A stretch of 46,380 nt of DNA from a virus: the IMG/VR virus record IMGVR_UViG_3300032020_000013, positions 1-46,380 of that record. One strand, written 5' to 3'. Positions 1 through 46,380 of this stretch are shown here, piece after piece. The notes under the pieces were generated by a model that saw only the letters and a list, made by a program, of their open reading frames with translations, made no database searches and had not been told where the DNA came from. Position numbers and translations under genes: made by a program. Position 1 is the stretch's first letter. Each line of letters opens with the position of its first letter.

Positions 1-239
1 GGGACGTGCCGATATCCGACTTTTGCGGAAACCGCTGGGAGTTCGCGGACGGCCTCCGGCTGTTCGACAATACGATCTATACGGCGGGGAAAATGATCGA
101 TCCCACCGCGCGATATTCCGACCCAGATTACACCAATACAGGCCTGACCGTCACTGGCCCGACGTCGGGCCAGTCGATCGCGACTCTGCGGACCGAGGCG
201 GCCATCTGCATTCATGGCATCCCGGCGACCACGACGACC
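1..239. repeat. Terminal overlap, left copy
   Basis: These 239 bases recur at 46142-46380. Only positions 111-112 differ (CG here, GC at 46252-46253). Reading across the joint restores one open frame, so this is the overlap of a circular assembly rather than two separate genes. Confidence 0.95.
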
Positions 240-416
240 GCCGGGACTGGTCCCTTCGATGGCGCAGGATTCTGGTGGACGGCAACGGATGAGCGCGTGG
301 CGGTCCGTGGCGGCTATTCCACCTACGGGGCGCAGTGCTCTGGGGCGCTCGGCCTGCACGGCGGCCCGGCCGTCGCCATCTGGTGCTTCGGCGCTCGCGC
401 GGTGCTCATTCCGTAA
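1..416 (+). CDS. C-terminal part of a C-type-lectin/FGE-like variable protein (DGR target)
   Basis: This is the end of the gene that starts at 45445; joined over the circle it has 370 codons. The part here carries GNRWEF, the counterpart of the GNVWEW motif of formylglycine-generating-enzyme and C-type-lectin variable domains, and ends in a segment resembling RGGS..G..AG.FAL.L..AP......GFRAV. Such proteins in phages are receptor-binding tip proteins whose end is rewritten by a diversity-generating retroelement. An internal ATG lies at 6 but is not the real start. The gene closes a run of fibre genes and precedes small tail genes. The fold assignment is by motif and the receptor role is inferred. 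Confidence 0.85.
   Translation, partial: DVPISDFCGNRWEFADGLRLFDNTIYTAGKMIDPTARYSDPDYTNTGLTVTGPTSGQSIATLRTEAAICIHGIPATTTTAGTGPFDGAGFWWTATDERVAVRGGYSTYGAQCSGALGLHGGPAVAIWCFGARAVLIP
306..413 (+). other. Probable DGR variable region (VR)
   Basis: Codons from 306 encode R-G-G, then a string of residues where known variable proteins have template-derived asparagines. Codons at 318, 321, 324, 336, 351, 357, 360, 369, 372, 375, 378 and 384 are all NNC (tcc, acc, tac, tgc, ggc, cac, ggc, gcc, gtc, gcc, atc, tgc). That is what adenine-directed mutagenesis of AAC codons leaves. Fixed residues between them (L, P, W, F-G-A-R) match the lectin-fold scaffold. The 5' boundary cannot be set without the template repeat, which is not in the window. 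Confidence 0.7.
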
Positions 417-422
417 TCTGCA

Positions 423-442
423 GGGCGGGTGGCAACCCGCCC
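423..442 (+). promoter_or_regulatory. DGR-type hairpin/cruciform downstream of the VR
   Basis: A perfect 8-bp stem, GGGCGGGT with ACCCGCCC, encloses the tetraloop GGCA and begins 7 bases after the stop codon. In the Bordetella phage DGR and relatives, a hairpin with an 8-bp stem and a 4-base GRNA loop just past the VR helps target recognition. GGCA fits GRNA. No T-run follows, so it is not a typical intrinsic terminator. Confidence 0.7.
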
Positions 443-558
443 CAGGGTCTCGCTGGTTTCTATTGGGGACGGCGCAGTCAAGGCGAATTGACTGATTGAG
501 GAGTGGATGAAGGACCGGGGGTCGTGAGCAAGATCACAAGTTGAGGGAGGAGACAATC

Positions 559-735
559 ATGCCACTCACCTACGATGACATTGTGTTGCGCGTTGGCCGA
601 CTGATGGTGGCTTTCTGGGAAGGTGAGAAGAACCAGACAGATCGTGCCGACAAGGCAGAGGCAGAGTTGGCAGCACTCAAGAAGCAACTTATTCCACCCA
701 ATGTTCTCGTGGAGAAACCCGATGCCGCTGTTTGA
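559..735 (+). CDS. Small coiled-coil protein after the variable protein
   Basis: The product has 58 residues. The start is the ATG after GGGAGGAGA rather than the frame opening at 541. A hydrophobic/amphipathic N-terminal half (IVLRVGRLMVAFW) is followed by a charged helix rich in Ala, Glu and Lys (about residues 30-48) that should form a coiled coil. Its stop overlaps the next start, so the two are probably translationally coupled. A role in folding or attaching the fibre is possible from position only; I do not recognise the family. Confidence 0.7.
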   Translation: MPLTYDDIVLRVGRLMVAFWEGEKNQTDRADKAEAELAALKKQLIPPNVLVEKPDAAV

Positions 736-1180
736 TGCTCCCAAAGCATTCATAGAAGACCTACGGCGATACGATCCGGCACTCCGATGCCGGTGGTCGG
801 ACGGGAGACGATCTTTCCTGATTGAACGGAAGGTGAGTCGGGGTCGTGCTTTCCCTCCTAGTGAATTCGGGGACCCCGATGAGTACCGAGCCGCCAGTGA
901 CGGGTATATGATCCTCATGGACGTGGAACGTGAATGCCTCGACAATCGCGTCTTCTTCACCCTTTGGCAATCCGACATTTGGCGTCAAGGTGGAGCTGAT
1001 GCTGTGAACGACCGAATTGACCGGGTACAGGCGGAGATTTTCCGGGAGAGTCGTGTTGCTTTCAACGACCGGAACCGACAGGAAGCGAAGGCGGCGTTCA
1101 GGTATATGAATTGCGTGAGGACGGTTCCTGAGAATGCCGCGCATACGGCTCCTCCTGGTGGTATGTCAATCATAGACTGA
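722..1180 (+). CDS. Unknown protein in the tail region
   Basis: The product has 152 residues, starting at an ATG that overlaps the previous gene's end by 14 bases. It is soluble and charged, with an early segment DAPKAFIEDLRRYDPALRCRW and a later EIFRESRVAFNDRNRQEAK helix. I see no signal peptide, membrane segment or catalytic motif. It sits between the variable protein and the adaptor-like gene, so a virion assembly role is plausible but unproven. Confidence 0.7.
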   Translation: MPLFDAPKAFIEDLRRYDPALRCRWSDGRRSFLIERKVSRGRAFPPSEFGDPDEYRAASDGYMILMDVERECLDNRVFFTLWQSDIWRQGGADAVNDRIDRVQAEIFRESRVAFNDRNRQEAKAAFRYMNCVRTVPENAAHTAPPGGMSIID

Positions 1181-1192
1181 AACGAGGCGAAC

Positions 1193-2182
1193 GTGAATCT
1201 AGCACAGATCCTCCGACTTGCAGAGTATCAGGCGAAAGCCGTGAAACAATCCCTGGCGATTGGTCCCAGTATTTTCACGCACGAGCTGGTGGCCCTCGCC
1301 AACGACGGAAACCAGAAGATTGAGCAGGCACTACGGGCGATGGGGGATGACTATTTCGTTCGCCGGATGAACTCCCTGACGGACATCACGGCCCAAAAGA
1401 TCATGGGGATCTCCTACACGCCCTCAACCTCGTTGCGTCTTGCGGTCTCCACGAGGCCGTTTAGTCTACCGCCGGATTTCCTCTCGCTCAAATCCATTCG
1501 GTGTGTGAGCAGTGGGTATGAGGATACCCGGTTCCACCAAGAGGACATAACGGATCAACATTTCCAGGCCCTCTTGAGAGACACGAATCAGGCGGGTCCC
1601 GGCGAGGATCTCTACTACGACATCACCGGGGAACGCACGTTCTATCTGGCACAGGACCTCTCGACGGCCCTGGACATCGAAATCGCCTACGTTGCCAGAA
1701 GCAAACGACTTGTCATCTACTCCACGGGCACGATGTCAGTGACCGATGCGACCACGGCAGTTACCGGAGTGGGAACGGTGTGGTCCAGCGGGACCCCCTT
1801 TGATTCCGACTATCTCGACATTCACTTTGGGGCGAGTGGCGTTGGGACCTTGCCAGTGGCGGAACCGGGATACGACTATGACTACGTGGCCCGGGGGAGG
1901 GTGGCGAGTATCGCCACGGACTTGACGCTTACCCTGGCCGCCAACAAGGCCGGGACCCTGGCGGCGGGTACAGGATATCTTCTCGCATCCGTTCCCATGA
2001 TCCCGGAGGACTTCCACCTTGGTATCGCGGACTATGTGACGGCACGGATTCTCATGGCGGATGGGAGTGCAAAGGCTCAGGGATTTTTTGGTACATTCCA
2101 GGCGTCCCTGAGCGGCAAGGCGAATACGTTACGCCGACAGACCGCTGAGGTCGAAACCGTGGAAGCGTGGGTGCCGGAATAG
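1193..2182 (+). CDS. Head-tail adaptor/connector-like protein
   Basis: The product has 329 residues and a GTG start. The N-terminal third is helical (LAQILRLAEYQAKAV, later LVALANDGNQKIEQALRAMGDDYF), and the rest is mostly beta. The shape (helical core, then long beta insert, ending in a helix with VTARILMADGSAKAQGFFG) resembles gp4-type adaptors that bind under the portal in short-tailed phages. It lies just upstream of the tail-stabilisation-like gene, as in P22-type gene orders. Family assignment is by architecture and context, not by a diagnostic motif. Confidence 0.5.
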   Translation: MNLAQILRLAEYQAKAVKQSLAIGPSIFTHELVALANDGNQKIEQALRAMGDDYFVRRMNSLTDITAQKIMGISYTPSTSLRLAVSTRPFSLPPDFLSLKSIRCVSSGYEDTRFHQEDITDQHFQALLRDTNQAGPGEDLYYDITGERTFYLAQDLSTALDIEIAYVARSKRLVIYSTGTMSVTDATTAVTGVGTVWSSGTPFDSDYLDIHFGASGVGTLPVAEPGYDYDYVARGRVASIATDLTLTLAANKAGTLAAGTGYLLASVPMIPEDFHLGIADYVTARILMADGSAKAQGFFGTFQASLSGKANTLRRQTAEVETVEAWVPE

Positions 2183-2191
2183 GAGAATGAA

Positions 2192-2410
2192 ATGGACGAA
2201 TGTGGATACACAGAAGAAGAGGTAAAAACTTTTATCCGCCAGTTCGGTACTGGACATTTGGGGCATCACGTTCATGCCGCCGACGGACCACCACCGATCC
2301 TTATTTCCTGTGATGATTGCCGAGTTGTGAGAGGGCAACCCTGGAGGTCGGAACCAAGGGGTCAGGTGATACCGTTCAGAGGGAAAGAGGATGGGATCTC
2401 CCTTCAGTAA
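2192..2410 (+). CDS. Small His/Cys-containing protein
   Basis: The product has 72 residues with AGGAGA placed well before the ATG. It contains H-L-G-H-H-V-H-A and C-D-D-C, which together could bind a metal ion. It overlaps the next gene by 20 bases in another frame. Family unknown. Confidence 0.6.
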   Translation: MDECGYTEEEVKTFIRQFGTGHLGHHVHAADGPPPILISCDDCRVVRGQPWRSEPRGQVIPFRGKEDGISLQ

Positions 2411-2777
2411 ACTCAACCCATATCTCTCAGTATATGACCTTGGCGGGTATGAGGGCGGGAGTAGGGACGAATCTCCCTATGGAATGATTCTCCGCCGAGT
2501 GGGGGATATTCCTGATCCTATGGGGTTCGAGAAACTTGTTCCTCTCCTTATTGGAGGGGTTCGACCCTGGGATACCCCCACTGGCATTCCTGTTAAACCA
2601 GTAAAACCTTTCCTTCCAACCGCCTCTCAGCCTAGTGGCCGAGTCTATAAGACCTATAAGACTCGGGGGGCCGCACAAAAACTAGCGGAGTCCTACAACC
2701 AGGATAGGTTAGAGCAAAACCAACCTGCCCTGAAAGTTGTACCGCATCCAGAGGGTTGGGCTATCGTTGAACCGTGA
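2391..2777 (+). CDS. Unknown protein, proline-rich centre
   Basis: The product has 128 residues starting at an ATG behind GAAAGAGG. The middle is proline-rich (PTGIPVKPVKPFLP). The C-terminal ~45 residues, with YKTYKTRGAAQKLAESYNQD and GWAIVEP, look like a small domain of helix plus strand. Upstream and downstream genes are structural, so a minor virion or assembly factor is possible. Confidence 0.65.
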   Translation: MGSPFSKLNPYLSVYDLGGYEGGSRDESPYGMILRRVGDIPDPMGFEKLVPLLIGGVRPWDTPTGIPVKPVKPFLPTASQPSGRVYKTYKTRGAAQKLAESYNQDRLEQNQPALKVVPHPEGWAIVEP

Positions 2778-2798
2778 GTTAGAAGGGTAATACTTCCG

Positions 2799-4802
2799 AT
2801 GCCACAGGTCAGTCAAGATGAACAGGGCTTCGTAAGGTTCTCTGTCCTGAGTCTCGCCAAGGGAGCCTGGACGCATCTATCGCCTCTCTCGACGCCCGAG
2901 GGATTCGCTCCCACCTTTACAAATTTCGACCTGCCCGGGGGCATCCCCACGTCCATGTACGGCGACAGCGATTTCATCGCCACCGCATGGCCGGCCGCAT
3001 GGGGAAACGCCACCCTCCTCTGCAAACGGAAGATTGCGGGGAGTGACCCGACAACCATTCTTGCGGGAATAGGCGGCTACGTCGGCTACTGGACCGGAGC
3101 TGCCTGGGTTGAACTCCGCAACGGTCTTTCTACTGGCGGTCTCCAGTGGTCCTGGGTTCAATACGGAACGGATCTATTCATCAGCAACCTCACTGATGGA
3201 ATCTATCGCTACGATGGGGATACACTTATGCCCGTTGGCGCAAAACCCATAGCGCAGGCAGAACTGGACGAAGCCGCCCTCTGGACAAACGAAACACCAG
3301 ACGCCGTGAATTTCAAAGAGGGGATTGGCAGCGTCTACGTTACGTCGGGCAACCCAGGTGCGAGCGCGGCCTTAACCTTCACGCCGGCGACTACGATGGA
3401 CGTGGCGACAGGTCGATTAAGCGCCAGGACTTATGCTGTGACCAAGGCCACCGGAAGTGACTGCTTCCACTTCTCGTTCAAGCTCTCGAATGGTGCTGGT
3501 TCTACGGTCACAGACACCACGACGACCTTCACGATCACAGACACTCTTGGGAAGTCACTTGCTTGGGGAGCAAACCTGTGGCGTACCGGCAAGAGTACCT
3601 CAGCAGCAGTCGTTGCGGTGAACGACAACAACTGGCACGAGGTTTGGCTGTTTCCGGTGGAGGCAACAGAAGTTGCAACCTTCAACCCGACTCTATGCGC
3701 GACCTTCAAATGGATTGTGACGACTTCGGCAGGTCAGACGAACATAAACGTAGAGGACATCTATGTCACCTACGTCGTAACGATGCCCGCTGTCGCGTAT
3801 CTCGCGGAGTGGAAAAATATCCTCTGGGGTGCCCGGACAACCGCAAATCCTGATAGTTACTTTTTCTCCAAGGTCAGCGGCCCGGACGAGTATTCTGGAA
3901 CCGCCACGAATCCGATCAAAGCCAAGGGCGAGGCGATTACTGGATTGGCAAACTTCTATAACCAACTTACAATTACTGTGGACCATTCGGTGCATTCATT
4001 GAGCGCGACGAATATTACCTCGCCCTATCCCGCCTACCTGTTTGACAATCAACAGGTAACAGACGAGGCGGGATGTTCAAGCCACCACAGTATCGTCAAG
4101 GCCATAAATCGCCTCTGGTGGCTCTACCAACGCGAGATGGTCAGTTATAACGGCACCGGCGTTGTTAAAGAGAGTCTGCCCATTGACGTGACTCTGGCCC
4201 TGATTGATGAGGCGAACCTAGATCGCACCGTTGGTGCAAAATGCCGGTCACTAAATCAGTTGTGGTGGAGTTATCGTCGGTCTGGGGAAGGGGCCAATGA
4301 TCGAATCATCCGGTACGATTATGTGGCGGGTGCCTGGCTTCCGTGCGAGGGAATCAGCACGCCCCTACTCCTTCAGTCATACGCCAGCGGTTCTGAGAAA
4401 CTATTGACAGTCAACAACACCACAAGGAAGATCAAGAAGCAGGCGGACTCGGCGAGTTTGGCCTTCAGTGGCACGAATATCGAGGGCACGATTTGCCTGC
4501 CCCCAATGAGTACGGACACCGCCCTTCAGTGGATCGAGGCATACATCCGGTATCTCACCAACACGGGGACCCTCACTGTGGCGTACCGAATCGTGGACAG
4601 TTACCGGGCGCTTGCGGCGGCGGGATACACTACCATGGAGGCAATCAATCAGGCACTACCGGGAGAACTAAACCAGTTGCGGATTGGGGATCAGGGGACT
4701 GTGTGCCAGATCCGGTTGACTACTTCCGGCGTCCGGGCACAGATTCAACCCCCGATCACCGTGACGACAATCCCGTTGAGTCCGGGACAGAGGTATGTGT
4801 AA
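2799..4802 (+). CDS. Large beta-rich tail/DNA-stabilisation protein
   Basis: The product has 667 residues. Repeated short beta segments suggest a propeller or ring: GGYVGYWTGAAWVEL, FISNLTDGIYRYDGDTL, NRLWWLYQREMVSYNGTG, NQLWWSYRR...RIIRYDYVAGAWLPCEG. In short-tailed phages the stabilisation/hub proteins (P22 gp10-like) are beta-propellers of 470-700 residues encoded after the adaptor, and size and place fit. An inserted domain at about residues 185-330 is rich in Thr and looks carbohydrate-binding-like. The stop overlaps the next start as TAATG. Confidence 0.55.
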   Translation: MPQVSQDEQGFVRFSVLSLAKGAWTHLSPLSTPEGFAPTFTNFDLPGGIPTSMYGDSDFIATAWPAAWGNATLLCKRKIAGSDPTTILAGIGGYVGYWTGAAWVELRNGLSTGGLQWSWVQYGTDLFISNLTDGIYRYDGDTLMPVGAKPIAQAELDEAALWTNETPDAVNFKEGIGSVYVTSGNPGASAALTFTPATTMDVATGRLSARTYAVTKATGSDCFHFSFKLSNGAGSTVTDTTTTFTITDTLGKSLAWGANLWRTGKSTSAAVVAVNDNNWHEVWLFPVEATEVATFNPTLCATFKWIVTTSAGQTNINVEDIYVTYVVTMPAVAYLAEWKNILWGARTTANPDSYFFSKVSGPDEYSGTATNPIKAKGEAITGLANFYNQLTITVDHSVHSLSATNITSPYPAYLFDNQQVTDEAGCSSHHSIVKAINRLWWLYQREMVSYNGTGVVKESLPIDVTLALIDEANLDRTVGAKCRSLNQLWWSYRRSGEGANDRIIRYDYVAGAWLPCEGISTPLLLQSYASGSEKLLTVNNTTRKIKKQADSASLAFSGTNIEGTICLPPMSTDTALQWIEAYIRYLTNTGTLTVAYRIVDSYRALAAAGYTTMEAINQALPGELNQLRIGDQGTVCQIRLTTSGVRAQIQPPITVTTIPLSPGQRYV

Positions 4803-5170
4803 TGCCACTACTCGCTGACCCCATCCCAATCCAAGAGAACGACCCCGCTGCGGCCTATTACTATAACACGCAATTGCGGGCAATCTATATGGCGACCACG
4901 AATCTCTCGCTGACAATTCGTGATACCGCGATCCAGAATAATGACAAAGCGGGGAACCTACAGGCTGTCTACGTGACCTTTACAAGCAATGGCGTAGCGA
5001 ACACAGAGGACACTGTTCCGCACGTCCTGGGATTCGTCCCCAAAGGGTACATCGCCGTGAAGCAAGATAAGGCGGCAATTCTCTACGACGGGACAACGGC
5101 GTTCACTACCACGAACCTCTATCTCCGGTCCAGCGTGGCAACAGTTGTCTGGACTGTGCTGGTGTTCTGA
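4802..5170 (+). CDS. Small tail protein, paralogue of 6584-6829
   Basis: The product has 122 residues, started by a TAATG overlap. An N-terminal helical stretch of about 50 residues (DPAAAYYYNTQLRAIYMATT) is followed by a beta domain with VANTEDTVPHVLGFVPKGYIAV and AILYDGTTAF. The beta domain is clearly related to the 81-residue protein at 6584. This shape recurs in phage tail and ejection modules, but its exact job is not known to me. Confidence 0.7.
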   Translation: MPLLADPIPIQENDPAAAYYYNTQLRAIYMATTNLSLTIRDTAIQNNDKAGNLQAVYVTFTSNGVANTEDTVPHVLGFVPKGYIAVKQDKAAILYDGTTAFTTTNLYLRSSVATVVWTVLVF

Positions 5171-6579
5171 TGCAAGTAACGAGAGGAACGTATATAGGCG
5201 CCGGTACAGACACCAAAACAATAGACATTGCTTTTACTCCCACGATGGTCTGGGTTGCTGCCTATATTAATGTGGATTTTGGATCAACCGTTTCCTTCAA
5301 GTTTCCAGCATTACAAGAGACAATAGCCGCTCCGGTGGATGGGCCGGGACTTAGCATTGAAGAAGGAGAAGGAAGTGATATGTGGGGCTCCTTTGAATTC
5401 TGTTTACAATACCAGCGGTTCGGAAGAACTGAGTTCGGCCCTGTGTCGAGCGTTTTTCTGCCCGAACCGCCTCCTCAGCATCGCATTTGTATTACGGCTG
5501 ATGCCGCGCCTTCGATCATACAGAAGATCAACGTATGGGGTAGACAAGTGGCAGCAGGTCCAGACTTTACACTACTCTGGAACTTCCCACCTTCTGGTGG
5601 TTTATGGTGGTGGAATGTCATTTTCCCTTCGGGTACAGAAACCGCAACGGCCCCAGAAAACACTACAAGTAGGGCTAGTCTACGCCTGGGACTTGTTGCT
5701 AATGCTTTTCTTAAAGACATCATTAGTCTTAACGCAAATTCTTTTACTGTCGGATTGGACCTAAATGTAGACGGAACATCCTACTACTATGTAGCATTTA
5801 GCGAAGATTCATCTATCTTGGCGACTGGATTGTATAAAGGAACAGGCGGCGATAGAAACATTTCTGTCGATTTCCAGCCAGATATAGTCCTTAGCTGGGA
5901 TGACGACTGGATAGGAACGATTTTGTGGTGTGCCAGTAGAGATGCTTCCGACGCATTCAAGCTTGGGTGCTGGGGTGATATAGACACGGACTTCATCTCC
6001 GGCATATATGCAAGTGGCTTTAGTGTGCAGGACGACTGGAACTATACCGGCGGTGGGTGGTATGGTCTCTATCCCTATATCTGCTTTAAACAGACAACTG
6101 GCGTAGTCTCCCAAGGGACCTATACGGGTGACGGGATGGATGATCGTGAAGTTCTGTGGACAGACCCGCCAGCATTCATGCTCATTGTTGGCGTTGATGC
6201 ATATGATGATGGAGTTGATCACCCCGTTTTCAGGCATAAAGGTTTATCTGGGGACACATCTTGGCGTCTTTTTGGCGAGACCGCAAGTAACCTTATCCAG
6301 ATACTACTAGTGAACGGTTTTCAGGTTGGGGACGATTGGGCTGTCAACTGGACAAACGGTTTTTATTACTATATCATCGTAACTGAGGTTACTGGCGGAC
6401 CTCCGCCTGGTCCAGATTTTACTGGGACTTTCACACCAGAACCGTGGATTCTCTCTATTACACTTCCACCGTTTGGTCCAGGATCATTCAATCCACAGAC
6501 AGGATCGACAAGTCATTACAACCGTTACAAGGCACTCCGTGGCCTAACTGCAATGCTCAACAACCTGCGTCTGAGTTGA
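5170..6579 (+). CDS. Repeat-containing tail/receptor-binding candidate, AT-richer than neighbours
   Basis: The product has 469 residues. At least three copies of a G-x-Y-x-G-x-G module are visible: GTYIGAGTDTKTIDIAFTP near residue 4, GLYKGTGGDRNISVDFQP near 220 and GTYTGDGMDDREVLWTDPP near 316. Each is followed by a strand ending near a W or V. Such modules are common in phage fibre proteins. The DNA is visibly more A+T rich than both flanks and uses codons rare nearby, which suggests recent acquisition. It starts by a TGATG overlap with the gene before. Confidence 0.65.
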   Translation: MQVTRGTYIGAGTDTKTIDIAFTPTMVWVAAYINVDFGSTVSFKFPALQETIAAPVDGPGLSIEEGEGSDMWGSFEFCLQYQRFGRTEFGPVSSVFLPEPPPQHRICITADAAPSIIQKINVWGRQVAAGPDFTLLWNFPPSGGLWWWNVIFPSGTETATAPENTTSRASLRLGLVANAFLKDIISLNANSFTVGLDLNVDGTSYYYVAFSEDSSILATGLYKGTGGDRNISVDFQPDIVLSWDDDWIGTILWCASRDASDAFKLGCWGDIDTDFISGIYASGFSVQDDWNYTGGGWYGLYPYICFKQTTGVVSQGTYTGDGMDDREVLWTDPPAFMLIVGVDAYDDGVDHPVFRHKGLSGDTSWRLFGETASNLIQILLVNGFQVGDDWAVNWTNGFYYYIIVTEVTGGPPPGPDFTGTFTPEPWILSITLPPFGPGSFNPQTGSTSHYNRYKALRGLTAMLNNLRLS

Positions 6580-6583
6580 TAAT

Positions 6584-6829
6584 ATGCTTCGATCCCCGAA
6601 TTTCCAACTTACGACCGTAGCAATCACCGCTGGTGCCGTGGCGAATGCAGAGTTCACTGTCGCGCATGGACTCACCGCAGATGAGAGGGGACTAATACCG
6701 CGTGGTTCCGTTGTCGTGCGCCGGAATCTAAATGCGCTCTTATATGACTCGGGGACCGCGTGGACAGACACAACTGCCTATTTTAAATCGGATACTGCCA
6801 ACGCACAGTTCGCCGTGATGTTCTACTGA
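6584..6829 (+). CDS. Small beta-domain tail protein, paralogue of 4802-5170
   Basis: The product has 81 residues and is essentially all one beta domain: VANAEFTVAHGL, GLIPRGSVVVRR, ALLYDSGTAW, ending AQFAVMFY. The same order of elements occurs in the C-terminal half of the 4802 product, so the two arose by duplication. Together they flank the AT-rich repeat gene. No enzymatic motif is seen. Confidence 0.65.
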   Translation: MLRSPNFQLTTVAITAGAVANAEFTVAHGLTADERGLIPRGSVVVRRNLNALLYDSGTAWTDTTAYFKSDTANAQFAVMFY

Positions 6830-6842
6830 GGAGGGGAGACTG

Positions 6843-7517
6843 ATGCCAAATTATGGATTTACTGGACCGGGGAGTCCCGAACTGACGACCCCGACATTCA
6901 GGTACGAGACTATTGTTGAGGGTATGACGCCGGAGGAGATCCAGGCTGCATATGAAAGTACGTATGGATCAATCCTGGCGAGTCCGGAGAGTTTCCGCGT
7001 CTCTCCCACTGCGGTGGCAGACTATTACAATCGGTTGGAACAGAAACTCACCGGCGAGGGCTTAGAGAGCATCGGCGGGGAATTGGCCGAGCGAGGGTAT
7101 GCACCTGGAGGGGGGACCTTCGGCCAGCTCTATGGGCAACTGAGACAGAACATCGGTCTCGGACGCGCCGGTGCAGAACTGGGTCTGGAACAAGAGGCGG
7201 TTGGCAGAAGAAGTGCCTTCGCCAGACAGGGTGCGGTTGCACGGTACGCGGCCTTGGCAAATCGACGAAAGAAGACGACGCAGACTCAATATGGGCGAGG
7301 AGGTGTAGACGTCAAACCCGGAACAGGTTGGGCAGGATATGGGGGCGGCGGAGGAGGTGACTGGTGGGGCAGGACACCTGCGCCGTCAGCACCCGGTGGG
7401 AGTGTGGGCTTCGCTGCACCCGGAGCTGGAACCGGCAGAGGTATTTTCGGACTCGATGGTAATACCTATAGTACGATTTATCCCTCGCCAACCGTCCCGA
7501 CCTGGGAAGAATGGTAG
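6843..7517 (+). CDS. Ejection/internal virion-like protein, glycine-rich tail
   Basis: The product has 224 residues behind GAGGGGAGAC. The N-terminal 150 residues are helical, with MTPEEIQAAYESTY, YYNRLEQKLTGEGLESIGGELAERGY and GRAGAELGLEQEAVGRRSAFARQG. The rest is glycine/proline-rich, low complexity (GYGGGGGGDWWGR). Helical proteins with disordered ends encoded before two longer ones are typical of the ejection set of short-tailed phages. This is inferred from size, order and composition. Confidence 0.5.
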   Translation: MPNYGFTGPGSPELTTPTFRYETIVEGMTPEEIQAAYESTYGSILASPESFRVSPTAVADYYNRLEQKLTGEGLESIGGELAERGYAPGGGTFGQLYGQLRQNIGLGRAGAELGLEQEAVGRRSAFARQGAVARYAALANRRKKTTQTQYGRGGVDVKPGTGWAGYGGGGGGDWWGRTPAPSAPGGSVGFAAPGAGTGRGIFGLDGNTYSTIYPSPTVPTWEEW

Positions 7518-7549
7518 CGCAATCGTCAATGGTAAGAGAGGACACGCCA

Positions 7550-9409
7550 ATGCCGAATCCGTATACATGGTTGAATCCGACGCCGGCAGAAATAGAGCGC
7601 CGAATCCTGTTCGCCCAACAGGGCGGTGAACCTCCAGAACCGACTACATGGGGACCAGGTGAGGAAGTCCTAGAACCGCGTCGCGCATTCCGCCAGATGG
7701 CCCCCACAGCGGCGGGCCTCATGGGGACTGCTACAGGGCGAACCATTCCCTGGACAGCGCCTGGGGTTGATGAACAAGGGGACGCGACAACCGTACCGGA
7801 GACGAAACTTCTTCCAATAATGGAACAGGGTGGGGTACGTGGCATAAGTCGGCTGGGGAACGTCCCGAGTATGACCAATCCCCCGCCGGAGACGGCGGGG
7901 TGGACACCCGCTCTTGCGGGAGCGGCACCTACAGCGTGGGCACTGAAAACGGGAACCTATCCGGGAGCACCGCCAGGCACCTACAGTACGCTCACTGGCA
8001 AATTCACGTCACGGGCAGAAGAGAACCGGCTTGTAGACGCTAGAATAGCACGGGAGCAGGCGGCGGAGGACCAAAAGAACAGCATCATCCAGGGTATGCT
8101 CGGTCCCTACCGAGAGGCAGTACGGATGTCCCAGTCATTCGATCCGCGAGAGCGGGTGACTGGGATGCAAGCTGTGGAGAAGATGGGGCCAACGTTGATG
8201 AATCTGTTGCGAACGGCGCAAGAAGTCGGAGGGGGAGAATTGGCTGGGGCACCGGGTGTTGGGCCAGCGAGTGGTGCTATTCCGGGAATCCACACCAGCA
8301 TCAGTCCCGAAGGAAAGATCACCACAACGAGGACGACGCCAGCCATACCGGAACCCAAAATCGGTGGCACAGGGAATTCCCCCGAATCAGTTTTCGCTGA
8401 GTGGTCCCGTCCTGGTGGACCCTTGGCAGGAAGAACGTTTGCGGGTCTAACTCAGAACGAACTTGCTTCGGTCAACGCCGAATCCAACAAGCGAACGACG
8501 GATATTCAAAGAGAACGCGGTCTCGCCTTTGGGGCAGGTCGGCCAGTCCCGGTGATGGACAGTAAAACCGGCAAAGCAGAATATATGCCTCTCATAGAGT
8601 CAGAGCGAAGAAATAAGAAGGAACCGGGACGATATGTCGTTCTGGGTTCGCCTGGAGGTAAGTACGCTGGAGAAATGGCCATCGTGGCCCCTTGGAACAT
8701 CCATCCATGGACCAAGGCCGATAGCCGCATTCCTGTGGATGTGAATTCGCTTAATCGCCTCGATGCGAAGATCAGCCCGCAGGAGGTCACTGCCGATGCG
8801 GAATCGGGTCAACCAAGCATGGTCCTGGTGGATAAGAGGGCGTGGACTACTGTGATAGCACCCATCCGTGGAGTATGGAAGAGTTACAAAGAGGTCAGTG
8901 ATCGGATCAACAAGCAACTGGGGGTAACAACTGCGGATGCAGCAATTACACGACTTCAGACTGGTGCGGCGGCTGCCCTCGGATCGAGCACGCTTGCAGT
9001 TGATATCAACGCGCAAATCAGCCATGCAATCAGAATGATACGCGCTATGGGAGTTCTCGGCAACCTCGCTTCAGAGCAGATCGAACGCGAAATCGCGGCG
9101 ATAACGGTTAATCGGGCATCAGCCGGGACCCGACAAGATGTCGCCGCACAAATCCTGATGAATACCGAATCTCAGGTGCGGAACTTCATTGAGTCGATGA
9201 CGAATACGTCTGATTTCACTATGAAGGAAATGGGGCAGGGAGGGGCGGGACCAACTGGTGGTCCGCCGTCGGCAGGGGGTGGGGGCGGTGGGAACATCCC
9301 GAGATTGAATTCCAGTGGAATGGACAAGGTCAGAAAGTCCGCGCCTGGGACATCGTTCACGATCAACAAACAGATGTACACCCGTGAACAATTGCTTGGG
9401 GGGCGATAA
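7550..9409 (+). CDS. Ejection/internal virion-like protein
   Basis: The product has 619 residues. I chose the ATG at 7550 (MPNPYTWLNP), preceded by GAGAGGA; the frame opens at 7511 inside the previous gene. It is Ala/Gly/Pro-rich with helical stretches at about 165-230 and 430-550 and a glycine-rich linker near 575-590 (GGPPSAGGGGGG). There is no signal peptide and no lysozyme or transglycosylase motif that I can point to. It sits second of three probable ejection proteins. Confidence 0.5.
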   Translation: MPNPYTWLNPTPAEIERRILFAQQGGEPPEPTTWGPGEEVLEPRRAFRQMAPTAAGLMGTATGRTIPWTAPGVDEQGDATTVPETKLLPIMEQGGVRGISRLGNVPSMTNPPPETAGWTPALAGAAPTAWALKTGTYPGAPPGTYSTLTGKFTSRAEENRLVDARIAREQAAEDQKNSIIQGMLGPYREAVRMSQSFDPRERVTGMQAVEKMGPTLMNLLRTAQEVGGGELAGAPGVGPASGAIPGIHTSISPEGKITTTRTTPAIPEPKIGGTGNSPESVFAEWSRPGGPLAGRTFAGLTQNELASVNAESNKRTTDIQRERGLAFGAGRPVPVMDSKTGKAEYMPLIESERRNKKEPGRYVVLGSPGGKYAGEMAIVAPWNIHPWTKADSRIPVDVNSLNRLDAKISPQEVTADAESGQPSMVLVDKRAWTTVIAPIRGVWKSYKEVSDRINKQLGVTTADAAITRLQTGAAAALGSSTLAVDINAQISHAIRMIRAMGVLGNLASEQIEREIAAITVNRASAGTRQDVAAQILMNTESQVRNFIESMTNTSDFTMKEMGQGGAGPTGGPPSAGGGGGGNIPRLNSSGMDKVRKSAPGTSFTINKQMYTREQLLGGR

Positions 9410-10887
9410 TGACTGAGAGTCTTGACCAGTACGTCGAGGGGGCCGCCCCCGAAAGTCTGGACGCCTATCTGGAAGGGGTGACTCCGCCTCCGCCGCAGGA
9501 ACCGAGTGCTTTGAGTACGTTCCTCAGACCATTCGCAAATGTGGCAGAAGGTCTTGTCAATCTGCCCGGTGCCGCCTATCGCGCCGTGAAGAGTGATGTC
9601 GGACTGATTCGGAAAATGGCGGCAGAACCGTCCACGATCCCGGAGGTGGCGAAGGCGACTGCGAGAGGATGGGGACAGGCACTAACTGAACTCGCTCCGA
9701 CCGCAGCGACGATGGCGATGGGAGCGATGGCGGCGGGACCGGCGGGCGCGGTCATCCTGCCGGCGGTCGAGAAATACTGGCGGTCGCGCGTGGAAGGGCA
9801 AACGATCCCACAGGCTTATGAGGCGGGGGCGACAATCGGTGTCGGTGGCGCGTTGGCGGCACAGGCCCCGACGGTGGCGCAACTGATGAAGAAACTGCCC
9901 GGTCGTTACCTCTCATTACCAGCAGAACGACATGCGGCGGGGGCAGCCATGATGGAGGAAATTCCTGGGAGATTCGGTGTGGACGACGCCCTTGTGACAC
10001 AGAAATACAATACCGCTAGGCAACTGGGAGCGCAGGAAACGGTCGGGACCGCACCATTGACACAACTGAAGGGCGCAGCATCCCGCATGAACGCGGAGAT
10101 CCAGGCCAATCCGATTCCCTCCCTCCGGGATTCCTCACTCGCGAAACAAGTCGCTAGTCTGGGGCGCGAGATTGGAGACCTTGGGGAAGGAGTGACGGCG
10201 AAGCAAGTAGACTCTATCATCAAGGGGATTAACCAACGGATTGCTAGTACCGAAGGGGCGGAGCGTGGGGCATGGAAACAAATGCTTGGAGCTACCCATG
10301 AGGACATGAAAGCCGCTGCCGCCACGACGGGTGATCCGGCATTCCAGGCGTATGCGGACGCAATCGGGACTGCCCGTCTGAATTTTCTCAAGGGGGACTT
10401 GGAAGAGGTAATCAAGACGGCTGGTGTTCGGATGCAACGAACCGGGCAATCCCTAGTAACCAGTCCTGGGGCAATCGTCCAATGGATGCGTCGAAATCCC
10501 GATTGGGTTGCCGCTGTGGAGAAAGCCGAACCTGGCCTGATGAATTCAATCCGGCAGGACATTCAAGAGATTGTTCCGGTTACTGATGTTGTGGGTCGAT
10601 CAATCCCCGGCCAGCGTTTTGGGTCTGGCCGATTGGTACTTGGCGGTGCTATCGGGCATCTTCTATCACGGGTTTTGAATCTGCCGCCCGGAACCGCCGA
10701 ATCATTGGGGGCCATCTTTGGGGGATTGTCACCGGGTATGGGAATGAAGATCTCCCCGGAGTATATTCGATCCAGCTTCCGTCCAATCACAACCGGGGCA
10801 TCAACAGGCGGAGCGTTGGTTGGCGGCGGATTGGGGGCGGTCGCTCCAAACCTAGATGAACGACTTCGGAGAACTCAAACCGAGTAG
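9409..10887 (+). CDS. Ejection/internal virion-like protein with hydrophobic segments
   Basis: The product has 492 residues and begins with two copies of a Leu-Asp-x-Tyr-x-Glu-Gly motif (LDQYVEG, LDAYLEG), a pattern seen at the front of phage internal proteins. Two Gly/Ala-rich hydrophobic stretches follow: TMAMGAMAAGPAGAVILP near 105 and GVGGALAAQ near 145. Two more lie late (LVLGGAIGHLLSRVL, GGALVGGGLGAVAP). These suit a protein that enters membranes during DNA ejection. The gene starts at a TAATGA overlap with the previous one and ends 13 bases inside the opposite-strand gene. Confidence 0.5.
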   Translation: MTESLDQYVEGAAPESLDAYLEGVTPPPPQEPSALSTFLRPFANVAEGLVNLPGAAYRAVKSDVGLIRKMAAEPSTIPEVAKATARGWGQALTELAPTAATMAMGAMAAGPAGAVILPAVEKYWRSRVEGQTIPQAYEAGATIGVGGALAAQAPTVAQLMKKLPGRYLSLPAERHAAGAAMMEEIPGRFGVDDALVTQKYNTARQLGAQETVGTAPLTQLKGAASRMNAEIQANPIPSLRDSSLAKQVASLGREIGDLGEGVTAKQVDSIIKGINQRIASTEGAERGAWKQMLGATHEDMKAAAATTGDPAFQAYADAIGTARLNFLKGDLEEVIKTAGVRMQRTGQSLVTSPGAIVQWMRRNPDWVAAVEKAEPGLMNSIRQDIQEIVPVTDVVGRSIPGQRFGSGRLVLGGAIGHLLSRVLNLPPGTAESLGAIFGGLSPGMGMKISPEYIRSSFRPITTGASTGGALVGGGLGAVAPNLDERLRRTQTE

Positions 10888-11000
10888 TTGAAGTGCGCCA
10901 TAATGAATGTGATGACTACAATGAATACGAGGACCAAAGAGGGGACCCCGAGCCATAAAAGAAACATAAAGGTCCCTATGTATGCAAGTAGATCCTTCAT
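10875..11000 (-). CDS. Tiny membrane protein on the reverse strand (moron candidate)
   Basis: This gene encodes 41 residues and is too short for most gene callers. The ATG at 11000 follows GGAGG with a 6-base gap. The product is almost wholly hydrophobic: YIGTFMFLLWLGV, then SLVLVFIVVITFIMAHF, giving one long or two short membrane segments. It has its own sigma70-like promoter immediately upstream. All neighbours run the other way and no convincing plus-strand frame occupies the gap. A lone gene with its own promoter between virion and lysis modules fits a lysogen-expressed moron such as a superinfection-exclusion or antiholin protein. The function is inferred only. Confidence 0.65.
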   Translation of the reverse strand: MKDLLAYIGTFMFLLWLGVPSLVLVFIVVITFIMAHFNYSV

Positions 11001-11017
11001 GTTTCACCTCCACCTGG

Positions 11018-11046
11018 ACCCTATCCCCGTTTCTTGCCCCTGTCAA
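11018..11046 (-). promoter_or_regulatory. Sigma70-like promoter for the reverse-strand membrane gene
   Basis: On the minus strand TTGACA (11046-11041) is followed after exactly 17 bases by TAGGGT (11023-11018). Expected transcription start is near 11011, which would put the Shine-Dalgarno at the very 5' end of the message. Confidence 0.6.
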
Positions 11047-11062
11047 GGAGAAATGAGCGACC

Positions 11063-11290
11063 ATGACTGATACCGACACTGGATTCGAAGGGTACGTCAA
11101 GGCCCGTCTGGAGGACATAAGCCGAGTCCAGGCGGAGCAACGAACGGAAATCCAATCTATCAATACCCAGGTTGGCACTCTCGCCGTCTCGGTCGGAGCC
11201 CTGAAGGCGACCGCCCGGGCCTGGGGCATCTTCGCGGGGGTCCTTTCGGGGATTGCCTCGGGTATCTTGGCAAAGTTCTGGAGGCCATAA
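11063..11290 (+). CDS. Coiled-coil, membrane-anchored lysis protein (XhlA/holin-like)
   Basis: The product has 75 residues behind AAGGAGAAATGAGCGACC. The N-terminal 45 residues form a charged helix (ARLEDISRVQAEQRTEIQSI) and a C-terminal segment of ~20 residues (AWGIFAGVLSGIASGILAKF) should cross the membrane. This layout matches hemolysin XhlA-type and related holin accessory proteins. It directly precedes the endolysin gene. The exact role (holin, pinholin, accessory) is not decided by sequence. Confidence 0.6.
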   Translation: MTDTDTGFEGYVKARLEDISRVQAEQRTEIQSINTQVGTLAVSVGALKATARAWGIFAGVLSGIASGILAKFWRP

Positions 11291-11291
11291 C

Positions 11292-11669
11292 GTGGAACTC
11301 AAACCTGGAGCCCAGACTGACAAACTCTATGTGGACATGAAGACCGTCCTGCCCCTGATCGAACAGGCACGGCAGGAGGCCCTGGCGACGGTCGCCAGTC
11401 TTCCTTGCGTCATCACGAGCGGCCACGAAGGCCACAAAGGGGACCATATTCATTCGGATGCCAGTCTCCACTACTTGGAGAACTGCCCCACGGAAGAGGG
11501 TCTCGCCGTGGATATCCGGACGGGTGATTTCGTGGAGGTTTTCGCCACGACCCTGCGGTTACTCATCACCCAGAATTTCGGGCGGAACGCCGGGTTTGAT
11601 ATCGTGCCGGAACATGACCACCTGCATATTGAGAGAGATCCGAAAAAACGCCCTTTACGGGCGAGGTAG
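11292..11669 (+). CDS. Endolysin: LAS/M15-type peptidase
   Basis: The product has 125 residues from a GTG one base after the previous stop. The zinc-peptidase pattern is visible: ITSG..., S-D-A-S-L-H-Y, then G-L-A-V-D-I-R, and later E-H-D-H-L-H-I-E. These match the H...D...H ligands of D-Ala-D-Ala carboxypeptidase/endopeptidase-like LAS enzymes, which cut peptidoglycan cross-links. It has no signal peptide, so it needs the holin for release. It lies between two membrane proteins in a compact lysis cassette. Confidence 0.7.
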   Translation: MELKPGAQTDKLYVDMKTVLPLIEQARQEALATVASLPCVITSGHEGHKGDHIHSDASLHYLENCPTEEGLAVDIRTGDFVEVFATTLRLLITQNFGRNAGFDIVPEHDHLHIERDPKKRPLRAR

Positions 11670-11711
11670 CACTCTGGCGAAGTAATTGGAACTAACAACA
11701 AGGAGGAAATG

Positions 11712-12146
11712 ATGTTTAGACTAGTCTGGTTTGTTTCCCTAATGTTCATGCCGGGAGTTGCGTGGGCTGCGGAGAGTGCGAACCCTGTCCAAGACATCCT
11801 CACATCCGTCATGCAACTTGTAGCCTTGGTTCTGGCCGGTCTCGTCATCTGGGCGGTGAAACTCCTCATGGCGCGGTTCAAATTACAGATATCAGACAGT
11901 CAAGAGGAGATCTTGCGGAAGGGTGCGAAGGACGCTATCTACTTCGCCGAGGAATGGGCCGCCAAGAAATATGGCGCCGATAAGATCATCGGGAAAGGGA
12001 CCGAACAACTCACCGCGGCCACGACTTTCCTGCTGACCAAGATTCCTGGGTTGGATCAAAAGGCGGCCCAGGATGCGATACATGCGGCACTTGGTCAGGC
12101 CTTTGGGCTTGGCGCGAGCGGAACTACTGGCACACCTAGCGTATAA
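11712..12146 (+). CDS. Holin, LLH-type
   Basis: The product has 144 residues. The second of two adjacent ATGs is better spaced from AGGAGG. A signal-like N-terminus (LVWFVSLMFMPGVAWA) is followed by a strong membrane segment (MQLVALVLAGLVIWAVKLLM, about 35-55). A soluble helix with SQEEILRKGAKDAIYFAEEW and a repeat-rich tail with AAQDAIHAALGQ follow. This order matches the phage LLH holin family, where the soluble part is a conserved EA..A..YAE.. helix. It would set lysis timing in the inner membrane. Confidence 0.7.
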   Translation: MFRLVWFVSLMFMPGVAWAAESANPVQDILTSVMQLVALVLAGLVIWAVKLLMARFKLQISDSQEEILRKGAKDAIYFAEEWAAKKYGADKIIGKGTEQLTAATTFLLTKIPGLDQKAAQDAIHAALGQAFGLGASGTTGTPSV

Positions 12147-12203
12147 TCTTGCCCGGACCGGTTCGGATGAGGGCCGGCCCGGAGTCGCCCCAAGGGAGGA
12201 GCC

Positions 12204-12308
12204 ATGCGCTGGTACTGGTGGGTTATCATCGCTCTCGGTGTGACCGTGGGGGGATTCACCGTTTACTCTATCCAGGTTTTGAGGGACATCTTCCGTCGCT
12301 TGGGATGA
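12204..12308 (+). CDS. 34-residue membrane protein in the lysis cassette
   Basis: The ATG follows AAGGGAGGAGCC, a strong Shine-Dalgarno. The product is RWYWWVIIALGVTVGGFTVY plus a basic tail (LRDIFRRLG): one membrane span with N-out/C-in charge. It lies between holin and spanins, so an antiholin or second holin is possible. A 10-base palindrome GGGCCGGCCC sits just upstream at 12171. Confidence 0.6.
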   Translation: MRWYWWVIIALGVTVGGFTVYSIQVLRDIFRRLG

Positions 12309-12322
12309 TAGGAGATAATCCC

Positions 12323-12580
12323 ATGTGGGGATGGTTGGCTGCCATAGTCAAGGGATTCGCCGAGGCATTTTTCGGCTGGTGGCGTGAGAAGGAACGGGAC
12401 CGCCTCTTGGTGAAAGAAACTGAGGAACGCCTGCAACTGATTGAATCCGAGGCCGCCCGCACGAAAGAGGAGAAGATTCGTCATGTCCAGAATGCGATAC
12501 GCAACGAGCCTGGTCCTGTTGTTCCTGATCTTTCTGGCTTGCGCTCACCAGGTCCCCCTGGCCCCGGTCCGCCTGCCTGA
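12323..12580 (+). CDS. i-spanin-like (Rz-like) protein
   Basis: The product has 85 residues. A hydrophobic N-terminal ~20 residues (WGWLAAIVKGFAEAFFGWW) precedes a highly charged helix (EKERDRLLVKETEERLQLIES) and a proline-rich end. The frame fully contains the start of a lipoprotein gene in another frame, the classic nested Rz/Rz1 layout. Inner-membrane spanins join outer-membrane lipoproteins to fuse the membranes at lysis. The hydrophobic part carries one Lys, so anchoring is less certain than in typical Rz. Confidence 0.55.
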   Translation: MWGWLAAIVKGFAEAFFGWWREKERDRLLVKETEERLQLIESEAARTKEEKIRHVQNAIRNEPGPVVPDLSGLRSPGPPGPGPPA

Positions 12581-12812
12581 GCCCGCACTACCTTATTGCC
12601 TGAATGAAGAGAAGCCATCCGAGGGCCAGGTGGTGGGGACCTATGTGTTCAACACGAAATGGGCGCTGGACAACATCATGGAGCCGTTTTCCAGCGGCAC
12701 GCATGCTGGCCATCTGGCAGCAGTTGAAGCTGGCTTGAAGTGTGGCTCGGCCATCGGCAAGGCCCTGCGTGAGGCCATCGGGATCATTCGGACGTTTAAC
12801 TCGCCCAAATAG
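12483..12812 (+). CDS. o-spanin-like (Rz1-like) lipoprotein, nested start
   Basis: The product has 109 residues. A signal peptide (TSLVLLFLIFLAC) ends in the lipobox F-L-A-C with Cys20 as the lipidated residue, followed by proline-rich AHQVPLAPVRLPEPALP as in Rz1 proteins. The gene begins inside the previous frame (+1 shift) and continues 232 bases past it. It is longer than usual Rz1, with a C-terminal part (HLAAVEAGLKCGSAIGKALREA) of unknown role. Confidence 0.65.
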   Translation: MSRMRYATSLVLLFLIFLACAHQVPLAPVRLPEPALPYCLNEEKPSEGQVVGTYVFNTKWALDNIMEPFSSGTHAGHLAAVEAGLKCGSAIGKALREAIGIIRTFNSPK

Positions 12813-12942
12813 GCCGCTGACGCGCTTGGAACCCCTTCCTTGCCATATCTCTGCTCAACCCATACCAGGATGCCTGTTCTGCGACCGGACATCTAGTATC
12901 GGATAGGTCCTGATTCCCCCCCAGAATAATTATAATTCCCCC

Positions 12943-12970
12943 TTGACATCTGGATTTTTTGTCCTATAAT
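12943..12970 (+). promoter_or_regulatory. Consensus sigma70 promoter
   Basis: TTGACA at 12943-12948, a 16-base spacer and TATAAT at 12965-12970. Both boxes are perfect. The predicted start site falls at or within one base of the ATG at 12978. A second TATAAT at 12931-12936 has no good -35 partner. Confidence 0.8.
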
Positions 12971-12977
12971 CCAATTT

Positions 12978-13181
12978 ATGAAATACAAACTTGACCTTGC
13001 CGAAGCCCTCCGTAGTCGGAAGCGAATGACCGCAGAAGAATTCTCTTTGTCCCTCGGCTCATCCTATAATACATACCCACTGGCCCTCAAGCGCGGCTAC
13101 CTCACCAAGCGCATGGTGCGCGACATCAGCCTCACCCACCATATCAAGATGGCCGACTTTCAGCCGGTAGACGGAGGTTAG
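12978..13181 (+). CDS. Small probable DNA-binding regulator with leaderless mRNA
   Basis: The product has 67 residues. ALRSRKRMTAEEFSLSLGSSYNTYPLALKRGYL reads like a compact helix-turn-helix, followed by TKRMVRDISLTHHIK. No Shine-Dalgarno precedes the ATG, which lies 7 bases after a perfect -10 box, so the mRNA should begin at the start codon, as lambda cI does from PRM. Its place before the integrase makes it the best repressor candidate in the genome. The fold is inferred and no larger CI-like protein was found. Confidence 0.6.
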   Translation: MKYKLDLAEALRSRKRMTAEEFSLSLGSSYNTYPLALKRGYLTKRMVRDISLTHHIKMADFQPVDGG

Positions 13182-13217
13182 TAGTGGTCTTATGACTTTT
13201 TCACCGGCTGGGTCCTA

Positions 13218-13237
13218 GTCACTCCGGCCGGAGTGAC
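13218..13237. promoter_or_regulatory. 20-bp perfect palindrome upstream of the integrase
   Basis: The arm GTCACTCCGG is followed without a gap by its exact complement. With no loop it suits a dimeric DNA-binding protein (operator or recombinase arm) better than an RNA hairpin. It sits 37 bases after the regulator gene and 70 bases before the integrase start. Confidence 0.45.
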
Positions 13238-13307
13238 GACGGCGCAAGTGGCTTATTCCCCCGCCAGCCCAGCTCTTAATCCTGGGGGAATCGGAAAGGG
13301 GAATCCG

Positions 13308-14159
13308 ATGGAAACGATGACGGTGAGTCAGTGTCTCGACAGTTATCAACTCCGATGTCATCGAGAAGGAATCAAGGGCGTGGCAATCCCGAGTATCCTG
13401 AGACATCTCCGGGAGCGATTTCAGGATACGCCCCTCTCGGATGTGATGACCCGCGATGTTGAACAGATGATTCCCGACCTCCGTACCGAAGACTACGCCC
13501 CGGCTACCATCCATGCCCATATCGCCTACCTGCGGGCGGCCATGCGATACGCCCACAAGAAAGGCGAGTTCGCGGTTCTCCCCTATTTCCCCAAGATCAA
13601 GGTGGACAACGCCCGCACTGGATTCTTCGAGCGGGATGAATTCGAGCGGGTCGTTGCCTGTCTGCCGGAACCTCATGCCGACATTGCGCGGTTTGGGTAT
13701 GGGTGCGGCTGGCGCTTATCGGAGATCCTCGGCCTCCATTGGTCCCAGGTGGACCGTGTGCGCGGAATCCTCCGGATCACAACCTCCAAGAACGGCCACG
13801 GGCGGGTCCTGCCCCTAGTCGGAGAACTGGCAAAGATCATTGACCGCGCATGGCAAAATCGGATCGTGGGGAACAGTCTATCGGAATGGGTCTTCCACCG
13901 GATTGGGAACCGAATCCGCACAACTCGGTACTGGGAGAAGTGGAAGAAAGCCTGTAAACAGGCGAATTCAAGTCGTTTCTTCCATGACCTGCGCCGGACG
14001 GCTGCACGCGATATGATTGCCGCTGGCTGTGACTACCAGACGGCGATGGCCGTCACGGGCCACCGAAGCATGAGCATGTTCCTCCGGTATCAGATCGTGG
14101 ATATGCGAGGGATCGAGCGAGGTTTACAGAGGTTGCAGGCCTATCGAATGGCGGCATAG
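13308..14159 (+). CDS. int: Tyrosine recombinase (integrase)
   Basis: The product has 283 residues from the ATG behind AAAGGGG; the frame opens earlier at 13233. The core-binding domain covers about 5-95. Catalytic residues are all seen: R136 (CGWRLSEI), K161 (TTSKNG), H226-x-x-R229 (HDLRR), H252 (TGHRS) and Y261 (FLRYQ). It integrates the phage chromosome at a host attachment site. attP could not be identified because no tRNA-like or repeated core was recognised nearby. It follows the putative regulator on the same strand. Confidence 0.93.
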   Translation: METMTVSQCLDSYQLRCHREGIKGVAIPSILRHLRERFQDTPLSDVMTRDVEQMIPDLRTEDYAPATIHAHIAYLRAAMRYAHKKGEFAVLPYFPKIKVDNARTGFFERDEFERVVACLPEPHADIARFGYGCGWRLSEILGLHWSQVDRVRGILRITTSKNGHGRVLPLVGELAKIIDRAWQNRIVGNSLSEWVFHRIGNRIRTTRYWEKWKKACKQANSSRFFHDLRRTAARDMIAAGCDYQTAMAVTGHRSMSMFLRYQIVDMRGIERGLQRLQAYRMAA

Positions 14160-14201
14160 GATTTCAACTCTCGTGAAAGGCACATTAATGGAGACCAAGT
14201 G

Positions 14202-14885
14202 ATGAAACTCCGACTCGACAGCATCGACCTCGATGTCTCCATTCAGTGCCGGGCAAACATCGACACCGGCACCGTGAATGAGTATGCCGAGTGTATGACT
14301 GAGGGAAACAAATTCCCGCCGATCATTGTGTTCGGGACGGAAAAAAAGTCCTGGATCGGGGATGGCTGGCATCGAGTCCTGGCCGGCAAGCAGATTGCCT
14401 TGGTAAAGATTGACGCCGACCTACGATCCGGTAGCCGGATCGATGCGCTCAAGCATGCCCTCCAGTCGAATACCCTCCATGGGAATCGCCGTAACAATGC
14501 CGACAAACGCCGTTGCGTCGAGATTGCCCTGCGGGAGTTCTCGAAATTGTCTGATGTACAGATCGGAAAACTCTGTGGAGTTGCCGATACAACAGTTGCT
14601 ACGTACAGGCCGGTCAGGGTCGGTAATACCGAACCTGAGAAACGCACCGGTTCCGACGGCAAGCAATATCCTGCCCGGCGCGAACTAAGCGAACCGCCTC
14701 ATGGCGAAAAGGGGGAAGAGACGCCGACACCGGAATCCAAAGATCATCCCATCGGCCCGCCCTGTATGGGCATGGAACACGCCCGCCTCGCTATTTCGCA
14801 CCTAGAGGACATTAAACCGAATGACAGTGAACGCAAACAAGCCTTGATCAAAGTGAAAGGATGGTGTGAGGAACATGGGGCCTAA
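14202..14885 (+). CDS. ParB-like DNA-binding protein
   Basis: The product has 227 residues with ATG behind GGAGA (a GTG lies just before). An N-terminal ParB/Srx-type domain contains IGDGWHRVLAG (about 48-58), the CTPase-fold motif of ParB relatives. Next, TLHGNRRNNADKRRCVEIAL and a helix-turn-helix (SDVQIGKLCGVADTTVATYR, about 112-132) are the hallmark of phage ParB-like proteins. The C-terminal part is polar and disordered. It overlaps the second ParB-like gene. It may act in regulation or DNA handling rather than partition, since no ParA is present. Confidence 0.75.
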   Translation: MKLRLDSIDLDVSIQCRANIDTGTVNEYAECMTEGNKFPPIIVFGTEKKSWIGDGWHRVLAGKQIALVKIDADLRSGSRIDALKHALQSNTLHGNRRNNADKRRCVEIALREFSKLSDVQIGKLCGVADTTVATYRPVRVGNTEPEKRTGSDGKQYPARRELSEPPHGEKGEETPTPESKDHPIGPPCMGMEHARLAISHLEDIKPNDSERKQALIKVKGWCEEHGA

Positions 14886-15651
14886 ACTACAAGTGACAAA
14901 GGATTACTCGATCTTTGAGTACCACAAGTTCAATCGGCCGATCCATGATAATCCAAGACTCTTGGCATCAATGAAGAAATACGCCTGGATGCCCAGTCAC
15001 CCCATGCAATGTATCCGGGGGAAGGATGGCAAACTGATTGTCAAGAGGGGCCACCACCGATTGGAAATCGCCAAGCAGTTGGGGATCGGGGTCTGGTATG
15101 TGATTGATGAATCCGGTCCCGACAATCCCGGAGAAATGGAACCCGTGGAGTGGCCATGGTCGCTGGACGATTACGCTACCGCCTATTGGAGGACTGGAGA
15201 TAAGGATTATGCCGAACTCCTATCATTCCGCAAGACGCACCATCTTACCCTTCGATCGGCGGCCAGTCTCTTGGCTGGCGAAAGCGCGAGTAGCCATAAC
15301 CAATCCACGAAAGTCAAGGCGGGATCATTCAAAGTCGGAAATACAACTCATGGCAAAGTGGTTGTCTCAATCACCGACCGATGCCGAAACAGGGGAGTAA
15401 TATTCGCCACTCAGACTGCATTCGTTTCCGCAGTATCGCTCGCAGTCCGCGTTCCTGAATTGGACGAAAAGATACTCCTACACCGAATTGAAATGGATGG
15501 GGCCAAACTTCGCAAGCGAGGAACGGTGAATGAGTATCTGGAAGAAATTGATGCCCTGTACAACTACGCGGCTAAGAAGCGAATCCCATTGGCTTTCCGT
15601 GCGCGTGAAGTATCGAAACAACGTCAGGACACTTTTGGGAAGGGCAAGTAG
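14875..15651 (+). CDS. Second ParB-like nuclease-domain protein
   Basis: The product has 258 residues. The ATG at 14875 is preceded by GTGAGGA and overlaps the previous gene by 11 bases. VKRGHHRLEIAKQLGIGVWYVI (about 57-78) is the ParB-domain core, with H-H-R where ParB has G-x-R-R/H-R. The remainder is helical, with a long C-terminal EYLEEIDALYNYAAKK helix. It was perhaps derived from an old duplication with the upstream gene. Target and function are unknown. Confidence 0.65.
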   Translation: MGPKLQVTKDYSIFEYHKFNRPIHDNPRLLASMKKYAWMPSHPMQCIRGKDGKLIVKRGHHRLEIAKQLGIGVWYVIDESGPDNPGEMEPVEWPWSLDDYATAYWRTGDKDYAELLSFRKTHHLTLRSAASLLAGESASSHNQSTKVKAGSFKVGNTTHGKVVVSITDRCRNRGVIFATQTAFVSAVSLAVRVPELDEKILLHRIEMDGAKLRKRGTVNEYLEEIDALYNYAAKKRIPLAFRAREVSKQRQDTFGKGK

Positions 15652-15666
15652 GAGAAAGAGCCTAAC

Positions 15667-16050
15667 ATGCCCGGGCGCCCCAGTCAAGGTTGGATGAACT
15701 TCCACAGCAAACTCACGGCTATCGTAGGCGATAACCGCAATGCGAGCCTCAAGAGAAGTTCCTTGCGAGGCGCAAAAAAGTATCAGGGTCCGCGGCCGGG
15801 CGGGATACCGGCGATTGAGGGAATCCGTCAGCCTGGAACTCGTGCTATGGGTACGATGACAATACCGCCAAAGGATGCTGGGGTAGAGGACGAGATGACG
15901 AGGCGGCGCAAGTTGCTCTGGCGGGCACGGCGGGGCGATGAGAATTCCCTAGCAGAATTGCGCGACAGAATGAGAATAAGTACGTGGATTCATAGGGGGA
16001 AGAACATGATTTTGGATGGTGTGTTGATGACGGCGAAGGGGACGGCATGA
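15667..16050 (+). CDS. Small basic unknown protein
   Basis: The product has 127 residues, preceded by AGGAGAAAGAG. It is rich in Arg, Lys and Gly (RSSLRGAKKYQGPRPGG; TRRRKLLWRARRGDENS), suggesting nucleic-acid binding. MPGRPSQGWMNF at the start is reminiscent of AT-hook or homing-type phage proteins but not diagnostic. It is translationally coupled (ATGA) to the next gene. Confidence 0.6.
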   Translation: MPGRPSQGWMNFHSKLTAIVGDNRNASLKRSSLRGAKKYQGPRPGGIPAIEGIRQPGTRAMGTMTIPPKDAGVEDEMTRRRKLLWRARRGDENSLAELRDRMRISTWIHRGKNMILDGVLMTAKGTA

Positions 16051-16229
16051 GCAAACCTCTTTGTCATCTAAGAGGAGATGAACTTACCAAGGCAATTAGT
16101 CGCCGCATAGCCGGGAACACAAGAGGACTTGGCTACTGGTCTGCCGTTGAGGCAATGGTGATTTTGATGCCAAGGAAGATAGCCAAGGATTTGCAGGTGA
16201 GGGTAAGTGAGCCGACCGATGATCGGTAA
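16047..16229 (+). CDS. 60-residue unknown protein
   Basis: The ATGA overlap with the upstream stop supports translation. The product has a C-x-x-R-G-D-E-L start and a helix (LGYWSAVEAMVILM). No family recognised. It overlaps the following membrane-protein gene by 11 bases. Confidence 0.5.
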   Translation: MSKPLCHLRGDELTKAISRRIAGNTRGLGYWSAVEAMVILMPRKIAKDLQVRVSEPTDDR

Positions 16230-16491
16230 CGCCGCCCTCCGTTCCTCCCGTATCTGGTGGCGGGGATTCCGCCGCGGTCACAAGTCGGTGTACCGGCGTC
16301 ACCCCGGGTGGGCGATGGTTGGCATGTGGGTCCTGACGATTCTCCTATTCGGAGCCAGTATCGGCGTGACGTGGACCGCTGTTGATCTCGCCTTGAAGAA
16401 TGTAAGCGGCAAGGCCATCGAGAAGACCACTATCGGCAAATGGGCCGCATGGTGGAAGGTGATGGAACCGGTCAAACATGATCGCCGATGA
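16219..16491 (+). CDS. Single-span membrane protein
   Basis: The product has 90 residues. A basic N-terminus (RSSRIWWRGFRRGHKSVYRRH) precedes one membrane helix (WAMVGMWVLTILLFGASIGVTW, about 33-54), with a soluble C-terminal ~35 residues. The positive-inside rule puts the N-terminus in the cytoplasm. It overlaps the next small membrane gene by 14 bases. It is the first of three consecutive tiny membrane proteins just upstream of the receiver-domain gene. Confidence 0.6.
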   Translation: MIGNAALRSSRIWWRGFRRGHKSVYRRHPGWAMVGMWVLTILLFGASIGVTWTAVDLALKNVSGKAIEKTTIGKWAAWWKVMEPVKHDRR

Positions 16492-16609
16492 CGCCCTGAG
16501 TCTCTTCTTTATCTTCGTCGCCTGCATCTGGGTGGTCGCAACTATTGCCGTTGCTCTGAGTATAGTTTACGAAGTGGGGGAATGGCTGGTGCGGAGGTTC
16601 CGATGGTAA
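16478..16609 (+). CDS. 43-residue membrane protein
   Basis: The start lies inside the previous gene and the end inside the next. The hydrophobic core is SLFFIFVACIWVVATIAVAL (residues 8-27), then a charged tail EWLVRRFRW. Nested overlaps on both sides suggest a coupled set. Function unknown. Confidence 0.55.
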   Translation: MIADDALSLFFIFVACIWVVATIAVALSIVYEVGEWLVRRFRW

Positions 16610-16695
16610 GACGTCTGTCCCTTACCCAAACCGAATGGTTTCTCCTGATCTTCAGTGTTGCCACGGCAATCGGCGGGATTCTCTGGGGGGTCTAA
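16603..16695 (+). CDS. 30-residue membrane peptide
   Basis: A basic start (MVRRLS) and one hydrophobic stretch (WFLLIFSVATAIGGILWGV). It overlaps the previous gene by 7 bases and ends 10 bases before the receiver-domain gene. The minimal size makes it uncertain as a protein, but the composition is clearly membrane-like. Confidence 0.45.
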   Translation: MVRRLSLTQTEWFLLIFSVATAIGGILWGV

Positions 16696-16705
16696 TGAGG
16701 GAGAC

Positions 16706-17056
16706 ATGTTAATTCTCATCGCGGATGACGACGCAGCGACACGGGAACTCTTACGGGCGGTCCTGTATCGAGGCAATACGATCCTTGAGGCGAAGACCTC
16801 AATTGAAGCACTTGAGATGATTTTGGATTCCAAACCTGACCTTGCTATTCTTGACGGCAATATGCCATCCGGGTTAGGCGGTGCCGTTGGGAAATGTGGT
16901 CTGGCATTGCTTGGGATTGCCAAACACGCAGGTGTGCGGGCAATTCTGTTCACAGCAGATCGCGAATTAGCGATTTATGCGCAAACCGAAGGTTATTGCG
17001 CATTGGTGAAGGGATGCTCGTTGACGGAGATCCTGAAGTCAGTGCAGGGAACATGA
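16706..17056 (+). CDS. Stand-alone CheY-like receiver domain
   Basis: The product has 116 residues, exactly one receiver domain with no output domain. All phosphotransfer residues are present: acidic D7-D8 (IADDDAA), phosphoacceptor D50 (LAILDGNMP), T83 (AILFTADRE) and K102 (ALVKGCS). The ATG follows GAGGGAGAC. In cells such proteins relay or soak up phosphate from a sensor kinase. No kinase is encoded here, so it would have to engage a host kinase. It follows three tiny membrane proteins and is coupled to the next gene by a 4-base overlap. Confidence 0.85.
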   Translation: MLILIADDDAATRELLRAVLYRGNTILEAKTSIEALEMILDSKPDLAILDGNMPSGLGGAVGKCGLALLGIAKHAGVRAILFTADRELAIYAQTEGYCALVKGCSLTEILKSVQGT

Positions 17057-17304
17057 CGATCATTCGAGATGATAAACTTGGCGGCCTCGCCATGATTCCC
17101 CTTCTTATAGACTGGCACGTTCGCCGTTGTAATGTGAAAGGATGCATTTCTCCGCCCAGTACAATCGTCGCGCAACTTGCTCCTGATCTTCCTCTCGCCG
17201 GATTCTGCGAGGCGCATTTCCAACAGGCGAATCAACTAGGCGGGACTACCTTTGATCTTTGTTTTGACGATTTCGATGCGTTGACGCGGGTGGAGGGACC
17301 ATGA
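17053..17304 (+). CDS. Small Cys/His protein
   Basis: The product has 83 residues, coupled by ATGA to the receiver gene. It contains H-V-R-R-C-N-V-K-G-C near residue 24 and F-C-E-A-H-F near 56, which together could form one zinc site. Family unknown; it may be a zinc-ribbon-like adaptor. Confidence 0.6.
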   Translation: MTIIRDDKLGGLAMIPLLIDWHVRRCNVKGCISPPSTIVAQLAPDLPLAGFCEAHFQQANQLGGTTFDLCFDDFDALTRVEGP

Positions 17305-17513
17305 TCGTTTGCGTGCAATGCCGCCTCGAGATGGACTGCCACAAGAACGCAGTTGGTGCGGATTTTGGGAACGGGCATGTATACCATTCCGACCGATGGA
17401 AATGCCCAGCTTGCGGAATCATGGTGCTAGTGGCATGTCTGAGACCAATCTTCGATCCGGAGTATACGGCCCAGGACGAATACCTGGAAATGGCAAAGAA
17501 GGAGGTAATGTGA
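17301..17513 (+). CDS. Zinc-ribbon protein
   Basis: The product has 70 residues, started by ATGA overlap. C-V-Q-C at residues 4-7 and C-P-A-C near 36 form a two-knuckle zinc ribbon. The C-terminal helix (DEYLEMAKKE) is acidic. It is one of about a dozen small zinc-binding proteins in this genome. Confidence 0.6.
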   Translation: MIVCVQCRLEMDCHKNAVGADFGNGHVYHSDRWKCPACGIMVLVACLRPIFDPEYTAQDEYLEMAKKEVM

Positions 17514-17690
17514 ATGCTTGTAATAGTTCCCAACTCGCTTCGAAATGCGATCATGGAAAAACTGGACGCCGCGATTCGGCAATGTCCAGACGCAGAGAAG
17601 GACCGGGACGTTTTATATCATCAACTGCTGGACTACTTTAACGAGCATCGAGTGATTCCAGAATTCAGCGTGAAAAAGAAGGTAGCGTGA
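17514..17690 (+). CDS. 58-residue unknown helical protein
   Basis: The ATG is placed one base after the previous stop, behind GGAGG. It is fully helical, with LRNAIMEKLDAAIRQ and EKDRDVLYHQLLDYFNEH, then a basic end. The next gene starts right after its stop. Function unknown. Confidence 0.6.
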   Translation: MLVIVPNSLRNAIMEKLDAAIRQCPDAEKDRDVLYHQLLDYFNEHRVIPEFSVKKKVA

Positions 17691-17846
17691 ATGCCGACTC
17701 AATCAGAACTGACCACGGTTCTTTGTCATAGATGCGGACTCCGAGAAGTAGATGACGAGATGGACCTGTGCGGGGAATGCTTCCAAGAACTGATTGACCG
17801 AGGATGGCAGGAATGGTTCGACCGCCGAGCAAAGGAGCAAATATGA
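17691..17846 (+). CDS. 51-residue zinc-ribbon protein
   Basis: C-H-R-C near residue 12 and C-G-E-C near 27 give a CxxC...CxxC ribbon. The last 20 residues are a charged, tryptophan-containing helix (LIDRGWQEWFDRRAKE). The start follows the previous stop directly and the end is an ATGA overlap. Confidence 0.6.
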   Translation: MPTQSELTTVLCHRCGLREVDDEMDLCGECFQELIDRGWQEWFDRRAKEQI

Positions 17847-18100
17847 GTAAGATTCATCTACCGGGCAACGATGGTCGCTCGCTCTGTGGGGCGCAGACAA
17901 AGCGAATTGCGAGACCTCCAGTCACGCCGACGTGCATCGCCTGTCAGAATGGCGGGAAGGCCCCGGTGTTTGACGAATCATCCGAACCGAACTGGGAAGG
18001 GAAGTGTGAAGTGTGCGGTCAGGGTCCAACCGTTAAGGAAACGGGTCTGTGCGGCCCTTGCACTTTCGGAGAGGCGGATACTGCTGGCGGAAATTGGTAG
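17843..18100 (+). CDS. Double zinc-ribbon protein
   Basis: The product has 85 residues. C-G near 15 and C-I-A-C near 33 are followed by C-E-V-C and C-G-P-C near 56 and 71, enough for two zinc sites. The first half (HLPGNDGRSLCGAQ) resembles small actinophage-type zinc proteins. It precedes the ATPase by 18 bases. Confidence 0.6.
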   Translation: MSKIHLPGNDGRSLCGAQTKRIARPPVTPTCIACQNGGKAPVFDESSEPNWEGKCEVCGQGPTVKETGLCGPCTFGEADTAGGNW

Positions 18101-18118
18101 GATACGAAGGAGGAATTC

Positions 18119-19366
18119 ATGTCCCTCTTAAAACCTCTAGGGGATGGTCAGGGATACTTGAAGGCGGGTTTCCTTGGATTCACAGCATCTGGCAAGACCT
18201 ACACGGCCATGCTCTTGGCTCTCTCCTCACGCCGATACTTCGGACTCGAAGGACCTATCGCAATGTTTGACACCGAGGGCGGATCTGAGTTCATCGCCCC
18301 GTGCATTAGGGAGTTAACAGGCAAAGACCTCCTCGGCATTCGCGCCCGCTCCTTCGATGATTTATTGGCGACGGGTAAAGAAGCAGAAGCGGTTGGCGTC
18401 TCTGTGCTCCTCGTGGATAGCATTGCTCACCCTTGGGAAGAATTAAAGGAGTCTTTCAAGGCAGACATCAACAAGGCACGAGCTGCGAAGGACTGGAAAC
18501 CCCGCGAATTGGAATTTCAGGACTGGGGCAAGATCAAACCGATGTGGGGGAAGTGGACGGATTTCTATCTCAACAGTAAACTCCATATCATCGTGTGTGG
18601 CCGCGCTGGCGACATCTACGAGATGGAAAAGAATGAAGAGACCGGACGCAAGGAATTGAACGTCACCGGCGTTCGGATGCAGACCGAAAAAAACTTTGGG
18701 TACGAACCGAGCTTGCTAGTCGAGATGAACCGGGAGCAGATCCTAGAACCAGTCACGCATTTTGTCCGCCGTGCTACGGTCTGGAAAGATCGGTTCGGGG
18801 TCATTGACGGCGCGACCTGCGATTTCCCCACGGTTCCGCCAACGGATGCCAAGCGCCGCGACAAGGAGTTGGCTGCGGTCTGGGCATTCTTCGGTCCACA
18901 CGTCCAGTTACTCAAACCGGGCAGTTATGCACCAGTGGACACGGCATCCAAAACCAAGACTGGCGCTGATGAGGCCGGCGACACGGAATGGCAACGGGAG
19001 AAGAGAGAACAGACTATCTTGGCCGAGGAGATCCAAGGTGAATTGGTTGCCGCGATTCCAGGTCAGTCTGCCGAGGAGAAAAAGAAGAAGACGGGACTTG
19101 TCTATGATGCCTTCGGTACACGGTCTTGGACTGCCGTTGAGAACATGAAATCGTCGGATCTTCGAGAAGGATTGCGGAAACTTCGACTGTGGCTAAGGCC
19201 ACCGCAAATATGGGCCGATTTGATCGCCGCCGCTGATTCTCTTGAGGGGCTTTCTCACATCCACAACGAACTCAAAGAGGCATCCGAACATCTATCAGGT
19301 GAGGAAGTGGTGTCTTTCCAACGTGAGCACGATAAACGCAAGGTGGCCCTGACGGAAAAGAAGTAA
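18119..19366 (+). CDS. RecA-like P-loop ATPase (AAA_24 type)
   Basis: The product has 415 residues behind GAAGGAGGAATTC. The Walker A motif is GFTASGKT (20-27). MFDTEGG near 50 and VSVLLVDSIAHPW near 96 give the Walker B region and the Asp-rich switch. This matches the phage nucleotide-binding proteins of the RecA fold often found with recombination or replication genes. A C-terminal helical region of ~130 residues is separate. It is the only clear motor-type ATPase in the early region besides terminase and probably acts on DNA; an ssDNA-annealing helper role is inferred. Confidence 0.75.
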   Translation: MSLLKPLGDGQGYLKAGFLGFTASGKTYTAMLLALSSRRYFGLEGPIAMFDTEGGSEFIAPCIRELTGKDLLGIRARSFDDLLATGKEAEAVGVSVLLVDSIAHPWEELKESFKADINKARAAKDWKPRELEFQDWGKIKPMWGKWTDFYLNSKLHIIVCGRAGDIYEMEKNEETGRKELNVTGVRMQTEKNFGYEPSLLVEMNREQILEPVTHFVRRATVWKDRFGVIDGATCDFPTVPPTDAKRRDKELAAVWAFFGPHVQLLKPGSYAPVDTASKTKTGADEAGDTEWQREKREQTILAEEIQGELVAAIPGQSAEEKKKKTGLVYDAFGTRSWTAVENMKSSDLREGLRKLRLWLRPPQIWADLIAAADSLEGLSHIHNELKEASEHLSGEEVVSFQREHDKRKVALTEKK

Positions 19367-19372
19367 TCCCCC

Positions 19373-19453
19373 CCGGCCCCGACACCGTGCTTATAAGGGG
19401 TGGGCCGGTGAGTCGCTCAACCGGCGAGTGACGTTCGGGGCCGGTAACGCCGG
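19373..19453 (+). promoter_or_regulatory. Structured mRNA leader with competing hairpins
   Basis: An outer 10-bp stem joins 19373-19382 (CCGGCCCCGA) and 19435-19444. Inside it two hairpins compete: GCCGGT 19404-19409 with ACCGGC 19420-19425, or GTCGCTC 19412-19418 with GAGTGAC 19426-19432 (one G-U). Their arms interleave, so both cannot form fully. CCGG-taacg-CCGG at 19441-19453 adjoins the ribosome-binding site of the 19468 gene. A switch or attenuator is suggested; no known riboswitch consensus was recognised. Confidence 0.45.
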
Positions 19454-19467
19454 AGAAGGGAGACACC

Positions 19468-19659
19468 ATGAGCCGAAAAATGAACAAGCTGGATTTCGCA
19501 GTCCTGTACGCCAAGATCCGAGCACTCCCGGAGAGGGACTGGCAGGCACTTAGGGAGTTACGCGAGAACGTCGAAGGGACTGACGTTCTGCCCATTCCCC
19601 ACCGCCGTCCTGGTCGGCCCCGGGTGGAGAAGCCAAAGACTGAACAGTCGGAGGCGTAA
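19468..19659 (+). CDS. Small basic unknown protein
   Basis: The product has 63 residues behind GGGAGACACC. An N-terminal helix (FAVLYAKIRALPERDWQALRELRENV) is followed by a basic, proline-rich tail (HRRPGRPRVEKPK) containing an AT-hook-like G-R-P-R. It may bind DNA. It overlaps the next start by one base (TAATG). Confidence 0.6.
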   Translation: MSRKMNKLDFAVLYAKIRALPERDWQALRELRENVEGTDVLPIPHRRPGRPRVEKPKTEQSEA

Positions 19660-19973
19660 TGACCGCCCAACTCGCCCTTGACCTGCCTAGTGGCCTCGCC
19701 AGGAAACGGCGGGGGATGAGTCGCAACGAGGCCCGCGATGCGTGGTTCCTCTCGTGTATCCGGACGGTGGCGAAACGGATGAGCGGGGAGAAAGGATGGG
19801 TAACATCAGACCGATTGCGAACTTACGCAAGTCTATGGCGCATGAAACCAAGGCACCCTTCAGCATGGGGCAACGTATTCCGGGGGCACGGGTGGGTATG
19901 CGTAGGCAGCGAGCAGTCCGCTATCCCCGGGAATCATGGGCGAAGAATCAGAAGGTGGAGGTGGGAGGGATAA
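19659..19973 (+). CDS. Small winged-helix-like phage protein
   Basis: The product has 104 residues. EARDAWFLSCIRTVAKRMSG, then WVTSDRLRTYAS and AWGNVFRGHGWVCVG, ending GRRIRRWRW, reads as a small wHTH-type domain. Helices are followed by a turn and a basic strand. Similar short proteins ending in R-x-R-x-W occur beside phage replication genes. The function is not known to me. Its stop is only 4 bases from the next RNA element. Confidence 0.55.
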   Translation: MTAQLALDLPSGLARKRRGMSRNEARDAWFLSCIRTVAKRMSGEKGWVTSDRLRTYASLWRMKPRHPSAWGNVFRGHGWVCVGSEQSAIPGNHGRRIRRWRWEG

Positions 19974-19977
19974 GAGG

Positions 19978-20248
19978 GCGCATGGCGAGGGTGCGAGGAT
20001 GCCGGATGGACTCGCATGTAGCAGGCTAGGGAGGGCAATGTAGTAGCCATGCGCATGAGGGCGGCTGACTGTGGCGAAAAGCCGCGGGGCTAGGTTAGTA
20101 GCAAGGGGGTATGCCCCAAAGAGATGGTTGGGTACAGCGACCCCCGCGCCAAGGCCCTAGCCACGGCCAGCCGTCTGATTCAGCCCCAGGGGGAGTGGCA
20201 GATTGCCTGAAAGAAACCGGCTTTGAGTCGGCTCCCCCCTGTGTTTTT
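19978..20248 (+). ncRNA. Candidate structured noncoding RNA (~270 nt)
   Basis: No supported gene occupies 19974-20277. Pairings are GCGCATGGC 19978-19986 with 20046-20054 (9 bp perfect) and TGCGAG 19992-19997 with 20011-20016. Also GTGGC 20071-20075 with GCCGC 20081-20085 over a GAAAA loop, and GGCTAGG 20088-20094 with CCTAGCC 20156-20162. A last stem pairs CAGGGGGAG 20187-20195 with 20232-20241 (one bulge), enclosing hairpins at 20197-20207 and 20217-20231, and is followed by TTTTT at 20244-20248. GGCTAGG also occurs at 20024, a possible alternative partner. No RNase P, tmRNA, 6S or intron core was recognised. Confidence 0.5.
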
Positions 20249-20277
20249 AACAATCGAGTTGGTACTAAAAGGAGAAC

Positions 20278-20448
20278 ATGATGAAGAGCTTGCCGAGAGT
20301 GGTCTATGTGAAGTGGGAGCGTGAGGGGGACGAGGAATATCTACTGGTATCGGAGAAAATGGATGGAATCGGCTCAGATGGTGAGAAGATCGGTGTGTAC
20401 GAACTGAAACAAGTCAAGATCAAGAGGATACGGGAAAGTTTGGAATAA
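20278..20448 (+). CDS. 56-residue unknown protein
   Basis: The ATG (doubled: 20278 and 20281) follows AAGGAG. The sequence is beta-rich: RVVYVKWEREGDEEYLLVSE, GVYELKQVKIKRIRE. It sits alone between two structured RNA segments. No family recognised. Confidence 0.6.
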   Translation: MMKSLPRVVYVKWEREGDEEYLLVSEKMDGIGSDGEKIGVYELKQVKIKRIRESLE

Positions 20449-20451
20449 GAT

Positions 20452-20552
20452 TGCTGGCGCTGCGATGCGGTCCTGGGTAACTTACGGCGTGGGTGGGGAT
20501 GGATACGGGGCCATCCGGATTCGAGGCCGTAGAATGCCGGCCAGCGCCAGCA
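20452..20552 (+). promoter_or_regulatory. Stem-loop leader upstream of 20588
   Basis: A perfect 11-bp closing stem pairs TGCTGGCGCTG (20452-20462) with 20542-20552. Within it TACGGC 20483-20488 pairs with 20526-20531, and GGATGG 20497-20502 with CCATCC 20511-20516, giving a three-tier rod. A tRNA was considered because of a TTCGA-like loop, but the arms do not fit. The element fills the gap before the next gene and could be a leader switch or a processed small RNA. Confidence 0.45.
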
Positions 20553-20587
20553 CTTGTGGCGGCAGATAGTCTCAAGAGGAGAATATA

Positions 20588-20779
20588 ATGGGACAAGCCT
20601 TTCTTTGCGACCGATGTAAAGAGTACCAAACAGGAATTCCGTCGAAACTGGGCGATGCTTCGATTGTGATGGATTTGTTCAAACCACGCTATTACCCCGA
20701 GTACTTCGAACTATGCCAAGCGTGTAAGGATGATCTGAGGAAGATTTTGAAGTCTTGGTGGGACCTCGGCGCAAAATAA
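20588..20779 (+). CDS. Zinc-ribbon protein
   Basis: The product has 63 residues behind AAGAGGAG. C-D-R-C at residues 7-10 and C-Q-A-C near 45 make the metal site. The helical end is DDLRKILKSWWDLG. It is preceded by the structured leader at 20452. Confidence 0.65.
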   Translation: MGQAFLCDRCKEYQTGIPSKLGDASIVMDLFKPRYYPEYFELCQACKDDLRKILKSWWDLGAK

Positions 20780-20816
20780 GCAGGGCCTCTGCGCCCCGTA
20801 AGTTAGAGGAGCGACC

Positions 20817-21191
20817 ATGAACGGACATTGCGAGGGATGCTGCGGGAGCATCCTGACTCCGATTTATCGGGATTTGGGGAACGGAGTGACAGTGGGTCAG
20901 GATTGGTTGCCATGTCCTGGCCTCGACATGCCCGCCGAACCTGCTTCTCTAAGTGCCCGCAACACGGCCCTTACTGTCATGGCCGAGGCCGAGAAGGGCC
21001 GTCTGGATGCCGCAACGGCAGAGGCGGTGCAGTCTGAATGCGCGGGATGCACTGAGAAAGACGCAGAACTCAGCCGCCTCCGCGCCCGCGACGAGGCGGC
21101 GAGAAATCTAGCGAAGTGGATTCGGGCATACCACGGTAATGAGGTCGGCGCTCTTGATCTACTGAAAGGCTGGGAGGAAGCAGGCCGATGA
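20817..21191 (+). CDS. Cys-rich N-terminus plus coiled-coil protein
   Basis: The product has 124 residues behind AGAGGAGCGACC. Residues 5-9 (CEGCC) and C-A-G-C near 75 provide cysteines. The later half is a charged helix (ELSRLRARDEAARNLAKWIRAY). It overlaps the next gene by ATGA. Family unknown. Confidence 0.6.
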   Translation: MNGHCEGCCGSILTPIYRDLGNGVTVGQDWLPCPGLDMPAEPASLSARNTALTVMAEAEKGRLDAATAEAVQSECAGCTEKDAELSRLRARDEAARNLAKWIRAYHGNEVGALDLLKGWEEAGR

Positions 21192-21616
21192 ACGAGGGAA
21201 CGGGTGATAGGGCTATCCGGTATTGTTTCTACTGCCGGGAACTGGAACATGGTACTGCGCCGTGCCCAATGTTGAGACGTGATCTCGCGGTCATGGAAAA
21301 GTCCCGAGACGGTTATTACGATGATGCTGAAAAATGCCGCGCAGACCTCGTGATCGCCACCCGGCAAATCGCCGCTGCGCAAGCAGAAGCCGAGTCGTGG
21401 CATCAGCAGATGAAAGATCGAGAGGAAACATTGCTGCGCGTGGGGAGTGAGCGCGATGCTGCGTGGGCGCGGATTGCGGCGATGAAGCGGGTGATAGAGG
21501 CGGCTCGGGATGCCGTGGGGATCGACGGCACAGGGCGTCCCTGCTTCCAGCCCGACTACAAATATGCCCCGGCCCTCTTGGATGCCCTCTCCGCACTCGA
21601 CAAGATGACGCCATGA
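21188..21616 (+). CDS. Coiled-coil unknown protein
   Basis: The product has 142 residues. A short Cys/His start (YCFYCRELEHGTAPCP) could hold zinc, followed by ~80 residues of heptad-like helix (AEAESWHQQMKDREETLLRV). The end GIDGTGRPCFQPDYKYAP...LLDALSALD resembles small phage proteins of unknown role. ATGA overlaps occur at both ends. Confidence 0.6.
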   Translation: MNEGTGDRAIRYCFYCRELEHGTAPCPMLRRDLAVMEKSRDGYYDDAEKCRADLVIATRQIAAAQAEAESWHQQMKDREETLLRVGSERDAAWARIAAMKRVIEAARDAVGIDGTGRPCFQPDYKYAPALLDALSALDKMTP

Positions 21617-21825
21617 CCACCGCCGACCTCATGGTCAAGATTGCAGAGCAATTCTTCCCGCATGGTGCCGTCATCACCTGTCCTTACTGCGGTAAGTCCG
21701 TGGAGGAAACCATGCTTGGTGCTGCCTGTTACCTTCGCATCGGTTGGCCCCGGTGTTGTGGGAATATCGTGGAGGTGAGGCCGAAGTTGGCACCAATCGA
21801 GACTGCGGAGGCGTCGAAGCCATGA
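21613..21825 (+). CDS. Zinc-ribbon protein, paralogue of 22696-22896
   Basis: The product has 70 residues. CPYCGKS, then GAACYLRIGWPRCCG and VRPK. The same order (CxxCGxS, GA.CLR.GWPRC.G, PK) occurs in the 22696 product, so they are duplicates. It is coupled by ATGA on both sides. Confidence 0.65.
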   Translation: MTTADLMVKIAEQFFPHGAVITCPYCGKSVEETMLGAACYLRIGWPRCCGNIVEVRPKLAPIETAEASKP

Positions 21826-22175
21826 AACCTCTTCCGCCTGCCCGTGAATCCGACATCCAGAAGGCCGTCATGGACTACCTCAGCACGCAGGGATTCGTGG
21901 TGTTTCGGCGCAATACCGGCGCCATGGTCGGCAGTTATAAGGGCAAGTCCCGGCTTATTCGGTTCAGTAAGCCAGGAATGGCCGACCTGTGGGGCTGGGA
22001 TCGCAAGACCGGACGACATATTGAGGTTGAGGTCAAGCGCCCTGGGGAGCGACCGAGCCCGGAGCAAGAGGCGTGGCTGTCTGCGGCACAACGGGGGGGC
22101 GTTATTGCTTTCTGGTGTGACAGCGTGGAGGACTGCCGCAAGGCGCTGCTGGTGGAATTCATGGACAAGGCATGA
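21822..22175 (+). CDS. VRR-NUC domain nuclease
   Basis: The product has 117 residues. The family motifs are in order: E-S-D-I-Q-K-A-V-M-D-Y-L (9-20), F-R-R-N-T-G, G-M-A-D-L-W-G-W (about 49-56), H-I-E-V-E-V-K (about 64-70) and a late A-F-W-C. These give the PD-(D/E)xK-like core with catalytic D and E-x-K. Phage VRR-NUC proteins are small endonucleases, probably for Holliday-type or flap structures. The real start is the ATG at 21822 (ATGA overlap). Confidence 0.85.
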   Translation: MKPLPPARESDIQKAVMDYLSTQGFVVFRRNTGAMVGSYKGKSRLIRFSKPGMADLWGWDRKTGRHIEVEVKRPGERPSPEQEAWLSAAQRGGVIAFWCDSVEDCRKALLVEFMDKA

Positions 22176-22197
22176 TCTGTCGCGTCGTGGAGGTGTG

Positions 22198-22473
22198 ATG
22201 ACCTGTCCCGACCGTTTCCATGCTGTTTGGACCTGCTGGCACGACCGCGACGCGGGAGCCGTGATAGAAGTGCAGGGAACCTCAGCGGTGGTGTGTTTCG
22301 TCGGGTTCACCCCTGACCATGACCCCGACATGACCACGGCAGAGTACATCTGCGAGTTGCACAATCAGCGGTTGCTGGATGAGTTGCATCCGGCTGGGCA
22401 ATTGGATTTGGCGAAAGTGAGGCCATATGAACCGAGATTGCCACGGAGATTATTTCTACCCAGTGAAAGGTAA
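22198..22473 (+). CDS. Unknown protein
   Basis: The product has 91 residues from the ATG behind GTGGAGGTG. Features are F-H-A-V-W-T-C-W-H-D and D-H-D-P-D; the end (LPRRLFLPSER) runs 47 bases into the next gene in a different frame. The long overlap makes the exact end or start of one of the two doubtful. No family recognised. Confidence 0.45.
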   Translation: MTCPDRFHAVWTCWHDRDAGAVIEVQGTSAVVCFVGFTPDHDPDMTTAEYICELHNQRLLDELHPAGQLDLAKVRPYEPRLPRRLFLPSER

Positions 22474-22699
22474 ATGGATGTACCGCTGCCTCCTGGATAG
22501 CACCATCCTCAACGTTAATGGATTCCTAGACACGTGTCCCAATTGCAATCGGGAAATCAAAGCGAACCGGAGATTCCGTCGAGTGGCAGTACGTCGGATG
22601 AGTCAAGTAAAGATTAACGCCGAGTGGGGGTGGGAGGATCTCCCCCTCGGCGTGGCGCGGAAGGCGGGGCTGCTGAAGAGGCCGAAGGAGCCGCGATGA
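22427..22699 (+). CDS. Zinc-ribbon protein
   Basis: The product has 90 residues. C-P-N-C near 37, with an upstream C near 21, may hold zinc. The following basic stretch (REIKANRRFRRVAVRRM) suggests nucleic-acid contact. It ends in R-P-K-E-P-R, encoded by an 18-base sequence repeated at the end of the next gene. Confidence 0.55.
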   Translation: MNRDCHGDYFYPVKGKWMYRCLLDSTILNVNGFLDTCPNCNREIKANRRFRRVAVRRMSQVKINAEWGWEDLPLGVARKAGLLKRPKEPR

Positions 22700-22896
22700 T
22701 AAAACTTACCGGCGAGTTCAGGCATCTGGCAGGAATCCACGGCCGGGTAGCTAAGGCCGCCGGACTCGAACTGTGCCAGGTACGGTGCAAGACCTGCGGG
22801 AATAGTCAGACCGTCAAGGGTGCGGACTGTCTACGCCGTGGTTGGCCGAGGTGTCACGGGGAAACAATGCAGTTAATACCGAAGGAGCCGCGATGA
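22682..22896 (+). repeat. 18-bp direct repeat flanking a gene cassette
   Basis: CCGAAGGAGCCGCGATGA is found at 22682-22699 and identically at 22879-22896. Each copy carries the end of one gene, the Shine-Dalgarno AAGGAG and the ATGA start of the next. The gene between (22696-22896) is thus bounded exactly by repeats, and deletion between them would leave a working junction. Confidence 0.75.
22696..22896 (+). CDS. Zinc-ribbon protein, paralogue of 21613-21825
   Basis: The product has 66 residues. C-K-T-C-G-N-S, then GADCLRRGWPRCHGE and LIPKEPR. An extra basic N-terminus (FRHLAGIHGRVAKAAG) is absent in the paralogue. It sits between 18-bp direct repeats. Confidence 0.6.
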   Translation: MIKLTGEFRHLAGIHGRVAKAAGLELCQVRCKTCGNSQTVKGADCLRRGWPRCHGETMQLIPKEPR

Positions 22897-23144
22897 GCGC
22901 CCGCGAACGGGCCAAGGAAATCTGTGGTCCGTGTCGATGCGGACCCCTCGGACGGCTGACACCCGAGAATAAAATATGCCTCACTTGCCGAGTAGAGGAT
23001 GCCATCCTCGCCCACGCGCGGGCGGTGAGGGAAGAGGATGCGAAGGTAGTCCGTGACTTCGGGAGGCGTGATGAGTGGCACGGATCTATAGCGGACATGC
23101 TGCACGAGATCGAGAATTTTATCCGTGCCCGTAAGGTGGAGTGA
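22893..23144 (+). CDS. Small Cys-containing helical protein
   Basis: The product has 83 residues. C-G-P-C-R-C (11-16) and C-L-T-C near 29 form a ribbon, followed by a long helix (EDAILAHARAVREEDAKVVRDFG; SIADMLHEIENFIRARK). It starts by ATGA within the direct repeat. Function unknown. Confidence 0.6.
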   Translation: MSARERAKEICGPCRCGPLGRLTPENKICLTCRVEDAILAHARAVREEDAKVVRDFGRRDEWHGSIADMLHEIENFIRARKVE

Positions 23145-23169
23145 TGCCTGACGCGATCCTGCGCGATGT

Positions 23170-24888
23170 GTGGGAGCAGTGACTGATCCCGTCGTCATCG
23201 GGGAATATACCTTATATCTGGGCGATGCGTTGGAGATTCTCCTGACGCTGCCCGATGCCTCCTTTGCCCGGTGTTTGACGGATCCACCGTACGGCTTGGA
23301 GTTCATGGGGAAGGAGTGGGATAAGCTCGACGGCGATGCCTGGAGGACGGGAGGAGGCTTCTCACAACCCGGCATTGGAGAACGTACAACCCCGTGGGTG
23401 TCGTTTGGCTCGGGCGATACAGCAAATGCGACGTGCTCCCTGTGCGGAGGAAGGATGCGAGGGGCACGCAAGTGTGTCTGTCCAGTTCCAGAATGGCATG
23501 TCAAGGGGAAGCCGCTTCAAGCGGCCGGCGTTGACTCTCGGCAGGCGCAGTCGCGGAAGATGCAGTCTTGGCATTACGCCTGGGCCGTCGAAGTCCTCCG
23601 CCTCCTCAAACCCGGTGCCCCCCTCCTCGCCTTCGGCGGCACACGGACCTTCCATCGGCTGACGTGCGCCCTGGAAGATGCTGGCTTCGAGATTCGAGAC
23701 TGCCTGATATTCTTATATGGCTCGGGCTTCCCAAAGTCCTTGGATGTGAGCAAAGCGATTGACAAAGCGGCGGGGACGGAGCGCCAGAAAGTCGCGGGCG
23801 GTGGTGTCGGGACGGATCTTCGTTATGGCGGGGGCTTTACGCCTAGCGTCCATCGTTCGGATATTCCTATTACCGATGCCGCCCGTCAATGGTCCGGCTG
23901 GGGCACGGCCCTTAAGCCCGCCTGGGAGCCAATCATCCTTGCCATGAAGCCGCTCGACGGCACCTTCGCCGAGAATGCGCTGAAGCATGGGGTGGCGGGG
24001 CTGAACATTGACGGGGGGAGGATTGAGGCAGAACCGTGGACGCGAATAGGTGAGCGCGATGACATGCGCGGTGGAAATTTCGGAAGCGGATCTGGCAAGA
24101 AAATATTGATCGGCGACGGTATCGCGCATTCACATCCCTCCGGTCGCTGGCCCGCGAATGTGATCCTGTCGCACACCGAAGACTGCGAGTTGGTGGGGAT
24201 GACCGAAGGATACCGCGACGCTGGGGGTGGGAGAAATAAGCTTTGGTCGCACTACCGCGACGGCAAGGAATCTACAGCATCCGCAGAACACAAGGTAATT
24301 CCAGAGGCCAGAGAGCTATGGAACTGCACTCCAGATTGCCCGGTGCGGATGCTGGATGAGCAGAGCGGGGAGTTAGGTGAATCAAAAGGCGGGTGGTCCG
24401 GGTGTGGAGCGCGTGATCGTGGGTACGGAATGAAAGCGAGGCCGGAAGTAAGGGGATTAGGATTCGGCGACTCCGGCGGCGCGTCCCGGTTCTTCTATGC
24501 GGCCAAAGCCGACCGCAGCGAGCGGGAAGAAGGCCTGCGCGGATTCATCCCCTGCGCGAAGTGCAAGGACAAGAATAGCCTGACGCACATAGACGAGAAG
24601 GGCCGAACGGTCAACTGTGTACGGAACGATCATCCGACTGTTAAGCCGCTACCGATCATGGAATATCTCTTGCGACTGACGAACATGCCGGGACTCGCCC
24701 CCGTGATTGACCCGTTCATGGGAAGCGGCACAACGCTGGTCGCGGCGGCCCGCCTTGGGATTCCGGCGGTCGGCATCGAGCGGGAGGAGCGGTCGTTCGA
24801 GATTGCGTGCCAGCAGGTGGAATATGCCGTAAAACAGGGTCGCCTCCCTTTCGTCGAGAGGCCGAAGGCGGAACAGTTGCGGATATGA
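23170..24888 (+). CDS. DNA methyltransferase (N4/N6, beta-type order)
   Basis: The product has up to 572 residues. Catalytic motif DPPY lies at 38-41, and the SAM motif DPFMGSGTT comes near the C-terminus (~515-523), so the order is DPPY first, as in beta-class enzymes. A Cys-rich insertion (CSLCGG...CVCPVP, ~90-110) may bind zinc. C-P-V-R-M-L-D-E-Q-S-G and H-P-T-V-K-P are typical of phage orphan methyltransferases. No restriction gene accompanies it, so it probably protects phage DNA. The start is uncertain: GTG at 23170 or 23179. Confidence 0.85.
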   Translation: MGAVTDPVVIGEYTLYLGDALEILLTLPDASFARCLTDPPYGLEFMGKEWDKLDGDAWRTGGGFSQPGIGERTTPWVSFGSGDTANATCSLCGGRMRGARKCVCPVPEWHVKGKPLQAAGVDSRQAQSRKMQSWHYAWAVEVLRLLKPGAPLLAFGGTRTFHRLTCALEDAGFEIRDCLIFLYGSGFPKSLDVSKAIDKAAGTERQKVAGGGVGTDLRYGGGFTPSVHRSDIPITDAARQWSGWGTALKPAWEPIILAMKPLDGTFAENALKHGVAGLNIDGGRIEAEPWTRIGERDDMRGGNFGSGSGKKILIGDGIAHSHPSGRWPANVILSHTEDCELVGMTEGYRDAGGGRNKLWSHYRDGKESTASAEHKVIPEARELWNCTPDCPVRMLDEQSGELGESKGGWSGCGARDRGYGMKARPEVRGLGFGDSGGASRFFYAAKADRSEREEGLRGFIPCAKCKDKNSLTHIDEKGRTVNCVRNDHPTVKPLPIMEYLLRLTNMPGLAPVIDPFMGSGTTLVAAARLGIPAVGIEREERSFEIACQQVEYAVKQGRLPFVERPKAEQLRI

Positions 24889-24992
24889 CAGTGATTTTCA
24901 TGTGGTACCCGACACGTCCTAGTCCCGGCTGGCGTTGCGTTGCCATGCGGTGGGGATTCGGATGGGTGAATAAGTTGTGGCGAAAGATATGA
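24885..24992 (+). CDS. 35-residue basic peptide
   Basis: The ATGA overlap with the methyltransferase end suggests it is translated. The product is rich in Trp, Arg and Gly (MWYPTRPSPGWRC, FGWVNKLWRK). Function unknown and very short. Confidence 0.4.
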   Translation: MTVIFMWYPTRPSPGWRCVAMRWGFGWVNKLWRKI

Positions 24993-25117
24993 TGTCCCTC
25001 GATGACGACATGATCGCCAGCATCCTTGCCGCCTACATCCTGGCGATTCTCTGTGGGCTGCTCTTTGAAAATCGAAACACAATGACTAGCGGGAAAACCA
25101 GAGGCCCGTCCGGGTGA
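24989..25117 (+). CDS. 42-residue membrane protein
   Basis: An ATGA overlap start. An acidic beginning (MMSLDDDMIA) is followed by one hydrophobic segment (SILAAYILAILCGLLF) and a basic tail. It is the last plus-strand gene before the convergent terminator hairpins. Confidence 0.5.
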   Translation: MMSLDDDMIASILAAYILAILCGLLFENRNTMTSGKTRGPSG

Positions 25118-25150
25118 CGCCGGCTGTGTCTCCGTTCAGCTCCCCGCTAG

Positions 25151-25173
25151 GTCCCTAGAGGCACACTAGGGAC
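25151..25173. terminator. Hairpin 1 of the convergent terminator
   Basis: A perfect 8-bp stem (GTCCCTAG / CTAGGGAC) with a 7-base loop lies between the end of the rightward gene block and the leftward block. It has no long T-run on either side. Confidence 0.5.
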
Positions 25174-25178
25174 GCAGG

Positions 25179-25203
25179 CCGGGCCGGTATTGCGCCGGCC
25201 CGG
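25179..25203. terminator. Hairpin 2 of the convergent terminator
   Basis: A perfect 9-bp GC-only stem (CCGGGCCGG / CCGGCCCGG, loop TATTGCG), extendable by pairs at 25176-25178 with 25204-25206. On the plus strand it is followed by TCTATTCTTT, a weak U-tract. It abuts the stop codon of the leftward gene, so it can serve both directions. Confidence 0.55.
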
Positions 25204-25204
25204 T

Positions 25205-25393
25205 CTATTCTTTGGCAGGTGGTTTGGGCCTATTCCAATCCGTCCGCTTGCACTTCGGACAGATTCGTGGCGATCCCTGTGCAGTTTGCTTGCGCTGAAT
25301 CCAAGGACCGTGCCCGCAGAGATCACAAACGTAGACCCGCACTTCCACGACCCATCCGCCAGGAAGCGGGGCAGAGAGGATTCGTTCGGTCAT
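25205..25393 (-). CDS. Zinc-ribbon protein
   Basis: The product has 62 residues. C-D-L-C-G-H (about 28-33) and C-P-K-C (about 46-49) form a rubredoxin-like ribbon, followed by a basic proline-rich tail (NRPKPPAKE). ATGA overlap with the upstream gene; last gene of the minus-strand block. Confidence 0.65.
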   Translation of the reverse strand: MTERILSAPLPGGWVVEVRVYVCDLCGHGPWIQRKQTAQGSPRICPKCKRTDWNRPKPPAKE

Positions 25394-25662
25394 GACGTGC
25401 CCTCCGTCGCCTGGATGGCGGCTTTCATCTTGAACTGTACCGGCCCGTAAATGTCATTATGCCAAAGCAAACGACGGGTTTCCGTCAATTCCTTCAATCC
25501 GGCCTCGCACGCCGCCAGCAGGGCAGGGGCGGCCTTGACGACAGGAAGTGGCACGTAAAGGACCCGGGAATCATCTACAGGGTCAGAAACGAGCGACAGT
25601 TGATTCCCTGGTCGATACTGCACATTACGATGGATTGAAATGTAAAGAGGTGTGTGGCTCAT
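25390..25662 (-). CDS. Unknown protein
   Basis: The product has 90 residues from the ATG behind AAAGGAGACACC. It has a beta-rich start (PLYISIHRNVQYRPG; RVLYVPLPVV), then a helix (APALLAACEAGLKELTETRRLLW). The tail LLAACEAGLK is a pattern common in small phage proteins of the 'L-L-A-A-C-E-x-A-L' type. No function known. Confidence 0.65.
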   Translation of the reverse strand: MSHTPLYISIHRNVQYRPGNQLSLVSDPVDDSRVLYVPLPVVKAAPALLAACEAGLKELTETRRLLWHNDIYGPVQFKMKAAIQATEGTS

Positions 25663-26165
25663 GGTGTCTCCTTTGTCACTGGTCTCGTCGCATATCCGAC
25701 GTATCCCTGGATAAGCCCATGATCCGCAAAAGACCACGATGTTTCAGAGTCGTTTGGCAAGATAACGTGATCCATGCACGGAATTCTCATCATATCCCCG
25801 AGCTTGACCAATTCTTCCGTCAAGGCTCTATCACCTGCCGATGGCATCTCCGATCCCGACGGATGGTTATGCACGAGGATGAATGCGGCCGCGGCCGATA
25901 GGATGCAGCCACGAAAGACCTTGGCGGGATAGATTGCTGCATCAGTCGGGCCACCTTCGCTGATGCGGTACAGTCCGAGGATCCGGTTGTCGCCCGCCAC
26001 CATGACAATCCAGCAGGATTCGTCAATCTGACCATCAAAGATCCTAGCCGAGCGAAACAAAGTCGCAACATCTTTCGAGGATGTGATCTTATTACCTATC
26101 CAGGACTGTTCATCGCCAATGGGCAAGCAACGGTAAGTGACTTCCATTTCTCTGACGAATCTCAT
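25659..26165 (-). CDS. RadC-like JAMM domain protein, copy 1
   Basis: The product has 168 residues behind GGAGGAGACGCC. The full metal motif H99-N-H101-P-S-G-x4-S109-x2-D112 is present, with E49 (DES) as the likely acid. The RadC-family feature P-A-K-V-F-R-G-C-I-L precedes it. These are JAB/MPN-fold proteins, presumed metallo-hydrolases. In mobile elements RadC relatives often sit with anti-restriction or DNA-processing genes, but their reaction is unsettled. It is strongly related to the product of 26628-27110. Confidence 0.85.
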   Translation of the reverse strand: MRFVREMEVTYRCLPIGDEQSWIGNKITSSKDVATLFRSARIFDGQIDESCWIVMVAGDNRILGLYRISEGGPTDAAIYPAKVFRGCILSAAAAFILVHNHPSGSEMPSAGDRALTEELVKLGDMMRIPCMDHVILPNDSETSWSFADHGLIQGYVGYATRPVTKETP

Positions 26166-26365
26166 GGCGTCTCCTCCTCATGCCATGTGATGCGTTTCTG
26201 CTGAGGACAGATGACTCCGGTAGCCCCACAGCGGCACTGGATGCTGATATGTGCTCCCTGCGCTGTGCAGGGCTTCCCGCGCATCCCAGTCCGACAATTT
26301 GGGGCAACGGTGCCAGCCCCGTAACCCCACTGAGTACCTTGCATTGGTTTGTGAGTGTGGTTCAT
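26162..26365 (-). CDS. Small Cys/His protein
   Basis: The product has 67 residues from ATG behind GGAGGACGCC. It starts MNHTHKPMQGTQWGYG. Cysteines C-R-C-G and C-P-Q-Q near 47-57, plus an earlier pair (about 26 and 34), may bind one zinc. It is coupled by ATGA to RadC copy 1. Confidence 0.55.
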   Translation of the reverse strand: MNHTHKPMQGTQWGYGAGTVAPNCRTGMRGKPCTAQGAHISIQCRCGATGVICPQQKRITWHEEETP

Positions 26366-26377
26366 GGCGTCCTCCTG

Positions 26378-26407
26378 CCCTTGCGGGTGCCCGCCGGCAA
26401 CGGCGGG
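26378..26407 (-). promoter_or_regulatory. Paired intergenic hairpins with GNRA loop
   Basis: On the minus strand CCC-GCAA-GGG (26387-26378) directly precedes the Shine-Dalgarno AGGAGG of the 26365 gene. A 7-bp stem CCCGCCG/CGGCGGG lies at 26407-26390. No U-run follows, so a leader structure or processing site is more likely than a terminator. Confidence 0.4.
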
Positions 26408-26414
26408 GAAGAGG

Positions 26415-26600
26415 TTACTCTTGCGAATTCCCTTCCTTGTCCGCGATCCATGCCGCGGACCCTCCAGCCCACGGTACGGCGATATATTCGCCGTTAACGA
26501 GCTGGTACAGAGTAAAGCCATCTTCGGGGCCTTCCCCTGTGCGGCGGGAGTAGATTTCCTCCCCTTCCCACACTTGCCCCCATGCCGTAAATGTTTTCAT
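26415..26600 (-). CDS. Small acidic unknown protein
   Basis: The product has 61 residues behind AGGAGG. It reads as two beta strands and a short end (TAWGQVWEGEEIYSRRTGEG; FTLYQLVNGEYIAVPW). No known family. It lies between the two RadC-like genes. Confidence 0.6.
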   Translation of the reverse strand: MKTFTAWGQVWEGEEIYSRRTGEGPEDGFTLYQLVNGEYIAVPWAGGSAAWIADKEGNSQE

Positions 26601-26613
26601 CTTCCATCCTCCT

Positions 26614-26625
26614 GCCCTCGCGGGC
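26614..26625 (-). promoter_or_regulatory. Hairpin with GCGA loop before the 26600 gene
   Basis: On the minus strand GCCC-GCGA-GGGC lies 2 bases after the stop of the upstream gene and flows into AGGAGG. GCGA is a GNRA tetraloop. It matches the arrangement at 26378 and 27156. Confidence 0.35.
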
Positions 26626-26627
26626 GG

Positions 26628-27110
26628 CTACTTTCTGCGCCGGTATTCCTCAATCAAACCGTGATCGGCAAACGACCAGTGCGCCTGGTTTCCAAGAATT
26701 ATATGGTCAACGCAGGGAATCCGGATATAGTCCCCAGCCCGGACCAACTCCTCAGTGACGCCTCGATCTGCCGCTGAGGGGTTTATCTCGCCGGATGGGT
26801 GATTGTGGACGAGGATCACAGCAGCAGCATTGACGAGGACGGCGCCGCGAAAGACCTTCGCCGGATAGACGCCGGCATCAGTCGGCCCCCCTTCTGAGAT
26901 CCGGTAGATGGCCAGCAGGCGGTTGTCTCCATTGACATAGATGGCCCAGCAGGATTCGTCAATTGCGTCGCCAATCACGGGCACCATAAGCGTGGCAATC
27001 TCCCGCGAGCAGGTGATCCGCACTTTACCTTGTCCGGTCGGGCGCGGATCGCCTGCCTCGATCTTCGCGTATCCTGGGACGAGTTCTCGGACCTTCATCA
27101 CGGGGGTCAT
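26628..27110 (-). CDS. RadC-like JAMM domain protein, copy 2
   Basis: The product has 160 residues behind AAGGAGACAAC. The JAMM motif is H102-N-H104-P-S-G-x4-S112-x2-D115 with E52. It shares Y-R-I-S-E-G-G-P-T-D-A, Y-P-A-K-V-F-R-G and W-S-F-A-D-H-G-L-I with copy 1, while the N-terminal 45 residues differ. Divergence of the front halves suggests two partners or substrates. Confidence 0.85.
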   Translation of the reverse strand: MTPVMKVRELVPGYAKIEAGDPRPTGQGKVRITCSREIATLMVPVIGDAIDESCWAIYVNGDNRLLAIYRISEGGPTDAGVYPAKVFRGAVLVNAAAVILVHNHPSGEINPSAADRGVTEELVRAGDYIRIPCVDHIILGNQAHWSFADHGLIEEYRRRK

Positions 27111-27155
27111 GTTGTCTCCTTCTCACCCGGCCTTCCACCGGATGTGGGGTTTACG

Positions 27156-27169
27156 CCCCCTTGCGGGGG
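27156..27169 (-). promoter_or_regulatory. Hairpin with GCAA loop before the 27110 gene
   Basis: On the minus strand CCCCC-GCAA-GGGGG lies 4 bases after the stop of the upstream gene. It is the third GNRA-type hairpin of this gene block and lacks a U-run. Confidence 0.35.
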
Positions 27170-27173
27170 TGGC

Positions 27174-27356
27174 TCACACAAGAGCATCCAAAGCCTTGGT
27201 CACAAGGTCGAGCACTTTCTGGCGCATTTCGTCGCGGTCAATGAAACCGTCGCGCTTCGCGGTGAGGACGTTGGCATCCACCGAACCGAAACCGATAGTG
27301 ACGTAGTAATCGGTGCCGTTTGACGTGTCCTTGCGTTCCGTTTTGATGACTTTCAT
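27174..27356 (-). CDS. 60-residue unknown protein
   Basis: The ATG follows AAAGGTGAG. It has a beta start (KVIKTERKDTSNGTDYYVTIGFG) then a helix (IDRDEMRQKVLDLVTKALDAL). No known family. Confidence 0.6.
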   Translation of the reverse strand: MKVIKTERKDTSNGTDYYVTIGFGSVDANVLTAKRDGFIDRDEMRQKVLDLVTKALDALV

Positions 27357-27402
27357 TGTCTCACCTTTCCCGCGTGTACCATGCGCGGCCCGGTAGAGTA
27401 GG

Positions 27403-27636
27403 TTAGGAGACGGTTAGGACCTTGCGAAAGACCAGAACCGTGACCGCGGCCGCGAAAGCCTCAGACCCGGCACGGCTATTCAATTGCCGAATGGTCAGTT
27501 TCAGGGCTGCATTGGCTGCAATGATGGCAGCATGAAGCGGATCTCGTACCTGGCTCGGTTCTGAACCGTAGTACCGCTTGAATTCGGTTACGATGGTATC
27601 CCGTTCACTGTCGGTCAAGGTTGCGTAGGTTTTCAT
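27403..27636 (-). CDS. Small helical unknown protein
   Basis: The product has 77 residues behind AAGGAGAAAGAGCC. It is all helical (LTDSERDTIVTEFKRYY; LHAAIIAANAALKLTIRQL; EAFAAAVTVLVFRK). The leader resembles that of the next upstream gene, so the two may share translation control. Confidence 0.6.
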   Translation of the reverse strand: MKTYATLTDSERDTIVTEFKRYYGSEPSQVRDPLHAAIIAANAALKLTIRQLNSRAGSEAFAAAVTVLVFRKVLTVS

Positions 27637-27664
27637 GGCTCTTTCTCCTTAATCCTTCGGTCGG

Positions 27665-27919
27665 TTAGCTATTGTCCTGAATGTGGATGGCCAGTGCCTC
27701 AAGCTCCCGATACACGGACTGGAGTTTCTCGACCCGGATACCATGCTCTTCGATTGCTACCGCAAAGGCACCGTTGCCCTGCACGTAGTAGTCCCGGGCA
27801 CTTGGGGTAGCCTTGACCAGGGCTGATACGGCATCTCGCACTGCATGGCCAGCAGTTAGCACTTGATTGAACAATTCTTCCGCCGATGTTCCGTTCAGGT
27901 GGATTGTTGGGAGCATCAT
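27665..27919 (-). CDS. Small helical unknown protein, first gene of the minus block
   Basis: The product has 84 residues. The start is MMLPTIHLNG behind GGAGGAAAGAGCC, not the upstream frame opening at 28009. It is helical (AEELFNQVLTAGHAVRDAVSALVKA; RVEKLQSVYRELEALAIHIQ), probably a small dimer. It lies closest to the divergent control region, so it is likely transcribed first. A regulatory role is possible but unproven. Confidence 0.65.
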   Translation of the reverse strand: MMLPTIHLNGTSAEELFNQVLTAGHAVRDAVSALVKATPSARDYYVQGNGAFAVAIEEHGIRVEKLQSVYRELEALAIHIQDNS

Positions 27920-28034
27920 GGCTCTTTCCTCCGGTTCGATGTGCGTTGCTACCAGCAGTACGTGCAAAGTGGATACCATGATCGGCACGGGAAAAATCCT
28001 CGTAACCATATGTTTTTGTGCGTATGACCTAAAC

Positions 28035-28079
28035 TGTCAAGGGACATATTGGGACGCATGGGACACTAAGAAAGGGACA
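28035..28079. promoter_or_regulatory. Divergent control region with GGGAC repeats
   Basis: Four GGGAC(A/G) units begin at 28041, 28051, 28060 and 28074, spaced 10, 9 and 14 bases, about one helical turn. On the minus strand TTGACA (28040-28035) directly follows them; its -10 is poor. The region separates the leftward small-gene block from the rightward replication-organiser-like gene. It may hold operators or iterons. Confidence 0.45.
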
Positions 28080-28081
28080 CA

Positions 28082-28687
28082 ATGCCACGAATTCGAACGA
28101 TCAAACCTGAAGCTCCCCAGCATCGCAAGGTCGGCAGGTTAAGTGACCGGCAGTTCCGGATCTGGGCAACGTGTATCACCCAAGCCGATGATGAGGGTCG
28201 TCTGGTGTGCGATCCTGAACAAGTGCGGGTCTGGGCGTTCGCCTACCATCCGGATGTTACCACGGAAATCGTGGAGGACGCGATCCAGGCAATCGCCCAA
28301 ACCGGGCTAATGAAGTTATATGAGGTTGATTTTATCCGATATGTCTGGTTCCCATCTTGGCGCGATCACCAGCGTATAAGCCACCCAACCCCGTCGAAAC
28401 TGCCTGCGCCTCCGGAGGATTCCGGAGGATTCCAGAACCTTCCACACGGAGACTCCGGAGGACTCCACAAGGAGACTCCACACGGATTGGATCGGAAGGG
28501 ATTGGAAGGGATAGGATCGGAAGGAGGAAAGGAAGCCTCCGGAGATTTCCAGAAGATTCCGGAGAAAACAACAAAGGAGCCATCGCCGGCCAGCTCTCCC
28601 GATGGGAGCGCCGGCGCTGGGGAACTACAAAACACGATAGAAAGGGTAGCGAATAAGATGGGATTCAACCGACAAAAAAACTCTTGA
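28082..28687 (+). CDS. Replication-organiser-like phage protein
   Basis: The product has 201 residues. The N-terminal ~95 residues carry RIRTIKPEAPQHRKVGRLSD, IWATCITQADDEGRLVCDPEQVR and YVWFPSWRDHQRISHP. This is the conserved front of phage DnaD/replisome-organiser type proteins that start DNA replication with host helicase. The middle (95-160) is low-complexity Pro/Gly/Asp encoded by TCCGGAGGA-rich repeats. The C-terminal ~25 residues form a helix. Repeats just upstream could be its binding sites. It is the only initiator candidate in the genome. Confidence 0.7.
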   Translation: MPRIRTIKPEAPQHRKVGRLSDRQFRIWATCITQADDEGRLVCDPEQVRVWAFAYHPDVTTEIVEDAIQAIAQTGLMKLYEVDFIRYVWFPSWRDHQRISHPTPSKLPAPPEDSGGFQNLPHGDSGGLHKETPHGLDRKGLEGIGSEGGKEASGDFQKIPEKTTKEPSPASSPDGSAGAGELQNTIERVANKMGFNRQKNS

Positions 28688-28711
28688 CAACGGACAAAAA
28701 AGGACTAGTGT
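28684..28711 (+). promoter_or_regulatory. Promoter for the HTH gene at 28729
   Basis: TTGACA 28684-28689 and TAGTGT 28706-28711 with a 16-base spacer. GACAAAAAA occurs at 28671 and again at 28693, 22 bases apart (two helical turns), flanking the -35 box like operator halves. The predicted start leaves a very short leader. Confidence 0.5.
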
Positions 28712-28728
28712 ATCCGAAAGGAGACACC

Positions 28729-29010
28729 ATGAGACTGAGCGGTAGGCGGGAGATTATGGGGTACATGCGGATCAAAAACCTGCGGACGCTTAACAAATAC
28801 AGGGGTTTAGGGTTGCCTGTGCATGTTACTCCGATAGCTGGCCTGTTCGCCCTGACCGACGAGTTAGACAAATGGGAGATCCCCGGGAGAAAGAAAGCAA
28901 TCAGGGGTGTATCCAAAAAGATAACAACCGGGGAAGCAAGTGAGAGTGCTTTCCAAGCTCTTGCGTTCGCCCGAAACGCCAAGACAGGTCAAGGGGCGAG
29001 GTCTGGATAG
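28729..29010 (+). CDS. Small helix-turn-helix protein (excisionase/AlpA-like)
   Basis: The product has 93 residues from the ATG behind AAAGGAGACACC. SGRREIMGYMRIKNLRTLNKYRGLGLPV is the MerR/excisionase-like winged helix, with ALTDELDKWE following as in AlpA-type HTH_17 proteins, then a basic tail. It may direct excision or replication choice. It has its own promoter. Confidence 0.65.
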   Translation: MRLSGRREIMGYMRIKNLRTLNKYRGLGLPVHVTPIAGLFALTDELDKWEIPGRKKAIRGVSKKITTGEASESAFQALAFARNAKTGQGARSG

Positions 29011-29083
29011 CATCTCGGCACAGGTCTGGAGCCGGCAACCAGCTCGCTGTGGATGACCTCAAGATGATCTGGGGCTCATCCGA

Positions 29084-29100
29084 TACCACAACATGTGGTA
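29084..29100. promoter_or_regulatory. Inverted repeat, operator-like
   Basis: TACCACA-ACA-TGTGGTA, 7-bp perfect arms around 3 bases. An outer CTCAT/ATGAG pair lies at 29075 and 29108. It falls in the 198-base gap (29011-29208), which has no other supported feature. It is a possible dimer-protein site for the adjacent HTH product. Confidence 0.4.
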
Positions 29101-29208
29101 AACGAGCATGAGATAATCACGGTTTCACAAAGGCTGGTTGCTAAGTACGCGCTAACATGGGGTCTATAGTAAGATGTCTGATAATACACAGACTGTGAAA
29201 TTGGGCTT

Positions 29209-29502
29209 GTGAAAACTATGGAGACCTGGTTTCTCCACATTGGCGACCCCATGGAACCGGCCCCCGGCCCCACCCCCCCCGGCGTCCCACCTCTCATGGC
29301 CATGGCTACCCCCTCCTCGGCATCGCAAGACAAAAACGCCTGTGACCATACTTCTTCGCGGGTCGATCTGATTCCAGTAACTCTCACACTTCTAGATCCC
29401 GTTCCTCCCCCCGACTTCCCCTTCGAGTGGCGCTGTCTCGTGCCCCACTTCGGAATTCGCTGTCCGAAGTGCAGCGGTGAGGTGTATGAGGCCACGGTAT
29501 GA
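29209..29502 (+). CDS. Proline-rich protein with zinc knuckle
   Basis: The product has 97 residues from GTG at 29209 or ATG at 29218; neither has a clear Shine-Dalgarno. The middle is proline-rich (PAPGPTPPGVPP) and the end is GIRCPKCSGEVYEA, one CxxC pair. The ATGA overlap with the next gene supports this strand over the long opposite frame. Confidence 0.45.
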   Translation: MKTMETWFLHIGDPMEPAPGPTPPGVPPLMAMATPSSASQDKNACDHTSSRVDLIPVTLTLLDPVPPPDFPFEWRCLVPHFGIRCPKCSGEVYEATV

Positions 29503-29927
29503 CCATGCACATCGTTGAGTCATTCAAAGGACTCCATAAGTTCAATATCGAACTGGAGACAGTAAAGTGTACTTGTGCTCTCGTGTTCAATACGGAGGTG
29601 GAGCATTATCGTGATCCCAACCTACTTCCTCTTGGATTTGGGCATCACTACGCCGCTTGCGATTTGTCCAAGAAGGTAGAGGCGATGTGTCGGGAGACTT
29701 TGGAAAAGGAGAAAAGAATCTTTGCCATGACCGAAGACACCGGCGGCAAGCCCGTCCTTATCATTTCACCCGACCGTGTGATCTCCGTTCCCGAGGGAGT
29801 GACGTTGGATGAATCCGCGATTGGGTTGTGGAACGCACTCCAAGGAATCCTGCCTCCTGAATGGCAGATCAGAGTAGAACCCGGAGACCGGCCCTCCGAA
29901 AATGTGGCCAAAGGGGCAACGGCATGA
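29499..29927 (+). CDS. Unknown protein
   Basis: The product has 142 residues. Cys and His in the first half (TVKCTCALVFN; HHYAACD) may bind metal. The second half has VLIISPDRVISVPEGVTLDE and ends NALQGILPPEWQIRVEPG. ATGA couples it on both sides. Family unknown. Confidence 0.6.
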   Translation: MTMHIVESFKGLHKFNIELETVKCTCALVFNTEVEHYRDPNLLPLGFGHHYAACDLSKKVEAMCRETLEKEKRIFAMTEDTGGKPVLIISPDRVISVPEGVTLDESAIGLWNALQGILPPEWQIRVEPGDRPSENVAKGATA

Positions 29928-30256
29928 AACCTATCTGGGTCCTCGGCTGGATCTGGTGGTGGCCATGGAATTTCCCATTTGATCGGGGAACAAAAGCCCC
30001 ACCGTGGGGACCGTGGCGCTGCACAACGGTCGTCTTCGAGGGATTTCATTCTACCGGCTGGTGGTTTACCTGGTATCACCGTTCAGTCCGGCAGGCATTG
30101 TTGGATTTTCGTGAGCGGGTGCTGGGGCTAGAGGAACCCGTGGATCCCAGATGTTTTACTTACTCCGCTTCAACACTGAACACACCGACAACGACTTCAA
30201 GCAACACAAACATTTTTACCTATATTCTGACGGGCGGAAACGTGAGGAGTCTCTGA
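29924..30256 (+). CDS. Trp-rich unknown protein
   Basis: The product has 110 residues. It opens with a Trp-packed stretch (WVLGWIWWWPWNFPF) that may lie in a membrane interface, then a helix (SVRQALLDFRERVLGLEEP) and a Thr/Asn-rich end. The start is the ATGA overlap. It directly precedes the small terminase. Confidence 0.5.
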   Translation: MKPIWVLGWIWWWPWNFPFDRGTKAPPWGPWRCTTVVFEGFHSTGWWFTWYHRSVRQALLDFRERVLGLEEPVDPRCFTYSASTLNTPTTTSSNTNIFTYILTGGNVRSL

Positions 30257-30257
30257 C

Positions 30258-30764
30258 ATGACCGAACCCCTCGACCCCATCGCTCAGGTCCGCGAAGCCC
30301 TCGCTACTGAACTTGAGGACGAACTTGTCCGCCTCTGGCTCGCCGGCGTGCGTGGGCCGAAGCACTTGGCAACGGCGTTGGCGCGGAAGGAACTGGGGCC
30401 GCAAGCGATGCCCAGTGAGGAAACCTTCCTAGCCGTCAAAACCTGCCTGGACCAAAGTTCCTGGATGAGAAAGTTGATGTGGGCGAAGGAGAACTTGGCG
30501 AAGTCGGTGCAGGTGGACGCGCTGAAAGCGTGCCCGGTCGCCCTTCAGGCACAGATTGAGTTGGCCAGTCCACACAACGAGGACAAACGGACCCGGAACT
30601 CTGCGGCGCAGTTTCTCCTTGCGTCCGCGGCCGGACTCTCGCCGGCACAGAAGCATGAGATCAGCGGGAACGAGGAGTTTATGAGCCTGTTCAAGGAGAT
30701 TTTCCCGAAGGCAGTTGTTCCAAAGGAACCTGTAGAGGCGGTGCGGATAGAGGAGACCGAGTGA
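30258..30764 (+). CDS. terS: Terminase small subunit (probable)
   Basis: The product has 168 residues. The N-terminal helical DNA-binding region is LIRLWLAGVRGPKHLATALARK-like (here LVRLWLAGVRGPKHLATA), with a central oligomerisation helix (KSVQVDALKACPVALQAQIELA), RTRNSAAQFLLASAAGLSP, and a short acidic tail. Order and size match small terminases that mark phage DNA for packaging. The large subunit follows after two small genes. Confidence 0.65.
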   Translation: MTEPLDPIAQVREALATELEDELVRLWLAGVRGPKHLATALARKELGPQAMPSEETFLAVKTCLDQSSWMRKLMWAKENLAKSVQVDALKACPVALQAQIELASPHNEDKRTRNSAAQFLLASAAGLSPAQKHEISGNEEFMSLFKEIFPKAVVPKEPVEAVRIEETE

Positions 30765-30943
30765 TGGACCAACCCGTTCCAAGTGATTATGGCGAAACCG
30801 TAACAGTCGAGGATTCCATAAACATCGTTGCCCGGTCGTATCACTGGTCAAAGCATGGAGACATTTCTGAGGCCGTTATGCACCTGTGGATTGACCTGTG
30901 GATTGCGGGGCAACCCGAGGTCCGGCGCGTGTACTGTTTGTGA
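30761..30943 (+). CDS. 60-residue unknown protein
   Basis: Coupled to the small terminase by overlap. SINIVARSYHWSKHGDISEAVMHLWIDLW suggests a helical, Trp/His-rich protein. No family recognised. Confidence 0.5.
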   Translation: MMDQPVPSDYGETVTVEDSINIVARSYHWSKHGDISEAVMHLWIDLWIAGQPEVRRVYCL

Positions 30944-30999
30944 TGCTACGACGAGTTTCTGTCGCGGAATGTGAGTGAAGCCAAGGTGAAGGACTGACG

Positions 31000-31209
31000 A
31001 TGCCCCCCGCTCAATCGTGTGCCGAATGGCATGAACAGTATCTGAAGCGAGTCGCTGTCCTCATCAGGTGTGCGATAGAATTCGTGGACTACGTGGAATT
31101 GGAAAAGGTCAAGACCATAGGCGAGGAAGCCTGCGATCTGCGACATTCTGTATATGCGTTGAGGGATTTTATCCGCGATACGAAGCGGATGGAATGGACG
31201 AAAACCTAA
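31000..31209 (+). CDS. 69-residue unknown helical protein
   Basis: One long helical product (CAEWHEQYLKRVAVLIRCAIEFVDYVELEKV; LRHSVYALRDFIRD). Its stop overlaps the terminase start (TAATG). Function unknown. Confidence 0.55.
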   Translation: MPPAQSCAEWHEQYLKRVAVLIRCAIEFVDYVELEKVKTIGEEACDLRHSVYALRDFIRDTKRMEWTKT

Positions 31210-32816
31210 TGCCCCTCTCCGACTATCCCCCTGATTTTCTGGCGCTCGGTCGGGCGAACTGGTACGCCAAACTCGACCCACCCTATGTACCCAAACTCGG
31301 CCAGCGGCTCATGGACGAGGCGGTGGACGCGGGGAAGCGATTCGTTTCCTACTTCGCGCCGCCACAAGACGGGAAAAGCTATCATATAGCCCGGAGTGTC
31401 GGTTCGTACCTGATGCTCCCGGATACGCACTTGTGGATCGTGGGAGCTACATATCAGGACGCCTCCAAGGAGTACGGGTATCTGTATCAGGATCTCGCCG
31501 GTCTCGGACTCCTGCGAACGGCACGCCGCAAACATTTTGATATTCGCGGTGGGAATATGCACACGGAGTTGCGGAACGGGTCCTGGGTCCAGGTAATCTC
31601 GGCGGAGAACCCTGAGAATCTCCGGCGCGAGCAACTAGATGTGGTGATTCTGGCTGAAGCATCGAAACTGACCGAGAATTTGTATGACCGTTACCTGTAT
31701 GGTCGTGTTGAGAGACGACGCGGCAAGGTCTTCACCGGCACGACACATAAGGGGTACGGGTGGATTTGGCAGGATTTCGCGGTGCCCAGTTTCCCGATGA
31801 AGCCGAAATCCGGCATCTGGGGTCCCTGGAAAGACGGTCGGAGAGAAATCCTCGCCGGTGAACCAAACCCGGACTACGACCCCGATTACTGGAGTTGCCA
31901 GGTCTCCTACGTGCCTGAGTTCGGAGATGTTCTGCACACGGGCGAGTACCCGCCGGAAGTCATCGAGAAGGCCCGCCGGAGACTGCCCGCCCCGATGTTC
32001 GCAGAGCAGTTCGGCGGGGAAGCGGCCTCGTATGCGGGCCTCGTCTACCCCTTCGACCCCACCGTCCACGAATGCGAACCGTTCGAGATTCCACGGGACT
32101 GGACCCATGTGGTCGGATACGACCACGGCGCAGGTGGGGGAAGCGACCCCACGGTCATTGTGTTCGGGTCCTACAGTCCACGAACCGCCTTGTTCACCCG
32201 CCAAGATGGGGGTCTGGCATTCTCTCAGGGCGAGACGCTGTACTGGTGGGGGGAGATTTTTGACACTGAGGTCCACTCGATCAGACAACGGGCTGGATAC
32301 ATCAAGAGCAAGTTGAACGGACGCAACGCCATCATCATGCGGGGCCGGGACCAGAAACAGGTCGCCAAGGAACTCCTGGACGAAGGATTATTTTCCAGTT
32401 ACTCGACTGACCCCGAAGTGACGGCACGCATTATCAGGATGACAGAATTACTTCAAACCCGCAAGATGAAGTTCATGCGGGGTCGCGTGCCGAATGGCAA
32501 GCGAGAAATCCTCGCCTATGAGTGGGATGAAAAGAACCCAGGAAAACCGATAGACCGAAACGATCACTGGTTAGAAGCTGCTGGTTATGCTTCGCTGGCC
32601 CCCGTTGATATTCCAGAGGCGACGGTCCCGGACGAGAACCTGGGCGAAACGATAGAACAGCGCGTTGAACGAATGCGTACCAAACTCGTTTGGGGAGAGT
32701 GGCAGAAAGAACGGCGGGAAGCGGAAGATCGAGCGACTGGCCGGAGTCTGGAAAGTATCTTTGAACCGAATCCACTGGAGGAAGAGCAACTGGTGGTGGA
32801 GTCATACGCGCCATGA
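31209..32816 (+). CDS. terL: Terminase large subunit
   Basis: The product has 535 residues. The real start is the TAATG overlap, not the earlier frame opening. ATPase P-loop: PPQDGKSYH (GKS 55-57). Walker B-like strand VVILAEA (145-151), where the usual D before E is Ala. Coupling segment FTGTTHKGYG. The nuclease domain begins about 300 with VVGYDHGAGGGSDPT, followed by later IIMRGRDQKQV and a C-terminal HWLEAAGYA. It packages DNA through the portal. Confidence 0.85.
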   Translation: MPLSDYPPDFLALGRANWYAKLDPPYVPKLGQRLMDEAVDAGKRFVSYFAPPQDGKSYHIARSVGSYLMLPDTHLWIVGATYQDASKEYGYLYQDLAGLGLLRTARRKHFDIRGGNMHTELRNGSWVQVISAENPENLRREQLDVVILAEASKLTENLYDRYLYGRVERRRGKVFTGTTHKGYGWIWQDFAVPSFPMKPKSGIWGPWKDGRREILAGEPNPDYDPDYWSCQVSYVPEFGDVLHTGEYPPEVIEKARRRLPAPMFAEQFGGEAASYAGLVYPFDPTVHECEPFEIPRDWTHVVGYDHGAGGGSDPTVIVFGSYSPRTALFTRQDGGLAFSQGETLYWWGEIFDTEVHSIRQRAGYIKSKLNGRNAIIMRGRDQKQVAKELLDEGLFSSYSTDPEVTARIIRMTELLQTRKMKFMRGRVPNGKREILAYEWDEKNPGKPIDRNDHWLEAAGYASLAPVDIPEATVPDENLGETIEQRVERMRTKLVWGEWQKERREAEDRATGRSLESIFEPNPLEEEQLVVESYAP

Positions 32817-33157
32817 GAATCCTTACCGGCAAGGACCGGGAAAAATATGGTGGAATCATTGAACGTGTGGAATCTCTCAAGGCACAACTGGAATTCCTGG
32901 AATGGGTGAAGAAGGAACTGAATGACGAACTTCAAAGAAAACGTGTAGACTGCGACCGCGAACGCCAGCGGGCCGACAACGCCGTGGATGCCCTCCTGGC
33001 TATGCGGGGCGTCCCTCCCGTGAGTCCACAGTTGGAGATACCGCCAGTCAGTTATGAGAATCCCCTGAAGGAGGACCCAGCGGAAGTGGAACGGATTGAG
33101 GCCGATATGAAGCGACTGGGGGTCGGAGTGGTCCTGGCGCAGGAGGCGAGGACGTGA
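32813..33157 (+). CDS. Coiled-coil protein between terminase and portal
   Basis: The product has 114 residues, coupled by ATGA. A long coiled coil (YGGIIERVESLKAQLEFLEW; RERQRADNAVDALLAM) and a short proline-rich section. Genes like this before the portal can help head assembly, but it has no diagnostic motif. Confidence 0.55.
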   Translation: MRILTGKDREKYGGIIERVESLKAQLEFLEWVKKELNDELQRKRVDCDRERQRADNAVDALLAMRGVPPVSPQLEIPPVSYENPLKEDPAEVERIEADMKRLGVGVVLAQEART

Positions 33158-33180
33158 GTCCGGAATGGGTGATGAATTAG

Positions 33181-35391
33181 ATGGCATTCAACTACCCGAA
33201 CGGTCCAGACGATCATAGCGGCATTATCCAATACGCCAAGGATATCGCCCAGGCGAACCGTACCTTCTGGCATGCCGTGGAGATGGCCGCCTGGAGGAAT
33301 ATCCTGTTCTTTATGGGCATCCAGCGCCTCGTCTATAGTTCCGTCGCGCAGTTCTGGCGACCATTGGGTCTTAGCAAGGATACGCCGCGTCCAGTGACGA
33401 ACAGGGTCAAGCCTCTCATCAACGATTTGGCCTCTAAGTTGATCGGATTTAAACCACCCATCACATGGGGTCCGGGTTCTGACCAAGAGGCTGACTACGT
33501 CGCTGCGTCCGTCGCTGATCGGGTAAACACCGCCATTGAGAAAGAGGCCGACATCCGGTCCCTGAAACCCATCGCTGCCCGATGGTTGGCTCTCACGGCT
33601 AATGTGTTCCCCGTGAGTACCTACGATAACAGCCCCGAGACTGGGACTACATTTGTTCAGGCCGAACGGTGCCTTGATTGCGGCAAGGTCTCCATGCCGA
33701 AGGACATCCAGGAAGTGGGAAACGTCTGCCCGCAGTGTGGGTCCATGACACCCGTGGGTATCGGTCCCGAGGGCGGACTGGTCCACGAACCCGTCCCGAA
33801 TTTCCAGCCGGCAGTAGATCCGAACGGCACGAAAATCGGGCTGGAGTATCCCCGAGGACGCCACCTGATCGAACTGGAGAATGTCTTTACTACCCGGTTC
33901 GATCCGCAATGCGGTCGCTTCCATAAATCTCCCTATGTGCGGATTGCCCGGACTATGGATAAGTCTTGGGTTGCGGAACGGTGGGGGGATGAGTTTGCGG
34001 AGTCCGTGGCCTTCTCCCGGGCGACTGACCCGTATTCCACCCTGTTTGATAGTCTTGCCATGACCGCCCTGGGTGGCGGAACTGTGACAAGCGCCTCGAC
34101 AGGAGAGAGTGACCGCGCCCTCGTAGAGCGAATCTGGATTCGCCCGCATCCGACGAAGGCACCAGGCGGAATCCATGCTGTCATCATCGGGGAGAAGATA
34201 GCGGAATCCGGGTCGTACCCGTACCATGACGAGCGCAATATGCCAATGCTGAACGTGGCCCACATAGAGTTTGACCAAGTGCCGGGTCGCGTTCTGGCCT
34301 CCACCCGTTGCGATGATATCATTCCCCTCCAGGAGGAAATCAACGAACTGGATGCCCTTATCAAGTTGCACCATCGTCGGATGGCAAACGCCGTATGGAC
34401 GGTTCCGCACGGGTCAGACCCGACCAAAATCACCGGAGAGGGCGGCATATACATTCGCTACAATCCTCTCGCCACGGGTCACAAACCTGAGCGAGCGGCG
34501 GGAATCATGGTTCCGCCGGATATCTACAACTACCGGGAAATTCGGAAAAAGGAAATGGACGAGATTTTCGGTTCCCTTGAGGTCTCCCGTGGTGAAGCCC
34601 CCCGGGGCGTGTCCGCCTACGCCGCGTTGCAAATGCTGGATGAACGCGCCTCGCAGGGGCAAAGTAACATCATGGCCAACTGGGCACTCGGATGGATGGA
34701 GGTCAGCCGCCAGAATATCAACATTTGGCGCGAGTGGGCTGACGAGGACCGAACCATCAGTCTCGGCGTCGGGCGGTGGGCCACGAAGAAATTCAGCAAG
34801 GCCGAGATGATCGGCGGGGTGGATATTGACGTGGATGTTGGTCCTGGCCGACCCATGACGATGGTAGCCAAGATGGCCCGGATAGGCCAGTGCATCCAAG
34901 AAGGCGTCATCAACGTGTTTGACCCCCAGGTCCGACACCTGATCCTACGGGCCGCTGGCATTCCCGAACTCATGCCCGACTACAATAAACACTATATCAG
35001 GGCGGCCAGAATCGTGGATCAGATCATCTCGGCGCGGTCGGAGGAGGAATTGCCGCCGCCGATTATAGCGAGTATGCCCTTTGATAATCATTCCGTCCAC
35101 CTGGAGGTATTACAGAGCATCATCCTGGATGAGGTCTTCGAGACGTTGCAGGACTTCCAGAAGAAGGCCATTATCCTCTTGGCACAGATTCACTATGAGG
35201 CACTCCGAGAGGACATGCTGAATCAACAGGCCCGGGCTGGGCAGAATGCCCCCCGGATTGCCGGGAAGAAACCGTCTGGCGGTGGGGGCGGTGGGGATAA
35301 TGGAGACGGAGACTACAACACGGAGGAAGGTGTCTTGGACCACGAACGCCAAGATGCGAGTCCGGACGTGATGACGGGAGCAAGAGTGTAA
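33181..35391 (+). CDS. Portal protein
   Basis: The product has 736 residues, near P22-type portal length (about 725). N-terminal helical wing: AKDIAQANRTFWHAVEMAAW; NRVKPLINDLASKLIGFKPPI. A zinc ribbon (CLDCG...CPQCG) is inserted near 163-190. The central clip/stem contains PLQEEINELDALIKLHHRRM and GVSAYAALQMLDERASQGQ, both typical of P22-like portals. The end is Gly/Asp-rich. It lies after TerL and before scaffold and capsid genes and forms the dodecameric DNA gate of the head. The Shine-Dalgarno is weak. Confidence 0.85.
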   Translation: MAFNYPNGPDDHSGIIQYAKDIAQANRTFWHAVEMAAWRNILFFMGIQRLVYSSVAQFWRPLGLSKDTPRPVTNRVKPLINDLASKLIGFKPPITWGPGSDQEADYVAASVADRVNTAIEKEADIRSLKPIAARWLALTANVFPVSTYDNSPETGTTFVQAERCLDCGKVSMPKDIQEVGNVCPQCGSMTPVGIGPEGGLVHEPVPNFQPAVDPNGTKIGLEYPRGRHLIELENVFTTRFDPQCGRFHKSPYVRIARTMDKSWVAERWGDEFAESVAFSRATDPYSTLFDSLAMTALGGGTVTSASTGESDRALVERIWIRPHPTKAPGGIHAVIIGEKIAESGSYPYHDERNMPMLNVAHIEFDQVPGRVLASTRCDDIIPLQEEINELDALIKLHHRRMANAVWTVPHGSDPTKITGEGGIYIRYNPLATGHKPERAAGIMVPPDIYNYREIRKKEMDEIFGSLEVSRGEAPRGVSAYAALQMLDERASQGQSNIMANWALGWMEVSRQNINIWREWADEDRTISLGVGRWATKKFSKAEMIGGVDIDVDVGPGRPMTMVAKMARIGQCIQEGVINVFDPQVRHLILRAAGIPELMPDYNKHYIRAARIVDQIISARSEEELPPPIIASMPFDNHSVHLEVLQSIILDEVFETLQDFQKKAIILLAQIHYEALREDMLNQQARAGQNAPRIAGKKPSGGGGGGDNGDGDYNTEEGVLDHERQDASPDVMTGARV

Positions 35392-35606
35392 TGGACCGAC
35401 GCCATAGATGGATTCGGTTTAGGAAAGGAAAGTTCACAACGCGGTACATCTGTCGCGTGTGCGAAAAGCGGGCGTCGGCTATCCATGACTTTACGGGGAA
35501 GATCAGTTCGATGCTCAAGCGATCCTTTCTCCCGCGAATCGTGAAGCAATTGAACAGTGACACGCCACTCTTGGCCCTATTTCCAAGGACGGGGGCGAGG
35601 GTATGA
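35391..35606 (+). CDS. Zinc-knuckle plus capsid-N-terminus-like fragment
   Basis: The product has 71 residues, started by TAATG on the portal stop. Front: YICRVCEKRAS, one CxxC. Residues 47-64 (LPRIVKQLNSDTPLLALF) match capsid protein residues 17-34 (EPGIVNQLNNETPLLDSF) at 11 of 18 positions. It is either a degraded capsid gene copy fused to another frame or a small protein mimicking that arm. Confidence 0.55.
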   Translation: MDRRHRWIRFRKGKFTTRYICRVCEKRASAIHDFTGKISSMLKRSFLPRIVKQLNSDTPLLALFPRTGARV

Positions 35607-35815
35607 GTGAACCTTGGCCAAAGCATGAAGTGATTACCCTGAAGTTAAAAAACGGGAATGAATTGGTGATGCGAAAAGATGCGGTCCTCACCATTGAATA
35701 TGACTACGGAAGTAGGAATTTGGCATGCAAGGTCAACGGGATTGAAACGGAAAGCGGGTATGATTTTATCGTGTCCGAATTGGGATGGCGGTGCAAGGAT
35801 AGGTCTCTGATATGA
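35603..35815 (+). CDS. Small beta-rich unknown protein
   Basis: The product has 70 residues with ATGA overlap. It has strands ITLKLKNGNELVMRKDAVLTIEYD and VNGIETESGYDFIV. It could be a small head cofactor. Family unknown. Confidence 0.6.
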   Translation: MSEPWPKHEVITLKLKNGNELVMRKDAVLTIEYDYGSRNLACKVNGIETESGYDFIVSELGWRCKDRSLI

Positions 35816-35961
35816 GTGACCCCATCCCCTCCAACATCTTCGTCGCCATCAAGGCGTGGTTGGAGTTGAAACAACCGTGTCAGATTCAATTGAACGTGTC
35901 GCCGGAGGGACGGGTCGTTGACGCGGATCGCGTGGTAAAGGAACACGTGAAGGCAGAGTAG
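35812..35961 (+). CDS. 49-residue unknown protein
   Basis: ATGA overlap start; the product includes IFVAIKAWLELKQPCQIQLNVSPEGR. It is the last gene of the terminase-portal transcript, just before the intrinsic terminator. Confidence 0.55.
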   Translation: MSDPIPSNIFVAIKAWLELKQPCQIQLNVSPEGRVVDADRVVKEHVKAE

Positions 35962-35997
35962 TCATAATCTAATATCGGGCCAACGAACTAAACCGAG

Positions 35998-36034
35998 CCC
36001 CAATTTGGTCATTGTGACCAGGTTGGGGTTTTTT
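35998..36034 (+). terminator. Intrinsic terminator after the portal operon
   Basis: CCCCAA...TTGGGG with inner GGTCA...TGACC, loop TTG, then TTTTTT at 36029-36034. It is the clearest Rho-independent terminator in the window. Expression of scaffold and capsid would require read-through or a promoter downstream. Confidence 0.85.
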
Positions 36035-36054
36035 GTTTCTGGAGGAGGTTACAC

Positions 36055-36219
36055 ATGCCGATTTCTAAGTATTTCAAGGGCCATGGGGAAGAGGTTATGG
36101 CTTCCATGCGGAAGGCGCATCCAGAGTACAGCGAGAAACGGGTGAAGGCGGAATTCTACGCAACCGAGAACAAGCGGAAGAAGGCGAAGGCGAATCCCTA
36201 TTCGTCCTTGCGCCCATAG
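36055..36219 (+). CDS. 54-residue basic protein
   Basis: Behind GGAGGAGG. Helices with HGEEVMASMRKAHPEYSEKRVKAEFYAT and a Lys-rich tail NKRKKAKANPYSS. It is small and strongly basic and may bind DNA or scaffold. It is the first gene after the terminator. Confidence 0.6.
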   Translation: MPISKYFKGHGEEVMASMRKAHPEYSEKRVKAEFYATENKRKKAKANPYSSLRP

Positions 36220-36278
36220 GGCAGTACCCGGACTCGCCCACCGGAAACAATGGCAGTACCCGGGTTCGCCGCCGGGAA
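36220..36278 (+). repeat. Two 27-bp imperfect direct repeats before the scaffold gene
   Basis: GGCAGTACCCGG starts both copies (36220-36246 and 36252-36278); 22 of 27 bases match, with a period of 32. The second can fold as CCCGG/CCGGG. They fill the leader of the scaffold gene. Confidence 0.65.
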
Positions 36279-36288
36279 GGAGTGAGTC

Positions 36289-37080
36289 ATGTCACCAGAT
36301 GCACCGGACAGTACAGCGACGTCGTCCACCGCAACCGAGGTTGCAACTGAAGTCACTCCAGAAGAGCCTATCGTCCCAGAGGAAATCAAGGACGAGAAGC
36401 AACGGAATCGCGTCCAGAAACTCGTCACGGAACTGAAAACGACCATAGAGGAGTTGGGTCGGTACAAAGCCCACGGCAGTATCGAGGAAATCGCCGGCCT
36501 CAAAACCCAACTCCAAACCTATGAAGGTCGGTTGAATGCTCAGATCGAACGATTGGAAAGCGCCCGAGAACCCGGAGAGGCGAAGTCGGACGACCAGAAG
36601 AAACTTGAATCAGCCAGGGCCGAAGCAAAGGTCGAAATCCGAAACATCGACGGCGGTATCGCCAGAGGGGAACGGGCCGCAAACATTCTGGACGAGATGA
36701 CGGAGGGTCTGGATGAAGAGGCTCTTGAAGCACAGGTGAATTTGATGAAGGAATTCGGGATGTCCACAAAACCCGAGGACGTGGAGCGGGTCGCAAAACT
36801 CGTTTCCGCCGAAATCAAAGGCAATCCCAAACTCAAGCGACTCTATTTCCGTGATCCGGAGGCCGCCGTTAAGCGTGGACTCACCAGCGTTCAGGAGCTT
36901 TTCACTTCGGCAGCAACCCGGAAGACCAATGCCCAGATCCAAACGGACAAGGAAAAACTCGCCCACCTTCCCAAGTCGCACGGTGGGGGAGGGGCGGCAG
37001 TCGCAACCCAAACACCAGCGGCTCCCCAGACAGCCGCAGAGGGTGTCAAACGCGCCATGGCTAGGCTGCGGGAGCAATGA
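36289..37080 (+). CDS. Head scaffolding protein
   Basis: The product has 263 residues. An acidic, Thr-rich N-terminus precedes a coiled coil at about 35-125 (KQRNRVQKLVTELKTTIEELGRY; LKTQLQTYEGRLNAQIERLESA). A helical capsid-binding-type end (GVKRAMARLREQ) closes it. Composition, length and place directly before the capsid gene fit a scaffold that is removed during head maturation. Confidence 0.7.
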   Translation: MSPDAPDSTATSSTATEVATEVTPEEPIVPEEIKDEKQRNRVQKLVTELKTTIEELGRYKAHGSIEEIAGLKTQLQTYEGRLNAQIERLESAREPGEAKSDDQKKLESARAEAKVEIRNIDGGIARGERAANILDEMTEGLDEEALEAQVNLMKEFGMSTKPEDVERVAKLVSAEIKGNPKLKRLYFRDPEAAVKRGLTSVQELFTSAATRKTNAQIQTDKEKLAHLPKSHGGGGAAVATQTPAAPQTAAEGVKRAMARLREQ

Positions 37081-37088
37081 GGTAGACC

Positions 37089-38375
37089 ATGCCAAGCAAT
37101 ACCTCCACTGTCGGTGCCCTCCTCCACGAGGAGGTTGAACCCGGCATTGTGAACCAGCTCAACAACGAGACGCCGTTGCTCGATTCCTTCGAGAACACCA
37201 CGGATACGGCGATCCTCGGCAATTACAAGGTCCGTGGCATCCAGGTCAACCGGAACCGGGGTGGGATGTACACCGCAGAGGGTGGACCCATTCCCGTGGC
37301 TGGCAGTGTCGAGATCCAGCGGTTGATGATTCCCGAGCGGTTCTACCACGCTCCACTGAGTTTCACCGAACAGGTGTTGAATGCCACCCGGTCAGCCGAG
37401 GGGGCATTCGCGGACGTGTTCCGGCTCGGAGTGGATGACCTCCAGGAGGGCCTTCGCATTCGCCGGAATCAGATGCTCTGGGGTGATGGCCGAGGTGTCC
37501 TGGCCTTGGTAAACGGTGGTGCCGCCGCTGTGACTCAGACCCTCGATTCTCCCGGCGGTATCGCTGGGGCCGATGACGGGGTGCGGTTCCTGAACGTCGG
37601 GGACTGGATCGGGTTCGTGATCCCCGGTGGTGGACTGCGTGTTGCCACCGCCCATGAGGTCACTGGGATTCCAACAGCAAACACAGTAACACTGAACCCC
37701 ACCGTGACAACCATCGACAACGACTTCGTGGTCAAGGCTGTCCAGACAGCCGGCGTCCTCACCATCGGCGGAACCGAGTACATGAAAGCCATCATGGGCG
37801 TCGGCGGGATTGTGGACAATAGTGCGGCGGTGAATATCTATTTTGGCCTGAGCAGGACGACTTTTAATGTCCTGAACTCCACCGTCATTACGGGAGTCGG
37901 TGCCCTGTCCGCTGACGTTATTCAGCGTGCCATTGACGTGGCCCACAAGGTCGGCGGCGCCCGGATCAACGAACTGTGGGTGGAGAGTGCCGTCAAGCGG
38001 GCCTTCATCCGGTTGGCGGAAGTTGACCGGCGATACATCGCCAGTGACCTCCGCAGTCCAGATGTCGGGACTGCCGCGGCCAAACCAGCCTCGTACAAGG
38101 AAACCGGCTTGCGGTTCGGGACCATCCCCATCTATCAGGACCCATTCTGCCCCTATGGGCAAATGATCGGACTGGATACCCGGAGTCTCAAGCGGTATCC
38201 CGGCCCGATGGGATGGCTGGACCGGGATGGGAACACCTTGCATCTCAGTACAACACAGGTCGATACCTGGGATGCCTGGTTCCGGTGCTTCGAGCAGTTT
38301 GCCGGTGAGAAACCAAACCAGATGTTCAAACTCACGGGAATTACGTGCGACGTTGTTGTTGCCCACGTAATTTGA
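37089..38375 (+). CDS. Major capsid protein
   Basis: The product has 428 residues. It opens with an N-arm (GIVNQLNNETPLLDSFENT), followed by an HK97-type body. Segments such as LSFTEQVLNATRSAEGAF, YMKAIMGVGGIVDN, RRYIASDLRSPDVGTAAA and IPIYQDPFCPYGQMIGLD fit P22/N4-like capsid subunits. It follows the scaffold gene by 8 bases. A 13-bp stem-loop comes just after the stop. No cleavable propeptide is obvious. Confidence 0.8.
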   Translation: MPSNTSTVGALLHEEVEPGIVNQLNNETPLLDSFENTTDTAILGNYKVRGIQVNRNRGGMYTAEGGPIPVAGSVEIQRLMIPERFYHAPLSFTEQVLNATRSAEGAFADVFRLGVDDLQEGLRIRRNQMLWGDGRGVLALVNGGAAAVTQTLDSPGGIAGADDGVRFLNVGDWIGFVIPGGGLRVATAHEVTGIPTANTVTLNPTVTTIDNDFVVKAVQTAGVLTIGGTEYMKAIMGVGGIVDNSAAVNIYFGLSRTTFNVLNSTVITGVGALSADVIQRAIDVAHKVGGARINELWVESAVKRAFIRLAEVDRRYIASDLRSPDVGTAAAKPASYKETGLRFGTIPIYQDPFCPYGQMIGLDTRSLKRYPGPMGWLDRDGNTLHLSTTQVDTWDAWFRCFEQFAGEKPNQMFKLTGITCDVVVAHVI

Positions 38376-38385
38376 TGATTCTAAA

Positions 38386-38426
38386 GGGTTTGCGCTAATC
38401 TTGTGGAAGGAGGTTAGCGTAAACCC
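38386..38426 (+). promoter_or_regulatory. 13-bp stem-loop after the capsid gene
   Basis: GGGTTTGCGCTAA (38386-38398) pairs with 38414-38426, one G-U. The 15-base loop contains GGAAGGAGG, a perfect Shine-Dalgarno with no start codon in range. No T-run follows. It may stabilise the capsid mRNA end or bind ribosomes as a decoy. Confidence 0.5.
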
Positions 38427-38442
38427 AGGCAGGCGGTGACTG

Positions 38443-39069
38443 ATGCGCTGTGCGGGGTGCGGACAGACGATTCTTGAGGGTCAGGGTGAGCGGGGTCACG
38501 GCCTCTGCAAACCTTGCCGAAGGGCGAATCTGTCCGCACCTCGTGCCCCCTCGGTCCTGCCAACAGAGGAGGAAGTCATGGCCGAGGTAACAGTGAAGCA
38601 AACGTCAGTCCCCGAACTCCCATCGTTGCCGGATCTGCCGGAGGGATTTCGGTACGCCTACAACCGAACGAATGCCCAGTACGAGATGTTTTTCGATGGC
38701 CGTCCAATCACGTTCAAGCCGCACGAGACGAAGCGGTTGCGAACGGAACAGGCCGAACACCTCCGCGCCCATTCGATCATCCCGGGAACTCTGGCCAACA
38801 CTGGCAGGGGGACCTTGAAAGGTGAACGTGCAATTGCACTCGGACCCGGATGGACCGTTCGCGCCTGGAACAAGACCCCGGATGTCACTGGGGGAGGGAA
38901 TGTCCAGTATTCCCCGGACTACATGGAGGCAGAGGCGGAACCGGACTTTCAGGTGCCGACCGAGACGGTTCCCGGACCTACGTTGTTCGACTTATCCTCC
39001 ACCGGCAATTACGCGGGCAGGCCGAGCCGGGACAACATGCCCACGACAGCGAAGTTGATTCCCGTTTAA
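38443..39069 (+). CDS. Decoration-type protein with zinc N-terminus; second internal start
   Basis: The full frame is 208 residues. Residues 3-26 carry C-x-x-C...C-x-x-C (CAGC, CKPC). A strong internal Shine-Dalgarno AGAGGAGG precedes ATG at 38578 (residue 46), so a 163-residue form (MAEVTVKQ...) is likely also made, perhaps the main one. The second part is beta-rich (FRYAYNRTNAQYEMFFDGRPITF; GWTVRAWNKTPDVTGGGNVQY). Place after the capsid gene suggests head decoration or completion. Confidence 0.6.
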   Translation: MRCAGCGQTILEGQGERGHGLCKPCRRANLSAPRAPSVLPTEEEVMAEVTVKQTSVPELPSLPDLPEGFRYAYNRTNAQYEMFFDGRPITFKPHETKRLRTEQAEHLRAHSIIPGTLANTGRGTLKGERAIALGPGWTVRAWNKTPDVTGGGNVQYSPDYMEAEAEPDFQVPTETVPGPTLFDLSSTGNYAGRPSRDNMPTTAKLIPV

Positions 39070-39147
39070 CTCTGAGCGCCTGGTTCCGGGCAAGAGTCCT
39101 AAGCCCCCGGAAGGGGACTGAAACGCGGACAGGAACAGGGGAACACC

Positions 39148-39651
39148 ATGCCAGCTCCATATGAAGTATTTCCGAGACTCGCAGGAATCGTTGGTAGTGT
39201 CGCAGGTGCCGGCCAGTGTGTGGCTGACTGGTTGCAGATGTGCAGGATGATTATGCACTCGGCCTCCAACAAGGACAAGACCGACTGGCAAATCTACTAT
39301 GGCTACATCGTCCCGGCGGGTGGTGCCGGCATGATCGAGGCCCTCACCTCGACCGTCTACGCGATGTTGGTGGGCAACGTCAGTGCCAACGCAGAACTGG
39401 ACTGGATCGTCATTGACGATGACGCGGGTGGAGGTGCAACCTTCGACGGGACCGCGGGACTTGTCAACACCGTCAAGGCGGTCCATCAGATCCCGGCGTG
39501 CGCCGTGGCCGGCGTCGAGGAGTTTCAGGCGTTCGTCTACCCGCTAGGTCTCGTCGTCACCACCGATCTGCTCATCATGGCGGACGGACGGGACGGCACC
39601 GACACCGGAGCGACTGACGTTCGCGTGTGGCTCCTCTACCGGACCAATTAA
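39148..39651 (+). CDS. Probable head-decoration protein
   Basis: The product has 167 residues behind AGGGGAACACC. It is soluble with regular hydrophobic strands (YGYIVPAGGAGMIEALTSTVYAMLVG; LDWIVIDDDAG; FVYPLGLVVTTDLLIMADGRDG). Its place in the head cluster suggests it coats the capsid. No family can be assigned. Confidence 0.5.
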   Translation: MPAPYEVFPRLAGIVGSVAGAGQCVADWLQMCRMIMHSASNKDKTDWQIYYGYIVPAGGAGMIEALTSTVYAMLVGNVSANAELDWIVIDDDAGGGATFDGTAGLVNTVKAVHQIPACAVAGVEEFQAFVYPLGLVVTTDLLIMADGRDGTDTGATDVRVWLLYRTN

Positions 39652-39673
39652 CCTGTAGCACGGTGGTAGGAAC

Positions 39674-39703
39674 CGGGGGGACCTCCTAACCGGGGGTCCC
39701 CCG
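39674..39703 (+). promoter_or_regulatory. GC hairpin before the beta-helix gene
   Basis: CGGGGG(G)ACC pairs with GGTCCCCCG with one bulged G. It stands 23 bases before the ATG at 39726 and 23 bases after the previous stop. No U-run, so it is not a standard terminator. Confidence 0.4.
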
Positions 39704-39725
39704 AATGCCGAACAAGGAGAACACC

Positions 39726-40742
39726 ATGCCAGTAGGATTCACGAACCTCACAGGACAAGTGCAGGGGATGATTGCCCGGGGGTATCCCGACATCGGGCAA
39801 ACCTACTATCTCATCGACAGCAACTACCGGACGGCGGCTCAGGGATGGAGTCGGTCGGACAAAACCGGACCCCTCGATCTGTTCTCCGAGCGAAGCAGGG
39901 GCAGTTCACCGGGCTATGTCATCCGCACCGGGGACTACGCCAGTGATAGCCTGGCGATCCAGGCGGCCATTGATGCCATGGTGGACTACCGAGGCGATAC
40001 CCTATATTTCACCCCGGGGGCGTACAGTCTCGCCACGGTAATCACCCAGAACGTCCACGACTCGCGCTGGGTGGGGAGTCCGGTATCCCACCCGGTCGAA
40101 TCCCGCGCCACCGTCACGGCGGCAGTCGCGGCGGCGGTCAATGTGACCGCTATCAACCGTTTCGAGATGGCCTTCATGGTGTGGCTACCTCTGACAGCCA
40201 GTCACATCTTCGCCGTGGATACCGGCGCGCCGTACATCCACTTTCACCATTTCAAGTACAGCACCATCGGTGTGGCAGCGAACACCGCCACCCAGTTCAT
40301 GCTGGCCGCTGGCACGATGAACAACAGCGTCTTCGAGCAGTTCTACCTGCTTACCGACGCTGGCCAAGGACCGATGATCGAACTCGACGGGACCGTGACC
40401 GGGCTCATCATCAAGGACTTTGAGCACATGCACACTGTCGGGACCCTGGACATCGCCCTGCTCGATGTGGATGGCGCAGGGTCAACTTGCATCAAGATCG
40501 GGCCAGGCCATGGACAGATCGGCGGGGCGGCGGGTGTTGTCACTAGCCTCTTCGATCACGTGGACATGACCAACAACTCGACGAATATCAGCGTGGTTAA
40601 GTTCACTGGGTCGGTCGGATACTGCACAAATGCGACGCTCTGCCCAGCAGCAGGCAACGCAGTTGAAGCGGACTACGTTGACTCGTGGATTGCCACCGTT
40701 GGTGGTGGTGCTGGCGGCGCGTTGTACATTGGGACATCTTAG
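39726..40742 (+). CDS. Beta-helix protein (tailspike or decoration)
   Basis: The product has 338 residues from the ATG behind AAGGAGAACACC. It has a right-handed beta-helix look: YASDSLAIQAAIDAMVDYRGDTLYFTPGAYSLATV, the classic pectate-lyase entrance motif, then repeated strands (FHHFKYSTIGV; SVFEQFYLLTD; LIIKDFEHMHTV). Such proteins bind or cut sugar on the host surface. No clear catalytic pair is identified. Confidence 0.6.
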   Translation: MPVGFTNLTGQVQGMIARGYPDIGQTYYLIDSNYRTAAQGWSRSDKTGPLDLFSERSRGSSPGYVIRTGDYASDSLAIQAAIDAMVDYRGDTLYFTPGAYSLATVITQNVHDSRWVGSPVSHPVESRATVTAAVAAAVNVTAINRFEMAFMVWLPLTASHIFAVDTGAPYIHFHHFKYSTIGVAANTATQFMLAAGTMNNSVFEQFYLLTDAGQGPMIELDGTVTGLIIKDFEHMHTVGTLDIALLDVDGAGSTCIKIGPGHGQIGGAAGVVTSLFDHVDMTNNSTNISVVKFTGSVGYCTNATLCPAAGNAVEADYVDSWIATVGGGAGGALYIGTS

Positions 40743-40755
40743 AACCTCTACTCCG

Positions 40756-40779
40756 GGGGAGGGCGGCTTCGCCCTCCCC
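40756..40779 (+). promoter_or_regulatory. 10-bp hairpin between beta-helix and methyltransferase genes
   Basis: GGGGAGGGCG-GCTT-CGCCCTCCCC, perfect. Only TTGG follows, so termination would be weak. It is probably an mRNA boundary or partial terminator. Confidence 0.5.
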
Positions 40780-40791
40780 TTGGCTGGTCGC

Positions 40792-41439
40792 ATGACGACG
40801 GATTGGATTGCCGGATGGCAAGGGCCAGGCCACGACTGGAACCGGAGGCAATGGTGGGGAATGCGATTTCTCGTGGACACTTTCAAGTTACAGCCCCACC
40901 AACGGCTCCTCGATTTGGGCTGTGGTCCTCTGTGCCTCGGGTCGAAGCTCATTGCCTACCTGGATACGGGGAACTATACCGGCGTGGACAAGGATCCCAT
41001 CCTACTCGGGGCCGGGAATGCCCTTGTCAAACACATCGGCTTGGAACACAAGCAGCCAGATTTGATCTGTACGCAGGATCTCTCCACGACGGAATGCGGC
41101 AAAGATTTCGACGTGATCTGGTCGCATTCCGTCCTCATCCACATGGACCCCCCCACGGTTGCCACCGCGCTGGACTTCATGGCGCGGCACCTGGGGTCCA
41201 ATGGAGTGGCGTACTTCACAATGAACCTCGGCCCGCATCGAATCTTGGGGGAATGGACCTTTGGGCCGAACTACCAGCACCCGATGCCGGACCATCCAGA
41301 CTTGCGGATCGGCGTCCTCGCTTCACTGGAGGCATTGGGCGATGTCGTCTGGTGTCCACCTGACAGTGGGATGCAGGCGACGATGCTCCGGGCCACACGG
41401 AAAAGGAATGGGACATGTACTGGACCGATGATGAACTGA
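40792..41439 (+). CDS. SAM-dependent methyltransferase in the fibre region
   Basis: The product has 215 residues from the ATG at 40792 (weak Shine-Dalgarno). Motif I is LLDLGCGPLCLGS (about 39-51), motif II YTGVDKD, and motif IV-type FDVIWSHSVLIHMDPP. It is class I but lacks the DPPY of DNA methylases, so it probably acts on a protein, sugar or small molecule. Methyltransferases near fibre genes may modify tail proteins or host surface sugars. Confidence 0.7.
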   Translation: MTTDWIAGWQGPGHDWNRRQWWGMRFLVDTFKLQPHQRLLDLGCGPLCLGSKLIAYLDTGNYTGVDKDPILLGAGNALVKHIGLEHKQPDLICTQDLSTTECGKDFDVIWSHSVLIHMDPPTVATALDFMARHLGSNGVAYFTMNLGPHRILGEWTFGPNYQHPMPDHPDLRIGVLASLEALGDVVWCPPDSGMQATMLRATRKRNGTCTGPMMN

Positions 41440-41618
41440 AAGCAAACCGTCGCGCTCAGGACGCGGTTATGGCGGAAAGACACAGAGGATTCGACCTCTC
41501 TGCCAAGGATAACCATGCCAAGTATGAACGTTGGAGTTTCTCGGTTGTTGGCGAAGGGACACGAACCGCACAAGAAGCGTTCCGGCGCGGCTATGAATTG
41601 ATCGATTGGAGCAAATAA
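41415..41618 (+). CDS. Small unknown protein
   Basis: The product has 67 residues behind AAAAGGAATGGGAC, overlapping the methyltransferase by 25 bases. Acidic N-terminus (MYWTDDELKANRRAQDAV), then W-S-F-S-V-V and a short helix. Function unknown. Confidence 0.55.
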   Translation: MYWTDDELKANRRAQDAVMAERHRGFDLSAKDNHAKYERWSFSVVGEGTRTAQEAFRRGYELIDWSK

Positions 41619-42332
41619 ATGGCTGACATTGGCAACAAAGACACGGCCCTGATTGGTAACAGTATCGTCCTCTCCCCCCCTGCTAGGATGATGACGGACG
41701 CGGGAACGGTCCTCATGGACATGGATGGATTCCATGTGGGTCTGGTTCCGTCGGCCAGTGACATCGGGGACTTGGGCTCCCCAACGAAGCAATGGGGAAA
41801 CGTGTATCTGTATACCGGCAGGACAATCGACTGGGGCAACGGAAACTTCGTACTCACACACAGCACCGGAACCCTCACGTTGACGACTGGGGCGTTGGCA
41901 TTGGGGGCGCATGCGGTGACACTCAATGCAGATCAGGTGGTTATCTCCCAACGCCACCGCGTCACCACGACAGAGATGAACAATGGGCACACGCTCCTGG
42001 CAGCCGTGGTCGGCCTGAAGTACCGTCTCATCGACATCAGCGTCATCACCATCGGTGGTAATGCAGCGGCCACAGCGAATGCCACGGGGATTGCCGTGTA
42101 TGGGACGCAGACAAACCCGGTCGCTTTATACTCAGCGATCCTCGCGGCCCTCCTTCAACATGCCGTGTGCAAGGTGAATACCGCGAATACGTCTGTCCTG
42201 AACTCCGGGGCGAGTTTCACCGCCTGTGACGCAAACGCCGCGATTACCTGCCGAGCCGTGAGCGCCGGCAACTATGACCTGATCACGGCAACGCATTTCG
42301 ATGTAATTCTGACCTACGCGTTGGAGGCTTAA
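41619..42332 (+). CDS. Tail-fibre-like protein
   Basis: The product has 237 residues. A phage-fibre element is visible: SASDIGDLGSPTKQWGNVYLYTGRTIDWGNG (the D-I-G-x-L-G-S-x-x-x-x-W-x-x-V-Y fibre motif, about 46-65). The C-terminal domain is beta-rich (YRLIDISVITIGG; AVYGTQTNPVAL). It is part of the fibre set, read directly after the previous gene's stop. Confidence 0.65.
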   Translation: MADIGNKDTALIGNSIVLSPPARMMTDAGTVLMDMDGFHVGLVPSASDIGDLGSPTKQWGNVYLYTGRTIDWGNGNFVLTHSTGTLTLTTGALALGAHAVTLNADQVVISQRHRVTTTEMNNGHTLLAAVVGLKYRLIDISVITIGGNAAATANATGIAVYGTQTNPVALYSAILAALLQHAVCKVNTANTSVLNSGASFTACDANAAITCRAVSAGNYDLITATHFDVILTYALEA

Positions 42333-42333
42333 C

Positions 42334-43185
42334 ATGGCAAACGTCATCAACAAGAGTCACCCGGTTATCCTCCGGGCGGCAGGACATCACCAGACGGATA
42401 CAGGATTGTTCTGGGTGCCACCCCAGTTCTGGTCTCGGTTTTCGCAGGACAGTCCCCTCGCCGTCCAGCGGGAGGGCATCGGCATCAATCGCTTCGAGAT
42501 CGAGAACCAGACCGCTGGAAATGCCAGTGTCGGTGTCGGATTCCGCCTGCACAATCGGCATTGGAGAATGGGACGACTGAGTGCCGATGGTGCCACATAC
42601 ACGGACCTGACCGCAACCGCACAATCCCCCACGGCCACGGTAACACTCCAAGCGACCGGGGCGGACCAAACGGGGTTTGCCATCGGATGTCTGGTCCCGT
42701 TCGATTGGGCTTCCGTCAATATCACGACTGCCGAAACCGACAACGATGGCGGCAACGAAATCGACCACGATGTCTACTATTCAATCGGGGCCGGATGGTC
42801 TGCGGCGTTGGGGGCGGTGGCGGGCAGCGTCGCAACCACCAACGATTTCTATTGTCTGAATAGTGCTGCTCTCTGGACGGCGGTAGTAAAGAACTTCGTG
42901 TGGCGCAGACCGACAGCCTGGACCGTATCTGCCGCCTTGGGTGGACTCCCGGATGGATACTACTGGTTGCGTTTTACCTCCGCAGATCGGGAAGCACTCG
43001 ATGTCGCGGCCATCGCCACGGGAATCGAAATCGGAACGCTTGCCTCGATTCGCCAGTTGGCAACAATGGGCATTTGGGAACAAGAGATCGTAGATTTCTG
43101 GGAACCCAAGGCAGACGGTTTGGTTGGATACTTCAGTGTGGCAAACGGTGGGAACAGAATTTACACCGAAGTCGAAAGCCGGTAA
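42334..43185 (+). CDS. Tail-fibre/adhesion protein
   Basis: The product has 283 residues. It is beta-rich ([61 protein letters not shown]). It resembles the N-terminal, virion-attached parts of phage fibres. It has no enzymatic motif. It is adjacent to the collagen-like gene. Confidence 0.5.
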
Positions 43186-43196
43186 AGGAGAGAACG

Positions 43197-43601
43197 ATGC
43201 CTAAGTATGAGCCTGATTCTGGCCTCAAGAGTGTTGGGGCGCAGTTCGTCATCCAGCTCGACACCAACGACCCCGAACTCATGGAGAAGTTGAAGGGACC
43301 GATTGGGTCGGTTGGTCCTCCTGGTCCACAGGGACCGAAGGGCGACAAGGGCGAACCTGGTCGGGACTCCTCCATGCCGGGTCCGAAGGGGGAAACGGGC
43401 GCGGTTGGTCCGACAGGTCCAATCGGCCCACGCGGGCCTATCGGGCCGGTGGGAGATGTCATCCCAAGAGCACTTGTGTTCTGGTCTGGTGGTCTCCCTG
43501 TTCCCGATGGATGGGAACTCGTCGAGGGATGGAAGCCACCCCCGTGGTGGGATACCTTGTGGACTCCTCTACCTGCGGCGAAGTTGATTCGCAAGGTGTA
43601 G
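43197..43601 (+). CDS. Collagen-like fibre protein
   Basis: The product has 134 residues behind AAAGGAGAGAACG. Gly-X-Y repeats run at about 34-87, broken once ([16 protein letters not shown]; later [16 protein letters not shown]). A short head precedes and a Trp-rich end follows ([19 protein letters not shown]). Gly-X-Y triple helices make trimeric phage stalks. Confidence 0.75.
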
Positions 43602-43610
43602 GAGTCCCCG

Positions 43611-44045
43611 ATGGGCAAGATCTCATTCCACAACGATCATGGTCTTCTGACCGGACTCCTCGACAACGACCATCCTCAGTATGTCAACGCGGTCGGGGAC
43701 ACCGCCAGTCTTGATCTGACCCTCGCGGGGCAGTCTATTAGTGGGGCGGTACTTCCCGCAGGCGTGGATCACGGGTCACTGGCCGGCCTGGGGGACGATG
43801 ACCATACCCAATATGCCCGGCTCGCCGGTCGTGCAGGCGGGCAAATCCTCAAGGGTGGTACAGGTGCAGGCGAGAATCTGTCTTTCTGGACTAACGCGAC
43901 CGGCGCCATCGGCACGTACTTCCTCACAGATCTGACCGACAACGGTTTCGTTAAGACTTCTGGCGGCACCGGGGCGTTGAGTGTAGACACCACGATCTAC
44001 CTTCCGTTTCCCCTGTCGATGGCGCACGCTTGGTTCATGGAATAG
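43611..44045 (+). CDS. Fibre protein with D-H-x-Q-Y repeats
   Basis: The product has 144 residues. Two copies of the D-H-G-x-L-x-G-L-x-D-x-D-H-x-Q-Y motif lie near residues 9-24 and 53-68; such repeats are found in many phage fibre proteins, with His residues facing metal or solvent. Gly-rich end ([18 protein letters not shown]). It is one of several short fibre pieces. Confidence 0.7.
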
Positions 44046-44047
44046 AA

Positions 44048-45217
44048 ATGCCGACCTGGGTACTCGACGCGACGACGAAGAAAATTGAAGCCTCCATGAG
44101 CGGGGCACCGGCGACGACGAACCCCACGTTCATGTCGTCATATAGTGACCAGACCATCACCAGCTTCACTCCTGGGAGCAATAACGGTTCCCTGAACGGC
44201 GTGACTGCCGTGACTCTCGTAGCGGCACCTGCCGCTTCTACTCAGCGCATCATCAAGGACATCACGATCTACAACAAGGACACAGCGGTAGTTACGATCA
44301 CACTTCGCATTGACGTGTCTGCCACAGACTTTGAACTCTTCGTCTTTACTCTCGTGGCTGGGGGAACCTGGTCCCTTGCATCACTGCGAGAGGCACGCGG
44401 AACCACGCCGGTCAACGAAGGCGGGACTGGTGCCGTAACCCTTGCAGATGGTGGACTCGTCATTGGAAACGCTACGGGTGTGGTGGAGGTAGTAGCAGCA
44501 GGCTTAACCACCCAGATCCTTGTAGGCGGCGGCCCTTTGACGGCCCCTGTATGGGGTACAGACATTCCCACCGCCGTCACCGTTGGCGGAAAATATATCT
44601 ACCGGGCAGATGGGACGGACGTCCCTCTCGCAGATGGTGGAACCAACGCCAGTCTCACGGCCGCCCTTGGTGCGGTCCCCTATTCAACCGCTACGGCACT
44701 TGCGTTACTTGCCCCAGGCACAGCCGGGCAACTGTTCCGCTCCGGTGGCGCTGGCGCACCGACATGGACGACGTCAACCTGGCCTACGGCCTCACCAGCG
44801 GCGGGCACTTACCTTCGTGGAGACGGGACCAATTGGATTACCTCCACACTCATCCTTCCCAACGCCGCTACCGCCTATCGGCTTCCTGTCGCGACATCCG
44901 CAAACACCGTTGGCGAACTCGCAGCCTCCGGTGCGACCGGCGAATACCTCGCTGGAATGACAGGGGCGATCCCCGTCTGGGCCACGTTGACCCAGAATGC
45001 CGTCGTGAACCTGACGACGACGAGCAGCCCGACGCTCGCTGGCCTCACACTCGGCACAGGGCCATTGATTCAAGCGCTCGACGCGGCACACTACTTTGGC
45101 GGTGTGACCACGGCTGGCTCATGGCGCATCGTTCGGGAGAGCAATGATCTGGTGTTCGAGCGGTACGAATCTGCCGCTTGGGTAACAAAATTCCGTATCA
45201 CGGCGGTTATACCGTAG
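44048..45217 (+). CDS. Long tail-fibre-like protein
   Basis: The product has 389 residues. Thr/Ala/Gly-rich beta repeats (EGGTGAVTLADGGLVIGNATGVVEVVAAGL; LADGGTNASLTAALGAVPYSTATALALL; LRGDGTNWITS) typify fibre shafts. The front is a small domain (VLDATTKKIEASMSG). It leads to the small 45228 gene and the variable protein, which would be the tip. Confidence 0.65.
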   Translation: MPTWVLDATTKKIEASMSGAPATTNPTFMSSYSDQTITSFTPGSNNGSLNGVTAVTLVAAPAASTQRIIKDITIYNKDTAVVTITLRIDVSATDFELFVFTLVAGGTWSLASLREARGTTPVNEGGTGAVTLADGGLVIGNATGVVEVVAAGLTTQILVGGGPLTAPVWGTDIPTAVTVGGKYIYRADGTDVPLADGGTNASLTAALGAVPYSTATALALLAPGTAGQLFRSGGAGAPTWTTSTWPTASPAAGTYLRGDGTNWITSTLILPNAATAYRLPVATSANTVGELAASGATGEYLAGMTGAIPVWATLTQNAVVNLTTTSSPTLAGLTLGTGPLIQALDAAHYFGGVTTAGSWRIVRESNDLVFERYESAAWVTKFRITAVIP

Positions 45218-45227
45218 GAGATTCGAG

Positions 45228-45452
45228 ATGAAAATAACAGTTGCGTGGGATGGTTCCCTTTTGCGGGCGAACGGAGTGGCGATTCTCGACGGGGAGAGAT
45301 GGCGCGGGGAACGCGTCGTGGTTGGGCTCCAGATTGACCCAGACGGGGAGCCCTCCTACCTAATCAATCCTGACAGTGCTTGTCAGACCACAGCGACGAT
45401 TGCGATTCCCGTAAACGGCGAGCTGGGTTTGGCCGAGGTGATCTATGCCTGA
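45228..45452 (+). CDS. Small beta protein next to the variable protein
   Basis: The product has 74 residues behind TAGGAG. All-beta look (VAWDGSLLRANGVAILDGE; VVGLQIDPDGEPSYLIN). It overlaps the start of the variable-protein gene by 8 bases and may be coupled to it as a chaperone or adaptor. Confidence 0.6.
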   Translation: MKITVAWDGSLLRANGVAILDGERWRGERVVVGLQIDPDGEPSYLINPDSACQTTATIAIPVNGELGLAEVIYA

Positions 45453-46380
45453 AACCGTTAGCACCTTCGCGACGCGCAAGCGATTTGAACTCTCGCCGGG
45501 GCCGTTGTGCCGATTCGCTGATCCCGAGGGGACGGTCAGTTGGATGCGGTGGATCCCGCCCTTCCAGGCCCGGCGTGCCGTGACCGCGGCCGCCGCGCTG
45601 GCGACCCCCAGCGGCACTATCGGGGATTGGTTCCATCCGATCCTGACGCCGGCGGGCCTGGTTGAGACCACCGATTTCATCACTCACGACATGGGCGGAT
45701 TCTGGATCGACCAGTACCTGTGCAGCAGCCGCGACGCCAGCGACGCAAGCATGGGCACCCTCGCGGATGGCGGCGCGAACAAGATCGCCTACCACAGTCA
45801 GCGCGGCGTGGCCCCACGGGTGACCCAGGCGATCGCGCATTATAAGACGTACCTCGTCGCCCGCTTCGCCTCTGGGGCAGGGTTCGTCCGGGGCGACGGC
45901 CCCCAGGTGGCGGCCGCCTACTGGGCCACGAAGGGCGGCCTGTGCACCGACGCCCACTGGTTCGAGGTCTACGTCTGGACGAGGATCAACCGCATTCTGT
46001 TGAGGGGCAACACTGTGGGCTACGACGGCGTGAATCCCAAGACCCCACAGTACCACGGCGACACGTCAGAGCGGGGCCAGCAGGATACCGCGCACCCGCT
46101 GGCCTATGGACTGAGCGTCGCCGGCGGCGGGCCCCCGAGTTGGGACGTGCCGATATCCGACTTTTGCGGAAACCGCTGGGAGTTCGCGGACGGCCTCCGG
46201 CTGTTCGACAATACGATCTATACGGCGGGGAAAATGATCGATCCCACCGCGGCATATTCCGACCCAGATTACACCAATACAGGCCTGACCGTCACTGGCC
46301 CGACGTCGGGCCAGTCGATCGCGACTCTGCGGACCGAGGCGGCCATCTGCATTCATGGCATCCCGGCGACCACGACGACC
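45445..46380 (+). CDS. Variable lectin-fold protein, N-terminal part (continues at 1-416)
   Basis: From the ATG at 45445 to the window end lie 312 codons; joined with 240-416 the protein has 370. The N-terminal ~75 residues form an attachment domain. From about 80 the FGE/C-type-lectin fold begins: H-D-M-G-G-F-W-I-D-Q-Y, then W-F-E-V-Y-V-W-T-R, and near 235 D-F-C-G-N-R-W-E-F. This enzyme-derived fold is used for binding, not catalysis, in phage variable proteins. Codon 270 is GCA (Ala) here but CGA (Arg) in the left copy. The gene follows the fibre genes, fitting a receptor-binding tip. Confidence 0.85.
   Translation, partial: MPETVSTFATRKRFELSPGPLCRFADPEGTVSWMRWIPPFQARRAVTAAAALATPSGTIGDWFHPILTPAGLVETTDFITHDMGGFWIDQYLCSSRDASDASMGTLADGGANKIAYHSQRGVAPRVTQAIAHYKTYLVARFASGAGFVRGDGPQVAAAYWATKGGLCTDAHWFEVYVWTRINRILLRGNTVGYDGVNPKTPQYHGDTSERGQQDTAHPLAYGLSVAGGGPPSWDVPISDFCGNRWEFADGLRLFDNTIYTAGKMIDPTAAYSDPDYTNTGLTVTGPTSGQSIATLRTEAAICIHGIPATTTT
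46142..46380. repeat. Terminal overlap, right copy
   Basis: Same 239 bases as 1-239 with GC instead of CG at 46252-46253. Marks the circular closure; genome length about 46,141 bases. Confidence 0.95.

Follow-up and report, generated by a model that had tools for sequence, protein, structure and literature searches.

A single-copy inverted-repeat element with a variable interior in the gene runs of five related phages

The window (the whole stretch of DNA analysed, a virus record of 46,380 bases) carries in one of its intergenic gaps a single-copy inverted-repeat element, approximately 95-127 nt in length, which is found in the gene runs of five related phages. The arms of the element are conserved, and the spacer between them and the genes on either side have been exchanged from phage to phage. 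Of the readings that we weigh below, the likeliest is that of a cis-acting stem which, within an early polycistronic mRNA, clamps an insert that can be exchanged, and we put it forward tentatively. The claim is smaller than that of an earlier note on this DNA, made from the letters, which had proposed a discrete structured RNA of ~270 nt at 19978-20248; what we describe is short and conserved, and does not amount to a discrete RNA of 270 nt. The coordinates of its parts and of its surroundings are collected in Table 1.

Table 1. Features of the conserved element and its surroundings in the window.
Feature	Position	Strand	Remarks
Upstream ORF, 104 aa	19659..19973	+	
Upstream domain closed by 9 bp	19978..20054	+	Without counterpart in relatives
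Conserved core: inverted-repeat arms and variable interior	20055..20180	+	Covariance model, fold z
5′ arm, GGGCGGCTGACTGTGGC	20059..20075	+	GGCGGCTGGCACGGGC in three relatives, CTGGCTCAGGC in L060
Local hairpin, TGTGGC-GAAAA-GCCGCG	20070..20086	+	Pair probability ~0.95
Variable interior	20076..20159	+	Unrelated in sequence between phages
3′ arm, GCCACGGCCAGCCGTCT	20160..20176	+	Almost unchanged among the five phages
Terminator-like compound stem and TTTTT	20187..20248	+	Private to window phage; fold not above chance
ATCGAGTTGG	20253..20262	+	Also twice in L007 (7123, 7338), once directly behind the 3′ arm
Downstream ORF, 55 aa	20281..20448	+	ATG at 20278 or 20281; ribosome-binding-like AAAAGGAG ahead

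Much of what the note had read from the letters proved correct. The stretch is gene-free, lying between the two open reading frames of Table 1; its 9-bp helix is formed by GCGCATGGC (19978-19986) and GCCATGCGC (20046-20054), GGCTAGG occurs twice (20024 and 20088) and CCTAGCC once (20156), and the final stem is made up of CAGGGGGA (20187) and TCCCCCCTG (20233), with TTTTT at 20244. The proposal that these parts form one structured unit of ~270 nt was not borne out: a 301-nt stretch exhibited a fold z of -1.16, with 16 of 100 shuffles folding as well, and the intergenic gap 19974-20277 as a whole a z of -0.97. When the record was scanned for folding in 120-nt windows (mean -0.18, sd 1.10), the flagged region was no outlier, and none of the gene-free elements A, B and C was extreme genome-wide; many of the outliers are coding. 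Nor are the alternative folds predicted that had been read into the repeated GGCTAGG, the first copy pairing with CCTAGCC at a probability of 0.001 and the second (20088-20094, within the interior, pairing with 20156-20162) at ~0.94. The end of the stretch is terminator-like in possessing a stem and TTTTT, but it is not a canonical terminator and its fold does not exceed chance (z -1.04): the arms of the stem are ~38 nt apart with side hairpins, the T-run begins two bases after the stem, and a terminator scan, which gave no + strand terminator, did not report it.

The element lies between genes of a co-oriented run and is framed by neither a promoter nor a canonical terminator, which argues against the discrete transcript that had been suggested. 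A conserved, foldable, non-coding element does exist, its conserved unit being ~125 nt (20055-20180) and not 270. We likewise agree that it belongs to no recognised RNA class. At gathering threshold the window matched no Rfam family, nor did 19600-20600 at E≤1, and the loci of the four relatives gave only an unrelated, below-threshold match to NEAT1; ARAGORN gave no tRNA or tmRNA match. A retron non-coding RNA was rejected, no match to RVT_1 being found in four records, while 3 of 14 control genomes were positive.

BLASTN with the flagged region revealed no relatives among phage records and no second copy in its own record. A 17-base pattern taken from the 3′ part of the region had four matches in the virus collection, of which L007 is related and the others are due to chance. 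The integrase of L007 is 77% identical to that of the window over 825 bases of DNA, and L007 possesses a homologue of the window's small gene at 19468. Its gap in the same gene run contains the 18-mer CCTAGCCACGGCCAGCCG and GGGCGGCTG, with 77 bases between them, and ATCGAGTTGG behind. Two patterns, the first of which joined both arms, yielded L035 and L047, the remaining gapped-pattern matches being unrelated coding sequence, and a profile of three integrases led to L060, a relative of L035. In L060 the 3′ arm is retained and the 5′ arm follows the same plan, with CTGGC-TCA-GGC for CTGGC-ACG-GGC. Through pattern, protein and covariance searches, then, four other phage records with the core were identified (L007, L035, L047 and L060), each with one copy; the criteria by which these sequences were found included pairing of the 5′ arm. 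A covariance model of the four other phages has 20055-20180 as its only match in the window, with an E of 0.0017, a rough value which, since the relatives had been found with strings from the window, represents a test of consistency and not an independent discovery.

The element is not found in L002, a relative by its AAA-type gene, nor in L003 and L004, relatives by the major head protein. The integrase profile identified 38 loci in bacterial genomes, with no element above chance, and a covariance search of 1187 genomes from three bacterial phyla matched only a terminator behind a sigma-factor gene.

The integrase is common to records G000, G004 and G005. What G006 has in common with the window is limited to short genes, and with G005 it shares intergenic and coding pieces. 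When G004 and G006 are compared, the identical stretches of at least 16 bases are the two arms only (16 and 18 nt). The 67 nt just upstream of the element are 99% identical in L035 and L047, which also share 21 nt at the 3′ arm, but their spacers are unrelated; the spacer itself has therefore been exchanged, not just its neighbourhood. Each of G000, G004, G005 and G006 is closed on itself through direct terminal repeats, which measure 124-239 bases (124 in G004, 127 in G005 and ~237 in G006). At the ends of the window, positions 1-239 and 46142-46380 form a direct terminal repeat of 239 bases which differs only at 111-112 (CG vs GC), and the record, though classed as linear, closes on itself and is probably complete.

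In the alignment of the element the outer pairs join columns 5-15 with 114-124 and the inner pairs columns 19-21 with 108-110, the two being separated by a 3×3 internal loop. The stretch GCCACGGCCAGCCG of the 3′ arm is the same in all five aligned copies, and this arm with 20156-20159 represents the 18-mer common to the window and L007. The 5′ arm (GGGCGGCTG...GGC), which remains complementary to it at most positions, is the more variable of the two, and is aligned as GGCGGCTGACTGTGGC in the window, GGCGGCTGGCACGGGC in three relatives and CTGGCTCAGGC in L060. In the window phage the local hairpin occupies the inner part of the 5′ arm and is preferred, the family's inner 3-bp helix being predicted at ~4%; one outer pair of the window is A-C, and L060 has lost four pairs of the outer stem. 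The spacer between the arms ranges from 52 to 88 nt overall, being 77-88 nt in the window, depending on where the 5′ arm is cut, and 73, 77, 59 and ~52 nt in the others; no similarity is found between the spacers of the window, L007, L035 and L047. Where the window has its upstream domain (19978-20054), the relatives carry other hairpins. No frame stays open across all the copies, and translation of the region, which the note had named as an outcome that would count against it, is unsupported.

Over 20057-20178, a span picked after the relatives were known and not blindly, the window exhibits a fold z of -3.8, with 0 of 300 shuffles as stable, and 2.4% of random 122-nt windows of the record reach z ≤ -3. 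The five cores compared with shuffles gave z values of -3.8, -4.9, -3.8, -3.1 and -2.3, whereas the interiors alone do not fold above chance (z -0.4 to -1.7). It is therefore the arms that carry the signal, and the term structured RNA is justified for the stem only. Pairing is found in 93% of the cells of the alignment and in 16-46% when the partners are slid, a contrast which is partly ensured by the arm-based search. Two-sided compensatory changes, which the earlier note had proposed to look for, are absent (0 of 14 pairs in five sequences); because the 3′ arm is nearly invariant this test is powerless, the shuffle control is uninformative, and covariation neither proves nor refutes the stem. 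Three pairs vary yet are kept by one-sided changes, which exchange G and A in the 5′ strand or C and U in the 3′ strand and result in G-C, G-U or A-U pairs, and the kept G-U pairs favour an RNA of the + strand. The z of the + strand gap is below that of the − strand in L007, L035 and L047; in the window the − strand gap has the lower value (-2.0 vs -0.97).

A second gene-free element in the window (20452-20552) is closed by a perfect 11-bp helix, TGCTGGCGCTG/CAGCGCCAGCA, and has CGGCCAGC in common with element A; its 3′ side (CGGCCAGCGCC..ACTTGYGGCGGCAGAYAG) recurs at 7418-7445 of L007, in the gap after the next gene. Within it, TAACTTACGG (20478-20487) is complementary to CCGTAAGTTA (20796-20805), which is located immediately ahead of the ribosome-binding site belonging to the gene at 20817, approximately one such 10-mer being expected by chance in the stretch searched. 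A third gene-free stretch (19373-19444) is closed by a perfect 10-bp helix, CCGGCCCCGA/TCGGGGCCGG, with a fold z of about -2 that is possibly due to chance; L007 has an 8-bp helix (4547-4630) adjoining the homologous small gene. A hairpin module of 45 nt (GCGTGTGGTG...GGAGACGCCACACGC) is situated just upstream of the element, twice in L035 (445-545) and once in L047 (1800-1857), with a half copy, AAGCGGGCGTGTGGTG, at approximately 1368 of L047. In L007 a tandem GCC-rich repeat at 3110-3300 lies in an open frame and encodes repeated Ala-Ala-Arg-Asp and Ala-Ala-Trp.

The genes around the element may constitute one early operon, as suggested by their common orientation and by neighbours of recombination and replication type. 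If they do, the arms would form a basal stem in the + strand of an early polycistronic mRNA, consisting in most members of 11 pairs, a 3×3 internal loop and 3 further pairs. Such a stem would act in cis on the operon, most likely in mRNA processing, stability or attenuation, and its sequence-specific part would be the 3′ strand. It would tolerate any apical insert, the inserts being exchanged by recombination. A version in which the apical insert on the fixed basal clamp determines how the individual phage behaves, for example in immunity or in the choice of target, with inserts swapped by recombination in the arms, we consider improbable.

A site acting at the level of DNA is a serious though lesser possibility, and a close second in our ranking. 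The element might be a conserved linker or boundary where neighbouring modules are exchanged, or form a hairpin that serves replication or recombination, in which case recombination or a DNA-binding protein, and not RNA folding, would maintain its arms. That the arms stay while the interior and the genes on both sides are exchanged is congruent with such a site, as is the finding that L035 and L047 have nothing in common between the shared upstream sequence and the shared 3′ arm, and the 3′ arm is nearly invariant though pairing alone would permit it to drift. A linker alone, however, does not predict complementary arms, and pairs held as G-U would be mismatches in a DNA hairpin. A replication-initiation gene follows the element in L035 and L060, but is not seen beside the window copy, and the turning points of the GC skew, which is confounded by the strand bias of the genes, lie off the element; a replication origin was rejected on the same data.

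Three further explanations rank lower. A trans-acting small RNA, for instance in immunity or as an antisense RNA, whose scaffold is constant and whose variable domain is specific to the phage, would fit the constant basal stem and the private interior of each phage, which is what a specificity domain would lead one to expect. This is unlikely, given that the longest complement to each interior within the same genome measures 10 nt, a length that shuffled interiors reach as well, that the region has no sigma-70-like promoter and the element no canonical terminator, and that the interiors are not structured beyond chance; an antisense RNA as such was rejected, no complement being longer than chance. 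Somewhat more doubtful is an intrinsic terminator or attenuator internal to the operon. L035 and L047 do read GCCGCTTTTCC after the G+C-rich stem, providing CTTTT in two phages, and the best bacterial chance match of the model is what looks like a genuine intrinsic terminator behind a sigma-factor gene, G+C-rich stems with CTTTT being common look-alikes. Against this, L007 (CTTCAAAT), L060 (CTTCTTCC) and the window (TCTGATTC after the core) have only a short or interrupted T-run, the scan gave no + strand terminator, and 52-88 nt separate the arms. Least probable is chance resemblance or remnant coding sequence: in L060 the element and the end of an open frame overlap and most other pattern matches were chance, but the 16- and 18-mers are shared in register between related records, the model match has an E of 0.0017, and no frame is open in all copies.

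If confirmed, the cis-acting stem would give uncultivated phages a further cis element, small and conserved, unusual in that its stem is fixed and its inside is free. This arrangement makes a regulatory RNA clamp and a hot spot for gene trading directly testable against each other.

Among known systems, the literature searched contained nothing directly comparable to the element except the ESAS of Cluster K mycobacteriophages, which are imperfect inverted repeats of ~17 nt with a variable spacer, located in intergenic regions before non-structural genes (PMC3203893). The element resembles these in that inverted repeats enclosing a variable spacer precede a gene. ESAS, however, occur in many copies per genome, with a spacer of 4-13 bp and on a 13-bp start-associated repeat (PMC3203893), whereas our element is single-copy, has 52-88 nt between its arms, and was found with no start-associated repeat. 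The put RNA of phage HK022 is a cis-acting antitermination RNA (PMC9378689), and its action in cis inside an early phage transcript is comparable to that proposed here, as an analogy of mechanism only. With intrinsic terminators the element shares a G+C-rich stem and, in two members, the CTTTT that follows; it differs from them in that its T-run is not conserved and a long insert lies between the arms. Mosaic phages possess boundary or linker sequences, that is, short conserved sequences between exchanged modules. The element differs from these in having two complementary arms around a variable interior.

Follow-up and report, generated by a model that had tools for sequence, protein, structure and literature searches.

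How does a phage genome come to hold what looks like the target of a diversity-generating retroelement (DGR) with no reverse transcriptase (RT) to accompany it, and is such a target stranded or rewritten by machinery on another replicon? The question is raised by IMG/VR record IMGVR_UViG_3300032020_000013, analyzed here over its full 46,380 nt (hereafter the window), which is equivalent to a 46,141-bp circle once the overlapping ends are joined. An initial annotation had placed a DGR target at the end of a tip gene that runs across the contig ends, and had noted that the circle lacked an RT, an Avd-like gene, and a template copy.

The tip gene and its cassette-bearing relatives

The phage includes genes for terminase, portal, capsid, adaptor, and integrase. 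The ends of the window do join as a circle as first proposed, and the tip gene is completed as described, its reading frame continuing through the end overlap, so that the complete gene (45445-46380 joined to 240-416) encodes a product of 370 amino acids (Table 1). Elsewhere in the circle lie a 95-nt direct repeat with 74% identity (25900-25994 and 26836-26930, 936 nt apart), which may be a duplicated part of a gene, a small region of clustered short imperfect repeats of the TCCGGAGGA/TTCCAGA type (28408-28563), and a perfect 10-bp GC-rich hairpin with a GCTT loop (40756-40779), possibly a terminator, 3' of an ORF ending at 40742.

Table 1 Features of the tip gene region and contig ends in the window.
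Feature	Coordinates	Strand	Remarks
Small ORF 5' of tip gene	45228-45452	+	34% identical to the ORF directly preceding the tip gene of L001
Tip (DGR variable protein) gene, 5' part	45445-46380	+	Starts with ATG at 45445 and extends past the right end
Tip gene, 3' part	1-416	+	Positions 1-239 duplicate the right end; stop codon TAA at 414-416
End overlap	46142-46380 = 1-239		Exact for 113-239 = 46254-46380 (127 nt); closes the circle
Variable repeat (VR)	300-404	+	Aligns with template repeats of five relatives
IMH-like VR 3' end and following bases	393-420	+	Identical to L001 at 25 of 28 nt
Target hairpin	423-442	+	8-bp GC-rich stem, GGCA (GRNA) loop
Site of Avd-TR-RT in relatives	443-1192	+	Here holds a short spacer plus small ORFs; the head-tail adaptor gene follows at 1193

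A Pfam search assigned no family to the tip protein, and a protein search of GenBank phages returned 0 matches. In the PDB, the profile of the tip family matched 5VF4 only (E 7e-7), the structure of TaqVP, which is a DGR variable protein of C-type-lectin type from a Thermus aquaticus prophage (PMC6328139), and a weak second match to the same structure superposes the VR of the tip family on that of TaqVP. Based on its family, the tip gene product is probably a receptor-binding tail-tip protein. An AlphaFold model of the tip, built with six relatives, was discarded (pLDDT 36).

Among viral contigs, the tip protein has one close relative only, that of IMG/VR contig 3300041955_001933 (L001; 74% amino acid identity), and further, more distant relatives came from a profile search. 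In L001, tip gene, hairpin, Avd, template repeat (TR), and RT follow in direct succession: the Avd scores 98.7 bits against NF033474 (cut-off 80), the TR lies at about 11541-11650, and the RT, with a YMDD motif, spans 11804-12850 and matches PF00078 (E 4e-19) and PHROG 1423 (E 1e-137). Across the family, whose members L001, L003/L012, L011, L013, L015, and L018 are 53-74% identical to the window tip, Avd is found in six relatives, five of which also have TR and RT. Besides L001, these five comprise L003/L012, L011, L013, and L018, a Deltaproteobacteria MAG; in L015, the contig ends after Avd. The compact tip-to-Avd order of L001, L011, L012, and L013 is not seen in L015 and L018, where ~1 kb separates the target gene from Avd (L015:11239-12304, L018:11230-12303). 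Two further contigs (L014 and L017) end inside the tip gene, while four of the seven stretches returned by the first DNA pattern scan (L004, L007, L008, and L009) had no tip gene and were rejected as chance matches. A distant and atypical relative, split into two overlapping ORFs, lies on a 7.1-kb fragment with Ns (L016:277-1571); its VR pattern is unlike the others, neither Avd nor RT occurs in the 5.5 kb 3' of its tip gene, and it may represent a second orphan target.

The variable repeat was written from an AAC-rich template

We compared a 96-position core of the window VR (306-401) with the TRs of five relatives. At 19 of these positions all five TRs have an A, and at 48 they share an identical non-A base. 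The window VR is changed at 14 of the 19 shared template adenines and at 2 of the 48 other positions (Fisher p 1e-8). No other VR in the set has so high a proportion of altered template adenines: the relatives' own VRs are changed at 8-13 and 0-1 of these positions, respectively, and the VR of L015, whose own TR is absent from the set, at 13 and 3. Both exceptions in the window alter a codon, one from Cys to Ser (TGC to TCC, 318-320), which takes away one of two cysteines present in all five TRs, and one from Pro to Ser (339-341). When aligned over 104 positions to the TR of L001, the window VR departs from it at 17 adenines and at 10 other positions (p 3e-8), and under a score that favours template adenines it reaches 72.0 against this TR and 56.0 against the L001 VR, as expected if like templates wrote both VRs.

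The initial annotation had drawn attention to NNC codons at the end of the gene. Taken alone, NNC richness was discarded as evidence of a DGR, since third-position C is common throughout the tip gene (47% of all its codons and 56% of the final 36). The codon argument does stand when set against a template: wherever the L001 TR has an AAC or AAT codon, the window has NNC or NNT, respectively, and the third base is constant. The same third-position bias could be invoked for an ordinary lectin-fold tip that resembles a DGR target, in its NNC codons and hairpin, by chance. However, such a resemblance is for practical purposes refuted by the adenine-directed differences from five templates (p 1e-8), L001 has a matching IMH-like end and hairpin, and all six relatives named above carry Avd, five of them along with TR and RT, so that we give this explanation almost no credence. 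Instead, the alignments show past mutagenic retrohoming, with an AAC-rich template as the source of the window VR.

Past the VR, the 8-bp stem with GGCA loop described earlier is indeed present (GGGCGGGT-GGCA-ACCCGCCC), and L001 has its own hairpin directly downstream of the tip gene (CGGGCGGGC-GATA-GCCCGCCCG). The base pair that closes the loop, C-G in L001, is T-A in the window; pairing was therefore kept through change on both sides, which counts as modest, single-pair support for the hairpin. Similar hairpins occur in L015 (GAGA loop) and L018 (GAAA loop). According to the published rule for DGR targets, a GC-rich stem of 7-10 bp with a GRNA loop lies 4-34 bp after the VR (PMC3240598), and the window VR end and hairpin agree with it. 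Six perfect stems of at least 8 bp with a 4-nt loop exist in the whole circle, two of them with a GRNA loop on the plus strand. No T run is found 3' of the window hairpin, which makes a plain terminator less likely. A scan of viral contigs for strain variants with the IMH-like end returned L001 only. Judging from these sequence features, the target signals of the window still look competent.

The missing cassette

None of the three components of a complete DGR (DGR-type RT, TR, and Avd) is found in the window, and the absences first reported withstood dedicated searches. For the RT, there was no PF00078 match in the window, while the identical search finds the RT of L001, and in the circle tblastn found none and a profile of the five relatives' DGR RTs gave a best E of 1.6. 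For Avd, PF05635 had no match in the circle and tblastn gave nothing beyond the VR itself, and for the TR, the top TR-like score in the circle was 25, compared with 94-99 for real pairs. The interval in which the relatives carry Avd, TR, and RT shows no cassette trace, and because the contig is uninterrupted 3' of the target, this absence is independent of the circle junction. At the same time, the gene has two marks of a target, namely adenine-directed VR differences and a GRNA hairpin after the VR. The window gene is thus, as had been claimed, a genuine DGR target, and it lacks its cassette.

Alternatively, the cassette could be in the phage and not in the contig, if the contig ends lay in two copies of the tip gene or in a mixed population and the circle were not real. 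Phages with two DGR targets do exist (PMC10743442; PMC8008677), both contig ends fall inside the tip gene, and the two 239-nt overlap copies differ at two bases (CG at 111-112, GC at 46252-46253). This difference, which specifies an Arg or Ala codon of the tip gene outside the VR, is probably a read variant or error. A length of 127 nt is the usual top k-mer of a common metagenome assembler, and we infer that such an assembler produced the contig; at k=127, the exact overlap of 127 nt has the length expected for a closed loop. Overlaps of k-mer length in circular phage assemblies have been described as technical (PMC8008677). Just 110 matching nt precede the two differences, i.e., less than the k-mer, and the 112 nt ahead of the exact overlap are most readily explained as a dead-end variant that enters the closed loop, which fits better than a second gene copy. 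In the relatives, moreover, the cassette is 3' of the target, where the window is continuous. Overall, a cassette hidden by the assembly appears improbable.

Stranded or rewritten in trans

The resemblance between the window phage and L001 is limited to the tip gene, its small upstream neighbour ORF, and a protein of 145 aa. Capsid, portal, and adaptor are related to those of podovirus ctLwi270 (MW202554), which has no RT annotated, and adaptor and capsid searches of viral contigs recovered no close backbone relatives. By sequence comparison, the backbone is podovirus-like and unrelated to that of L001. Since the likeness to L001 is nearly confined to the tip, while capsid, portal, and adaptor resemble ctLwi270, the tip module has probably moved between unrelated backbones. 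The module would have been exchanged between phages without the cassette, or the cassette would have been deleted later, in either case not long ago; with one close relative only, the comparison does not give a direction between loss and transfer without the cassette.

We favour, with a probability of roughly 0.6, a target that was recently stranded and is now fixed, over both rewriting in trans and a hidden cassette. The phage would then hold one fixed tip variant, and further change would come only via ordinary mutation, recombination, or chance rewriting by a compatible DGR that happened to occupy the same cell. A template search of the kind proposed at the outset, covering viral contigs and 395 genomes from a single bacterial phylum, found no TR fitting the window VR, and this absence leans towards the stranded reading. 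In the prokaryote collection, one scan, by tip-protein patterns, yielded L018 only.

No decay is seen in the hairpin stem or at the non-adenine positions of the VR, a state compatible both with recent loss and with service in trans. In the latter case, RT, Avd, and TR RNA would be supplied by a DGR located elsewhere, be it in a prophage, on the host chromosome, or in a phage infecting the same cell, and donor cDNA would enter the window VR via the intact IMH-like end and hairpin. The integrity of these signals and the extent of adenine change in the VR, the maximum of the set, with hardly any change at other positions (2 of 48), are consistent with such a supply. Assays in which retrohoming starts from a donor plasmid are established: the avd-TR-RT region of Bordetella phage BPP-1 works from such a plasmid, and IMH and hairpin suffice to make another gene a target (PMC3240598). 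In Pseudogulbenkiania, distal targets are reported to be served by one remaining RT (PMC3521204). Against this, no fitting TR was recovered in the searches above, and the best template among the loci examined, the TR of L001, carries 8 non-adenine mismatches in 96. We therefore regard rewriting in trans as possible but unlikely, and it is slightly more doubtful that the phage keeps a fully competent DGR target while its diversification is left to a DGR on another replicon.

For the phage, a host-recognition tip would be either frozen or reliant on another element for its variation. The circle, in which every other part of a target is present, together with cassette-bearing relatives, makes it testable whether hypermutation was lost and the tip frozen, or whether machinery is shared between replicons. 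In the literature covered, which included few subscription papers, we came across no account of a complete phage genome that keeps an intact target yet lacks an RT. DGR surveys start from the reverse transcriptase and so miss targets that lack one, and Roux et al. state that remote targets would escape their DGR search (PMC8144416).

Compared with known systems, the window is closest to the DGRs of the L001 family, with which it shares a homologous tip, a C-terminal VR, and an identical template codon pattern, as well as, for L001, the IMH-like end and GRNA hairpin; it differs from them in its backbone and in being without Avd, TR, and RT. In the BPP-1 DGR (PMC3240598), the tail-tip gene (Mtd) likewise has its VR at the 3' end, followed by a GC-rich hairpin with a GRNA loop, but avd, TR, and brt adjoin the target there and are absent here. 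TaqVP, whose VR can be superposed on that of the tip family, is part of a complete DGR and only distantly homologous to the window tip. Finally, there are distal DGR targets in Pseudogulbenkiania sp. NH8B, with a nearby RT that has decayed (PMC3521204), and whereas a second RT on the same chromosome serves these targets and the window is a phage genome without RT, the two systems are alike in that their targets stand apart from a working RT.
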